In this document: in pieces, positions 1 through 64,000 of the stretch
How positions within the stretch are numbered: the stretch's first letter is position 1
Layout: every line of letters starts with the position of its first letter
Source of the DNA: Podaxis mareebaensis
Taxonomy: Eukaryota > Basidiomycota > Agaricomycetes > Agaricales > Agaricaceae
Length of the DNA: 64,000 nt
NCBI GenBank assembly: GCA_018524725.1
Contig: JAEUWP010000143.1
Location: 1 to 64,000 of the forward strand
Reading direction: 5' to 3'
Translations under genes and position numbers: made by a program
Notes under the pieces: model-generated
What the model was told of the DNA's origin: nothing
Databases searched by the model: none
Seen by the model: the letters and a program-made list of their open reading frames with translations, nothing else

Positions 1-1205
1 TTTATCGCCTGAGAAACAAGTGACTGATGTGACCGTTCGAAGTTCGGGCACGTTCGAACTACGGGCAGCCCATAGTAGTCAAGTCCAAGCCAGGCCCGTT
101 GGTGGCGTCCATTGTCCAATGACTTTATGAGGCGTAACTCACCAGGCAAGGCATGAGCTATTTTCAAGCTTCTCTGCTTCGGATTCGCCGACTTTCCAAC
201 TCCGGAAGGAGATTGTACTATGATTAGACAAGTGAGGGCAGTGGGTGACATCAACCGCTTAATTTCTCAGAAGAAAGACTACCTCCACCACCCCTACCGG
301 GAAATGTTTGGATAACGAGGTGTTCGTATCGCTTTACCGTTGCCTGAGGAAAGACGTCCGATGTGGAATTTTCAATAAGATACATTAAAGAGTGAAACTG
401 TCGATTCAATCGATAGATGACAGATAAATGTGTCCGGCTGTACAGGGAAAAGGGTTACTTGCGGAAGATCACAGTCTCAGGTGAGTCAGGGAGTTTTCTG
501 CATTATGTCAGAAGAGGTATTCGACCGCCCGCAAGGGATGGGCATTACGTTTCATGCCGCCCGAGCAGAGGGGGACGAGTTTTCCAAAGCAATTCGTGGA
601 TTAGTTTGCTTTTCTCAAGAGAGCTTAGGCAGCATAGATGGGTGAGCAACGAGAGCTAGGCTACGAGTGATCAAGAGAGCAATGAATTATGATGCATATT
701 TATTTGCGAGGTGTTTATTTGGAGAGATGATGATATCAGAATTGTTCACGAAGCGGGGTCCGGCCTACTTAAGCGCACTCCGTCCGTCCATTCTCCTATT
801 TCGCCCACCACCCGGATATCTCTAGATTGCACCTGCTAGAATTACTTGTGAGTTTCCTTGGTACCTGCCAATCTCGTGCTCGACTAGATCAGCCAACTTA
901 CGACTCTAAACCACTTCCGTCGCTCAGTTTTCGACTTCTACTACCGAACAGTTCCTAGAATCGCCAATCAGGGTAGACGCCAAGTCCTGCCTTTTAGACA
1001 TTTTTGGTCGAGCTCATCGCAACCGACGACGAGCGCGAGGATAAGATAGACACGTGGAACAAGGATCGGGCCGTTGGGCGCATAATAGATCGCTTGCTAC
1101 CCCATACAAACCACAGCCGGACAAATAACTCCATATCCTACCCTTTGTCATCGTACCACTTCCTACACTACTTGACCTAATACCTCCAGGTCCACCGTAT
1201 ATTCA
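1..1205. other. Upstream region of the trehalase gene, no gene recognised
   Basis: Only short open frames occur here and none resembles a known protein, so most of it is probably promoter and 5' leader. Two stress-response-element-like pentamers are visible: CCCCT at 291-295 and AGGGG at 569-573. Yeast neutral trehalase genes use such elements through Msn2/4, but these lie 600-900 bases upstream of the ATG, are short enough to occur by chance, and the regulator is not known to work this way in Agaricomycetes. The link to regulation is an inference only. Confidence 0.5.
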
Positions 1206-4000
1206 ATGGCTCCTGTAGTTACTCACCCCGCCACCGTTACCTTCATTGACGACCACGGACGTCCCGTCAACGTGGATGCTGCTACGTATTATGGTGGAGA
1301 TGAGGCTCACTCTCGTTCAAGGACTTACAGCCATGTAGGTATTCGTCCTTCATGTTGTTCAGGCCCCATTGACACGGTTGCTGTCCCACAGTCATACCTG
1401 CATGGATACAACCCCCGACGGATGCCAGTATTCCAGGAGGCCACACACGCGCGATCTCGACGTATGTCGCACGACGAAAAAGGCACTACCCCTAGACGTT
1501 TCCTCATCGATGTCGAAGAGACTATCCGCGTCATCCTCGAGCAAGAGGATACCGACGGCGACTTTCAAATCAGCGTCACTGACGCGGGTCCTAAATTGAT
1601 GGCTCTTGGTACTGCAACTAGCAACGGTTTCAAAACGTTTGACATCCGCGTATGTATATATTTTGATTCTGTATGCAAGGAAGTGAACCACTGACATACG
1701 TTCATTCCATCGGGTAGGGAACATACATGCTGTCCAACCTCTTGCAAGAACTCGCCCTCGCACGCGACCACAACAGGAAGCGTATCATTCTAGATGAAGC
1801 CCGATTGACAGAAAACCCGGTCGATCGTTTGTCAAGAATGATTAGGCACTCTTTCTGGCACTCTTTGACGCGACGTATTGATGGTGATGGCCTGGAAATT
1901 ATTACCGCTGATCCCAAGAATAGGACCGGCCGAGTACAACCCCGCATCTACGTTCCTTATGGCGAACCAGCTATGGCCGAATACTATAGGAAGGTTGCTA
2001 AGGAAAAGCCCCATATGAACCTCGACGTCCAGGTTCTGCCCGAGAAGCCTGATGACCCTGTTTTTGTCAAGAGCTTGAACAACAAGCCTGGTCTCCTCGC
2101 CCTTGCGATGAACGAAGTGGATGATGGACATGGCGGAAAAACCTTAAAGGGTATCCCATTCATCGTTCCCGGAGCACGTTTCAACGAGGTAAGTATCTCA
2201 TCGTTGTGATTGGACGTGCGGCGTTGTCATACTTATTTTACTCGTTGTAGCTCTACAACTGGGACTCGTACTTCATTGCTCTTGGGCTACTCGTCGATGG
2301 TCAGGTGAACATGGCGAAGGGTATGGTGGAACACTTCATCTTCGAGATCAAACATTATGGAAAAATCTTGAACGGAAGTCGGAGCTACTACCTGTGCCGC
2401 ACCCAGCCTCCTTTCCTTACGGATATGGCGCTCCAGATCTATAATCAGCTTGATCGTTCGGACGTGGATGAGAACCGGGCATGGCTTAAACGCGCTATTC
2501 AAGCTGCCATCAAGGAGTACCACACAATCTGGATGGCCGAGCCCCGGATGGACCCTAAGACTGGTCTGTCAAGGTATCGTCCCGACGGTCTTGGCATCCC
2601 GCCCGAGACCGAGGCGACGCACTTCACCCACATCCTCGAGCCGTACGCTGCGAAGCATGGCATCTCGGTGTTGGAGTTCAGCGAGAAGTACAATGATGGG
2701 ATTATCAAGGAGCCCGGATTAGACGAGTATTTCCTTCACGATCGCGCAGTCCGCGAGTCTGGTCATGATACCACGTATCGATTCGAGAAGCGTTGTGCCA
2801 ATTTGGCAACGATCGATTTGCAGTCGCTCCTCTACAAGTACGAGATTGATATTGGGACGGCGATCCGCGAAGTGTTTGATGATGAGTTGGAACTTGAAGA
2901 GGACTTCCCTCTGTCGCCATTCCCACCAAGTCCGGAGACTTATGCCAATCCTTTCCGGGAGCGCTCGAAGAGCCGTATGCAAACCAGCGATGAATGGTTC
3001 GAGAGGGCGGAGTTCAGGCGTCAGCAGATCGACAAGTATTTGTGGAACGAGGGCAAGGCGTTGTACTTTGACTATGACACGGTCAAGGAGCAGCAGATCT
3101 TGTATGAGTCCGTCACATCGTTCTGGCCGCTTTGGGCAGGCTGTGCTAGCGAGGAACAGTGTTGGCAGCTTGTGTGAGTCATCCGATTTCGTCCTTACCT
3201 TTTGTTTGTTTAACCGATGTATCTGTTGGCCTGTTTACAGCACGCAATCACTCAAGAAGTTCGAGGTAATTGGTGGCGTTGTTTCTGGCACGGAGGAGTC
3301 TCGTGGAAAGATTTCGCTTGACAGGCCGAACCGACAATGGGACTACCCGTACGTGGATACTTCGTTGTGGTAGGGATAATATGCTGACTGTTGTTTTCAG
3401 ATATGCATGGTACGATAATTCAATAATGGAGTAATTGGCGCATACTGACAGTGTAGCTAGGCCTCCCCACCAGATCATGATCTGGGTTGGCCTTGAACGC
3501 TATGGTTATCTTGAAGAGGCCCAGCGTTTGGCGTACCGTTTCCTTTACATGATGACCACTGCCTTTGTCGACTTTAATGGTGTTGTCCCAGAAAAGGTCG
3601 GTACTTATATGACATGTACCTGAGTAATGCTTGATATTTTCTGCAGTTTGACGCGGTTAAACTCTCGCATCTCGTTGACGCCGAGTACGGGAACCAAGGT
3701 GTCGACTTCAAGATGGTACCCCGTGAAGGCTTCGGTTGGATGAATTGTACGTCGTCATTTATTCGCTAGAGAAGCCATTTGCTAATTTTGGGGGATATAG
3801 CCGCGTACCAAGTTGGTTTGACGTTCTTAACGAGCCATATGCGGCGCGCTGTTGCAGCCTGCACGAGCCCCGAGGTGTTCTTTGGTGCAAATGTCAGTGG
3901 ACTTGCTGCGGGATCATCTGCTATAGCGGACAACCTTGCGCCAACTGACCCCCTCAGCTTGGCTATGGAGAACTTGGATATCAACCCTCCTGCTGCTTGA
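1206..4000 (+). CDS. NTH1: Neutral trehalase (GH37, cytosolic, cAMP-regulated type)
   Basis: Hydrolyses cytosolic trehalose to two glucose molecules. Nine exons: 1206-1334, 1392-1649, 1718-2188, 2251-3173, 3241-3348, 3401-3409, 3461-3596, 3647-3746 and 3801-4000, giving 777 residues (yeast Nth1 is 751). The N-terminal region carries a PKA-type site RRMSHDE, followed by the calcium-binding loop [12 protein letters not shown] that is typical of neutral rather than acid trehalases. Trehalase signature 1 reads PGARFNELYNWDSY, with Ala where Gly is usual, and crosses the exon 3/4 junction. Signature 2, QWDYPYAWPP, is assembled over three exons including a 9-nt one. The catalytic-Glu segment REGFGW lies near the C-terminus. 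There is no signal peptide, which fits a cytosolic enzyme. By analogy with yeast it should be activated by PKA phosphorylation and 14-3-3 binding. Intron 1 (57 nt) has no in-frame stop, so its retention would still be translatable. Confidence 0.96.
3401..3409 (+). other. 9-nt microexon inside trehalase signature 2
   Basis: The preceding exon ends in the middle of a Pro codon at 3348 (donor GTACGT) and the following exon begins at 3461 after TAG. Only the nine bases 3401-3409, flanked by TTTTCAG and a GT, restore the conserved order Pro-Tyr-Ala-Trp-Pro-Pro in frame. The flanking introns are 52 and 51 nt, the usual size for this genome. Without this exon the signature would lose three residues. 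Confidence 0.88.
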
Positions 4001-4156
4001 GGTATCAGGTGTCTTGAGCAACGAGGTTAATTACAACACAGATCCTTTCCTCTATTCTACAATGATAGACAGATCCTAATTCGTATGTTAATCACGATGT
4101 GCGATGAATCGATCACATACATAGAATTATAAATATGTGACGTCAGAGTTTGTGAT

Positions 4157-5866
4157 ATGTTTGTTGATCCAGGCCTTGTTCCCCTGGCCGTTGTATTATG
4201 CCTCATGCTCCCTCTTACGCTGACGAGCTTCCTCGTCCCGCTCCTCAACTTATGGTCACATAGACACTCTGTTCCACAACATCAGCATCAATCTAACCCG
4301 CTCCGCTTTGAACTGCGCCATCTTCATGCGGTATCGCCGAATGCACATGTTGTGTTCTCAGATGTATCTCCGGCGCAGCTGAAGGCCCTCGGAACGGATG
4401 AGAACGCTTCATACACGATACAACGAACCGTGCCTCTGATGACTTACAGACCCCCATCATTCAATGCGCTGATCGATGCTCGGAAATCGAAATGGGACTC
4501 GCTGAAGCAGAGCGCAGCAATAGATTGGAAGGAAGAAGTGATCGTTGGCCCAGACGTGGAGAGTCGTGAGACGTTGCTAGTGCTTGCGAAGATGACAAAT
4601 AATGCGTATCTGAACCCCGGAGAGAAGGGGTGGTATGATTTGGGTGAGAACTGGACTACGGTGAGTTCTTGTTTGATTCCTCGACTATCGTTATTGAGTA
4701 GTTTACGCGTTGTTTGATATTCGTTCCAGTCTTATCCCTTTGGTTGGGAACCAGACGCCGACGGCTTTCGGGGACACGTTTTCGCGACAGAGAACAACTC
4801 TACCGTCGTTGTTTCTATTAAGGGCACTTCCGCAGGCGTGTTCGGTGGAGGTGGACCCACCGCGAAAAAGGATAAACTGAATGATAACTTATTGTTCTCC
4901 TGTTGTTGTGCGAGAGTGGACTGGACGTGGAGTACGGTGTGCGGGTGTTGGCGCGGTGGGTACAAGTGTGATTTGGACTGCCTGGAAGCATCATTGGTGG
5001 ATGATAGCTTGTTTTATCCTATCGGAACGGTGAGTTTATGCTTCCATTTCCTCGCTTCGTGTTTTCGTTAACGGGAACTTTGTGGGACAGAACCTGTATA
5101 ATAACTTAACATATATGTAGTTAGTAATGCTCCGTTCCGCTTCTTGTCGCGGCTCCTAGGTTCTGACTCTTCTTGATTGATACAAATATAGTCCAGATTC
5201 GAATATCTGGATAATCGGCCACTCGCTCGGTGGCGCCTTGGCTAGCTTAGTAGGGGTCACGTTCGGTGCTCCAGTAGTGGCGTTCGAATCTCCAGGCGAA
5301 AGGATGGCCTCACGAAGGTTACACCTGCCTTCGCCAGTGCGTTGCTTCTATTCGAATGTGACATGCCAACATCCCATTGACATCATGACGATATGGATTA
5401 CAGCCCTCAATGCATCATGTCACGCATGTGTATCATACTGCAGATCCAATAGCAATGGGAACGTGTAATGGAATTTTGTCCTCGTGTGCACTGGGTGGAT
5501 ATGCTATGGAGTCGAGGTATCCAGATCTCACGCTATAAGTGCTCCATTCTGCAGTCTCACGACTTTCGTCGTAGGTGTCACCTGGGAAAGACTATTGTCT
5601 ATGATACAGTGTCCAACCTGTCGTGGTCTGTCGACGTACGAACGCATGGGATTGTTACTGTAATCGAAAAGATTCTAGGGGAGCCATGGCCGCCAAGTGT
5701 AGAGGTAGGAAGGGAAGTGCCGGAAGCTGTCCCTCAAGAGGACTGTGTTGTGAGTGGATCATCCATATCTTCGATCCATGTCCGAGGGCTTGATGCTGAT
5801 CAGTATCATCTTATATAGGAATGTTACAGTTGGGAGTTTGGCGATTTTCCGGAGAGTGGGCGTTGA
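4157..5866 (+). CDS. ATG15: Autophagy-related lipase Atg15 (class 3 lipase)
   Basis: Atg15 is the vacuolar phospholipase that breaks open autophagic bodies and multivesicular-body vesicles. Seven exons (4157-4660, 4730-5029, 5091-5116, 5192-5336, 5404-5516, 5575-5749, 5819-5866) give 436 residues. A hydrophobic segment at about residues 7-31 is the type II signal anchor that sends Atg15 through the MVB route. Family blocks follow in order: [28 protein letters not shown]-like [13 protein letters not shown], the Cys-rich [15 protein letters not shown], the nucleophile elbow [11 protein letters not shown], the Asp-containing [24 protein letters not shown] and the VRTHGI histidine segment, ending CYSWEFGDF. 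The serine, Asp and His of the triad are all present. Exon 3 is only 26 nt. The protein is somewhat shorter than yeast Atg15 (520), mainly because there is little C-terminal extension. Confidence 0.95.
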
Positions 5867-6170
5867 GGGTTCTATGTCGTACCATCTGACTTGCTTGGTT
5901 AGCATTTTGGATATACTTTGTTCTCTCCGGGTTTCTCTATTTCCCTCATTGCACGGTAGACCCCTTGTAGACTCTCGCACGACTCCACGCCAGCATTCCA
6001 TCTCCCTATTGCTATTTGAGTTCGTTCATCAAACAACACTTCGTAGGCCGATCACAAGACATGTTGTGATTAGGTTGACACGCCCATCCTGAACGCGTCG
6101 GGTTCCTCTCACCCCACTTCACAAGTGTTACACATCATATCACCTCTTGAGAATCTTCTCCCGTTCACCG
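5867..6170. other. ATG15-CTF8 intergenic region
   Basis: This 304-base stretch holds the 3' end of ATG15 and the CTF8 promoter. I see no coding frame in it that continues either gene. Confidence 0.6.
6093..6098. promoter_or_regulatory. MCB-like ACGCGT box upstream of CTF8
   Basis: A perfect ACGCGT hexamer lies 73 bases before the CTF8 ATG. In ascomycete yeasts this is the MBF site that drives G1/S transcription of replication and cohesion genes, the class CTF8 belongs to. The hexamer also occurs elsewhere in the window, for example inside coding sequence near 26703, so chance is a real alternative. Confidence 0.35.
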
Positions 6171-6931
6171 ATGCTGATCCCTGTCACCTTCAACCCACCT
6201 TCATCTCAATCCACACCAACGCTCAAACTCCCAGCAGCGCTTGCAAAGATATCACATGACGAAGTCGTGCTCATCGAACTTCAAGGCGCACTCGAGGTAG
6301 AAGTGGCACAGCCTACAGACAAGAACGGTAAACTCGTAGGCAAGCTAACGATAGATGAGAACGGTTCGGTGAGTCAACCTTCGGACCACAAATACTGCGG
6401 GGGGACTGAGTTGTTCCGAGTGTGTAAGCGAGGCACCTAGCCTCGACTCGTTCGAAACGCTCAATTGATTATTGCCTGGGTCCCTCTGTTCCTGCTACCT
6501 CTGCTCTTGTTTTATGCCGAGGCTGACGGGACTAATTGACTGGCGTGTTTTGAATTGTCGTGCGACCGTATACACAGGAAAAACCAACACTTTTGATCGG
6601 CCACCACCTTCTGGAGGGCAAAATCGCTCCGCTAACAAAACCATTGGCGATTCTTACCCGCATTACAGCCGATGCCAGTTCAACTGTCACCACCACCTCT
6701 TCCCCCTCTTCCGTACCGGATTCCTCCAATAATTGTAGGAGCCGCGGAGACGAGAGTAGTAATCTGAATGCAATGGAGTGTGACGACGACGATGGTGGTG
6801 ATAAGGTTCAACAATCATCCGCAACACCTGGCCGACAAATACAGTGGGAAGCGGTGGGGATTGTGAAGCGGAAAATAGTCTTCGCGAATCGACCTATGCC
6901 GATTGTTGGTCGTCCATCGAGGGCTGCTTAG
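6171..6931 (+). CDS. CTF8: Ctf8, subunit of the alternative clamp loader Ctf18-RFC
   Basis: Ctf8 pairs with Dcc1 and Ctf18 in the alternative RFC complex that handles PCNA and supports sister-chromatid cohesion. Two exons, 6171-6368 and 6578-6931, give 183 residues. Family blocks are visible: VVLIELQGALE, GKL, then LLIGHHLLEGKIAPLTKPLAIL, and the C-terminal VGIVKRKIVFANRPMPIVG. Between the last two lies a Ser/Thr- and Asp-rich insert of about 60 residues that makes the protein longer than yeast Ctf8 (133). The intron of 209 nt is unusually long for this window and may hide a further small exon or a regulatory segment. An ATG start at 6171 gives MLIPVTF, a plausible family N-terminus. It lies between ATG15 (same strand, about 300 bases upstream) and a convergent gene. 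Confidence 0.9.
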
Positions 6932-7532
6932 GATCATCGGACAGTCTATTTGTTGATAATCATATAAATACTTTTTCTTGCATATCTACTGTACAGATGA
7001 CTGATTTACACACATAGAACCACACAAGGACGGAGAGGCCTGAACAAGGAAGAGAGTGATGAAGAGGAATAGATCACGCAGTAACGAGTCCAATTACAAG
7101 AACCCGCAAGCGACTGAAGAACTGAATAGTCTCGAGATGAGAAAGGCGAGGTTAAAAAAAAGCTACCCAAGACAAGTGTGACCAGAATCATTACGCCTAC
7201 GCAAGCGCAAGCGATTTATATCAAATGACGTACAGAGAACGTCCGAAGACAGAATGAAACGTGGGGTGTATGCGCAAAATCCCACCGCCGAATACGGCGA
7301 GAACGAGCAAGCGATATCTCAAAACAAGTGTTTTGCAAGCTTGGTGGTTGGTGAAGAAACCCCACTGCAAAAAGGTTCTCGAACCAAATCGTGGGAATTA
7401 GGGGAATTCCAAACCGCTCGCGGGTATCGAGTATCGAATATATGGGGGATTATAGGGGACTTGGGGTACGCAGGGTAACGAATGACGCCTGACAGTGGGC
7501 AGTTGCGGGGAAGGAGTGGAGGAAGATATCAT
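6932..7532. other. Convergent intergenic region, no gene seen
   Basis: Lies between the stop codons of CTF8 (+) and the gene at 7533-8311 (-), so it should hold both 3' untranslated regions. The longest frames here are 60-75 codons and resemble nothing. An AT-rich TATAAATACTTTTT stretch at about 6964-6977 could be part of the CTF8 3' end signal, but this is not firm. Confidence 0.55.
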
Positions 7533-8311
7533 TTAGAAGCCATCAAAGTGACCCTTGAGTATTCTTTCACCCATAGGTGATGGAGCGCGCCGGGGGCGTC
7601 CATTATCAGTACTGATGGTTGCTGAGCGGCGAGGTTTGTTGGAAAACGGGGGGTTGCGAGGGGTGGTATTAACAGCTGTATTAGGCGGTGGGCTGGGAGG
7701 CGATCTGGAGTTAACAGGATCGTAGGTCTGACAGTGAGATGCATACAAGTCAATTTCTATCAATAAGAACACGGACTGGATGGTACCCACCTTAGTAATA
7801 GGATTACTCAGAGAGAGTCTTCGAAGAAGACCAGTGCCCCTCTCAAGGTGTGGCTCGGGTAGGGTGTTACTTTTAGGCTCGGTGAAACGACTCGCGACCT
7901 GCGCGCTCGCACGACGCATATGCACAGCAGCCGGGATCTCCCTCTCGGCATCTTCATCCTCTGTATGATGGAATGAGCGCTCGTTGTCACAAAATTAAGA
8001 CTATGAAACCAACCTTCGACAACAGGGGTCGTTCCCGGGAACTTGCGTCTCAAAGGAAACGTGGTTGCCTTGGTAGGGGATGACATGAAATAGGAGAAGA
8101 TGGGAGAAGAGGTGGGAGAGGGAATAGAAGTACGGATGGAGTTGGATCCAAGTGAGCCCGAGATGGGTGTAGGCAAGTCATAGCCCGAGCTCGCTGAGCC
8201 AGACGACGCCGAGGAGACAGAACGTGCCCGGCTGCGTGTCTGATTGATTGGGATGGGATCTGAGTGTTTGACGTCGTCAACAGGCCTTGGGGAGGTTGTG
8301 TTACTGGACAT
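7533..8311 (-). CDS. Conserved fungal Ser/Pro-rich protein of unknown function
   Basis: Not recognised as a named family. Three exons on the minus strand (8311-8014, 7960-7791, 7727-7533) join in frame to give 220 residues. The ATG at 8311 opens MSSNTTSPRP. The chain is rich in Ser, Pro and Arg with little hydrophobic core, so it is probably disordered. Likely conserved short motifs are SSPIFSYFMSS, FPLRRKFPG, HMRRASAQVASRF, GLLRRLSLS and the C-terminal RRAPSPMGERILKGHFDGF. Several RRxS and SP sites look like kinase targets. I recall similar uncharacterised proteins in fungi, mainly through the C-terminal block. The first donor (GTTGGT) is unusual but the only one keeping frame. Confidence 0.75.
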
Positions 8312-11300
8312 GACGATGTAGAAAGCAAAGAGGATAGAAGAGAGATAAAAGGTGGGAGGGAAAGAGAGCAAGGGGTCCTAGCGCTTATATATTGGTTGTG
8401 GAGTTTAATTGCAATCTCAATCAGTCTTGGCACGTGCCCCACGGCGGACACTAAACATATCAACGGCCCCTTGCAATTCAGTTCTCTCCCAGCCACCACA
8501 ACACCTGCTCTCGATCTCAGAACTACTCCCCTATTTCTACCCCAAACTAGCCCCTCCCTGACCTAGTTTCAGACACCTCCAGCCCTCATCCTCCTCGCCA
8601 AGCCTCTCCCCAACATCCTCTCTTCGGCGCGCCAAAATGGTTGATTGTCGCTATAGATGACATATACAAGTATGCAATATGTCCTCATTGTGACACGGCG
8701 CAGCGCACTACCAGTTCTCCGTTCCCAGATCTCGATGCGTTCTCTTTGCCTTACTCAGCCTTCCCTCCACAGCACGTGACCTCCGTCGCTCGGGTACCCC
8801 ACATCTCAGGGTCTTCTAGACTCCATCTTTGGCTACTCGTTACCACATCAGCAAGCACTCTCTTCCCTGCGTGCATAACCTTTCCGAATTTGGCCCAAGA
8901 TTACACATCTTCGCGGCCAAAGTTCAGATCGAAGCATCTTTCTTTTCCCCTCGCTATGGCAGTGGGCACAATTCGTCACCGAGTATTTTCGAAATCAGCT
9001 TTCCACCCCTTACCTTTCGATCATTCAAGGCCCACATTACGATCATGGATGAGGCTCAAAATCGACGTACAGATGATAACGGTGGAGAGTCTCTGCCTTA
9101 GGAGACATCAATCAGATCTCTTCTCTCGTATGTCAAAGAAGTAAGACATCACGACTTACAATGGAACGGCAAGATCCTTCATCTGCATGGCGCCACGGCA
9201 TCCCTTCTACCCAAAAGGCGTCGACAAGATTGGCAGCCCTGTCTCCCATGACCTCTGTACGCGTTCTCCAATCAGGAAGATCTTTCCAGAAGATGAACAT
9301 GTACTAAATGTGTATCATCTTCACACTCCTGAACATGCCACCAGCCGTCTAAATCGAACACAGCAAACCTGCCACTGCAACGTAGACCGTTGCCATTTGA
9401 ATTAGCTGACTGGATAAACTGTTGGCACGTGTTATCAGGAATGGCCATCCGTTTCGATTCATCGAGAAACTTCGCGAGGACTTTAAGCGGCTTATTCGAC
9501 CGTCTCAATATTTGCTGCACATCCTATTGCGAAGCTCTTCTGAAAAGTCGTCGCGCCTCGTACCACATGATAGAATGTGTCCGGACTTCTGTCTTCTCGT
9601 CCGCGGAGGATTCCGAGGATGTCGAGAACTGTCTGTCTGTCTGGAAGGCAGAATAGCGAGGACTAGAACGAGCTCTAGTCGTATAGGATCATCCCCTGTG
9701 CATTCAGAATGCTGTCCCGAGCCCTTGTCTGAATGCACTGGTTATCTTATCGCATTAATTAGCTGTTTCCAGGGAACAACACGTTATTACTACTAACCTC
9801 GGTAAATCCATACATGGATCTAGTCAGCATCAAAGCGTCAGGAAGGAGAAAGTGCCACAGTGCACTTGTTTCCACCAATCGTTACTCAATCTTCTTGACG
9901 GCCGCACAAGCCACATACCCATTCATTCTCTGCCGGTAGTATCTTCCTGGTAATGGGTACCGTCTTGGAACAATGATCATCAATCTTCCATGAATTAGCA
10001 GCAGTTCTTCCTAGGAATAGAAATGCTAAAGTCATTTTTGTTTAAGAATAACCAAACACTCATCTCCTCCGACCCTGGGAGAGATAACAAGAATGTCGAC
10101 CCCCCTTTTCTGACCCATTTTTGGTCCCCATATTTCGATGGCCGCTCCCGGTGCTTTGCAGGGGTATGAGAAACCTTCGTCGCTGAACAGGTTTATCCAG
10201 CGTGCGATCGGCTCTGGAGCGTTTGATGTCATATGAACACCATGCCGACGCAAACGTAGGTTCGACTACGGAAGATAAAGCTTCAATGATGTACTGTCCT
10301 TCTGACCACGCGTCAAATAGCGCAAATGAGCTCACCACCCAGGATATGATTGTCACGGGTGCTCCCCTACTTGGATCAGGCTGCCACTAACCGGAATTGA
10401 CTAGGATTTCCACTGGGAGCTCGCCCCAGTTCGACGGGGAAGCCTCTTTACAGCAAGTCCCAAGAATGCGAGGATCGGAAATAACCTTGTCTTTCCCGTT
10501 TTTCGTATACATTGGGGTCCAAAGAAGAAACCTTACAGTCGAAAGGGGAACTCCCGGAGGCGATGTGAATAAATATAGAATGTGCCTATAGATGTGAATC
10601 CTAAACGGGATGTACACATGGTCTTGCCGTTCAATTAGATGACTCACTCCGCCATGTCTGGATGGTTAGACCTGTATTTGGCTCCTAACTTGCTTCGTTT
10701 TAGATACCAGGTCCGATTTTGGAGAGATGCAAATGGCAAGCCCATGGATGTTGTAGGGATCAGGGAAAGGCAGGTACTGTTCAGGCAATGTTTCTTGCGG
10801 GCACTGAGCGGTGTCTGATATATCAACCTTCGTGACTGTTAACGCATAAAATTAGAATGCAGGGGGGGTACTCACTCGAAAATCACGGGCCCGAATTCCG
10901 GTCTGGGCGTCAACAAATTTTTTCTTGGTTGCCGTAAATTCTAACCTCAGAAGTCCATTATATGTGTCCGGAACAAAATAATTTCACTAAGCCAGACCCC
11001 TGAAAAGCCAATGGTGTAAGTCATAATTTTTCATGTTGGCCAAGGCTCACTAGCCAAGATCGACCAAAATTCATTCCGGCGCCTCTAAAGATAGGCTAAA
11101 AATGGATTATGTGGCAAACCTCATATGACAACAGGGAGCTAAAGTCAACAGCAACCGTTGATCCACACAAGTGGAACGCAAACTCCATCAGCTCCATGTT
11201 AAATACGAGAGCCAGTGTACTGGTAAGCCTGCTTGTACAGACCATCCCACCGCTCCAAAGATGACCATACACAGAAGAGAAACGTTAATTCACAGCCGAT

Positions 11301-12546
11301 TTAGGGTTAAACGGTCAAGATAGACAATCTCGACAAGACTCCATCATGACACTAGCGTCCAGGGTTGGAACTTGAGAACCGCCCGGTGGCTTTAAAGGAG
11401 AAAGCGTTGGGGTATAAATGGCTGTGAGAACGTAGTTTGTCACTACACAGGGTAGATGATAGATAAGGTAGAGCCACATTATGAGCACGTGGGCAAGCCT
11501 ATGTCGAGGACGGGTGTCTTTGACAGCGACCGAAGCTGTTATCAAACATTATCTCTGCAAGAGGCCATAATATCATCCGGGTATAACAATATCTTTGTTT
11601 GATCGCAGGAGGTGAAGCATACCTAAGAATATCTTCGTAAGATCTCCTTGCGTATAGCACACGGCGTGCACACGGAAGAGTTCTAAGTCTGTACAGGAAG
11701 GAGGAAAGCACGCCAAGCATCATATGGCAAGAAGACTCCGATTTGGATGATATAGCATAGATAGAACGTTATCCTCTCTTGCAGAAGGTGCCTGCCTTCG
11801 AGAGTCAAGTGTAATGGGAAGAAAGCTGAGGAATGAGCAATACGGAGCTGGCCGAGTGTTTTCGACGACCAACGGTAGGGTTTGAAGCCTGAGGCCTGAG
11901 AAGTAGCAGGCGTCCAAACTACTAGGGACCTGTGCTCCACGGGGTTCACGGGAAGTAAATGAGGGACTCAGGAGTTCACTCTGTGAGCGCCAGTACGTAT
12001 ATATGACGTATGGTATCAGATACGAAAGCACCAGCACCAAGCCACGCACGGTCATTAGAAGCTAGAAAGGGGAAGGGATGAGTTGGATGAAGGAAGGTGA
12101 TTTGAATAAACGCGACCGCAATTTAAGGGAGGGCACACACCACTCAGGACGTGACCTTCATCACGAGACCGTCTTGACTACTTTCCCGACTGCCTGCCTT
12201 CAGAATCTTCAGTCAGCACCTAACAAAGCTGAGTGCTCTCAGTTTTTCAGAATCATCACCGTCAACCCTCGAACATTTGAATCTTCACCGACCGCACGGC
12301 GAGCTAAAGGACCCCTCTGTAAGAATATATGCCATCACGTGTCACGAACATATAGAATGTCACCTCGCGACTAGGATGCAGGATAAAGGTAGGCAGAGTG
12401 TAAATGAGCCGGCACATTATATGTAAATTACTCGAGGCAATCCCACACCCTATTCGACGAGGTACATTTTGTCGCGATTTCCGAATCTCACACGACCTCA
12501 AGCGCCTGAGGCCTGAGATTTCGCACCTTTGCCGTGAACCGCCACC
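8312..12546. other. 4.2-kb gene-poor region with unassigned short frames
   Basis: No frame here matches a family I recognise. The longest open stretches (about 167 codons at 8641-9144 on plus, 124 at 9422-9796 on plus, 98 at 10060-10356 on minus, 111 at 11720-12055 on minus) could be chance, decayed genes or exons of lineage-specific genes. The minus frame around 10032-10253, with segments such as ARWINLFSDEGFSYP, reads most like protein but I could not join it to neighbours. I see no terminal repeats, tRNA or array structure. Confidence 0.5.
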
Positions 12547-14794
12547 ATGACTAGCGAGATTCTACAAGGCGCTCATGATTGTGTCCTCAATAACCCACAA
12601 TTCAACGCCATTAATCTGACGATTAACTCTCCGGTCCATAAGACAAAGGGTGTGGTAGATCACGCTGATCTGTGGAGTCTGTTGCTAATGTGAATAAGGC
12701 AAGGGCCTAAAACTGCTCCTCAAGGAATCCATGCCGGATGCTTTTCATGATTCCTCTGCTCGCGACCCACCGCCCAGATGCCATCCCAGCACTCGCAAGA
12801 GTTTCATCGACGAGGTTACCAGCTGGGGACTAGGTGCCATTCACCACACCCAACGCATGATGTGGATGCGTGGGCCTGCTGGTGCCGGAAAATCGGCTGT
12901 GGCCCAGTCATGCATCGAGCGCCTAGCTGAACAGAACAAGCTAGGAGCGGCACTCTTCTTTTCCCGCCATAACGAAAGGCACGATTCGCTCAAACTATTC
13001 ACCTCACTCTCCTACCAAATCGGTACCATTTTCCGTGCATACGGTGAAATCCTTGATCGGGACATACTAAACGACCCAAATCTCCTCAAGAAATCGCGAA
13101 ACCAGCAGTTTCACGATTTCTTTGTCAAACCTCTGCAAGAGATTCAAGAACGAGGAGAAGCTGTGGAGGAGAGGGTGATCATCATTGACGGACTTGATGA
13201 ATGTGAGGGAATTGACGCCCAATGTGACATAATCGAAATAATCGCGACGTCTGTTCGGAATGGGACTACACCATTTCGCTGGGCCTTCTTCAGTCGTCCC
13301 GAGCCCCATGTCACGGCGTCCTTTGAGTCAAACCACATACTCCAGTTCACCCTTAAAATCGAGCTGCCGGTGTCTCGGGAGATCGATCACGAGATCTTCT
13401 GCTATCTTGCAGACGAACTCAAGAAAATACGGGAACGGAACAAACTGCCAGTATCGTGGCCATCCGAAGGAGTCATTGAAACCCTCGTCATACTCTCTGC
13501 GGGCCTGTTCATCTACGCAGCAACAGTTATTCGTTTTGTTGGGGAACGCGATTCGCTTGGTCCGGATGACCAGCTATGTGCCGTTCTTGCACTTGCCACG
13601 GCTGCCAAAGGAAAAACGAGCTCGGGCCATCCCTTGGCATCTCTCGATCTATTCTACACTCTCATTATGCAGCGCGTTCCCTCGAAACACCTTCCAGTAA
13701 TCCTGAAAATGTTACTGTTCAGGAGTTGTGATCATCGGGACCTCACCCCTGAGGAGCATGCTAATGCCCTTGGTTTTTCCGAGGCGCAGGTGCTGACTGC
13801 CTTTAGCTCACTTCAATCCGTGCTAGAATTAAGACTTGGCTTTTTTTCGTTCATATTTTTTTACCATGCATCATTTCTAGACTTCATACAAGACCCGGAG
13901 CGGTCCAAGGAGTTCTGTGTCTGGTCTAGTTGCCTGGATGTCACTCGAAGACAACTGTTGGATCGCTTGAACAATGTGCACTCTGAGAGTATGGGTATGT
14001 GTGGGTTCGGGACTACAAGGGATCAATCTGTCTGATAGTCTTTTTGGGTTGTTCAGGAGGATCAATTCACATTGACATTACATGGCCCCATCAGCACATG
14101 AATGATGGAAAAGAGGTGTATCGAAACTTGCTTAGCCACTTTTTTCTACTCCTCTTATCTGGGCGCCCCTTGGAATCCTCGGCAGCTGCGGCTCTAGTTG
14201 ACTTCCAATTTGGAATGATCCCTTGCCTGCTGAACCGCTGGGTTTGGCCTCGTCATCACTTTTCTCCCATGACACTGAGAGGAAACGTAAGCTCATATGT
14301 CTCTGTACCCTTAGTCGGTCTTACTGACGCCACAAGTACAGATTCCTACCGAATTTCGTGACAGAATTGTCCGGTCTGGTGACAGTTTGTGGCTCAAGTT
14401 GTGGAGGCAGTCATCTGCAAGCCCAAGTCAATTGTACGTTCTCGGACATGGGAAGAATAAAGTTGTATGCTGGGAATCTTCCTCGATTGGATGGGTACTT
14501 GCTCCATACCCTTATATATGGAAGACCTTATTCAAACGCTAACGCTGAAGCTGGATTCGTAATAGTGACTACGCAAGATATTTAGTCTGTATTACCCCTA
14601 ATCTACATCTACTGGAATGCGGAGCACACGCGTACGCCAGAGCCGAGGTCATATGGAACCAGAGGGTCAGTGGCGAGCTGAAATTAGAGCACCTTGTTGG
14701 TGAACCGTGCAGGTGGCAGTCGCTATTCAAGTACATCAACGATACAAGTGGATTTAGGGAGTGCTGGGAGACTAGACGAGGAATGGGACCATGA
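12547..14794 (+). CDS. NACHT-domain NLR-like STAND protein (agaric type)
   Basis: A fungal NOD-like receptor, the class linked to non-self recognition and regulated cell death. The ATG at 12547 sits in GCCACCATGA. Proposed exons: 12547-12649, 12699-13994, 14057-14286, 14342-14433, 14566-14794, about 650 residues. The N-terminal stretch NNPQFNAINLTIN resembles the short lead common in agaric NLRs. The NACHT domain follows: lead-in MPDAFHDS, CHPSTR, Walker A GPAGAGKSA, Walker B VIIIDGLDEC, then FSRPEPH. The winged-helix tail includes FYHASFLDFIQDPERS. No WD, ankyrin or TPR repeats follow; a short C-terminal module ends the protein. The last junction is uncertain: reading through 14434 gives GHGKNKVVCWESSS and a stop at 14540-14542, while splicing 14434-14565 joins to a second coherent frame (YLVCITPNLHLLECG, EHLVGEPCRWQSLF) ending at 14794. 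Both may occur. Confidence 0.87.
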
Positions 14795-14801
14795 AGAAGA
14801 T

Positions 14802-14852
14802 AAGAAGGAAGAAGGGGGAAAAGAAAGAGGAAGAGGAGGAAGAGGAGGAAAG
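14802..14852 (+). repeat. Polypurine tract
   Basis: Fifty-one consecutive purines start a few bases after the NLR stop codon, built from GAA, GAGG and AAGG units. Such tracts can form triplex DNA and often mark 3' flanks or slippage-prone sites. It is not coding in the preferred NLR model. Confidence 0.8.
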
Positions 14853-16086
14853 CGAGAGTCCAGAACCAAGCATAGCCCTACCCTTCATCTCACCTTTATC
14901 ATCTTCCATTTTCCCCACATTCATACGACATATCATATCGTATAAACCTTCACGGGCTCCTTAGATAGATCCCTTAGTGCATCGTATAATTAGTCTATCA
15001 ATCCTTAGAGATACTAATAGCGACGCCATAAACGACGCAGTAGATATAGCCTTGATCCAAAATAGCGATAGGGACAATAGGACCAGTCGAGCTTAGCCAT
15101 AATGCAAACGGACCCGAAGGTCTTACATAGTGGGGAAAAACTAATCTACATTGTTGTGCTTTGCTCGTCCCCTGATTCCCTGCACCTCGGTATATCGCCA
15201 CCTCGGCAAGTCCCTTCAACGCCGCTTCTAACGGACCCGGCCGATTAACCACGTCCTAAATCCACCCACTTCGCAAGTAGGCGTTGGTCTAACCAGTATC
15301 CACTTGCCATGCGCCAACGTAATTCGGACATCTATACCCTGCTAGAACCAGGTGTCGATCCTCGTGGGCATAAATACTGACAGCCACACGGGTACTAGAA
15401 GCCATACTAGGTACCGAGGCTCGGTGCCTTCAGAAGGACCTTACATATCTATCCCCGACGTCAAACGACATTCTTTCTCCTTGCAGAGCCCCCTATCCTT
15501 GGTGTTTGTTAGTCTTGAGTGAACATTGATTTGATTTATATATTCTTGCAATCAGAACCGACAGGGTTAGCGGGTGGATTATCTGTTGCATTCATGATAG
15601 GTTGGTCCTAAGCACCATGCCATACACGGCTATTCCAATAACAAAGTAGTAGACAATTTGGGGAGGGTAGAGATGTTATAGGAGCACAAATGGACCAAGC
15701 GGTCAAAAGGAACACGCCTTTGAACGAATATACACTCGGGGAGTGCTGTGTATTGCATAAACCAAGAAATAGGGAGAAGGTAACCGAGTAAAGACTGATA
15801 GGGTATGCGAGCCTGTAAACCAGGCTAAGAACCAGTGAACGATATGGAATGGACAGTCGTAAGGAGGGGATCGCAAACGAGGATATGGAAAATAAAAGAG
15901 CGTTGAGGGGAGTGATTTGTTCCAAAAAGCCCAGGAGAGGATCATAAAAATAGGATACAGAGAGATGCAAATAGAAGGATAAAACGCCTTTAATTACTGA
16001 CCAAAGACAGACCTGAGATGTCACGGCGACGGGAAACGCAGGCTGCAGATGTAATCTGCCCCTCTCTGTTTCCGTCTTGACGCTTC
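14853..16086. other. Intergenic region after the NLR, no gene seen
   Basis: Holds the NLR 3' flank and the 3' side of the minus-strand gene ending at 16087. An 84-codon minus frame at 14998-15252 and a 160-codon minus frame at 15608-16090 are open but look like nothing known; the second is rich in Leu, Ser and Phe and has no supporting splice sites. Confidence 0.5.
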
Positions 16087-18226
16087 TCATCCCAAAAACG
16101 CCAACTCCGTCATTCTCCTAACCTCATCGTCCTTAATCGCGTTCATCTCCATGATGATACTTCCTCGACTATGCAGTGTCGGACCAACTGGCCTCCGACT
16201 GGGTGCTCTCAACTCTGCACCCGACTCTCCATTGACACCAGTCCCAACACCAGGAGTCGGATTAAATTGACTTGGCAGTCTCGGCGATGATGGCATATAA
16301 GAAGCATCAAACGTCTTCGCACGGCCACTCGTACTCGACGGCGCAAGAGACGAGGCATCATACGCAGACTTGGGCCTCGTGAAAGTCGACGCGACCCTCT
16401 TCAAGTTCCCAAATGACGCCGAAACCGAAATTCTCTTGGATCCTCCTGGCGCGGGAGGTTCCAGTGACTGACCCCTCTTAAAAGGGTTGAACGACTTCCT
16501 CTTGTCTTGTTTCCCTGGATCGGTAAATCCTCTGCCTCGTCGTTGTGGAGCCGGAGTCTCAGGTACTGCAAGCGTGGCCGAATGCCCTTCCGAAACCGGA
16601 GACAGAGGTAGTGGGATTTCCTCTGGGATCACCTCATGCTCGGTTACCAAGGCTTCTTCCACAGGACTCTCCACGATCATAGGAATGTCGCGTCTATGCT
16701 CTGGTGTCTTGACTTTCATTGTGTTATTTTTGCCTTTTGGGCCACTAACGTAACCTGTACCAGGGACGGCACTCAGCGACTCTGCCGTATTTATGGAGAT
16801 CGTTGTCGCTGTCCTGGAACAGGTATCCAGCGATGGCGTCATCAGGGAAGAAGCTGATTCGGAGATGGAAGGCATCTGGGTGAGCGATTCCGAGCGCCTA
16901 TGTTGGAGGGAGGTGGTAAGGGAGGAAGAGGAAGGGAATTCACCAAAGGAGTTCACATGGGCCGGAGGCGTCAACGAGATGACAGGGTTCGTAGGGAGAG
17001 ACGCAGATGATGAGGACTTGCGAGAGCCAGAACGGTTGTGCCCACTACAGCTTGACGAGGAGTCAACATCAGCATTTCGCGTGAGATGGAATGACGAAGG
17101 TGGATGACTCGTCGCCGAGGATATAGAAGCTTTTCGACCACCAGGCTTTAAAGGTGTCGACGGAGGTGTGGGCAGAGGGGAAGGAGGGAGAGGAACGGAG
17201 GCCGGGTCGGTTGGACTATGCTCAGCCGATGCAGAGGATCTGCGGGAGGGAATCTTCCGTGTTGAGTCCTTTGCCGGAACTGGTGGTGGGGCTACATCAT
17301 CGTCGGGCAATGGTGAAGGCAATGGAGAGTGGACTTCTGCTACAGTTTCAAGCTCTAGTATTTGAACGGATTCGGCTGATCTTGGAGCTGCGGTACCGAA
17401 ACGGAAAGTTTTCATGCGTTCTCGCTCTTCGGTTTCTGCAGAGTCCACAGAACCCACAGCCTTATTTTTGGCTTCCCATTCCCGCTTGATGAGATCAGCG
17501 GCTGAAGGTTCAGTAGTACTATCAGGAGGCTTGCGATCGGAAGGGACGATGGGAATGTAGCGGTCCTGCTCAGCCTCCTGCCGGCTCAAGTCTTTGGGTG
17601 GTTTGAGAGGAGGAAGCAGCCCACGCTCGCGCAGCGCTGCCTCGCGATTTTGCTTTGCCTGAAGACTTGTATTGGCTGGTGGAGGTGGAGGTGATGTCGG
17701 TGATGCGGGAGACTGGGACCGGAACGTCGTGCTAATTACACGCAAGATTGTCCGTGATTTGGAGCGCGGACGTTGGAGAGAATGCTTGCTAGAGAACCAA
17801 TGCCACATTAGAAGAGGGAGGGGGAACGGGCAAAGGCGAGGTACCTGACTGGGTCTGCACTGTCTGGCTTTTGGTTGGCTGTTGGCTTGTTTGGCACACC
17901 ACTTGATCAAGGTAGACGGACATGAGACAGGACGCCTGATGTATGAGGCTGGCCACACACCTGTTACCAGCAGTCCCCACCTCATTAGCATTGATGACGG
18001 CCATGTCCGCTGGCGTAGTCGCGAGCTTAAGCTTAGATCCGGAAGGGGCGGGAGGATTACCAGATGCGAGGAAGCGGGTGGGACTGATCAAGTCGAGGAA
18101 AGACCTGCGTGACTTCATGGAGCTGGCTTCCAAAGAGGGACGAACTGGAGGGGGAAGGGGAGAGAACGATCGGGGAGTCGAGCTTTCCTCTGGAAAGTGG
18201 GGGAGGGGGCGGAGAGTAGTTGCCAT
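16087..18226 (-). CDS. Long disordered Ser/Pro-rich protein of unknown function
   Basis: Not recognised as a named family. The model uses three minus-strand exons: 18226-17981, 17885-17845 (41 nt) and 17788-16087, giving 662 residues. The N-terminus MATTLRPLPHFPEE contains SRRSFLDLISPTRFLASG. The middle contains PRSKSRTILRVISTTF followed by a basic, Pro-rich stretch. Most of the rest is Ser/Pro/Thr-rich with many SP and RRxS sites, for example QHRRSESLTQMPS and KRKSFNPFKRGQS. The C-terminus GSIIMEMNAIKDDEVRRMTELAFLG looks ordered and is probably the conserved part. The long frame stays open up to 17991, but that upstream stretch reads like intron, which is why I prefer the spliced N-terminus. 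The acceptor of intron 1 is the weakest call. Pattern and composition suggest a phosphoregulated scaffold, but no function can be assigned. Confidence 0.72.
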
Positions 18227-20453
18227 TAGATAGATGTCCAAGGGCAAGGAGGTCAAGGATAAATGATGGAGAGCGAGAGCATGTGCTGGCTGAGAAAACG
18301 GGCTCTGGAAGATGCGATCTCTTCCCCTTCAAGTCACCTGAAATAGTCCTATAGAGTTCCGGGGAACTACAACGCCACTGGCGTCAATTAGTCCCTGGCA
18401 GTTATTCCACTCCTAGCGGCCAACTGCAAAGCACTGAGCAGAGAGAAATTAGGCGGGAACAGGATCTGCATGGTCTTATGGAGCTTATGAAGTCGCTCCC
18501 AGTCGCCCCATGAAACGAAACGAATCACAGTGCTGGCGTGGGAACGGCCGGCTTGCCCAATCGACCACCCTGGAATGTGGGGGTTATCCCCGGTTGGATT
18601 TCATCTCAGATTTTCTTTGTCGAAGCGTCCGCTGGGCGGTGCTCATGAGTCTTGTAGACGGCTGAGCCTTTCTTCCTCACCACAATCAACACTCATTTGA
18701 AAGTTTCTCTTTGTTCTTCCTGTGGAGCTTCTCCTCCAGCAGACTCCCCATTGCCATAGTTCGCTTAGTTCCACCAAGAAGCACCCTCGTGTGAACACTT
18801 CTTCCCGCGCATTGACGCGAGGCTGACCCGCACTTTCTTGGACGCACCGATAAAACCGTCACCGTTGGTCAAACAACGTGTAACTCGCTTGAGTCTCTGT
18901 GCATCAATCACCTTTCCTCAGTTCCTGAGGATATACGAGGGTCCCTCAAAGTTCATTACTTATGACAGGTCTGAAAGTTCGCAAGGGACCGGTCCAACCC
19001 ATCTGATCGTATGTTTTCCATGTCAAGGAATGGAACATCTTCCGGTTTCAGGTCCCGCAGTCAACAATCGCCGTTAAACCCCACCATCAATTCCTCCCTT
19101 CTATACCTACTAAGCGGGTAAATGTCGCTTTCGTATTGGAACAAAATCAACCGCCAGGGACGCCAGGCGTTTCTGAATGTTACTCAATTTCGGAACTTGA
19201 TGGGCACAGGCGTCCACATGGGTCAGCCTGGGTCAGCCCCTCGGCGATGGAAAACTTATTATGCGCCCGAGGTGAACTCCCCACGTCGCACACGCATTTG
19301 TTTCCGTCTCAATAACCACAATATCCTCGAGATGTAGTTAGTGTTCTTCGGGCGAACGCGACCTATCTCGGATGCTGTCCCATTTACTTTGGCAGCTTGG
19401 TCAATTCGCCACAAAAGCGTAATGACTTTACCTCTTAGCTCCCGTAATATTGATCCAGAGCCGATCCTGACAGTTGTTATGCTGAAAGACTCCCCACTCA
19501 GATCGACAGACGTTATGGCTTGCTCCTGGATCGTGTCCTTGGACAACAGCTGACCCGACATTTGACGTGACTGTGTGGGTAGGTGTTTACATGCATCTAC
19601 GACCGTCGACGCCGAACAATCAACGTACAAGTTCTGTCGAGACGACTCCCACACGAAACAAGTCATCGATGCTATTAATACTATTCGGAAGTTCGCGCAA
19701 AGGATGTTACCAGTTACCAAAGAAAACTGAATAGGCTTCGCTTTTCGAAACCGACCCAGAGTTTTCGTCTCAACGCAGAATACCTCGATACTGTAACTCG
19801 CTTGGCAGCGAATCCTACGCCATGATCTCTTTTCAAGTCTCGTTCTGTGTAGCCTCTCCAAACTCGCTTTGCCTCTGCACGATCGACGACCTAAGCTCCA
19901 CCAACATTCTTTCATCGAAACCTAAAGCTTCTACAAGCTTTTTACCCAGGGTCGCCCCACTCCACCTTCTTGAACGACAATCACGAAAGAGACGTACGTA
20001 TCTACGTTGTGGCTCAAGTCGCTGATCATTTTCTCGAAGCCACGTATCAGTGTCGTGTCGGAGCCAGAGTTTAAGAAGCATGGGACATGCCCTTACGCGT
20101 GGCGACCATGAGGATGCGTTGGGTGCTCTGCAGAATCCGTCTAAACCCTACATGCCTTCTGCACACTCTTGAGTCATAATCGTGCTCTATTCATTGACTG
20201 ACGATATTATTGTATTGGATCCTTGGAATTGGCAATGTTCCGTGTTAGGTTCCGTTGGCATTTGAATAAAACCGTTGCGAAAACGCTGTACCCTACTTCT
20301 GTCATTTAATAAGTACGACAACGCATTAAGACGCAAGAAAGACCCCGACGGTGTCTTTCAGCGAAATGGGCGCTAATAGCAGTAATGATTCGAAGCCTGT
20401 GATCACATAATAACCACCCAGCCACGTTCGAGATCGCTTTCCCAGATGCCATC
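18227..20453. other. Gene-poor region containing one unexplained 218-codon frame
   Basis: Between the disordered-protein gene (-) and FRA10AC1 (+). The main open frame is on the minus strand, 19915-19259, with an ATG start and 218 codons. It contains a protein-like stretch SGESFSITTVRIGSGSI and LRELRGKVITLLWRIDQAA. A second minus frame, 20081-19833, overlaps it in another phase. I could not join them by splice sites or match either to a family. No repeats or RNA genes are evident. Confidence 0.45.
19259..19915 (-). CDS. Uncertain 218-codon open frame
   Basis: Unrecognised. It begins with an ATG, has no introns in this reading, and its second half (residues about 120-218) alternates hydrophobic and charged residues more like a folded protein than the Arg-rich first half. 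In a genome this intron-dense, an uninterrupted frame of this length is somewhat unlikely by chance, but the first part overlaps another open frame and no family motif supports it. It may be one exon of a lineage-specific gene, a decayed gene, or chance. Confidence 0.25.
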   Translation of the reverse strand: MKECWWSLGRRSCRGKASLERLHRTRLEKRSWRRIRCQASYSIEVFCVETKTLGRFRKAKPIQFSLVTGNILCANFRIVLIASMTCFVWESSRQNLYVDCSASTVVDACKHLPTQSRQMSGQLLSKDTIQEQAITSVDLSGESFSITTVRIGSGSILRELRGKVITLLWRIDQAAKVNGTASEIGRVRPKNTNYISRILWLLRRKQMRVRRGEFTSGA

Positions 20454-21603
20454 ATGTCACTATACCCAACCAAAGCATATCCCATAACAAAAGGTCTCTC
20501 GGAATTCGAGATCCTTAAAGCATCACACAAGTACGCCATCCACTTTTATCTAATCTGAGCCGGGAGGCTGACTTGAGAGTGACTGACTAGATTCCTCCGA
20601 GAAGACGACACTCCCAACGACAAGAACGAGAACGAAACTTCAGCCAAAGCCAGTGCGAATGCAAGCAAGACGTGGGAGGACAAACTAGCAGAAAAGTACT
20701 ACGAGAATCTCTACCGTGAATTCGCAGTATGTGATTTGAAACATTACAAGTCTGGTAACGTACGTATCTTCCATTCCCATTCCCTTCCTCCTTATTCATT
20801 GATTCTGTCTTGATTAGTTTGCACTCCGCTGGCGCACAGAATCTGAAGTCCTCTCTGGCGCGGGCGAATCCACATGCGGGAACACACGATGCAAATACCA
20901 CTACACTTCCTCAGAATCATTATCTAGGAAGAAGAAGAAACCGCAGCTGACGACATTGGAACTACCATTTGCGTATGTTGAGCATGGGGAGGCTAAGAGC
21001 GCGTTGGTGAAAGTCGTCCTATGTCCAAGGTGTGCGAAAAAGTTGATGTGGAAGAGGAGGAAAGATAAGGAGTGTGCAATGGCTATGGAAAGGGGTGAAA
21101 TGGACCAGGCCGATCGTGCGTTGGGTGATGGGGATGGTGTAAGTGAGAGTGAGGATTCAGAGGTTGAGGTTGAGGGGCTTAGGAGGAAAGGGAAAGGGAA
21201 AGAAAGGGAGAGAGAAATGGCGGAGAACGGGAATGAAGCTGGGACGGAGCCCATAGGCGAGAAAGCAGACAAGGACTCATGGACGCGTTCGACGGATATG
21301 CACGGGGTGGAGGATCGCAGTCGGAAGCAACATCACCGTGACGACAACTTCAACAACACAGGCCACGAGGGCAAGCCGAGGAAGCGAAGCTCTCGTTCCC
21401 GGTCACCACGACGGCGACATCGTTCACATCCACGCCGCCGTAACGACAACTTCAATAACCCAGGCCACGAGGGCGAGTCGAGGAAACGGAGCTCCCGTTC
21501 TCGATCACCACGACGGCGACATCATTCACATCCACATAATAATCCCCACTTGTCTTCAAGAAAGCGCAGCCGCAGTTGCGACCACGACGGCAGAAATACA
21601 TAA
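20454..21603 (+). CDS. FRA10AC1: FRA10AC1-family protein, spliceosome-associated, with RS tail
   Basis: Homologue of human FRA10AC1, a nuclear protein found with late spliceosomes. Three exons (20454-20530, 20591-20759, 20818-21603) give 343 residues. Core family blocks are clear: EILKASHKFLREDD, WEDKLAEKYYENLYREFAV, CDLKHYKSGNFALRWRTE, EVLSGAGESTCGN, then YVEHGEAKSALVKVVLCPRC and KKLMWKRR. The Cys pairs (CGNTRC and CPRC) look like a zinc-binding site. After residue about 170 the chain becomes acidic, then basic, and ends in an RS-type tail made of a 34-residue unit repeated twice (RKRSSRSRSPRRR). The tail is typical of splicing-speckle proteins and suits the proposed role. This is the intact FRA10AC1 of a duplicated pair; a dead copy lies at about 25080-25600. 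Confidence 0.93.
21341..21538 (+). repeat. 102-nt in-frame tandem repeat encoding the RS tail
   Basis: Two copies with a period of 102 nt (34 codons), beginning at 21341 and 21443, each encoding DNFNN, GHEG, then RKRSSRSRSPRRRH. The copies differ at several third positions, so the duplication is not very recent. Confidence 0.85.
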
Positions 21604-21679
21604 CAGCACTCTACAGTATACGTCTATAGTTTTTAATCGCTTCACCCTCCAACTCAGGCCGAATAATATATAACATGTA

Positions 21680-22690
21680 ACTAGTTCCTCTTCACATGCA
21701 CACATTCTCAACTCCCAGTTTCTGAACCTCAAGCGACCACACCTCGGCGCACAGCCCCAGACAACCCCTCATGCCGACTAACACTTGCAACTCAGCATTT
21801 TCAATTCCGCGCCCATACCTGTATGATCCGTTAACCGCTTTGCTGATCGCGGATCGCGGCACGACATTCGTCAATCTTTTGCTGCACAGTAAGTCGACGT
21901 GTAGGTCGATGCTCGCAAGTTCAAAGAAGGTGCATTAAGGCCAGACTGTGGCTCGGTACGTTACTAGTTGCGTTACTTTCTGAGCACGTGGGGCGAACGA
22001 CGAGGGAGGGGACATACCAAAGTCAAACACTGTTTCTCTGAGGTAGGCGAAATGATTATTGACTGTTACATCGAACTTTCAAGCTTATAAAACACGTCTA
22101 TAATCTTACGTTGTCTAAGCCTAAATAAAACACAGGTGAGAGTTTAAAAGCGAGGAAAAGATCACGACACGTTCACCCTCAACGAATCTCCCCACCCCAA
22201 TCAATAATTAACCCACACCCACCCAATAGAACTACTGGGGCTCGGCGCAACCTCACATCTGGAATCCCGGGCTGGTCGTACGACTCCGTCTACCTGTTTC
22301 CAATGTTCTGGCAAACCACGCATACCACATATGGTTTGTCGATCGTCTGAAGACCGCGAGCCACCTACTGACAAATCCTTTCAACTCTCTCTCCTGACCT
22401 GGCTTCGTTTCGACGCCCTTTTCTACTTGATTTCCTGCGCAATTCTGTCGCTTCGCTTATTATATGACGAAAGTCTGATTTGTTGGTGTAGGCTTTGCAT
22501 ACACTCGCCACTCAATATGCTTCCCTTGTCTTCTATCTTTTATTTCCGATCTTAGGTTGTTTTAGTTTCCGACCATGGACCGACCCCCACTTACGCGTAA
22601 GGGCTAGATGGGTAGTGGGCTAAAGCACCCCAGTGCAACGAGGATAGCGAACTCGGATGGGTAGGATCCTAGCTACGGAGATGCAAGTCG
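21680..22690 (-). pseudogene. Decayed NDUFAF7/MidA copy 1 (C-terminal part)
   Basis: The plus strand here aligns along its length with the 3' half of the intact MidA gene at 25660-26800. Shared landmarks include TGATCGCGGATCGCGGCACG (21843-21862 here), the ACATACC exon end near 22017, the intron with ACACGTCTA, ACTCACCCTGAACGAATCTC-like sequence at about 22173-22192, and the CGGATGGGT block near 22655. Frames are broken by many substitutions and small indels, and no splice-joined product can be made. The 5' exons are missing or unrecognisable. It lies just downstream of intact FRA10AC1, convergent to it, exactly as intact MidA lies relative to the dead FRA10AC1. Confidence 0.85.
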
Positions 22691-23421
22691 AGACAAAAAT
22701 CACCGATCTCTTGTCTGTTACTCTCATATTCAGTTCCCCGCTGAGCTTCTTACATTTCAGGTGCCGCCATACCCGAACTTTTAATGTTATCTTTGGAAAC
22801 TGGAATACGGTGCCTTCAGAATGCCTGGGTCACATGTCCTAGCATCGGTGGAACTAAAATTGTCATCTTTGGCTATGCACTTGGTCGTCTTCACTTGTCT
22901 TCGACTGCAGGCATCAGGCGGATCAATATCGCACTGCTATATTGCACTGTGAAACGCGTCGGCAATCTTGTGTTTAATTGCTTAAATAAAACATAGGCTG
23001 GTACAATGGCACCAAAAAACGCGCACTCACCCTCAAATAAATCTCCAAGAAAACTTATCCACACCTTGATCAATAGTCAGCTCATGCCAGGATTCGGAGC
23101 AACCTCCTGTTTGCTGTGTGAGATTGAATGTTTGAACGTCGAGCTGGCCGACGACTCCAACTGTTTGGACCAACCACGCATACCTTATTTGGTATGTCTA
23201 ACCAATTCACACAGCCACCAGCACTCACAAGTTCCTCCATCTTTCTCTGCTGACTTGGTTCCGTTTCAATGCACCCTTCCACTTAGTTTTATACACGCTT
23301 CGTCGTTTCGCTTCTGATATGGTGGATACTCGAGTTCCTGTCGCAGGCTTTGTGTATTCTCCCTACTCAGTATTCTCTTTTTGTTTTCTATCTTTTATTC
23401 CGTTTTCTATTCGTTTTAGCT
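22121..23421. repeat. Diverged ~0.45-kb direct repeat inside the dead MidA copies
   Basis: Two copies, about 22121-22567 and 22981-23421, offset by about 855-860 bases. Both start with CTAAATAAAACA-like sequence, run through a MidA-derived exon end (CACCCTCAA), then ACCACGCATACC, and finish in CTTCTATCTTTTATT followed by a TTTTAG run. The second half of the unit is not present in the intact MidA gene, so it was inserted before the unit was duplicated. Divergence is high. Confidence 0.75.
22695..22836. repeat. ~145-base dispersed repeat, copy A
   Basis: Pairs with copy B at 24841-24988. Both contain CTCTTGTCTG/TCTTGTCTAT, CAGGTGCC, TTTTTAATGTTATC, TTTGGAA and GTGCCTTCAGAAT in the same order and orientation, ending in CACATG or CACGTG. 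Each copy sits at the 5' edge of a dead MidA copy, so it is either part of the ancestral MidA upstream region or a small element. Confidence 0.75.
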
Positions 23422-24800
23422 TCGAAGTGTACGCCAAGCCTGCCTGAATGTTTACGCGCCACGCTCTACAGCTCTACAGTATACATGAGTTCATGACCGC
23501 GCCTGCAATAAGAATGTAATGAATACATATATATTTTATGCCCTCTCTTTCTCTCACCTCGCTCCTTGTCCACTGTGCCGAAGCTAACATGGGAACGACG
23601 CTAACGTGGTCGCCAAACCACTCCCACCGTTCATCTACACCTCTGTGGCACGACCTTCAAAGCCCAACTCCCTAGACGGCGGTCGTGTGGCTCGGAGCCG
23701 ATGTCTGATTCAGATCCAGACATGAATGATTCCCCAAAACGCCAATTGCATGACCTGGGGTTTGGTACATCCACTTGCCTGGAAGATGGCGAAGGGTGAT
23801 GGGCTAAGGGACCCATGTGCGACGAGCACAGTGCATTCGGATGGGTTCGTTGGAGTCCTAGCTATGAAATGGTGGAAAGGTAGTCTGATGTCCCCTTGTG
23901 ATAGGATTTTTTTATTTTTGGATTGCGTGGACTCCGGAAAGCTTAACTCATCTGTAAGGGGTGAAAGACTACGAGGACACCCGACGACACAACGACTAGC
24001 CTAAGTACAAGAAAACTTTCTATGAGCTGCAGTGAGTACAGTTAGAGGGAGCGTTCGTCCATGAGATTTTCCCTCCCATATCCCCAGTTCCGCAAGCCCT
24101 CAACTGCATGATGTGAGTGACGCATCCTCGGGACCGAACTCCTATGATACACTTGATTCGTCCAGCCGGCAGCGTGATGATAGTTGTGCTCCACTCGGCT
24201 AGAAGCAGCGAGCTGTGCTCATTTTCTTTTACGTGATGAAGGGGGATACAACGAGGAACACACCTCGCGAAGGACTTTCTCTGAATTCTGAGTTGATGGC
24301 AAAGTCTCCTTGGACCCAAAACTGGGTTGGGTGCGTTACTGTTATGTCCCTACGTAATATGTAAAAGGCATATATACGTCTCAGGTAAAATAGGACCTGG
24401 TCACCACAGACTGAGCAGGTGAATTTCAAGGTGTACATTAGGGGGTGAACAGTCGACAGTTACACTTTCGATCGGCAAGGCAGGCATGCCGTATCGAGGT
24501 GTCACGCCCGAGAAGTGAGGAATTGAAGTAAATATACAGGCAATGTTCTGAGAAAAAGTGAGTCACCTTCATTTGAATAGTCAGAAGCGGCCTAAGAAGT
24601 CGGTGCCGTGGCCCTACGATGACGGAGCGATGATATGACTGGCTTTGGGGGTCTTCGTAGGGGTATAAAATCTTTGCGTTTCTACTGCTGGCTCTGCACA
24701 TTGACACCGTCTGCTTAAGACAGAAGCACCTCCTAGAAGGCCGTCGTGTGAGCAGATACTTTCTTTTTTTTTATCCATAGTGATGAACCCAGTAGTGTCG
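23023..24800 (-). pseudogene. Decayed NDUFAF7/MidA copy 2 (nearly full length)
   Basis: Collinear with intact MidA from the exon 5/6 region through the first exon and into the upstream region. Matches include the 23650-23780 block (counterpart of the SESDFAPTPHDRQL coding segment), CGGATGGGTTCG at about 23837 (counterpart of the HEFFDALP exon), the CCCATATCCCCAGTTCC block near 24075 (counterpart of GPGRGTLMDD), AAAGTCTCCTTGGACCC at about 24300 (counterpart of the GSQGDF exon) and ACCTGGTCACC near 24393. Upstream, ATGACTGGCTTTGGGG at about 24635 matches the intact promoter. Nonsense changes and frameshifts are scattered through every exon. An inserted segment (about 23200-23640) breaks the order. 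Confidence 0.85.
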
Positions 24801-24840
24801 ACATCGTCAAACATGAGCAAAGCTCATGAAAGATGAGACA

Positions 24841-24988
24841 GAAATTCACCCTGATATCTTGTCTATTATTCTTGTATCCAATCGCTCACTGAACCTCTCA
24901 CTTTTCTTCCAGGTGCCAAGATACCCAATTTTTTAATGTTATCTTTGGAATCTAGAATACAGTGCCTTCAGAATATTTGTGTCACGTG
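24841..24988. repeat. ~145-base dispersed repeat, copy B
   Basis: Same orientation and motif order as copy A at 22695-22836. Between this copy and the dead FRA10AC1 at 25080 there is no recognisable gene. Confidence 0.75.
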
Positions 24989-25079
24989 ATATGACGTTTG
25001 TGGAAGAACATTGATCATGTAACGTAAATAGGAAACTACAATCCATGGTAGTGTAGCTGCTACGCACTTCTGATTTACG

Positions 25080-25600
25080 GGGTATCATTAATCAGCTGGG
25101 CCCTCGAAGAGCCATCGTCGTCCAGGAAACCGATGAAGGGCCCATCATCGAGGACGTTGGAACGCTGACAATGCGTTGGTGAAAATCATATTAAGTATGT
25201 CCCACGGTGTGTGATGAAGTTGATGTAGAAGAGAGGGGGGCAGGATTCATGGGAGCATACAATTGCAATGAAAGACGGATTTATGAAGCAGGACCATCGT
25301 GTACTCCGTAGTGCAGGCGCCAATTGTTATGGTGGCCTGAGTGAGGCTGAGAACCTGGAGGTTGAGGTTGAGCAAGTTAAGAGAAGGAGAGACGCGATGG
25401 TCGACGAAACTATGTGGAAAACCAAGAAATTTCACCAAGATGTTCGACGGGTACAAACGGGAAGCAAGGTCACTGTGACGATCATAACTCCAACAGCGTA
25501 GAACATGTGATAACATTCACCGCCATTCATCTTCAAAAAAAAACCAGCGGCAGTCGCAATTACGACCGCAGCAATACATAACTGGTATTCTAAAACATCA
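25080..25600 (+). pseudogene. Decayed FRA10AC1 copy (3' part of exon 3 only)
   Basis: Aligns with the last exon and 3' flank of intact FRA10AC1 (about 20920-21670). Shared stretches include GCGTTGGTGAAA, AAGTTGATGT, GAGGTTGAGGTTGAG and the 3' flank CACTTCACCCTCCAAC. The Trp codon in KKLMWKRR has become TAG at 25226-25228, and the RS repeats are lost. Exons 1 and 2 are absent. It ends convergent with intact MidA. Confidence 0.88.
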
Positions 25601-25659
25601 GTGCATAGACTCTAAGCACTTCACCCTCCAACCCGAGCCCAAGCAAAATAAACAGGTAA

Positions 25660-27472
25660 CTACTTCCTTCCTTTCACATGGACACAATCCTCAACCCTCT
25701 TCGGTTCCCAAACCTCAAATGGCCACGCCTCAGCCCCAACCAACCCTTCATGCCGACTAACACTCGTAACCCCCAACACCTTATACTGCTCGCCCATACC
25801 TGTACGATCCGTTATCCGTTTCGCGGAATCGCGGATCGCGGCACGACGTTCTTCAGTCTTCGCTGCCCGGGCGAGGGTTTCGACACGTAGATCAATACCC
25901 ATACGTTCGAGGAAGGTGCGTTGGGAGATTGGACCGTGAGGTGTCACTAGTTACATTGTTTGTGAGCATGCGGGTTTAAAAGTAAGGGGAAGGAGGAAAC
26001 ATACCAAGGTCGGACATTGCTTCTTTGAGGTAAGCGAAATCGACGTTGGCTGTCAAATCACACTCTCCAGGACTGTGGAACACGTCTACGATCTTATGTT
26101 GCTTGAATGCCTGGGCAAAACAACCCCTTAAGCTCAATTCCAAAGAAAAACTCAAACAACCACACTCACCCTGAACGAATCTCCATAAACTTTATCCCCA
26201 CCATAATCAATAATCAACCCACACCCGCCTACAGCCGAATTCGAATTCGGAGCAACCTCGTGTTTCCTCGTACTACGGTTGTGGTTCAAACCTAAACTCT
26301 CTAGTTGACGGTCATGCGGTGTGGGGGCGAAGTCGGATTCGGATCCCGATGCTGGTGTTCCAGACACCAATTGCGCGAGTTGGCGCGCGATTTTGAAGGA
26401 GGCGGGGGAAACTTCGATGAAAGACCCAGTGGGGAGGTTGTGGAATCGTGGAGAAGAGAGGCCGAGAAGGGTTGAGGCGGCTGTTGGGGCTGGGGAGAGG
26501 ACGCGACGGAGGCGAGGGATTATATGTGAGTTGGCGTTGGCATTGGTTGCGGTGGTTTGGGTCGAAGTGGAGGTGATGGGAGAGGAGGAGTGGTCAGTGT
26601 CGATCATGACTTCGTGCCACCCTGTTTCTTTTTTCTGATGCGGGCAGGTGAGGATGGAGGCGTTTGGGAGAATTATCTATTTACCTGCAGGAGGTGGATT
26701 GGTAACGCGTCAAAGAACTCGTGTGCAACAAGCATGGTATATTCGGATGGGTCTGGTGGAATGTCGGCTATGGAGTGGTGAAAATGGAGGTTAACGTTGC
26801 GCTTTGAGTGGAGTTTTTGTTCTTGGATTGCACGGAGTGCTTGACTTGTTTCCACGAGGTGAACGCTTACGGGGTCACTCGATGGACGCAACTGCGAAAC
26901 AACCTAAATACGAAAAAAGATTGTCTAAGTTTTAGTAGGTCCAATAAGAAATGGGATACATACTCGGAGGATATCATCCATAAGGGTTCCCCTCCCGGGT
27001 CCCAGTTCCACGAGCCTTATGTTGGATGGACTTCCAGCATTCGCCCATTGCGACAGTAGCCATACCCCAATCAGCTAGCAACAGGGCACTGAATGCTCAT
27101 TCCTTCTGCACCGCAGAAAGGGATGCGGTGGGGAGGAACATACCTCTCCAAAGACTTGGCTGATTTCTGGGCTGGTAATGAAGTCTCCTTGGGAACCGAA
27201 CACGGGGTTGGACGCGTTCATATAATACCCATGTGTAGGATGTGAAAGACATAGTTGCATATACGTCGCAAGTGAAATGGGACCTGTCGACTATACACTG
27301 GTTGGATGAATCTCGTAACATGAACGCGAAGTGGACTGACTTTGATGTTGTCGACGATTATTTTCTCGACGGGTGTCGGCGAGTACGTGGTATTGGACTG
27401 CCACCTCCGAGAAGCAAGGAAGCGAGGTATACAACCGACATTCCGAGAACAGAGACGAGTGATAGACATCAT
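25660..27472 (-). CDS. NDUFAF7: NDUFAF7/MidA, mitochondrial arginine methyltransferase for complex I assembly
   Basis: SAM-dependent enzyme that dimethylates an Arg of the NDUFS2 subunit during early complex I assembly. Seven minus-strand exons (27472-27341, 27290-27144, 27074-26964, 26903-26685, 26634-26170, 26110-26005, 25946-25660) give 488 residues. The N-terminus MMSITRLCSRN, rich in Arg and Ser and lacking acids, is a mitochondrial presequence. Family blocks follow: STGPISLATYMQLCLSHP, THGYY, GDFITSPEISQVFGE, LIGVWLLSQW, the SAM-binding IRLVELGPGRGTLMDDILR, MLVAHEFFDALPIH, GWHEVMI, GLIIDYGGD, ANVDFAYLKEAM, TPHGPISQRTFLERMGI. Exon 5 includes a low-complexity insert of about 80 residues. 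All splice junctions keep frame. It is the only intact copy; two dead copies lie to the left. Confidence 0.95.
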
Positions 27473-27649
27473 CCTCGTTCAAGTTGAGAGTCAGAGGAAG
27501 CAGGAGAGCCGGTACCGTCGTATGACGAAATGACAAAATCTGACTGGCTTAGGCGCCTTAGCTAAGCTATATATTTATTTTGCTTCTTATCGAGTTCCCC
27601 TAATCACCCCCCTCAGTGTCTTGCCAGTCAAACAGATACCCGTACCATA
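27473..27649. promoter_or_regulatory. Divergent promoter of NDUFAF7 and eIF6
   Basis: Only 177 bases separate the two ATG codons, so the genes must share promoter space. An A/T-rich TATATATTTATTTT stretch lies at about 27569-27582, about 70 bases before the eIF6 start. The left part of this region is also recognisable upstream of dead MidA copy 2 (ATGACTGGCTT near 24635). Confidence 0.6.
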
Positions 27650-28609
27650 ATGGCTACTCGTGCGTAGCCATTGTTATTGCCCAACCTACTCGTGTCTGAC
27701 GATGTCACAGGCATCCAATTCGAAAACAGCAGCGATATCGGCGTTTTTTCTAAATTGACAAACAGTTACTGCCTTTGCGCCATCCAAGGCAGCGCAAATT
27801 TCTATTCGGCTTTCGAGGCCGAGCTGGGAGATGTCATTCCCATTGTACACACAAGTATTGGTGGCACACGTATCATCGGACGCTTAACAGCGGGTAAGCA
27901 CTCCTTCTCTTCTCATCCCGCCCCGCGATCCCATTGGCAAAAATAAAATATGTAGGAAACCGACATGGGTTGCTTGTTCCCTCTACAACCACGGACCAAG
28001 AGCTCCAACATCTTAGAAACTCGCTGCCAGACGCCGTTGCGATCCAGCGCGTCGAAGAGCGGCTGTCGGCATTAGGAAATGTCATCGCATGCAATGATTA
28101 TGTCGCTCTCGTTCACCCCGACGTTGATCGGGAGACGGAGGAAATCATTGCGGATGTATTGAAGGTCGAGGTGTTCCGACAGACAATTGCGGACAATGTA
28201 CTTGTGGGAAGCTATTGTGCGATTACGAATCAGGGTGGTTTAGTGCACCCCAAGACAAGTATACAGGACCAGGATGAGTTGAGTAGTCTGCTCCAGGTGC
28301 CTTTGGTGGTATGTTTTATTATTATTTTTTCTTGTCTGGTTGTTGCCAACTCTTCCTTTTCAAGGCCGGGACAGTGAACCGTGGTTCGGATGTTATTGGT
28401 GCCGGTCTAGTGGTGAATGACTGGTGTGCTTTTACTGGTCTCGAGACTACAGCGACCGAGATCAGTGTGATCGAAGCAACGTTCAGTGAGTTTTTGACGT
28501 GTGTCGTGTTTTCGATCGTTCATTGACGAAGATCGCAGAGCTACAAGGACAAAGCTCGAGTGCAGTGATTGGGGAGATGCGGGATTCATTGATTGATAAT
28601 TGGGCATAA
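27650..28609 (+). CDS. TIF6: Translation initiation factor 6 (eIF6/Tif6)
   Basis: Binds the 60S subunit, is needed for its biogenesis and prevents early joining with 40S. Five exons (27650-27659, 27711-27893, 27956-28308, 28365-28485, 28539-28609) give 245 residues, exactly the length of human and yeast eIF6. The first coding exon is only 10 nt (Met-Ala-Thr plus one base). Conserved blocks: [104 protein letters not shown], ending [10 protein letters not shown]. Transcribed away from NDUFAF7. Confidence 0.97.
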
Positions 28610-29101
28610 TCGTGTTATTCGTTCAGAGTTAATCTATTCTGCGTGTTCCTGACACGAGGGCCACATTGCCAGATATGGACATCCGATTTTGTCACCCAAC
28701 GTAATTGTTTCAACAGAGACCCTGCAAAGATCGCTATGATAACTGATGCTCCCCACCGCGGCCGTTGCAGCGCGGGCAGCCTCGGTCGGCACTGGGGCTC
28801 TGGCCACTGCCTCATCATCGTGCGGCGTCGGGGGTGATAACCGTCGGGCGAGATGCAGGGATGGCTATTTGGCAAAGAAGGCAACGGAAACAAGGCCGGG
28901 CGAGAATGAAGCAAAAGAACTCAAACACGTGTGGCTGTCCGTCAGCCTCATGTCCTGCTTCTCAAATATGCCCCCATCCTCACAACACCGTCCCCTCCCT
29001 ATCCCCCTGCACGCGCACTCTGCGTGTTTCAACCTTTATACTCTTGAAAAACTCACCCTCGTCGCCAAGATAGCTTCCCTATCTCACCAGCCATCCAGGT
29101 A
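28610..29101. other. eIF6 3' flank and promoter of the next gene
   Basis: No gene seen. The last 200 bases are C/T-rich on the plus strand (for example ACACCGTCCCCTCCCTATCCCC at about 28984), which is common just upstream of starts in basidiomycetes. Confidence 0.55.
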
Positions 29102-32100
29102 ATGTCTGCGACGGCTGTCCAGAACGCCCTCGCCGACTCAAGCCCCCCTCGCGTCAGGCGCAAACCCGCACCGAGCGTTGTCTACCCCCAGCAGCCCCCA
29201 GCCCCGTCGCACATCTCCCAGTCCCCCTCCCAGACTCAGCTTCACCAACCATGTCCCCAACAAGTCACTCAACCGTTTCACAAGCTCAGCTTCTCTGAAA
29301 GATACCCTGAGCCTGATCCCACAGACCCATTTGCTCCTCTCTGGGTTTTGCGCAACCGAACCTCTAGCGCGTTGCAACGCGACGCGCTACCAGTTACTGG
29401 GCCTCTGTTGCAGAGGGATCCTTCTACTGACGAGTTTGGTGTCATTTCAAGATACACTGATCGCCGTCGCTCGATATCCTACCTCCAAACGATTGCTGCT
29501 GCGTCTACGCGCAACGTTTCAGATGCTGCCCAGCCCGCTTATGCTTCCGATCATGGCCATGGGACCCCTGTGAGAACTCAACGCGCATATAGCATTGACA
29601 ACGGTGCCGGTCATGCTACTGGCAATACCATTGCACCGTCCGCGAGGCGACAGTCCATCAGGCCCACCCCGCTTTCTCAGGTTACTGCACTCGTTCCGTC
29701 CGTTTCCCGGGGGTCTATCAATCCTGACGCGCCAAAACCAACGCATATACGCATCATTCAGCAACCATTGTCTGTGGAAAATGATGGCAATAGTAGTGGT
29801 GCAGAGAGCGATTCGACGCGAGTTGGAAATTCTGGTACCGACCTGGAAATGACACCACGACCTGCGGCGCAGCGGCAACACCGTGAGCACCAGGAACAGG
29901 AGCAGAGGCCTAGAGCAGGCTCAGCCAACAAGCTTACACGCTTTCTCAAGACACGTAAAGTTAGCCATTCGGACTCCAACTCGCATAATGTCCGCGCATC
30001 GATTGCCGACATCAATCGAATTCGCAAGGCATCCATTTCTCCTCCTGTGTACTCTACTGTGGTATGGGCGAGCCAAGGACAGGACTTTTTACCCATCGAC
30101 AACCACCCTTTGCAGCGGAATGCTATTCCTATTTTAGCTTCTCAGGCTGATACTGTTCCGTCTCCGATACGAGAAACCTCAGACTCAGTGCACACGACGC
30201 AGGGTTCCCTCCCGGTTGTAGCCCCAGTACCCATTCGCCACCTCCCTTCGCCCTCACCTGAACCAGTTCCCCTTTCTGTCCCTGACCAGGCTCTGTCAAG
30301 CAGCACCACACCACTGCCACCTCACACACTCACCTCTCGTCCCTCCCAAACCTCTCACACTGCCCATACCGATGAAACACACTCCTCGTTCTCATTCGTT
30401 CACGTTCCTTCTGCATTTTCTTCTCCCTCCCTTGCACAGTTGACATCTGAGTATGTGCGTCAAGCGCAGGCACAAGGCACACTTTCTCGACCGGCAACTA
30501 CACCACTCCCTGAGCATGAACCCGGATCAGGTGTAGCTGCGACAATCGCCTCTCCAGCAACCATGAAAATCAAACGCAGCACATCCCGGCCCACATCTAA
30601 ACTTCCCCTTCCTCATCCTTCCCCTATCAACTCCGGGTCCCTGTTGCCATCATCACCTCTCAGTTCCAACTATACCATCTCTCAATCCGACTCGACGCAA
30701 GCCCGAGTCGTAGGCGAATGGGACCTCCCAACTTTTTCGGCGTTAACCAAAGCCGCCTCGCTCCCCATCATCGCCGAATCCGGTGTCCGAATCAATTTTG
30801 GTACCTTGTTTGCACAGCAACGAGTTGTCGTGGTGTTCATCCGACATTTCTGGTGTCCTTTGTGCCAGGATTACATGTCCTCCGTCGCTTCTTTTACCCG
30901 ACACATTCCGGAACTCTTGGGTTCCTCGGGGATTGAAGAAATGAACGAGAAGGTTGTGGATGGGGATGAAGAAGGAGGCGGAGAGATAAAGGGAAAATCG
31001 GTCAAGGTGGTTGTGATCAGTAATGGATCATACACTATGATCGGGAAGTACAAGCAAATTTTCGGTGCGGTTTCGTTGGAGGTGTATACCGACCCGGGCT
31101 TGGCTGTGTACGCTGCGTTGGGGATGGGGAAGGACCCCGCGAGTTTGCCTGATCATGGACACGGGCATGGGAGGTCTAAGGGTGGTGGACAGGCACACTT
31201 AAATGCCGAGGTTCTGGCTGGTGGTGGCGGAGATGGTGGGAAGGGAGATAAGGCCGTGGTGCGCGGGAGGAGACATACAGATGGTGGATATGTCAAGCAT
31301 GGATTGATGAGTGGGATCGCGATGGTATTTGTGAGAGCTTTGAAAGTTGGGATGCCGGTATGGGAGAAGGGAGGTGATTTGAATCAGTTGGGTGGGGAGT
31401 TTGTGTTTGGGCCTGGGTACGTTTTTCTTCAGTATGATTTCTGCTGAGAACGTGGTCGTTGATTTGATTTATTGGTAGTTTGGTGTGCACGTATGCGCAT
31501 AGGATGCAAAATACCAAGGGCCATGCCCCTTTTGAAGACGTCCTCCGCGCAGCTGGTGTTGTTGTCCCCCCACCTCGTCCGCTCCATTCGTCCAAAGATC
31601 AGGGGGATAAAGAACAAGACAGGAAGCCGAACTCGTTGCGCAAGTCTCGCCCTTCCAATGCTTCTAAATCATCAAAAACGCGAGTGAAAGCCCAAACCAT
31701 TGATTTTGTTCCTGTCCCCGTCCCTGTCCTGCCATCTCCAACCCCAGCACCCGTAGCCAAAGCATCGCCATCCCAGTCGTCAACGACACCAGAACGCAAG
31801 AAGTCGCATAGGAGACGCCGGAGTGTTTTGCGATCTCCGAATGGTGGTGTTAGCCCCACTGTGACAGCAAGTGTTAGCGTTAGCGCAAAAGTCATTCTTC
31901 CGCAAGTGAAGGTGTCGGTGCAATCGGAAAAGGAGGAGGATAAAGATGTTCCTGTGCATACAACCACTTCCGCGAACGTCGACGTCGTTACCTCTGTCCC
32001 TGCGTCAAGACCAACGCCTAACGCAGTTGAGCAACGGACAGAGACGACCGCCTCAATGACAGTTACGACCTCGACGAAACAGGAAGATCCCGCTATTGAC

Positions 32101-32697
32101 CCCGAAATAAAATGGATGGAAGAGCGACACCGCAGCCTTCAGAAGATAAAGGAACGAAAAAACGCGAGACGTGGATTGAGTCTAGTCGACGAGCGGCAAG
32201 CCACCGCGTCCATGACCATGTCCTTATCTCACTCTCACTCTCGCTCCCCTTCCAACTCATTATCCCCCTTGTCGTCATTACCACCGTCCCCATCACAAAC
32301 ACTCACGTCACAAACCCGCCAACGGCAACGATCAGGAGCAGGATCAGAGGTGGAAAGGACACACTCTCGTCGGCGCCATGGTAGCAGCGGCAGCGGGTTG
32401 GGAAGAGGGAGCGGCGAGGAGCTTATTGATCTTGGTGTTCAATCTGACACGGGTGTGGTGATGCATATGCGAAGAGAGATGAGTCGTAGCGGGAGGAGTT
32501 TGAAAAGGGATGACGATGATATTGTACTCCTTGGGAAGGAGGCGAGGATGTCTAGGGTTAATCTTAGCCGGGATTACCTTGTTCGACGGGAACGGGAGAG
32601 GGAGAAGGAGAGGGAGTTACTCGCTGCTGCTGGTGTGCCAGTGCAGGTCGAGGATGACGCTGAAACTGTGTCTGATAAGACGTTGGTGCATCAGTGA
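29102..32697 (+). CDS. Large disordered protein with a peroxiredoxin-like AhpC-TSA_2 domain
   Basis: Two exons, 29102-31416 and 31479-32697, give 1,177 residues. About 540 Ser/Pro/Thr-rich residues lead to a thioredoxin-fold domain at roughly residues 540-810: VVGEWDLPTFSAL, FGTLFAQQRVVVVFIRHFWC, PLCQDYMSSV, KVVVISNGSY, YKQIFGAVSLEVYTDP, GLAVYAALG, then MSGIAMVFVRAL, GGDLNQLGGEFVFGPG and, after the intron, LVCTYAHRMQNTKGHAPFED. This is the PRXL2/AhpC-TSA_2 arrangement. The active-site region CPLC carries two Cys. A Gly/His-rich insert sits between the last strands. The C-terminal 380 residues are basic, Ser-rich and end in a charged helix-like stretch. Thiol-dependent redox activity is likely from the family; the role of the long flanks is unknown. 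Confidence 0.85.
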
Positions 32698-33229
32698 TGT
32701 GCCTTTATGATCATCGTTTTCCTATCGTTCTACATTTTCCTAGACCCACCATTTCGCATGGCGTAACTGCATTTTTTTTCTCGTCACTATACATATTTAT
32801 TCAGTTCTTCAATGACTCCTGCGCAGGTGCCGAGTCCTTCCGTTGTTCCGTCTGTCTTGTGACAAATGTATGGATTTTCGGGTATCCGAGGTATAACATA
32901 GAACTATATTGTATGTACCGATGTGTATGGTCTGTACTTGTACTTGTACTAGCGTTTAGTCAAAGAAAGTCTTAAGGTGTTCGTCAATCGTTGGATTGAC
33001 CAATCATATCCTAGAACGATTAGAACGTTATGATACAAGAAAGCACAAGGTGAACATTGGAGACAATGAGGGTGTAAATGGTTGAATTGATTGATGTCAA
33101 GAGGGACACTGCATAAGTGTGAATCCAAAAGATTGCAATAAATGGCGTGCACCAAAGATGAAAGGAAGCTCGATATCTAGATGGTTTCGGGAAGCGGGAA
33201 GCATGTTTGTCAGTGGAGGTGTAAGGTGC
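32698..33229. other. Convergent 3' regions, no gene seen
   Basis: Between the stop codons of the AhpC-TSA_2 gene (+) and the transporter (-). It contains AT-rich stretches (GTATAACATAGAACTATATTG near 32891) suited to 3' end formation and no long frame. Confidence 0.55.
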
Positions 33230-36030
33230 TCACGCATCACACCGGTCAAGCGCAGGCGGTGCGGATGGGCCCGATACCATCAACTACAAAGAGCATTAGC
33301 GACCAATTCCGCTCAGGTCAAGTCTGGCACACGTACCTTGATAGTCTGCACTGATGTATAAGCAGCAGCGATAAGACCGAATATAATCATGGCGGTGTCA
33401 GCCAGCTTCTGTTTCCTTGTCCTTGCACAAGCTTTGTAGTGCAACATTGCAGGATAGACATAGCACAACGGCACACTGCACAGACGATGTCAGGATTTTT
33501 CACGGCTTGTTATGAGGCGGTGACTTACCAGGCGAAGCAACCAACGAAGGCAACAAACTTGTCTAGATCCTTCGCACCATACGAACTGACCATCGTACAA
33601 AGCATGACCATGGAGAACCTGAAGAAGTTTTTCATCCACTTCACTCGGATGTTACCCTTCCCGCTCTTGGTGAACAGCCCATTTTCGAGGATACGGACGG
33701 CAGGGAAAAGTTGAAGTGGTACCGACAAGAGGATAGCCAGTGCATACAAGAATTGGACCTAACACCAAGAACGTGTTTAGAAAGTCGATAGATCATTTGG
33801 GAGGCTTGGCCACTCACAGACTGCACCATCTTGCTCTTGCCGTCCAGGTTGACGAGCACGACTGTTTGAATGTCGGCGCCAAAAGTGAGATAGGCGAGGG
33901 CGCCAGCTCCTCCGAAGAGTACTATAGGAACGGAGTTTGGTATCGAATCAACACTCAAAGCGAGAAGTTCGACATACATAAAAGGAAAAACATGACACCG
34001 GTAAGCACTTTAGGGAACTTGTGCGGTTCTTTCATGGCGTCTGTGATCGGAATAATAAGTCCAATGCCCTCAAAGGAGAACACTGCAGTCCTGTGAGGTA
34101 AATGTTAACGACAAACGTATCCTCACGACATGAAATAGGCACATACCCGATGAAAAGGGGGAAGTCATTCGGATTGAACAACTGGACAGGCGCGGTACCC
34201 CTTTCTGCAATGATACTGATCTCACTTCCAAAGATGTACAACAGGCCGGCGAGGATGAAAGCATCTGCAATGAGAGCTGTGGAACTCAATTTCGCCAAAT
34301 CCCGGACAAGAGCCAGAGGTAGGAAGATGACAAGCTGCATGAGAATGAAGTATTGCACCGAAATTATTTTCATGCATTCCGTAATACCCATGACGAAGGC
34401 CTGAGATTCACGTCAGTTACTGAAGAAGTCACTAAGCATGAGAACCTAACCTGGAGATTTTCGGCCACAAAAATGGTATAGGCAGACACGAAGCCAAGCT
34501 GCGAAATAACAATAGACCCGAGAATGGCATATCGCATCCAAGGCCCATACAGGATCCCTCCGATATCTTCGCTATCGATCAGTCACCAGCGCCAAGTATT
34601 TAATTCTGCACATCACGTACCGCCAAAACTGCCCGAGACGACAAACTTGGTCTTGACAAGCAGCAGAAAGGAGTACAGCGAGATTACAGCAATGAAAATG
34701 AAAAGCAAGGCGGAGAACAGGATGCCACCATTATAGAAGCTATAATTGATTAATGAGTCTGGATGGCCAGAGCAAGGCATAGACGGGGAGCACGTACGCT
34801 TTGCCTAAAAATAAGACCCCAGTACCAATAAATGATTTGAGAAGCTAGTAGATTCACTTAGTACGCCAGGGGAAGAGGTTGGGGAGTATGTACGCCTACC
34901 ATGAGGACAGCTTGGGTAACCGTCGCATTTCCATGCGGGGGGCCGACTGAGCCTCGGCGCTGTCGTGAACGTGACCTTGATCGTGAAATGGCAGAACCAA
35001 TGCCACTACCGAGTAGAGGGGTAGTTTCGCTTGCCTCTGGCGCCGAAGTTGACTGCACTGGCCGCTCTTCATCTCCAGGCTTCTCTTCTTCTTCCTCTTC
35101 TTCTAAATCTTCACCAGCCTGGCAAGACCATAAGGATATGTGAATCAAGTGAGAGAGGCAACACGAACAAAGTGTCCAAACAATAGGAGGAAATCTATGA
35201 AGTTGTTGACCATTTGGGGCTCTTCAGTGCCTTGTTCATTTGCACGGAGCTTGACGTAATTCCGTCGGAAACCACCAGGTTCATGAATATGTTCAAATGC
35301 GGGGTCCGGTACCTGTGGCAATCCAGCAAAAGAAACGGCGCGGGCCCTCCCCGCTTGCCGTCGCTGGTCAGCATGCCACTTGTATACATCGTGGCTTGGC
35401 AATGTGCATCAGTACTAGTCGACAGAATTTCACCTAGGACAGATGGAGAAGGCATAGAAGAACTCACGTTATATCAGCCCCAGGTGCGTCATAGGGTATA
35501 GGAAAGGGTTCCGATTCCTCTCTCGCTTTGCTGGCGTCCTGTGGCGTACCACTGTGTTGAGAAGAGGGTCTCGAGTGCGACGAACTGGATTCAGACGTGG
35601 CAGGGTTCTTCAATTGATCGGCCTTTGCACGCTCCTCCTTGGACACAAGATGCCTGGCCAACACTTTCGCCTTTTCTTCATCTGTAAGTCCTTCGAGATC
35701 CAAGGAAGGGACATCTGAGACGGTGTTAGGCGCGAAACTGGGTCTACGTGCAGCTGAAATGCCACCAACGGCGGGAGTTGTAGGTGGACGCAGCGGAGAA
35801 GAAGTGAAGTCGATAGCTGGTTGGGTCGAAGGAGTGCCAACAACGACCGGGGTGCTCCGCCCTGGTGTCCCGCGAGGGGGTATGTTAGGGACCGGGGGTG
35901 TACCAGCATACTGAGCACGGAGTGCACGGAGGTCTGGGGTGCCAGCTAGCGGAGTGGAGTGGACAGATGGGTCATTTGACGGAGGTGGCCTGGTGCCTCT
36001 GATGTTGAGTGGCTTTGAAGGAGAGGACAT
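33230..36030 (-). CDS. AVT3: Vacuolar amino-acid transporter, AVT3/AVT4 type
   Basis: Member of the amino acid/auxin permease family; Avt3/Avt4 export neutral amino acids from the vacuole. Twelve minus-strand exons (36030-35468, 35394-35169, 35118-34900, 34844-34798, 34739-34621, 34566-34451, 34400-34147, 34090-33978, 33921-33818, 33758-33529, 33475-33337, 33283-33230) give 727 residues, matching yeast Avt3/4 (692/713). A long cytosolic N-terminus holds Pro/Thr-rich sequence, an acidic EDLEEEEEEEKPGDEE run, and ASETTPLLG, a dileucine-type sorting signal. About eleven membrane segments follow, starting LLKSFIGTGVLFLGKAFYNGG, then FEGIGLIIPITDAM and FGADIQTVVLVNL. The C-terminus is a short tail after AAYTSVQTIKLMV. 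All twelve junctions keep frame. Confidence 0.93.
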
Positions 36031-37508
36031 GATGGTGGAAAGAAAGAGAGGTGAGCGAGAGACGAAACGCCGGGTGATCTGACTGCAAGGACTCTCTGCA
36101 GCACCGAGATCCGTTCCTGTCTTCATAGCCTCACCACGTGAGCACATCTCTATCCCCCATCGTCCCTGTCTTTTATCCACTCTTCATGAGAATTTCCTAC
36201 CTTCAAATAGCCTACGGCCCATATTTCCGCCATCTTCCAATGTCTGGCTATCCTGACCAATCTTTCATCACGAGCGCCAACGCGCCAAAACAGCTATCAA
36301 AATCCGTTATCTCAAAGACCCGTCATCGAAGCTTCTGCGTATCTTTACAATGTAATGTCTTGGCAGTATCTACCCACTCCTCCAGGGAATTCTTGGGGGC
36401 GATAAGGAAGTCTCAGCCTTTGCACCAGACGTAATCTTCCTAGGGAGTCGTCTTGATACCAACTTATCCATAAGCCAAGAGGTCTCCCGTTCGATCTAAG
36501 CCTCCTCGAACCTGTATCAACCTTGCTATCTGCTATACACCCATCCATCCTCGTGGCCAACATGGACAGGTTGCAACTTCTACCCATCATGTTCACTATC
36601 TTCTTTCCGATTGATACCAATCGCAAAATACCTTGTGATACCGAATTAGCAATCGCCTGCTTCTTGTCTTCGGAAGGCTTTCCGGAGCAATCATGACCAA
36701 AAGCCCATCTGGTTACCTGTTTCTTTTCTCCCCCCTGGTCTTCCACGGAATCAGACACTCGTACACCTGTGTCCCGATGAGTTCTGTCTATACAAATATA
36801 TCTATTGACCCTCCATCTCTGATCCTAAAGCAACATGAAACGAAGCTCATAGACTACCGTGCTTCACCCCACCTTTGCGCTCCCCCCTGCTTTGCGCTTT
36901 TCCCCTTCCCATTCTTATTTCGGTCTCATACTTTCCCCATGTGTTCTTGCATACCTTAGTTACAATTTCCAACTTTTTTCGTGTTCTAATTCGACGTATA
37001 GCAAGAGATACAAATTCGGGTACTTGTCACGCCTGCCCGGGGAAGCCGCGTCGGAGTATGGATTTACTGATGCAATCATAGCCTACTTTGGGTCCCTGTA
37101 GTGTCGTTCAGCCTACAGACTCTCGAGCTCGGCGCCTTCGGCTGATGTGACGTTTGATGTGACGAGCAAAGCAAGGGGGAGCGCAAAGGTGGGGTGGAGT
37201 ATGGTAGCCCCATTGCTTAACCTTGCCGCAAGCTCGCGCGCCTTGCCACTCATGGCACAGCGCTCCTTCTCGGGAATGCGGTCCTGTTGAGATGTTGACT
37301 ATGGACTAACCGAGATAGTCCTCGACAGGGAGTGAAGGATTGCTTTGATTAAAACGCACCCCCTACGTCAGCCAAGTGCATCTTTTCGCAAGCTCCGATC
37401 TATTAGTACTGGCCGACAATTCAGTGATCTACTTATTGAAGATACCAGTGATATGAAGGAGCAATCATTGACATCCGCTCCCGAGAGGCCGCTCTGCTGA
37501 AGTTCCAT
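36031..37508. other. Intergenic region between two minus-strand genes
   Basis: The first few hundred bases are the AVT3 promoter. The longest frame (137 codons, 36758-36345, minus) matches nothing. The right half contains the inverted-repeat element described separately (36854-37207). Confidence 0.55.
36854..37207. mobile_element. MITE-like element with 44-bp imperfect terminal inverted repeats
   Basis: The left arm 36854-36897 and the right arm 37164-37207 are reverse complements with about six mismatches. The core CACCCCACCTTTGCGCTCCC is identical between arms except at the edges. The element spans 354 bp with no transposase frame. I cannot see a clear target-site duplication, so a non-autonomous DNA transposon, a simple inverted duplication, or a hairpin-forming locus remain possible. 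Confidence 0.6.
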
Positions 37509-38881
37509 TTACAAGTCTACACCAACATCCTCCAACGTGTCTTTAATCTGCAGAACGATCTTCCATATTCTCTCCCTACTCCTCATATTTGGCGACTTCT
37601 TGCAAGCAAGATAATAAGCGAACCACGGTATCTCCTTCTCGTAATCCACACCGTCCAGCTCGATGGTTTGCGCCCATCCCTCCTTCCAATACTCAACCTC
37701 CTCGTCTCCTCCTTCGCATTCAATAGGTCCGACAGATAAATACCATGGTCTTTCCCGTTGAATCCACGCACAGACAATCCCGTCGAGGCGCGCATGGAAT
37801 TGTCCATATAAAACTTTTGCGCTGCAGACAAAATGGAGTGCATCCTCCGGCGCCAAGTGGCACAGTATCATTTCAGTCAGCTCCAGCGGAAGGGCTAGAA
37901 GAGCAGAAGACTTGGACACTCCAAGTCCTCCCGACTCCACCGTCACAGGTTGGAGTAATCGCAACGGCTGGCGTTGCCTGTTCATCTCAACCGCCTCCTC
38001 GATCGGAAACAACCCGGGATGTTTAAAAACCCACATATTACCTCTCCCCATCCACGCGTCCTTCAAAATCTCTTCATCAGACTTCCCCTCCTGTGTGAGC
38101 AACCTCAACCACCACTTCTCGCCCTCAAAATCATCAATCTCCCCACTCCCCTCCTCGTCGTCGTCATCACCAATCTCCCCAATCCTCTTCCACTGCACAC
38201 TCTCCTCGTGCGTCCGCTCAACGGGTCCATAATCCACACTTGGGAAAACCGCACATTTGTACTTTCCGCCAACCGCAAGTGCAAGTTTATAAAACACATG
38301 CGCCTTCATTTCCGGGATGAGATGTTGCAAGATGAGAAACGCACAGAAATTGATGACGAAGCTTTCCCGACCAACGCCCCGGTACAAAGTATCGTCACCT
38401 CCAACATAGATCCCATCCTCTGGCTGGTCGGACGGGTAGACATTAAAGATATACTTGACTGTCGTATCGTTGGGATCTTGGGACTCTGCGGACACACACA
38501 TCTGAATTCATGTAAATTCGCGCGAAGCCTGAATAGCTTACCGCTCGGCATAACAAGGACATATGTACTTGTTGCTTCAACATCCTCCAGTTCGTACTTC
38601 AAGCCTTCCTGCACAGTTTCGGATGGCACACGTCCTTCCCCTCCTTTCGGATCCCATAGGTCTTTTCCTTGAGTAAGTCCTGAAATAGCTTCTACGAACT
38701 GATGGAATAAATTTGGATTTCGAATTGTCAAAGCCCCAAGTCACCGAGCAACAAGCAAAAGAGGCCAACCTCGCTTTCATCTCGCATAAACATCCATCCA
38801 GTGACCTTTAAAGTCAAGGTTGATTAGCCGGACAAGGGCAAGATTTTGCTCACTTACTGCACAAAACGTGTCGAAGGGCAT
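37509..38881 (-). CDS. F-box-like protein, agaric-specific type
   Basis: Four minus-strand exons (38881-38858, 38805-38770, 38698-38542, 38485-37509) give 397 residues. The start MPFDTFCA is a likely conserved lead in an agaric family whose function is unknown to me. The middle is acidic (GDDDDEEGSGEIDDFE). An F-box-like motif lies at about residues 275-310: LLALPLELTEMILCHLAPED followed by ALHFVCSAKVLY. If real, the protein would recruit an SCF ubiquitin ligase through Skp1; an F-box in the C-terminal half is less usual. The donor of exon 2 (GTTGGC) is weak and was chosen because it alone links to the FVEAISGLTQGKD exon in frame. Confidence 0.75.
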
Positions 38882-38967
38882 AGCGCATTGAAGACAAGGA
38901 ATAAAAGGGACAAAGTTGTTGGGTGATGCTTGTCAATTTCTCGGCCAACGTTGAGACTTAAGCGCCC

Positions 38968-39035
38968 ATTCGTTCCGCGGATGCACCTCACAGTGATACG
39001 GAACGCCGAGGTTCATGATTGCTATGTAGTGTATA
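38968..39035. repeat. 68-base direct repeat, left copy
   Basis: Matches 41769-41837 in the same orientation with about ten differences. Both begin ATTCGTTCC, contain GGTTCATGATTG, and end TATGTAGTGTATA. Sequence outside the 68 bases is not shared. Confidence 0.85.
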
Positions 39036-41768
39036 CAAAGCTGATATCTGACAACATGAAATTCGTGACATTAATCTGGAGTTAGATTTTCTCTCTCGCG
39101 TTTGAATTGTTTCATCTTGGTCACTTCGAAGCCGACCAAAAGGATAGGTGTAATTGAAGATGGTCATTGTGACGCATCCGCGCAAATGTTTGGGTCTGGG
39201 TCTGAACCAGGCAATCCTATGCTATGTTTTCTTGCACTTATTTGAGAATGCAGATTCGCTTATAGTTGTCGTTAGGGACAACTATAAAACAGTATATGGA
39301 TGGCATGTACATCTAAGTACCCACAAGGCCAGGCACGCCGCTTGCCATAAATTCAGAAATTCTTGGTGCAGGACCTGCGAAATTGCCGCAATGTGTTAAA
39401 GATAGAAGTACGATCCCGAAACCCAGCAACTCGAGGAAGCCCCTTCATTGACGGCTACGTAAACCAGGACGGGTGGATTTATCGAGTCTGAAAACTGACA
39501 GCCATTCTTGGAGGTTGGTGGGCTTTTCGACTCTGTTGCTGATACGCAGGGTGCTTAGATTGGCACCATTGGGAGGCAATCACTAGCCCTCGTATCTTGT
39601 AATCGGCGTTGTATATATTCACGCCTGTCCCTCCCCGAGACCTCATCATATCCACTATCATACTTATCCCCCCAAATCAGGCCAAAGGACTCTCCATCTA
39701 AGGGTCTGCTCAATGCCTTCTATAATCAATTGCCTACGATATCTCGTACGACCAACACCATGTCGTTGTACCAATACGGCCTTGAAGATCCTGCATCAGC
39801 ATAGAGTCACTTTCACTGGTGCAACCATACTTCCGTGTCCTCAGTTATCCCGCTCTCCCCAACATGATCAGGGAGATATGGTGGAATCCATCATCGGGCA
39901 AACCGCTTCATGATTTCTTGGTTCCCCGAGAATTACTTATGCAGGCCCCAACTGACCTATGGGATCGCTGCATCTATGCGCCTGACTGAGACATCCCGAC
40001 CATTCATCATCACATTCGAAGTTTCGACTTCCGCGATTTGGTATATACTAGCACCAAAATTCCACTCTGGCTGTTTACTCGTTTTCTCCTATGGCTCTGC
40101 GTGTGTGTTGAGCCTTGTATTAAGAAGATGGCTGAGCCTGAGCAGTTTTGTAGATGCAGCAAGCTTACCTACCAGATTTTGTTCGTACAAAAGCCAGTGG
40201 CCATTCTGATCTCCAGTTCATTCACAAATGTAAACCAGTTGCAACACCGCTGGTGGGTTAATACCTCTGTCTCCACCCCCTTTGTGAAATCACTGATCAA
40301 GTGGTTGGTCTAGGATCTCAGCAGTGAGCTTGACAATATAGATCTTCCTGAGTACCCACAGTATGTGCTACTTGGCTATGGGAAACAAATGGTGTTGGTT
40401 ATTCAAGTCCGTGACAGTGTTTCTGTGTATTCACTGGAATTATTGGATGATATCTAATGACAACTTGGCAGACATTGAAACACGCAAACGGCCACAAAGC
40501 GGGACAGAACAGAACCTATATGTTGACGCCCAGAGTGTGTATCGCTCCCATTTCTGTGGCCCCAAGCGGAGCTTATATGACTTGTGAATAGCCTTGAGTG
40601 GCAGGGACAGGATTCAGAGGCACCTGGAAAACTCGATACAACGAGGGTGCTGAAGTGCAGACTCAGTCTACGTAAAGCGGGTCAACGGGTGCACGAACAG
40701 TATGGTGAGAGTTCTCGGACGAGTCAGACCTTCCCGTACATTGGCACCATAGGCATTGTGTCTCAGGGAGGGCAGTATCGCCGGGATGGTCCGTCCACCA
40801 TTCTCCTCACATTTCAGCACAGCTTTCGATAGTGCTCCTCGCCTGAATTCCGCCGAACGTTCCATTATAATGATCTCATGTACGAAGCACAGCTGTCCTA
40901 TTCGGATTCCTCAGAGTGATTCCTCAACCAGACATTTGAATCGCGTATTGACCAGGGTCCAACACATCTTCCACCCGTTCAACATGCCTACAGAGTCAAG
41001 GAGACCAAGGAAAGAGGGAACAAGTGGGTTCCAATGACACATGGCGACCTCACCTGAGGTATAGGGCGGTGCTCGGTATGATATGTGCCAATTTATTTTT
41101 TCTAAACCTGGAAAGGAGAGGGTACAGCGGAGCAGCTCAGGACCTGGTTTGTATCTGTGACCAACCTGTTCCTTGCGTGCGCTCGTATACACTCACAGAC
41201 AATGCGAGCATCGATGTTCCTTAACAACAGTCAACACCCATTCACAAACGAGACCACCGTCCCTCCTCAGTCGCCTAGTATGCATCCCAGATTCTGAAGG
41301 CAAAACACAATACCCGAACTTCTACGTCTTTTCCATCCACCCACGATTTCTTCCCATCCTCCACTTACTCATTACGCCTTAATAGGACCCTCAGGAGACT
41401 TATGGTGCAGGCAAATGACGCTACTCATACTGCGGTCACGAAGTCGCCGAGCACGGGGGCAACAATCCAGGATATACAACTCAGGTCGCACAATTCCCGA
41501 ACTGTGACCCCGAAACTGTAGCTTTGAGCAACGACGCAATGCAGTTGACTGTTCATTACATAACGGAATCTATCAAGTGGAGGTTAATTGGTGACATTTT
41601 GTTTGGCGATGCGGAGACTGAGTTGGACTAGAATTCCAGGTACGTGGGTCATGGTTTTACATAAACAACCGACTTTGATCAATGCTGGTATATAAACACG
41701 AAGAAATGTGGGCATCGTACCTCAGCACCCTGTGAATCCTCACACCTTGTCCTGATCTTCCGACTCCA

Positions 41769-41837
41769 ATTCGTTCCACGGATGTACCTCACAAGCGATA
41801 CAGAACGTCAAGGTTCATGATTGTTATGTAGTGTATA
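41769..41837. repeat. 68-base direct repeat, right copy
   Basis: Partner of 38968-39035. The two copies flank a 2.7-kb segment without recognisable genes; they are too short and too diverged for young LTRs. Confidence 0.85.
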
Positions 41838-42359
41838 TGGTCCGATACACTCGATATAAGCAGGTCGAGTGCTTACAGCGGTATCAATCAATACATGAGC
41901 AACAACTCCCAGCGCCGATCCTTTGCGCATAACCTGGCACACCGGGCCGTTTGGACGCAGGTTCCGGAGTCCATTATGGAACTTCAAGCTTTAAGCTTCG
42001 AACCTCGGAGTAGAGCCAACATTTGTACTTTCTCCAGAGGTACGACCGCAAGAGCTATGTCCGAAGTATAGACAAGCAAGAAGGCCTTTCGGAGGGAATA
42101 TGCCACAGATGAGATGAGACGACGACGGAACACCCTCGCCTCGCCTTAGCAGTAAGTTCGGTAGTATGTTACAGTGCAGTGGGTAAAGGCATGGAACAAT
42201 TACGGTGACGTACGCAAGGCTCCACAACCACTATCAATATATACGAGGATCTCTCGTCTCCCTGACTGGTGTGGCCCGTTGACTGGCCTTGACCGATCCC
42301 CGGGTGCATTCGCCAGCCTCCCCGCCATATCATCTAAGGTATATTCAAACAGTCTAATC

Positions 42360-43307
42360 ATGCTCTTGAGTCTTCCCTCAAGGCCCTCCACGCCCACTCG
42401 CGTTGCTGTTGCAGGTGTCACCAATGGCGTCGGACAAGCCATTGTCTCTGCTCTCCTCGATCAACCCGATATCCAAGTAGTCCTCCTCGCCCGCCAACCC
42501 CCCTTCGCTACCGACCTCACTCACTTCACCTCTCGCGGTGCAATACTCCATCGGGTCGATTACACCCTCCTTCCTCAACTTGTCTCCGCCTTACTCGACG
42601 TCCAAACTGTCATCACAACCATCTTCTCTGACCCCGACATCACACCCTCCATCAACCTCATTCGCGCCTCCAAGGCTGCCGGCGTCCGGCGCTTCGCTAC
42701 CTCCGAATTCGCATTCTCCTCAAAAACGAATCGTCTACTTGACCTATACGAGCCCCAACGTCGGATATGGGCAGAGTTGAAAGAAAGCGGGCTCGAATGT
42801 ACTGCGTTCCAGAATGGAATTATCATGGACCACTTTGCGCATGGTGCGCCAAAGGAATACGACAGACCTCTCGAGGTCTTCCCCTTCATAGTCGACATTG
42901 CCCAACGGAAGGCTAGCATACCTGGTACTGGACACGAACCGGTCACATTTACATCGTTGCATGACGTCGGTCGTCTAGTTGCAGCTGCGGTGAAACTCAA
43001 AGGGCGATGGCCCGAAGAGCTCGGTATGCAAGGCGAGACGACGTCTTATAACCGAGTGGTACAAGACGTGGAGGCTGTCACCAGGGAAAAGATCAACGTG
43101 GAATACATTACTAAAGTCACCCTTTCTAACATGTTGGAGGACGCGAGCGATGCCATGGCGTTCTTCCACGCCCAAGTATTAAATGTCATTGCGGATGGTT
43201 TGGGTGTCGTTTCCCCCGATCTCAACAAGCTCGTTCCCAATGTGTCAGTAATGTGCGTGAAGGACTTTATCTCAGACTATTGGAATAGAGATAGAACTGC
43301 GGGGTGA
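42360..43307 (+). CDS. NmrA-like / isoflavone-reductase-like NAD(P)-binding protein
   Basis: Single exon, 315 residues, start MLLSLPSRPSTPTRV. A Rossmann fold opens with VAVAGVTNGVGQAIVSAL, matching the GxxGxxG dinucleotide-binding loop of the atypical short-chain dehydrogenase/NmrA group. The segment RFATSEFAFSSKTN lies where that family has its substrate-side loop, and FQNGIIMDHFAHG and VTFTSLHDVGRLVAAAV are typical further blocks. Members include isoflavone and pinoresinol reductases and redox-sensing regulators; the substrate cannot be inferred. The absence of introns is unusual in this window and could reflect acquisition by retroposition or transfer, but length and codon use look normal. 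The frame is open upstream to 42174, but 42360 is the first well-placed ATG. Confidence 0.9.
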   Translation: MLLSLPSRPSTPTRVAVAGVTNGVGQAIVSALLDQPDIQVVLLARQPPFATDLTHFTSRGAILHRVDYTLLPQLVSALLDVQTVITTIFSDPDITPSINLIRASKAAGVRRFATSEFAFSSKTNRLLDLYEPQRRIWAELKESGLECTAFQNGIIMDHFAHGAPKEYDRPLEVFPFIVDIAQRKASIPGTGHEPVTFTSLHDVGRLVAAAVKLKGRWPEELGMQGETTSYNRVVQDVEAVTREKINVEYITKVTLSNMLEDASDAMAFFHAQVLNVIADGLGVVSPDLNKLVPNVSVMCVKDFISDYWNRDRTAG

Positions 43308-43395
43308 TGTTAGTTGCGGGTATATAATCCATCGTTTGTGTTACAGAAGTTCTACAACAATAGTGTACCAATAAAATTAATGAACGGCAAGTGAA

Positions 43396-43503
43396 ACACT
43401 AGAAGTACTAGATGTCAACGTGTGAATATACTACGAGTCCATCCAAAAATGAGACACTAGTGGTACTAAATGTTCAGCGTATGAATATACTACGAGTCCA
43501 CCC
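43396..43503. repeat. Two-copy tandem repeat, period 58
   Basis: Copies start at 43396 and 43454, each with ACACTAG, GTACTA and the identical GAATATACTACGAGTCCA. It lies in the convergent space after the NmrA-like stop codon and may be transcribed as 3' untranslated sequence. Confidence 0.85.
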
Positions 43504-43588
43504 AAGCTCAAACAAATGAGGAGATCGGGAAGAAAATGAAACGAGGAAACAAGAAATAAATAGAAGTCCATCGCACCAACGAACATCC

Positions 43589-46341
43589 TCAGGCGACCAC
43601 GACTCCTCTCGCTTCGCCTTTAACTGGTGCAATACCCCGAGCGCCACCAACAAGCGTCTTCTCGTTTCCCCTCTTACCCAACGCCTCCCAAGCATTGTCA
43701 ACCCACTCAACAACACCCCTGGCCATCTCCCTCCCCTGCCTTTCCCTCTCGCTCAATCGTCTCTCATCCCCACTTTCCGCCCCCTCTTCATCCATCCGCT
43801 TCAACTCGAGATAAAAGTCCAGCTCTTTCCTCTTCTTCTCTTCTTTCTTTTCCCGTCCTTTGTGATAGGCTTCTTCAACCGACCGAGCCCATTCACCTCC
43901 CTCATACTCCGCTCTAGAGAGCTCAACTCCAACACCTTCTTGATCAAGGTACGTTCGGAGTCCGTGCTCTTCGATGAAGAGCGGCCTTGAAACTATGCAT
44001 ATAGTAACGAGTTGAGTGAAACAAACCTGCAAGGAGGAAGTGGACGTACCATAAACAAAAGGTGTACAACCATCCACGCATTCCGATGTCATCCCATACC
44101 CCTACCAAAGCGTGAACACCCAGAAAAATACTGTCAGCACAAGAAACTAAGAAACTCACAAGTTTACCAAGAACAACATCCCCAACAGCAATCAAATCGG
44201 GCATATACACATCCCTCGGAGCAACGTAAAACCCCTCCGGCAATTCACCCTCCTCATTCTCCGCATTCCACTGTTCCTTGCTTACACCACAAATCACCGC
44301 AATCCACTTCTCGTCTGGTAATAACCCCACACCATTGTCCTCTTCTCCGGAATCTTGCGTCAAACTCTGCAATTCGGATGACTCATTCGAGGAGTCGGGC
44401 GAATCCATGTTTTCCCTGAAGTAATCCACCTTTCCAGAATGGTTACTAGCAGGTGAAAACACGCCGTTACAAGCACCAGGTCTGGGCGTCGGTGGAACCA
44501 CACAAGTCTCAAATACATCCACTCCATTCTGCTCCCCAGTCACGGCAGAAGCCTTGCCTGAAGTGGGCGCACGCAACAGTGTGTTCGCGGGTTTGCTCGC
44601 AGGCGGCGCGCCAGGGATAAGAAGATGTGAAGGCGTAGCCAAACGCCTGTGTGCATTCAAATCATGGCTGTGATGCCTCCTTCTCGGAAGTGTGTGTCGT
44701 CGTTTAGCAGTCACGGCTCCGCCATTGATATTAAGAGAGAAGAGGGCTATAGGGTCTGAAGGTTCCACATCGGAATCCTGTGGGCTGCTATGTCCATTGT
44801 CAGGGTCGCTAGAGATGTAGTCGGATGCGTTCTCGTCGGAGTAATACGAATTCCGGTTGGGTTGGCGTGTGGATGAAGAGCGGCGATGAAAGGTAGCTTG
44901 CTTGGCAGTGTCAGAGAGCTCCAATTTATTTTGTGTCCGGAGGCCTTGGTCGATAGCTTCGAGGTCCAGATGCAAAGTGTGCTCGTTGATCGCTCCAGCA
45001 TTGATGTTGACGGATTTCAACACTATTTTGTCCAAGCTTGTGGAGTTCTTGTGGGAGCCACAGGAAGATCGCTTGCGTTGAAGTTCCTTGACCTCCAGTT
45101 GGAGATGAATATCGAGGCTGCTTGGCTGGTTAGTAAGAGCAAGAACTTCCTGGCTTGGGTTCCGGCTTTGTATGCGGCTGTTTGTCCTACTGCCAGGTCG
45201 TTTGAACACTTGCCCGCCAAATGAAACGACAAGTATCTTCATTCCTTCAAAGTCCGGGAGGCCTGTCTTCTTAAGAAACATTGCACGTCCTTCAGGGGTA
45301 TATATGTCAGACGAGGGCGGGCGAACTAGAAGAGGTGCAGCGCGGACGGAACGAGGGATGGTGATGCCGGGGCTTGAGAACGGCTTCGGGGCATGGAGTA
45401 ATGGTTGCGAGCTGGCATCAAGAGGAGAGAGCAGATGCTGCGCGACATGCTCGTAGAACTTGTTCAGATCGGAGTTGACCCACTGAGGCGAAGGTAAAGT
45501 CGGTTGTGTGAAGAAGGAAGGAATGGGAATGTGGCCGGGTAGGCGAAGGAGAAGGTCCGCATGTTGATAGCCTGAGTGCAATTGGGACACGAGAGGTTGG
45601 AGGATAGACTCGGGTATAGGTACGTCGGGAAATAATTGTTCAGAGTTGGCCGAGGAAAGTGATGCGCCTGTTGTTGTTGACGTCGAAGAAGAGAGCGTAC
45701 TGTTTGAAGGAGTGGTGGGTAACTGGGAAGGAGTGTCGACGAATGAGGTCGCGAGATAGCTATAGACAGAGTCAAAAGTAAAATTAGTGATCAGAATTGA
45801 TGGTATGGCGGCTGTCTTGGCCGCGAGACTGCAAAGGGCGCTTGAATATCATTAATGATCACATCCCTGAGAACGAACCCACCAGGCAAGGAACGCGGCG
45901 TCACTGAGGACGCAATTAACCCCTATCTCGATCAGCCATTTGCACTCGCGATCCAGCATGGCATTCTTCTTCCCAAGGAAGTCCTCCAGCACCTGTACGC
46001 TCTTGTGCCGGTCCACGCGGTAGCTATAGACATGTGTGAGAGATTGGGTGACATGGCAGATCTGCGAAGACTTGCGCTAAGGGTTGGACGATCACTGGGT
46101 CAATATCGGCATGGCGGTAGAGAGCACCACAGGCAATGCTATCAGCGAAGACGTGTCGTGGAGCGGAAGAGACGATGTGAATGGTCAGCCGACGGTTGAG
46201 GCGGAGAGAAAGCAGGTGACGAGCGAAAGCGGATACTCTTGTGGCGTGTCCGTAACCTGTGGAATATGAGTGAAATTCTGGAGATATTTGGGAGAACTGA
46301 CCATGTCCTGAGCAGTAGTATGCAAAAACGAGAGTATCCAT
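43589..46341 (-). CDS. Glycosyltransferase-like protein related to the N-terminal domain of plant L-arabinokinase (ARA1)
   Basis: Six minus-strand exons (46341-46302, 46256-46076, 46023-45883, 45828-44160, 44101-44050, 43992-43589) give 828 residues. The N-terminus MDTLVFAYYCSGHGYGHATRV is the ARA1-type GT-B opening. Next come HIVSSAPRHVFADSI, the YRVDRHKSVQVLEDFLGKK stretch, CVLSDAAFLACLAAKTAAIP, SILITNFTFDSVYSYLATS and KILVVSFGGQVF. The second half-domain resumes with KWIAVICGVSKEQW, APRDVYMPDLIAVGDVVLGK, LGYGMTSECVDGCTPFVYV and GVGVELSRAEYEGGEW. Between GGQVF and KWIAV lies an insert of roughly 330 mostly disordered residues. There is no GHMP kinase domain, so this is not an arabinokinase. 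Substrate unknown; a role in sugar transfer is inferred from the fold. Intron 2 is of GC-AG type. Confidence 0.85.
46024..46075 (-). other. GC-AG intron in the ARA1-like gene
   Basis: Donor GCAAGT at 46075-46070 and acceptor CTATAG ending at 46024 (52 nt). It splits the Ala codon before YRVDRHK. No GT donor in the area keeps the frame, and GCAAGT is the classic strong GC donor. Confidence 0.85.
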
Positions 46342-46470
46342 GACATTAGGGAAAGAGGGCTGGCCAGACAAGCTAATGAGAAGGAGCGAGAAGCGGCTAT
46401 CAACCCCTAACCCTAACCTGACGTGGCCTTGGGATGAGCGCATCGGGTTAGCCATGAGGCGACCTCATGA
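46342..46470. promoter_or_regulatory. Divergent promoter with telobox-like repeats
   Basis: At most 129 bases separate the ATG of the ARA1-like gene (-) from that of the paladin-like gene (+). Within it, 46403-46418 reads ACCCCTAACCCTAACC, two and a half telomere-type repeats. In fungi such TTAGGG/CCCTAA sites away from telomeres are bound by Tbf1/Taz1-type Myb factors and often lie in promoters. Confidence 0.6.
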
Positions 46471-49400
46471 ATGGTGAATGGAATCAAGAACTCCTTCTCT
46501 GCCATCTGCCATCTCCACTTCATGGCACACAAACAAGTCGCTCTTCTCAGGACTCCTGATCCCACTCGACGCCCCAGTTCTGCTCCGCCTCCTACTTCTC
46601 TTCGTGGCCACGCTCATAATGCTGGCCTTTATCCAAGTGCCACCGAGCCTTATCATTCCCCCTCTCCTGGATCGTCTCCTGAACGTCTTTCTGCCATGAA
46701 GCCTCACACGAATCCTCGCTATCGGTCAGAACCGCAGTCTACCAGCCCGACCCCCAATCCAACCAGCACGTCCCTCGACCTCATGAACTTCCTCCAGCGT
46801 TCCGAGGCTGCTGTCGTCAAGACGAGATCCGGGAGTGTACTTTCGCGAGGCTTTATCCTCAAGACAGATCACTATCCTTCTGGTGCGCTACGCTGCGGGA
46901 TTGACCTATTAACCACTCTACTAATCATCTCCTGGATCGGTCAGGACGTGCCCTTGACCTCGACCTGAATGTCCACGGCGCTCCTAATTTCCGTGCTCCG
47001 CGTATAGGCGATCTAAACGTCTTTGGCGTCGCCCAGCCACGTACCCAAGGCTTGCGCGCCATCCTCTCGATCCTCCGCTGCCGCCCAAATACCCCCAACC
47101 CATCTCACGTCGTCTGGTTCTCCACTCGCGAGGAACCCATTGGTGAGTCTGATCAAAAGCCCCGGTACCTTATGTCCACCCCTGTGTACAACATATATGT
47201 GGATGTGAGATTGATAACACGACGTACGTTATTTAGTCTATATATCCGGTCGTCCATTCGTGCTGCGAGATGCTGCTGAGCCGCGCCGCACGTTGAGTAT
47301 CTCTGATCGTGCAGAGAACTTGGAAGCAATAGAAACACGATTGAAGAATGATATCCTGCAGGAGGCTGCAAGGTGCGCCGTGTATGAAAGCATATGTCCG
47401 CCATTAATGACTGTATAGGTTTGGAGGCGTGGTTTTGACTCACAATGAAATTGGTACGCGTCATTAATTCCTGTTAGACGCGTGTTGACGCGCCTTTATT
47501 TTGTTTTATTCTCTCAATTGAACCTTACACCCATGTTGATTCATTGACCTTCTAGCAACTGCTACGAGTGGTGAAGGCGCAATCCTCCCGACCTGGACCA
47601 GTGTTGATACTAATAACGTCAAGACCTCTCGCGAACTATGGGAATTTATGAAGAAGGACGGATGGAACGTCGATGTACGTGATCATGCTATCCCTCTTCT
47701 GCAGGGACTGACGTGCACTCCGATTTCGAATAGTACTATCGGTGTGTGACTTCGTGTTCCCTAGATCCTTCAAAATTTGGAGATTTACTGTAATCTTACC
47801 AGTATTCCAATTTCGCCAGACCGCCCAATTGAGGTAAATTCCTCATCTTATTCTAGCCTCTACCGGCCCTTCTAACCCGTTTGGTAGGACAACTACCTAG
47901 ATGCTTACCTCCGAGTTATTCGTGATACAGATCCCCTACACACCTCCCTGGTCTTTAACTGTGGTATGGGTGCAGTGCGGACGACATTCGCGATGGTAGC
48001 TGCTTTGATTATTCGGCGAAAGCAACTGGTCGAACGAGGATATCCAGATCCGTTCGGTATGACCACGGGCCTTCTCACCGGTGCCTCTGGCACCAATGGC
48101 ACTTTGACTCCTGCGACGAATGGGACTGCAAGTGGATCAGTACGTCTCGATACTTTAGTATGACGAGGAGCACTGATCAAACAACTATATTACTAGCCGG
48201 CTACCCCTCCCCAAGTGAGCATCGGTTTTTCAAATGCATACTGACAATGAGCGCTGATCCGCTGTTCTCCAGCAAACTGAATCTAAACTTATAATGGCAT
48301 TGGAGCAGGCCAACGCTCAGCAAGAATACAGCAAGTCCCTACTCCGGTTAACCTACCTTCTCCAGCAATGTAGACCTTGTCCATCTTTCACGATGTGTTC
48401 ATTACTCACGTAATGTAGGTCTCAAGGATACCAACTCGCAATCCGCGATAGAACTTCTCATGAGTCAACCATCCCTCCTCGAAAACCTGCGAAAAGCGCA
48501 TCTAGGGAACTATGGCGTTGTTCTCAGTCTACTCGGATGCTTAGACCATGGGTTAAGAGCCAAGAAGTTGGTGGATAAGGTCATTGATGCTAGTAAGTGT
48601 ATGTCCTACAAGGTCTGGATCAGAAATGAGGTTGACGACCATCTCGCAGCTGATCAAGTGACGAATCTCCGAGAAGATATACTGACCTATCGCTTGAGAT
48701 ACTCGCTCACAAGTATGGAGGGGGAACAAGGCGACGAGCTGTTGAACAAAGCTATCAAGGCGATGGAAAAATAGTACTTCTTTCACATCCTTTGATTATG
48801 ACCACTGTAACTGATGGTGGCAACAGCTTCTTCATGATCGCGTTTGCAAGCTTTGTCGAGGCACCTGACGAAGACTTTACACAGACGTTCGCTGACTGGC
48901 TAATGGTAAGCTCTGTTCGTACATTTTCAAATGGACCGTTGAAAATATGTTGGAAATATGAAGGCACGAACGGAGATCGGAAAGTATGTCCCCTGTTCTA
49001 GCTGCATACTGACATCACCTTACACCGTAATATTCAAGTCAAATCCGGTTCCTCCGAAAGACTTATGGCTCAAGACTCAACATCTTCGCGCCGATTAGTG
49101 ACTTGTCCTCTCTGTCCAAGTCGGGCTCTGAGTCTCGTTCGTTGGTTGCCGGAAAGAAGAACGACCTGGCAATCGCTGGCGGTCAGATACTGGGTGACGA
49201 GTATACTAAACATGTTATAAAGGCATGTCTGTCTCTGATTGTTCCTTGCTGTTGAATCCGACCATACATATTCAGAACCGTAGTGGCATCATCCTTCGCG
49301 AAGGGTACGCCCACTCATGGTTTTACTATATCCGACCCCCACACCTCACCTTAAACCCCATCACAGAACTCTTCTGAAATCAGACGAATGGCTCCGCGAG

Positions 49401-52400
49401 AAGCAACCCGTCGAAGACTCTATTCGTGGTGCTATCAACTTCCGGCAAATCCCCGACTCCAATATCTATGCACTTGGTCAACCTACGGTCGAAGCTGTGG
49501 ACGAGGTTGTGTCCAGGATCAAGAACGCCCACCCAGACGCGCCAAGAATCGTTTGGATCACGTTGCGCGAGGAACCTGTGGTGTACATCAATGGGGCGCC
49601 CTATTGTTTGAGGAGGGAGGGATATTCTTTAAGGAATATGAAAGGTATATCAACCCGTATTTTACCAATAACAACGATTCTGGGCTGACACTTGGACGGG
49701 AAGACTATGGTGGAATTTCCGCGTCAAGGCTTGAAACACTTGAGGAACGTCTGAAAGATGATGTTATCGCCGAGTCGAATGCTTTTGGCGGCAGGTTTGT
49801 AGCCCTACGAGTGCATATATACACATTTACCGAGCGCATCATTAGAGTTCTTTTACACACCGAGGCTGCGGATGGCACCGTAATCCCAGTCTGGGAAGAA
49901 GTCCAACCGGAGAACGTCGCCGTACTAAAGGATATAATGGACTCCCGAAACCTCACAGATGATTCCATTATCCTACAATACAATCGCATTCCCATAACCG
50001 CAGAAAAGCCACCCGACTTCGCCGATCTTAGCGAATTGATAGAGGTGGTGTTGCGTACGTCAATGAACACGCCAATTGTAGTCAATTGTCAACTTGGTGG
50101 CGGAAGGAGTACGTTGGCGTCGATTTTGCTGGTGTTAATTAGGCAGTGGTTGGAGACGCATTTGATTACGACTCCGACTGGGGTTAATGGAAGGCAGCCA
50201 CAGAGGACAAGGTCCATATCACACTATGACGTTGCGGTTCATGCGAAACAGAAGCCGAGGAAGTCGTACCAGGTTATCAACAGTACGTGTTCCTACCATT
50301 AAAATTCGTCAGCAGGAGAGATTCATATGTCCGCCTGTAGATCTGCTCCGAGTCATTCGCAAGGGGCCGGCCGTGAAGAGTACGGTTGACGATGCGATTG
50401 ACCAATGCTCTGCTATTTACAACCTTCGTGATTCAATTGATATCCTGAGGATGAGAGGTGAAGAAGCCACGGATGAAGCGCAGAAGAAGATGTATGCTCA
50501 GAAAGGTACGCCGATGGTATCTCGGCGCCAAACCCCTGTTTAAACTGCTCGCCCAGGTCTTCAGAACTTGAGAAGATACTTTGAACTCATAGTCTTCCAA
50601 GCATATCTCCAGTCAACTATCCCAGATACCATGCAACATTTTGAAAGTATAGAAACATTTGTGAAGAGCCGACCCGGTGCGTCCTTACAACAAACTACTC
50701 TTTGCTTGGCCTGACCTTCCTTTTAGTCATTAAAACATTTGAGAAAGAGCTCATGTCAGGTGGCTTGAGCGCTCTTCAACCCCTTGTCGGTGCATCCGCC
50801 AAGGGTGACATGGCTGACCCAGATGAGGTGACACAAGTCGTCATGAACCGCACTGGAAGTATTCTTTCGGCCTCGACTATCCTCAAGAGCGACTTTTTCT
50901 CGAACCTGCAGAAGATGACATTGCCCGAGTCAGTTCCCTTGTGCTGCCTTTCAATAGATGTGCCGCTGATTGGTTACTATTGCGATCCCAGGCGCATTGA
51001 AGGGTCACCAAACTTCAGGAGGGTACCTTTGACCTTGAGACCAGTTTCAACCAAGGGAACGGATGCTATGGACTTTATTGTCGAGGACTCTGCCGAAGGG
51101 AAGATGGTCTGTGGGAGGTATGGTCTCGTTTGCCCGATCTAGGGAACCTTTTTATTGATTAAATTCATAGTGGTATGCCGACTGTGGAAGGGTGAGTGAT
51201 TTCATTTCAAACCAGTGTACCAATCAACCCACTGTGTGGCGTAAAGTTTGAAACGGGCCCTACAACGGGTTGATGCTGGCCCTGGTGGCAAAAACATGGT
51301 GTTTTGGACATCATTGCGAGAGGTATCCATTTTCGTCATTAATCCGAGTGTATTCGCTAACCGAGTTTCAGGAACCTGTTATATACGTTGCCGGTCGACC
51401 CCATGTCCTTCGGCTCGTCAACAAACCCTTAGAGAATGTGGAGTAAGTTTGTTGATATGTAATCTGCCGAATGAATTTTGACACACCTCAGAGCCACCGG
51501 CGTAACAACTGCTGTCGTTGAAGCCATGGAGCAGAGTTTCAAGAAAGATGTACTTCGTGAAGTGAGAATGGGAGATGGTCGTATCCTTTTGCACGATGAG
51601 GTTGAAGAGCGTCCCGGGGTCTTCTCTATCATCCCGATTTGGGAAAACGTTACTGAAGATGATATCATGACGCCTAGAGACGTATTCGAACTCATTAAGA
51701 ATGAAGGATATAGAGTATGTTCATTTTGATGACCTTGCTAGTACTGCGGAGACTAACCCCTATTTCAGATCGATTATGGACGTGTGGCAATCGTACGCGC
51801 GCAGCCCTCTCATTATAGGATGTTTCTTCTGATGGAGATGCACTTAGACCGATGAACAAGCACCTTTACCGGCCGCGCTTTCGCAGTTGTTGGACCGGGT
51901 ACAATCAGGTCTGTCTCAAGCGGGAGACTTTATCTTCAATTGTCAGATGGGCCGAGGACGGACAACGACAGGAATGGTCACTGCCTGCTTGATAGCATCA
52001 ACGCAGCAATGGACAAGACAGGAGCAACAGCTTACGGAACATGAGCCAATCACGGAGGCAGAGATCTATGATCCAATTGATGGGCCCTCTGAAGAGGAAG
52101 CGTACCTCCAAGGTGATGCAAAATGTCATCACTCGTCAGTTCCTGCGGCTTATGGATTATATAGGCGAATACAAGACCATTCTCCAGCTTGTTGGAGTCC
52201 TGTCTCATGGCAAGGTTGCGAAGCGCTTGACAGATCGCTCAATTGACTTGATGCAAGATGTTCAGAATCTGCGCAAGGCCATCTACGAGTGTGTATATTC
52301 ATATCTCCTCGTATATCTTACTCTGCTCACTGCTCCCGCTAGCTACAAGCTTAAAACCGAGGCATGCGAGAAAGGCAGTGCAAAGGAGCGCAACCTGCGA

Positions 52401-52632
52401 AACATTACCGTGAACTATCTGTGCGTGTTTCATCTCTAAATCACCCGACCTTTTTATACCGACACTTACATATCTTCTCACCCTGGACAGGTATCGCTAC
52501 GGTACACTCATCGTTTTTGCCAACTATCTCATTGAGATGAAAGAACGGGGAGGAACGGGGGCGACGTTCCCAGAATGGTTGCAAGAACACCGAGAGATCA
52601 CGAAGCTACTAGAGCGGAGATCTCTTGATTAG
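46471..52632 (+). CDS. Paladin-type protein with three PTP-like (CX5R) phosphatase domains
   Basis: Homologue of animal paladin (PALD1) and plant/fungal relatives in the PTP-like phytase clan. Thirty-one exons join without frame loss to about 1,453 residues; starts: 46471, 46945, 47237, 47419, 47556, 47734, 47803, 47888, 48197, 48273, 48419, 48659, 48827, 48964, 49039, 49276, 49367, 49704, 50341, 50557, 50727, 50992, 51171, 51247, 51372, 51492, 51769, 51848, 52165, 52343, 52491. Three repeats each contain a G-x-L lead (SGSVLSRGFILK, SGIILREG, GSILSAS), a REEP strand (FSTREEPIVYISGRP, LREEPVVYINGAP, LREEPVIYVAGRP) and a P-loop: NCGMGAVRTTF, NCQLGGGRSTL, NCQMGRGRTTTG. All three keep Cys and Arg but have Asn where active PTPs have His. 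Animal paladin has reported phosphoinositide phosphatase activity; fungal function is unknown. The start could instead be the in-frame ATG at 46522. It contains exons of 8, 18, 20, 21 and 24 nt and two GC-AG introns. Confidence 0.92.
47734..47741 (+). other. 8-nt microexon in the paladin-like gene
   Basis: Supplies Tyr-Tyr and two bases of an Arg codon in WNVD-YYR-IPISPDRP. It lies between a TAG acceptor and a GTGTGT donor, with flanking introns of 59 and 61 nt. Skipping it shifts the frame. Confidence 0.8.
48331..48418 (+). other. GC-AG intron in the paladin-like gene
   Basis: Donor GCAAGT, acceptor GTAG, 88 nt. It splits the Ser codon in QQEYS-LKDTNSQ. The only GT nearby (48337) gives a shifted frame that loses the family sequence downstream. 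Confidence 0.82.
49223..49275 (+). other. Probable second GC-AG intron in the paladin-like gene
   Basis: Donor GCATGT, acceptor TTCAG, 53 nt, in phase 0 between KHVIK and NRSGIIL. A GT donor nine bases upstream (49214) would also keep frame but removes Val-Ile-Lys, which I believe is conserved, so the GC donor is preferred. Confidence 0.65.
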
Positions 52633-52812
52633 ATGGGATTCTTTTGATCCGATGCACTATACTTGGCATCTTGTTTTCCCTATTTGTACTGTATGATTGT
52701 AATAAATTAGCATTCATGATCGATGATCGTATCGCTACAAAGACAAGAGCAAGCCGTGTATGCTACAACTAACACTAGGATAGAGGAAGGAGAGAACTTG
52801 TAGTTCTTCTAA

Positions 52813-53568
52813 TCAATCGATGTTACGACCCGACTGTAATACAACCGTCGCTACAAGGGCCATCTCTAGAAGTCCTGCTTGTACCGCCTCCGTCGTCATA
52901 TCTAGCGTGACAGTACCAGCTTGTCGTTGGATCTTGATCATTTGCTGCGTCGGTGGCATATTATATGGGTGTAGCTAGAGGGATGTGGTGATCAACTCAA
53001 GGTAAAATCCTGATAACGCTCAAATATGAGACTCACGTGGACTGCATCTCCCACAGGCGTCCAAACGTACTTGATTCCTCTAGCATTCATGATGCGGTAG
53101 CTACACAAAGATTGCAAGCACCAGAGGTCAGTTCAGCGTTTACGTGTTACGGGTACTCAGGGCTCACCTCTGACTTTGTGATAGTGGCATCCATTGTGCA
53201 ATGTACTGCCGCGGCAATACTCCTACAATCTCAACGATTGGTTTCTGCTGCCATTCAATGACGGCGAGAACTTTCCCATCATACTTCTTGAAAACTGTCA
53301 CATGTGGCCCCCGGCTTGTATCCGTAACAACCTCAATGTATTTCTTTGAGGCCGGACCATACACGCTGCAGTTTAAAATGCCGGTAGTGGAGTATGTAAA
53401 ATGGAAAACCAGGTGCTGAGAAACACCCATATTGGGGAATGGGTACGGTAGTGCTCCCAGGATAGATGGTTGAGTGTTGTGAGTATTTTCGGGCCGCTCT
53501 GTATTGATACTCTGTGGATTGGCTGGGTTATACCAACCTCCTTGTGCGTATGGGTTATTGGTGTACAT
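52813..53568 (-). CDS. DUF6593 family protein
   Basis: Small family found mainly in Agaricomycetes, function unknown. Three minus-strand exons (53568-53168, 53100-53037, 52974-52813) give 208 residues. The first about 40 residues are Asn/Pro/Gln-rich (MYTNNPYAQGGWYNP). The DUF6593 domain follows: VFKKYDGKVLAVIEWQQKP, IVEIVGVLPRQ, then WMPLSQSQSYRIMNARGIKY, VWTPVGDAV, and the diagnostic end AVQAGLLEMALVATVVLQ, SGRNID. Predicted beta-rich with a C-terminal helix. It converges on the paladin-like gene with 180 bases between stops. Confidence 0.88.
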
Positions 53569-55854
53569 CGTGTTGGAAGTTCTACTGGTGTGTCAGAGGG
53601 AGACAGAACGCTTGTCGAGACAGGAGAAGTTGTTGGCTACTTTTGCCCTCGTATCACCTTTTTATATGGATTTTCGTTGAGATCCTCCTCTAAATAAATT
53701 GAACAGCATCAAGTATGAGCCGTAGATCTGAATATCGACACTGCGTTCTCCAGGTCAAATCGTACATTTGTGATTCACTAGAAGCCGGTTGTTTCAGCAC
53801 TCGCAAGGCCCATACGCTGATATTTCCGCTCTCCTGGTCGTAGGACCGACAATGCTCGTCCCAAGAGTGACCCAGCTCCTTGTGGCTGTGATGCGCACCA
53901 GCAACCCCCAGGAGGATCAGCCCTTACGTCGATGATGAGCCCTCGGACCGAGGTTGTCTCGAAGCTCCACGCAAGATTGCATAGTGAGAGCAAAGTTAAA
54001 CATGTTTGTCCCCTCTGGGCAACCGAGGCTGTTCGGAGCGTTTAGGGTCAACCGAGCCGATGGTACAGGTGGGCAAACATAAGATATTTCTTTGAGCCTG
54101 CCTAGCCTGATCACAATTCAGTTGCTCAGTTGTCTCATGAGACGCCCACCGAAGCACAGCAGACACCTCACATCCCATTTTTTCATCTGATTCCTATAGC
54201 CCAGGACTGTTGGGCGCTCAGTCATAACACTCCGAACTATCCGAATTCAGGGATGCTCCCCTCTTGTTGCAAGCTGCACCTTAGAGGAACCCAGCGAGGC
54301 GAAGATGAGGCCCTATGTCCCATTTCCCGTGCAAGATATACTAAGGTGCTCGTAGAGGAGATTAGGGACGGCTCGTCTAAAGGTAAGATTGAAGGCGAGA
54401 GATCTCGTTGGTTCCTGTGCTTTGGGAAAGTTGCCGCTGACAAACTCAGATAGAGCTAATCCTTCCAAGCAGCTAGGATCTCTCCTTATGCAGACCAAAG
54501 TAGGAGAATACTTCATGACGGTGCTTGACAAACTGTATTGTGGCTATCTCACACTCGCCCTATGACCGCCATTGCTGGGTGGACTGTGCCATGGCATCAA
54601 TGGCAATGCACTGTCCTGAGTCACATTCTCAAATACCAAGAAACCACTGAAACCATTTGTACAGGAATCGTGAGTCAAAGGAATTGGTATCCGGCGCTAC
54701 ATACCTGCCCCAAGCCTCAAGGCGACCGCATCACGGTATCATGGCAGGCGCTGCTCTTAATTTCCAGTTGTTGCGCCAGGGGGGGGGGACTCGAATCTAT
54801 TTGCTTACTATGATGCACACAAGGCTATCCACGTGGGTCCGAAGTTTTCCGCCCTGGGAGGGGAAACCAAACCAACATAATAGCGGTGACATGTTAAAAC
54901 TCCAAGGCTACCGAAGGGGATGTGTCATACCGTTACTAAGGTGATGAGCAATTGATGCGTCTGACGCACGGAACACGTTGGAGAATGGTTTAGGCTCTGT
55001 CGTGGCTCTGCCGTGCCGTAGGAACTGGAGCAGAGAATGTTAAAGCTAGAATTCTTCAAACTCAAGTGTTGACTCAAAAATGCTATTAAAAAGCCATGAT
55101 GTTTGTTTGAAATCATGTAGGTCAACACAGCTTCTCAAATATCAGGAAAACCGTGGGCAACGTGTTCGTGGCTTACTTGCCTTCGAAGTTCATCGATGCC
55201 CTCAAGACCCCCATGTGATAAGACTACATGTCTCATTCCATGGGTAGGGGGGTAGGTGTCAGTTGACTGGTGGCCCCTTGGTGCCAAGGACACCGCCGCC
55301 ATCAGATTGGCCCAACGCCACGACGCGAGATCAGCTTTACACTCACGCACAACCTCCCCAATTTAGCATACACCAGTGCAATGCAACTCTGAATGCTGGC
55401 CTGCTGTATCCAGGCACCAGGATGGTGCATCGTTTGTTCTCGAGCACTGTACCCCCATTCTACATGTGTTGAAAACATGTGAACAGTGTTTGGTCACGTG
55501 ACAAGGGGGGCCAAATTCTGCTACCACATGGCATCTTTTATTTAGACGTGTTCTATTTGTGGAAGGGGGTAACCATTAGTCTTGAAGTACGGATGACGAG
55601 GGCATAATCACCGACCAGCAGACAGGTCCAACCTTTCAGTGATAGGAGCGACAAAAGTTACGATTTATTCTGTCTAGCCGAGTCTCCGCTGTATATTGAG
55701 CGTTTAACAATAAGCAGAAAACAAACGAGCTGGGTTTACCAGGCAAGTCTGCAGTGCGAACGTTTAACATGTGCATGTATAAAAATCGGGGTGATCGATA
55801 GACTCCATCCGCAGCAAATACGGAGAAGCATTAAAGATAAGCAATTTGGAGATG
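53569..55854. other. 2.3-kb gene-poor region
   Basis: No recognisable gene. Frames stay near or below 100 codons. A run of ten G (54779-54788) is the only simple-sequence feature. The left part should hold the promoter of the DUF6593 gene, and the right part the 3' side of the SH3 gene. Confidence 0.5.
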
Positions 55855-56676
55855 TTAGAAAATTGCACGGACGAGGCCACCACCAATAGCAGCCCCTGCA
55901 GACAACGATTAGCTTCATACAAAATGAAGCAGATGGCCTATGGAACATACCTGCACCGAAGCCAACACCACCAGCAGCCGAATGGGCCATCTACGGTTTG
56001 GATAAGTGATAGTTTCGGATTACAGGAGTAGTTCTGACGCACAGTGTTTCCCAAGCCGCCAAACTTGCTCTTCTTCTCCTCTTTTCCTGGAGCTTCTTGG
56101 AGTCCGACCGAATTGGTAGAACTTGCTCCTGCTGCAGGGGGCTGATCCATACCGTGATAAGTAGCCCTGAAAGGCTTGTAGACGGGCTTTTCTTTCGCGG
56201 CAGCTTGCGCTTGAATCTTCTCTACGTAGCTCGCTGGGAAGATGCCCTGGCGGCCATTCACGCGACCGGTCCACCAATCGGCATTGGTCTCTTCGAGGAT
56301 TTCGATAACATCACCTTGCTGAATTGAAAGGTCTCCTGCATCCTGGAGATAGATGTTAGTGGGAATCACTTTTAATCAATTGCAAACGCACCTGGCCGGT
56401 CCATGCCCACAGAGCGCGGGCTTGGGGTACTGCCGGAGCTGGTGGGGCAGCAGCAGGTGTCGGAGTCGGCACAGGTGCAGCAGCGCGTGGTGTAGGGGTA
56501 GGGAAGGAGGGTGTTACGCCGTTGGTCCGAGAAGTTGAACGTGGCAACTTGGTGAGGAATTGTGATGCGTCCGTCTGTGTGATGTACCCTTGGGAGACCA
56601 AGAATTCAACGTTGTTTTCGACTTGAGAAATAATGTGAGCGAGCAGGGCCGCGTTTTGGGAGTTTGCGTGAGTCAT
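55855..56676 (-). CDS. SH3-domain protein of the Lsb1/Pin3 type
   Basis: Relative of yeast Lsb1 and Lsb2/Pin3, actin-patch proteins that bind the WASP homologue Las17. Four minus-strand exons (56676-56392, 56342-56043, 55990-55951, 55895-55855) give 221 residues. An N-terminal helical region (NSQNAALLAHIISQVENNVE, with FLVSQGYIT) precedes an Ala/Pro-rich linker, then one SH3 domain: ARALWAWTGQDAGDLSIQQG, DVIEILEETNADWWTGRVNG, RQGIFPASYVE. The ALYxY position reads ALWAW, and the WW and PxxY residues of the binding face are present. The C-terminus is KEEKKSKFGGLGNT and a Gly/Ala-rich segment AHSAAGGVGFGAG ending LVRAIF. It shares a 222-base divergent promoter with pICln. Confidence 0.9.
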
Positions 56677-56898
56677 GGCAGAGGAAATGAGCCAACCTGT
56701 GATGCAGCTGGAAAGTGTAACAAGGTGTGGTATTTAAGTCCATTGTCATTGTGATTGATGGCAGCACAAGCGGCCAACACGGGAACTACTATAAGGGGTT
56801 ATCCCTAACCCTAGATTCAGTCTCAATCACAAATCCAATATGGAAGAGGTCATAACATACATCATCTTCACAGCGTCTGCCTCAGAGATACGCCCAAC
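56677..56898. promoter_or_regulatory. Divergent promoter with telobox-like motif
   Basis: Lies between the ATG of the SH3 gene (-) and pICln (+). Positions 56802-56813 read TCCCTAACCCTA with a following G, two overlapping telomere-type units, the same motif as in the 46342-46470 promoter. Confidence 0.55.
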
Positions 56899-57790
56899 AT
56901 GCCTGCAATCGAGCCAATAATGGCACTCCCTGCCTTCGTTTCTCAAGAGGAGCACGCGTCGATAGTTGCATCTACACCCAATTCTTTCAACGATATCCCT
57001 CCTGTGATCAAGCATAAGGAGGAAAATGTCGCGGTTATCCTAGATCCTCCATTCTCAGACTTCTCAGGCGACGAACTCAAAGGGACTCTTTATGTTCTGA
57101 CGAGGTGAGCACCAGAACTTCATTTCTCTCGATATTTAACTGATCGTCTTTTACCGTTTCTAGTACCCTTGTGTTTTTCTCAGCCTCTGGGCGCGGTTTC
57201 CAAGTTGAATACCCTTCAATCACCCTCCACGCGGTCTCACGCGGGGAATCCGGGCCTATGATCTACTGTCAGCTCGACGAATCAAGTACAGAAGATGGTG
57301 CTGGAGACGAGGAAGGCAGCGACATGCGCGAGCTCAGTCTAGTTCCCGCGTCTCCAGAATCATGTACGTATCCAGTGCTCATCTGACCCACCTCATCTAA
57401 GGCTTTGGTCAAGTGGAATCTATTTTTGAAGCACTATCATATTGTGCATCGCTACACCCTGACAACGACGCCGAAGAAGACGATGAACTTGACGATGCCT
57501 TCATTGACCCAAGCACTGCTGATTTCGAGACCTTCAATGGAGACGAGAACGAGGAACTCAGTGAAGTTGGGAGGGTGCGCAGTGATTTCTTTAATGATAA
57601 CCGCTATGCGCCGTACTAGACCAACCTTCTTCTGCTCTTCTCTGCTCAAAACCGACAGGCCGCCTTTGCACATTTAGAATCCATCATTTACGATCCCTTC
57701 GAAGATGCCCAAGAACCATCCACCGATAGCCATGAAAAGGGCGGCTCGGATGAGAGATGTGAAGAGCAACAAAAAGCGACAAAATCTTGA
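56899..57790 (+). CDS. pICln, methylosome subunit (chloride-conductance regulatory protein)
   Basis: pICln is the assembly chaperone that presents Sm proteins to the PRMT5 methylosome for snRNP assembly. Four exons (56899-57104, 57164-57363, 57414-57574, 57659-57790) give 232 residues, the usual size. The PH-like domain is visible: GTLYVLTSTLVFFSASGRGF, QVEYPSITLHAVSR, PMIYCQLDE, LSLVPASPESLESIFEALSY, CASLHPD. The acidic loop (DNDAEEDDELDD) and acidic C-terminal tail mimic RNA and are typical. Convergent with the nucleoporin gene, 129 bases between stops. Confidence 0.92.
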
Positions 57791-57919
57791 TGGATTTTAT
57801 TTACTTGTATTTTATTTTTAGGAAATTGGAAATTGCACTTGGCATCAGACGATGGGTTTCATAACGATCATGGTAAAAACTACATAGAAAGACAAAAGTG
57901 GACCAGAACGCGTGCGAAA

Positions 57920-60900
57920 CTATGAGGATGGTTTCAGGAAAGCTTCAAATCCTCCACCTGGTAACGGATTGGAAGGGCCGGTTTTGCCAGTTGGAGTGGG
58001 TGTTGAGGGAGTTGCTGTGAGTGGTACGAAAGAAGTCATAGGTTTGACCTCTGCTGCAAGCCGATTCAGTGGTGGATTATTGAAAACAGGAAGTGGGCCC
58101 CAGAAATCAGCAGTGGGTGTTGAAGTGGACGGGGGCGACTGCGTCGGACCGCCTGGAGTCTTTTTCAACGGGACTGAGCTATGTTTCTTGGGATTCGAGC
58201 CAGCTCCACGTCTCGGAGGAGGCGGAGGTGAGCCAGGGTGGAAGTTATCTTCAGGAAGGTTGAAGTTCATGTCTTGGAGGGGAGTCTCTGCTGCTTGAGG
58301 TGTTGCGAATAATGGACCAGTAACGGAACCGAATATGCCCGGACCCGGTGGGGGTTTTTTAGGCGTTTCGGATTCGGCTGCAGGCGGCGGCGCTGATGCT
58401 GCCCTTTTGTTGAGTATCGGTTCCTTGCGAACCTTTAGAAGCGCCTTCTTCAGTTTTTGCGCAGACCTCTCCGCGTTCAAAGCAGCGGCAGTAGTCACAG
58501 CAACGTGAGGTGTGATTGCAATACTACGTCGCCGTTGGTCGGGTAGACGTGCATCACGAGATGGTGAAGCAGTGCTCGTGGATTTGATCTTGAGTCTCGC
58601 TACACGCTCAGTCAAATTCGCCACATCATCCTTTTGTTGTTGGATTGCTATATCAATGTTACGATATGTCCTGTTGATAACGTCAAGGGTAGGAGCTCTG
58701 TAATACCGTTCATCAGAATCGAGCAAGGAGGGTTCTGAAGAGAAAGATTAACCTAATGGAAGGCCTGCCCGAGGCTGCCTGAGATAGTTTCTTCTTTGAT
58801 TCCTGAAGGTGGGACTCCAGCTTCTGGACGCGGTCTCGCATGGCCTGGGAATATAAGTTGGAGGGAAACCCTGCAAAAACATAGCTTAAACGTACCCTAA
58901 TACCACGACGAAGCTGTTGCTGGGATTCGAGGTGCTCGGGGCCCAATGAGCGAGTGCTTAACATCTTGGCAAATTCCTTATCCGACTTGGCCTTGTTGAA
59001 ACGGGCGATCTCTTCCCGTCTTGTATTTGCTGGACTCAGAGTTATTATACGGTATAACCGACAAGTGTAGAATAACTTACCCTTCAGCATATTACTATTG
59101 AGTTCGCGCAATGTTTGCTTGAACACCTCTCGTATACCTCCAAGCTCGACAAGATCCTTCTCAAACTGCATTAAAGTTCGACCGAAGATAGTCGCATCAC
59201 TGATTTTCCATTTATCCAGTACACCGAGATCCGCCTTCAAACGTGATCCTCCGGTAGACTTGTTCAATTCAGCGTGATTCCGGGCTGCTTCCATTCCAAG
59301 CTCGCCCAACTGAAGAAATGAATGTCAGTTCACTCGTATTATGCCTCAACGTAGATAATCCTACCTCCTTCAATTCACCCTCCACAACCTGGACCAACAG
59401 GAGAAATTCCTTCTGCAGACCTTCCTCGGCACCCTGAGGTAGCTGAGGAGTCAAAGGGGCTACAGGTTTGTTAGGAAATGTAGGAGGGGCTGATTGAGGC
59501 ATGCTCGCGGGACTTGGACCAAATTGTGGCCCGAAGGGACTCGCCGAATCCCTGACACCAAACAAACCAGGGGTTGCCTGACTACTTGGAATCTCGACTT
59601 TCTGTTTGGGCGCAGTCGAAAACAAACCTGGACCAGCTTGTGCGAAGACTGGCGGTTTGAAAGACATCGGGGATGGGCCCGGCGTGGCTGGGTTGCTCTG
59701 GGGAGCACTCATTGGTTTGGGTGCAAGGGCAAATGGTGGCAGAGAGAAGGGTGAACCTGTGGGCGTAACAGGAGCAGTCTTTGGTACTTGAGAAGCCTCT
59801 GGAGGTCTAGTTGAAGGTGCAGGCGGACTTTCAGAGCGACTAGCAAAGACAGGAGTTATCATAGGCTTCTGGGTAGGGAGCTCGGGTGGTTTAGAGAAAA
59901 CGGACGGGGACTGCTGGCTTGGGGTAGAGGAAGGAGTCAATGAAGGTAAGTGCGTTTTAGCGGGTTCAGGTTTTGGTGCAAAGGATACGGCTGGGGTAGA
60001 CTTCGCAACAGCAGGTCCACCAAAAGATGACAGCAACGGGGGGGTTTTAGGCCTTTTGGACGTTACATCCCCATCCTCCAGTTTGACTGGTTCCCCTCTA
60101 CCTGACGGGAGTCCGCTCGGGAGCGAGTCCGGCGATGAAGGGGGCTTGCGAGCCGCCTCTTCTTCGACTTGACCTTCCTCTTCGTCTTCTCCTGAAACTG
60201 GCGCAGCTGCCAAGGGTGAACTCCGGGCTGGACGAGTACTGGGCCGACCAAGACCGATTCCGAAGGGTGATGGTGAAGGTGACGAAGGCGTGGAGGGGGT
60301 AGAGAACGGTGTTGGCGAGGGACTTTTTGATGGTACTTTGGCCTCCTTTGAAGGTGAGCCGGGAGGGGTTGTGCTTTCCTCCTTGGGACCCGAGACCTTC
60401 GTAGGCCCCGCACCTTCAGCCGGAGGCAACGGAGTGACCTCAATCGACGGGACCTCGGGCTGAGGCGTCGATGATGGAGATCTTGTGTCAAAAGAGGGTG
60501 TGAGAACATCGGCGGCCTTTCCTGTGCTTTTATCAAGTTGATCTTCTTCATCGGAAGCTTCGTCGTCTGTCGGTGGCCCGCTCGAAAAGTCCGATGACAG
60601 GAACGAGCGCGTGTCGTCGCCTTCATATTCACCTTCCTCCTTCTCGACTTCCTCATAAGACCTGTCAGCGCTGACGTCGACAAAGGAACCCATGGATGAC
60701 ACAGAAGTGTTGCTGAGAGATGGGTCCGGTTTTGCTTCACTGGGTGCTCCCTTCGGCGTGGTGCTTTCTTCCTGCGAAGCGGGGGCTGAGGGCGTGGGCG
60801 TCTTAGGGGTTGTTGAAACATCCGCAGCCGAGGATTTAGCTGGTGTTGAGTTCAATGAGGCAAAAACGGACACTGGTTTGCTGGGCGTAGATGGCCTCTC

Positions 60901-63900
60901 AACCTCTTCCGAAGCTGCAGTCCCCGGCGTCGGCTCTTGTGGTGATTCCTTCTCGCTTTTGCCTCCACTCTTCAACAAATCCGAAAACGACGACTTTTGA
61001 CCTGCCAAAGCAGAAAGTGCTGAAGTCCCACTGCTGAATGCGCTGAATCCGCCACTAGCCGGAGGTTTCGTTGGAGTTGTTGTTGGAATCGTAGACCCGA
61101 AGACCAACTTCGAAGCAGTGCCCAATTGTGATGTCACTCCAAATGCCGAGCCAGAAGTAGATGCATTGGAGAAAGGTGATGTACCTGCAGTGCCGATTTT
61201 TGACGGTGCACCAAAGACGGGACCGGCGGTGGTAGCGGAAGATAGTGGTTTAAAGACAGGTGCTGGGCCAACGCCGCTAAATGCAGTGACAGCGGGGGCC
61301 TTGTCCTCAGGCTTCTTGAAGAACGGTGATGATTCTGGCAACGACCCAAACGCTCCAAACCCAGAAGGCTTCTGAAGAAATGATGACGCAGGGGCACTAG
61401 GACCTGGTGCTGGTGCTGTCTTATCCAATGGTGAGCCACTCCTAGCGGGTTCAGGGGAGGACGGTGGGGACATTACACCAGGCGGGGGTTTAGTTGGACT
61501 ACCTTGAGGGGTGGTAGTCGTCCCCACGTTTCCTCCCAATCCAAAACCAGACGTAGAACCTGCGAAAGTGTTCCCTGGTTTTGCAAATGGAGAGGATCCA
61601 GGAGATCCAGCACCGAACGGACTTGGGGTGCTACCATCCGACGCGAATGGTGACTTTGCTGGCTCCGCCTTTGAGGCAAATGGCGAAGAGATACTGCTTG
61701 CGTCCTGCTGGTTCTGTTTAGACGCAGACCCGAACGCGCTCGTATCACCAGATGCAAACGCAGCAAAGCCACCAGTTGTGGGCACTGTTGCCTTATTGCC
61801 CTGCAGCGCAGAGCCGAATGATGACGGGGAAGAAGTTGCAAATGCAGCAAAACCGCCTGTACTTGATGCAACTGGTTTTCCAAAACTAGACTGGCCAAAA
61901 CTGGGTTGACCGAAGGCTTGTCCAAATCCAGGTTGGCCAAAGGCCGGTTTTCCGAAGCCTGTTTGTCCAAAGGCGGAATGTGATGCGGACTGGGGAGGCG
62001 ACGAAAATGCTGATACAGCTGGCTTCTCCTGGCTAAAGGGGCTGGCTGAAGCTGCAGATTCGAAATTACTGAAAGCACCGAACCCTTGTGCCGGCTTGAT
62101 GAGTCCACCAAAAGCAGATGTGGTGGGAGCCTGATTCGTCGATGGCGTTGTATCAAACGAACCGAAGATTCCCGGTTTCGGTTTATTATCAGTGGTCCCG
62201 CTGCTCTCTCCGCCTAAAGATAGACCACCAAAAGATGGGGCGGTACCATCCGACATGGATGCTTCCCTTGTCATTTCCTCGGAAGGCGGGGCCAATTGTG
62301 TAGGTGGGGAAGCAGAGGATGAGCTCATAAAGCTTGGCGCGCCGAATACGTTCGATGAATCCCGCTGCGACGCAATGTTTGCGAACGCATTGCCAGAACT
62401 TGCCAATCCAAATGGCGAGGGAGTCGGTTGAGAGGAGCCAAATGTTGAGGGCTGACCAAAAGTAGATGAACCTGAGGAAAGCGAACCAAATGCGGAGGAT
62501 TGGCCAAATGTAGGTTGGGACGTTTGTCCGAAGACAGAAGCCGGCTGCGACGAGGTTCCGAAGACAGAACTCTGTTGCCCTGAATTGGATCCGAAAGTGC
62601 CAAACGGTGAGGTGGATGGTGGCTGATTGAAGCTCGAGAGTGATGAAAGAACATTGGCAGCCTCCTTCTCGTCCATGGCAGAGTCCTGCGCAGTGTCGGT
62701 GGTTACTGGCATGGTCACCGTCGCCTCAGCCATGGGAGATACCATGTTGGGGTATGGCTTGGAGTGTTCCAGATGCCAAGCCTGTAACGATCCATCATTG
62801 AGATAAGCATATACTATAGGCGTCGAGCTGCTTAGATCCGTCAAGTCAACGTCCAATGCCATTAGTGTTGTCTCCTCCGTCTGCTTGTCCAGGGGCAAAG
62901 ACACGGGATTTTCCTGGGATTGTTGATGCCATTGCCCACTATGACCACCAAGAATTTCCAAGTCTACGGATGCCCGATCACCAACCACAACCAGAGACTT
63001 CGAATTCTCGGCGTCCGAGTCCTCATCCCAGTGAGGAAGAACGAAGGCATGCGACTCTTGCGGGCGGTCAGTCATAGTGAAAGGATATAGCGTATCGAAA
63101 ATGGTCAAGGTATTGGACTTGGTGTCAAGGGAGACAATCTGCTGGATTGGTTCGCCCTCATTTTCTATTTGTGGCGCATAGGCCAACCTGAAGGCATATC
63201 CGGGGCTCAGCCAATTCAGACCGACCAACCGCCCTTCAGCGGTAGGAGGAATGTGTTTGTTTGGAGTTGACTTGTTGTTAGGAGCAAAAGTTAGGATGTC
63301 ACCGCTTTGCAAGCCAATGGCAAGATGTTTGCCTTTGGGAGACCAGGACACTGCATACCTTATTAGTGAGTGTAGACGAAATTGATCCCTAGGATACTCA
63401 CCTGCTACGGGTCCAGCGTTTGGATCCGTTGTCGACCAACCCCCTAGCGATTCCAGCATTGTGTTCATCAGGTGAACCACGCCATCGCTCCGCACAACGG
63501 CAAACACATCAACTAATTCAAGTTCCATTCCTGGGTTGGGGGCAATTTGACGCAAAGCTCCAGGCTGTTCGTTATATGTCCGTAAAGGACTGATGGGATC
63601 TGAACCGGACGAAAACAGTTTCGCGGTGTCGTAGACATATATTGACCCGTTGTCAACACCCACTATCAGACGTGTATCATTGTGGGCGAACGCGAGTATA
63701 GTAGGGAGTCCAATATCGAGGCTAAGATCCCGTTGAGGAAAAAAGAGGCCCTTCTCGTCCTCGCTTGCGTTCTTGAAGGAGTTGCGCAATTCCTCGAGGG
63801 GAGAAAATATGATATCTAATCAAAACAACATGAGCATATGTTGTCTTTCAACGAGATCCGAGCCACCTTGTGTGTCGCCGGTCTTCCTAATAGCAGCGAA

Positions 63901-64000
63901 CCACCCTTTTGTATTCGCCACAGCAAATGGACGGTAGGTTATTAAGCGATCGAGTATGAAGGGTTCAGAGAGATAAATGCGCGTCTTTTTGTTGACAAGA
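57920..64000 (-). CDS. NUP159: Nucleoporin Nup159/Nup214, 5' end beyond the window
   Basis: Cytoplasmic-side FG nucleoporin that docks Dbp5/DDX19 for mRNA export. Seven exons are visible: 64000-63867 (partial), 63815-63402, 63350-59365, 59309-59081, 59029-58896, 58844-58753, 58697-57920, about 1,920 residues. The beta-propeller part includes GLPTILAFAHNDTRLIVGVD, NGSIYVYD, VSWSPKGKHLAIGLQSGDIL and VYAYLNDGSLQAWHLE. Then come FG repeats (GQTGFGKPAFGQPGFGQ, SSFGKP), many SPF/FG spacers and an acidic Pro/Ser-rich region. The C-terminal coiled coil (FEKDLVELGGIREVFKQTLR, MRDRVQKLESHLQESKKKL) anchors it in the Nup82-type complex, and NRTYRNIDIAIQQQ is a conserved block after it. The intron at 63401-63351 is 51 nt without an in-frame stop. 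The first exons are off the right edge. Confidence 0.93.

Follow-up and report, generated by a model that had tools for sequence, protein, structure and literature searches.

How did FRA10AC1 and MidA (NDUFAF7), two neighbouring housekeeping genes of Podaxis mareebaensis, each come to be represented by a single intact copy together with one or more dead ones, and does the arrangement amount to the reciprocal loss that a preliminary description saw in it? We addressed this in positions 1 to 64,000 of contig JAEUWP010000143.1 (64,000 nucleotides; hereafter, the window), in which the following features were annotated.

20454..21603, plus strand: intact FRA10AC1; exons 20454-20530, 20591-20759 and 20818-21603; 343 aa
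21680..22680, minus strand: dead MidA copy A, comprising exons 7 and 6, the 3' portion of exon 5, a foreign insertion (22260-22569) and the 3' portion of exon 4
22260..22569, unstranded: exon-5 insertion of copy A, also present in copy B
22681..22868, unstranded: element D1a; 143/187 identity to 24826-25020 (0/200 shuffles)
22917..24565, minus strand: dead MidA copy B, from alignments to intact MidA; part of exon 6, exon 5 split by an insertion, exons 4-1
23132..23645, unstranded: exon-5 insertion of copy B, common to copy A over its first 290 bp; right edge placed by eye
24564..24814, unstranded: 5' flank of copy B; matches intact MidA 5' flank 27474-27714
24826..25020, unstranded: element D1b, partner of D1a (D1 being a 190-bp element)
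25095..25581, plus strand: dead FRA10AC1, limited to exon 3 onward and carrying internal deletions
25660..27472, minus strand: intact MidA/NDUFAF7; spliced model of 7 exons, 488 aa
27650..28609, plus strand: intact EIF6 (TIF6), outer neighbour of intact MidA; exon borders set by eye

Intact genes of the locus

The intact FRA10AC1 was modelled with three exons and GT..AG borders at 2/2 introns, and its product gave a nearly full-length match to Pfam PF09725 (E 3.9e-45); when the genome itself was searched for this family, both matches fell inside 20454..21603. The MidA model showed GT..AG at 6/6 introns and a nearly full-length match to PF02636 (E 2.1e-57). Across 88% of the query, its product is 81% identical to protein P0001 of Macrolepiota fuliginosa. 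Both intact copies are presumably expressed. EIF6 (PF01912, E 8.4e-83; 98% identity to Marasmius EIF6) adjoins MidA in some other species as well. A MidA-like gene elsewhere in the genome (C240:115126-115978), considered as a source, was judged by eye to be a divergent PF02636 paralogue and no close copy. By coordinates, the intact FRA10AC1 and dead MidA copy A are convergent, with roughly 75 bp between their stops.

Dead copies of FRA10AC1 and MidA

BLAST, spliced models and Pfam confirmed the four elements that had been named, i.e., an intact and a dead copy of each gene. A dead MidA indeed lies at 21680-22690 (copy A; 2 stops in 165 readable codons), but about 310 bp of this interval (22260-22569) are not MidA, and exons 1-3 are absent from it according to BLAST, local alignments and tblastn pieces. 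Nor is it the single dead MidA that had been assumed, as alignments revealed a second at about 22917-24700, which extends from within exon 6 to exon 1 and on into the 5' flank (copy B; 5 stops in 248 readable codons). This flank shared 143/227 positions with that of the intact gene (z 6.0; 0/200 shuffles), most clearly up to about 24690/27593. The dead FRA10AC1, previously placed at 25080-25600, is present, but it begins only within exon 3 (about 25095) and carries 2 stops in 117 readable codons; alignments, tblastn and shuffle tests found neither FRA10AC1 exons 1-2 nor its upstream DNA at this inner copy. Between the MidA 5' flank and the dead FRA10AC1 lie D1 and about 80 bp.

Block duplication and re-copying of the dead MidA

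Self-BLAST aligned 21553-22223 with 25530-26229 over 716 columns (68% identity, E 3.5e-57), passing from the end of FRA10AC1 through the spacer into MidA, where it covers exons 7 and 6, a pair of introns and the last part of exon 5. Because this alignment runs unbroken from the end of one gene across the spacer into the next, the pair was copied as one block, which bears out the earlier claim that the 3' flanks are common to both units. The copies are co-linear, in direct orientation and include spacer DNA, as in a tandem segmental duplication; furthermore, the alignment of copy A passes through MidA introns 6 and 5, as expected of a non-processed pseudogene. The proposed two-unit structure therefore holds for a single tandem block duplication, but not for MidA, of which there are three units.

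The third unit has its own origin. The insertion of copy A matched 23132-23423 in copy B at 207/289 positions, a score attained by 0/200 shuffles; at the sensitivity of the search, the rest of the genome yielded no further copy of this insertion or of D1. Since the insertion and D1 are common to A and B and were seen in no other place, the dead MidA itself was copied in tandem. In exons 6-5, 15 differences from the intact gene are common to both dead copies and 26 and 31 are private (exon 4: 15 shared versus 12 and 11 private); with so few shared against so many private differences in exons 6-5, only a short time can have separated the second duplication from the first.

With regard to the nature of these elements, a repeated transposon was rejected as the exon-5 insertion, given that no other genomic copy was found. 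No inverted repeats were found in the insertion region of copy A, and that of copy B holds two short imperfect ones (14-15 nt) away from its ends. A decayed EIF6 exon 2 was likewise not retained as the source of D1: scores were reached in 4/200 shuffles for D1a against EIF6 and 1/1000 against exon 2 (global setting), versus 71/200 and 117/1000 for D1b, in 62/150 for a profile of both and, with stiffer gaps, in 151 and 926 of 1000. FRA10AC1 upstream DNA and FRA10AC1 5' exons, considered in turn (the latter as exons 2-3), gave no signal. As no source was found for D1, the duplication junction is not explained. ARAGORN returned nothing over the whole window. A 20-nt exact match is contained in repeat family D11.

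Age of the duplication and ancestral linkage

In the MidA tree, the intact gene grouped with both dead copies to the exclusion of Macrolepiota (SH-aLRT/UFBoot 92.7/93), the two dead copies pairing with support of 86.4/87; the alternative topology, with the dead copies outside intact MidA plus Macrolepiota, was not rejected (AU p 0.07). Residues private to intact MidA were found in the dead copies at 9/18 readings, compared with 4/54 for residues private to four other species (Fisher p 2.3e-4, on readings that are not independent, four sites being read in both dead copies). FRA10AC1 offered only 2 usable sites for dating, both uninformative. Judging from this protein comparison, the duplication probably postdates the split from Macrolepiota.

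An ancestral FRA10AC1/MidA pair in outgroups had also been predicted. Among the best 120 hits per gene, serial locus tags for both genes were available in 11 other species. The two lay within seven tags of each other in 8 of them (5 adjacent, 3 within 3-7 tags), which, by locus tags only, indicates that the linked pair is ancestral; against this, they were unlinked in 2 species and, in 1, on a same-length contig but 111 tags apart.

Decay of the dead copies

The dN/dS values against the respective intact gene were 0.44 for MidA copy A (bootstrap 0.28-0.69), 0.54 for copy B (0.39-0.78) and 0.68 for FRA10AC1 (0.40-1.19). In theory, one neutral and one constrained branch give 0.5-0.6. By codon position, differences from the intact gene amounted to 40/38/57 and 66/75/88 in the dead MidA copies and to a flat 38/32/33 in the dead FRA10AC1. 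Indels were mostly not multiples of 3, in copy A (21/24, introns and spacer counted) and in the other dead copies (35/41 and 9/17). Together, the stop codons, the frameshifts and the dN/dS range of 0.44-0.68 are consistent with decay that has been neutral from shortly after the duplication, and the dead copies appear from their sequences to have decayed near-neutrally, under little or no selection; stops, frameshifts and relaxed selection are also what marks a non-processed pseudogene. As to repeat-induced point mutation, C>T/G>A changes in CpG, the one context examined, showed no strong excess (53/245 at CpG versus 146/811 elsewhere). The ts/tv ratio was 1.53.

Proposed history and alternative explanations

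Taking as its starting point the copies and their order, the shared insertion, the stops and frameshifts, and the near-neutral dN/dS, all of them directly observed, we propose the following history, to which we assign a probability of roughly 0.85. A block reaching at least from FRA10AC1 exon 3 to the MidA 5' flank would have been duplicated in tandem in an Agaricaceae-like lineage. The outer copies would have remained functional, FRA10AC1 on the left and MidA, still beside EIF6, on the right, while the two inner ones, being redundant, would have died. The inner MidA may have gained the exon-5 insertion, presumably the blow that killed it, before its stretch from exon 6 to D1 was copied in tandem to give the third MidA unit. 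The inner FRA10AC1 would either have lost its 5' half or have lacked it from the start, and the dead copies would thereafter have decayed with little or no selection. The order of duplication, insertion and re-duplication is the one we infer.

Whether the inner FRA10AC1 ever worked is the point on which the closest alternative turns: a breakpoint may have cut it in exon 3, so that it was dead on arrival and no later loss took place. The missing exons 1-2 and upstream DNA, the dN/dS of 0.68 and the flat codon-position profile would all agree with this, and we regard it as a serious contender at somewhat under even odds. However, D1 and the 80 bp beyond it intervene, so the junction is no simple cut, and a subsequent deletion of the 5' half would yield the identical picture. 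Moreover, MidA is left unaccounted for, as copy B retains the 5' exons together with part of the 5' flank. These same 5' parts indicate that the inner MidA had at some stage been mostly complete and could thus speak for a long stage with both pairs working, followed by true loss. With a lower bootstrap bound of 0.28, copy A allows for some such constraint, but dN/dS near the one-neutral-branch value and the weak third-position excess leave little room for a long one, and this stage is unlikely. Finally, retention of the dead copies as antisense or regulatory DNA, with FRA10AC1 read-through antisense across copy A pairing with MidA mRNA, is highly improbable: the convergent layout with its 75 bp or so between stops and the 20-nt match in D11 would suit it, whereas the frame-breaking indels argue solely against coding use and Rfam gave zero matches in 17000-30000 at gathering thresholds.

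Reciprocal loss and comparison with known systems

The claim that each block lost a different gene holds insofar as a single intact copy of each gene stands beside one or more dead ones, but is complicated by the three MidA units; with two genes and two blocks, different genes are lost in different blocks half the time by chance. Reciprocal gene loss as defined by Semon and Wolfe means that two lineages lose alternative copies after speciation (as quoted in PMC6934887). The loss seen here is complementary within one genome; the term would apply to it in the two-lineage sense only if another lineage had lost the alternative copies.

Incompatible combinations from crosses, also suggested earlier, are unlikely, since, by our reasoning, the copies of both genes lie within 7 kb and are almost always co-inherited. 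In the Mimulus case of duplicate-gene hybrid lethality, which likewise involves duplicate genes with differing working copies, one sixteenth of F2 seedlings are reported to die (PMC5896889), a fraction that would fit two unlinked loci, in contrast to copies within 7 kb. Another comparable case is BAAT/BAATP1, tandem duplicates with reciprocal losses in mammals, of which one copy is generally enough; those losses are reported to vary between lineages (PMC6934887), whereas here the complementary losses concern two adjacent genes of a single known genome. Introns and spacer copied along, stops, frameshifts and neutral decay are all shared with non-processed duplicated pseudogenes of tandem segmental origin; what differs from ordinary ones is that two adjacent genes are involved, with complementary survivors and a second tandem copy of a dead gene.

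Literature searches returned a sole match, on Chlamydomonas, for FRA10AC1 with fungi, none for NDUFAF7 with basidiomycete, none on the FRA10AC1-MidA locus among mushroom or Agaricales tandem-duplication pseudogenes (by title and abstract start), and none on truncated tandem duplicates dead on arrival by breakpoint.

The locus is a clear, well-preserved but ordinary case of duplicate-gene loss: two genes, four original copies and one extra dead copy are recorded alongside their intact partners, and an order of insertion, re-duplication and decay can be proposed from this single place. On its own it has no bearing on speciation; should sister species prove to resolve it differently, it would provide a tandem example of divergent resolution in fungi. 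It is also conceivable, although we hold it doubtful, that in any tandemly duplicated convergent pair it is the copies with their 5' ends towards the new junction that die, through disruption of their regulatory context, and that those on the outside survive in their native flanks. The present locus matches this pattern exactly, as 1 in 4 would by chance.

Duplication of the FRA10AC1/MidA gene pair

A self-BLAST of the whole window aligned 21553-22223 with 25530-26229 (68% over 716 columns, E 3.5e-57). The alignment runs from the end of FRA10AC1 across the short spacer into MidA, where it covers exons 7 and 6 along with two introns and the last part of exon 5. This bears out the preliminary description in that the convergent pair was copied as one block; with this E value, random similarity is excluded. 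That description also held that there were only two units, and this part did not stand, as MidA has a third unit, copy B.

Intact genes and dead MidA copies at the locus
20454-20530, 20591-20759, 20818-21603, plus strand: intact FRA10AC1 (spliced model, 343 aa)
21680-22680: dead MidA copy A, head to tail with copy B (self-BLAST, tblastn)
22917 to ~24700, 5' flank included: dead MidA copy B, head to tail with copy A (self-BLAST, tblastn)
25660-27472, minus strand: intact MidA/NDUFAF7, seven exons (spliced model, 488 aa)

The splice models of the intact genes were drawn by eye and then checked by homology. GT..AG borders were present at every intron (2/2 in FRA10AC1, 6/6 in MidA), and Pfam coverage was near-complete (PF09725 positions 2-118 of 118 in FRA10AC1; PF02636 positions 1-248 of 249 in MidA). 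Among the best 120 hits per gene, Macrolepiota fuliginosa provided the closest protein for both MidA (81% over 88%) and FRA10AC1 (63% over 78%); the next-best included Agaricus, Leucoagaricus and Leucocoprinus, which would place the organism in or close to the Agaricaceae. Solved structures related to MidA include 5ztz (NDUFAF7 homologue) and 1zkd. When the 37-Mb genome (429 contigs; the window is bases 1-64000 of contig C4) was searched, the FRA10AC1 family gave two exon hits, both in the intact gene and at no other locus, and PF02636 gave four hits, belonging to intact MidA and to a second, divergent gene outside this duplication (C240:115126-115978).

Intact FRA10AC1 contains an in-frame 102-bp tandem repeat (21336-21433/21438-21535, 89% identical) doubling its RS-rich C-terminal segment, and the second unit faces gaps in five aligned relatives (P0121, P0122, P0123, P0125, P0126). 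No second copy of the ~2.1 kb upstream (18300-20454) was found in the genome, and a 218-aa ORF therein (19259-19915, minus strand) had no Pfam match.

Two dead MidA copies

The presence of two dead MidA copies was deduced from additional self-BLAST pairs (22299-22569/23156-23423, 22607-22675/23791-23864, 23013-23079/26153-26216, 23816-23926/26722-26831 and 24253-24399/27133-27286; E 2e-16 to 5e-4) and from tblastn pieces of the intact MidA protein at 21725-22226 (E to 1e-6), 23658-23967 (E to 7e-7) and 24314-24397 (E 0.001), with weaker, correctly ordered ones at 22607-22660, 22925-22975 and 23092-23166 (E 0.06-0.43). The 5' flank of copy B was also recognized (z 6.0, 0/200 shuffles). Furthermore, the same foreign sequence splits exon 5 in both copies (207/289 identity, 0/200 shuffles), and both are followed by an element, D1 (22681-22868 and 24826-25020; 143/187 identity, 0/200 shuffles). 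A genome search with an E limit of 10, which scores only its best candidates, found no further copy of either the insertion or D1. D1 resembles exon 2 of the neighbouring EIF6 gene weakly and inconsistently.

In the simplest history, a single insertion into an inner MidA would have been followed by a tandem copy spanning exon 6 through D1, and then by deletions in copy A. Over 176 three-way columns of exons 6-5, A and B shared 15 differences from the intact gene, with 26 (A) and 31 (B) private and 14 columns at which all three copies differed, which says that the second duplication would have come rather soon after the first. Exon 4 (91 columns; 15 shared, 12 and 11 private, 5 all different) leaves room for a longer shared time.

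Decay of the dead copies

Dead FRA10AC1 aligned to the intact gene from ~20900 (exon 3) through the stop, with internal deletions. No trace of exons 1-2 or the upstream region was detected beside it by homology searches and alignments; the 5' truncation may date from its birth or from afterwards.

Compared with the intact genes, dN/dS was 0.44 for copy A (bootstrap 0.28-0.69; 165 readable codons, 2 stops), 0.54 for copy B (0.39-0.78; 248 codons, 5 stops) and 0.68 for dead FRA10AC1 (0.40-1.19; 117 codons, 2 stops). In theory, one neutral and one constrained branch give roughly 0.5-0.6, and by this comparison the constrained life of the dead copies was probably short. With introns and spacer counted, indels not divisible by three made up 21/24 in copy A, 35/41 in copy B and 9/17 in FRA10AC1. 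Identities of 70-72% from long pairwise alignments, inflated by soft gap costs, were set aside.

Date of the duplication

We scored MidA sites with a difference between the intact protein and Macrolepiota at which all readable residues (at least two) of three further homologues (P0002, P0003, P0014) side with Macrolepiota. In copy A, 5 sites carried the intact state, 3 the ancestral and 4 neither; the values for copy B were 4, 1 and 1. FRA10AC1 offered just 2 usable sites, both with neither state. The background was taken from residues private to the other species: those of Macrolepiota were matched at 1/4 (A) and 0/5 (B), and those specific to a single one of the three further species at 1/19 (A) and 2/26 (B). 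Matches thus numbered 9/18 for the intact state vs 4/54 in this background (Fisher p 2.3e-4), four of the intact-state sites being read in both A and B. In a protein tree (345 columns, 11 homologues), A and B were united (86.4/87) and grouped with intact MidA, with Macrolepiota outside (92.7/93); the alternative tree was 5.4 log units worse and not rejected (AU p 0.07). Taken together, the private-residue counts and the tree indicate that the duplication is probably younger than the Macrolepiota split. It is not recent, as each branch would carry a divergence in the region of 0.3 substitutions per neutral site, judging from dN and dS.

Linkage in other species

Outgroup context was inferred from the entry names in both best-120 hit lists, JGI-style numbers being excluded as non-positional; 11 species had serial locus tags for FRA10AC1 as well as MidA. 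Tags were adjacent in 5/11 (Leucocoprinus leucothites, Tricholomella constricta, Sphagnurus paluster, Agrocybe chaxingu, Trametes sanguinea) and 3-7 apart in 3/11 (Amanita brunnescens, Amanita polypyramis, Panaeolus cyanescens); in Amanita inopinata they were 111 apart on contigs of equal size, and in Psilocybe cf. subviscida and Marasmius tenuissimus (2/11) the genes were unlinked. Macrolepiota FRA10AC1 and MidA each came from a contig of 263,840 bases. P0003 (MidA) and P0126 (FRA10AC1) came from contigs of 4,342 bases, taken as one from their equal size and too small for a 4-kb dead block between the genes. The right-hand neighbourhood with EIF6 also looks old, given that its tag adjoins MidA in Candolleomyces aberdarensis and is two off in Amanita polypyramis.

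Pattern of loss

The outer copies survive, and both dead ones are those with their 5' ends toward the new junction, a pattern expected by chance one time in four. The preliminary description had spoken of reciprocal loss. Hybrid breakdown through such loss requires segregation of alternative copies; we reason that null recombinants would be very rare here, because all copies lie within 7 kb. As worded in the definition passage of PMC6934887, reciprocal gene loss means that two lineages lose alternative copies; the present locus is a complementary loss inside one genome.

Elsewhere in the window, self-BLAST returned short repeat pairs (38965-39035/41766-41837 and 43389-43446/43447-43505) and an inverted one (36854-36895/37166-37207), and a 781-aa ORF at 29102-31447 carries a C-terminal AhpC/TSA-type domain (PF13911, E 5.2e-9).
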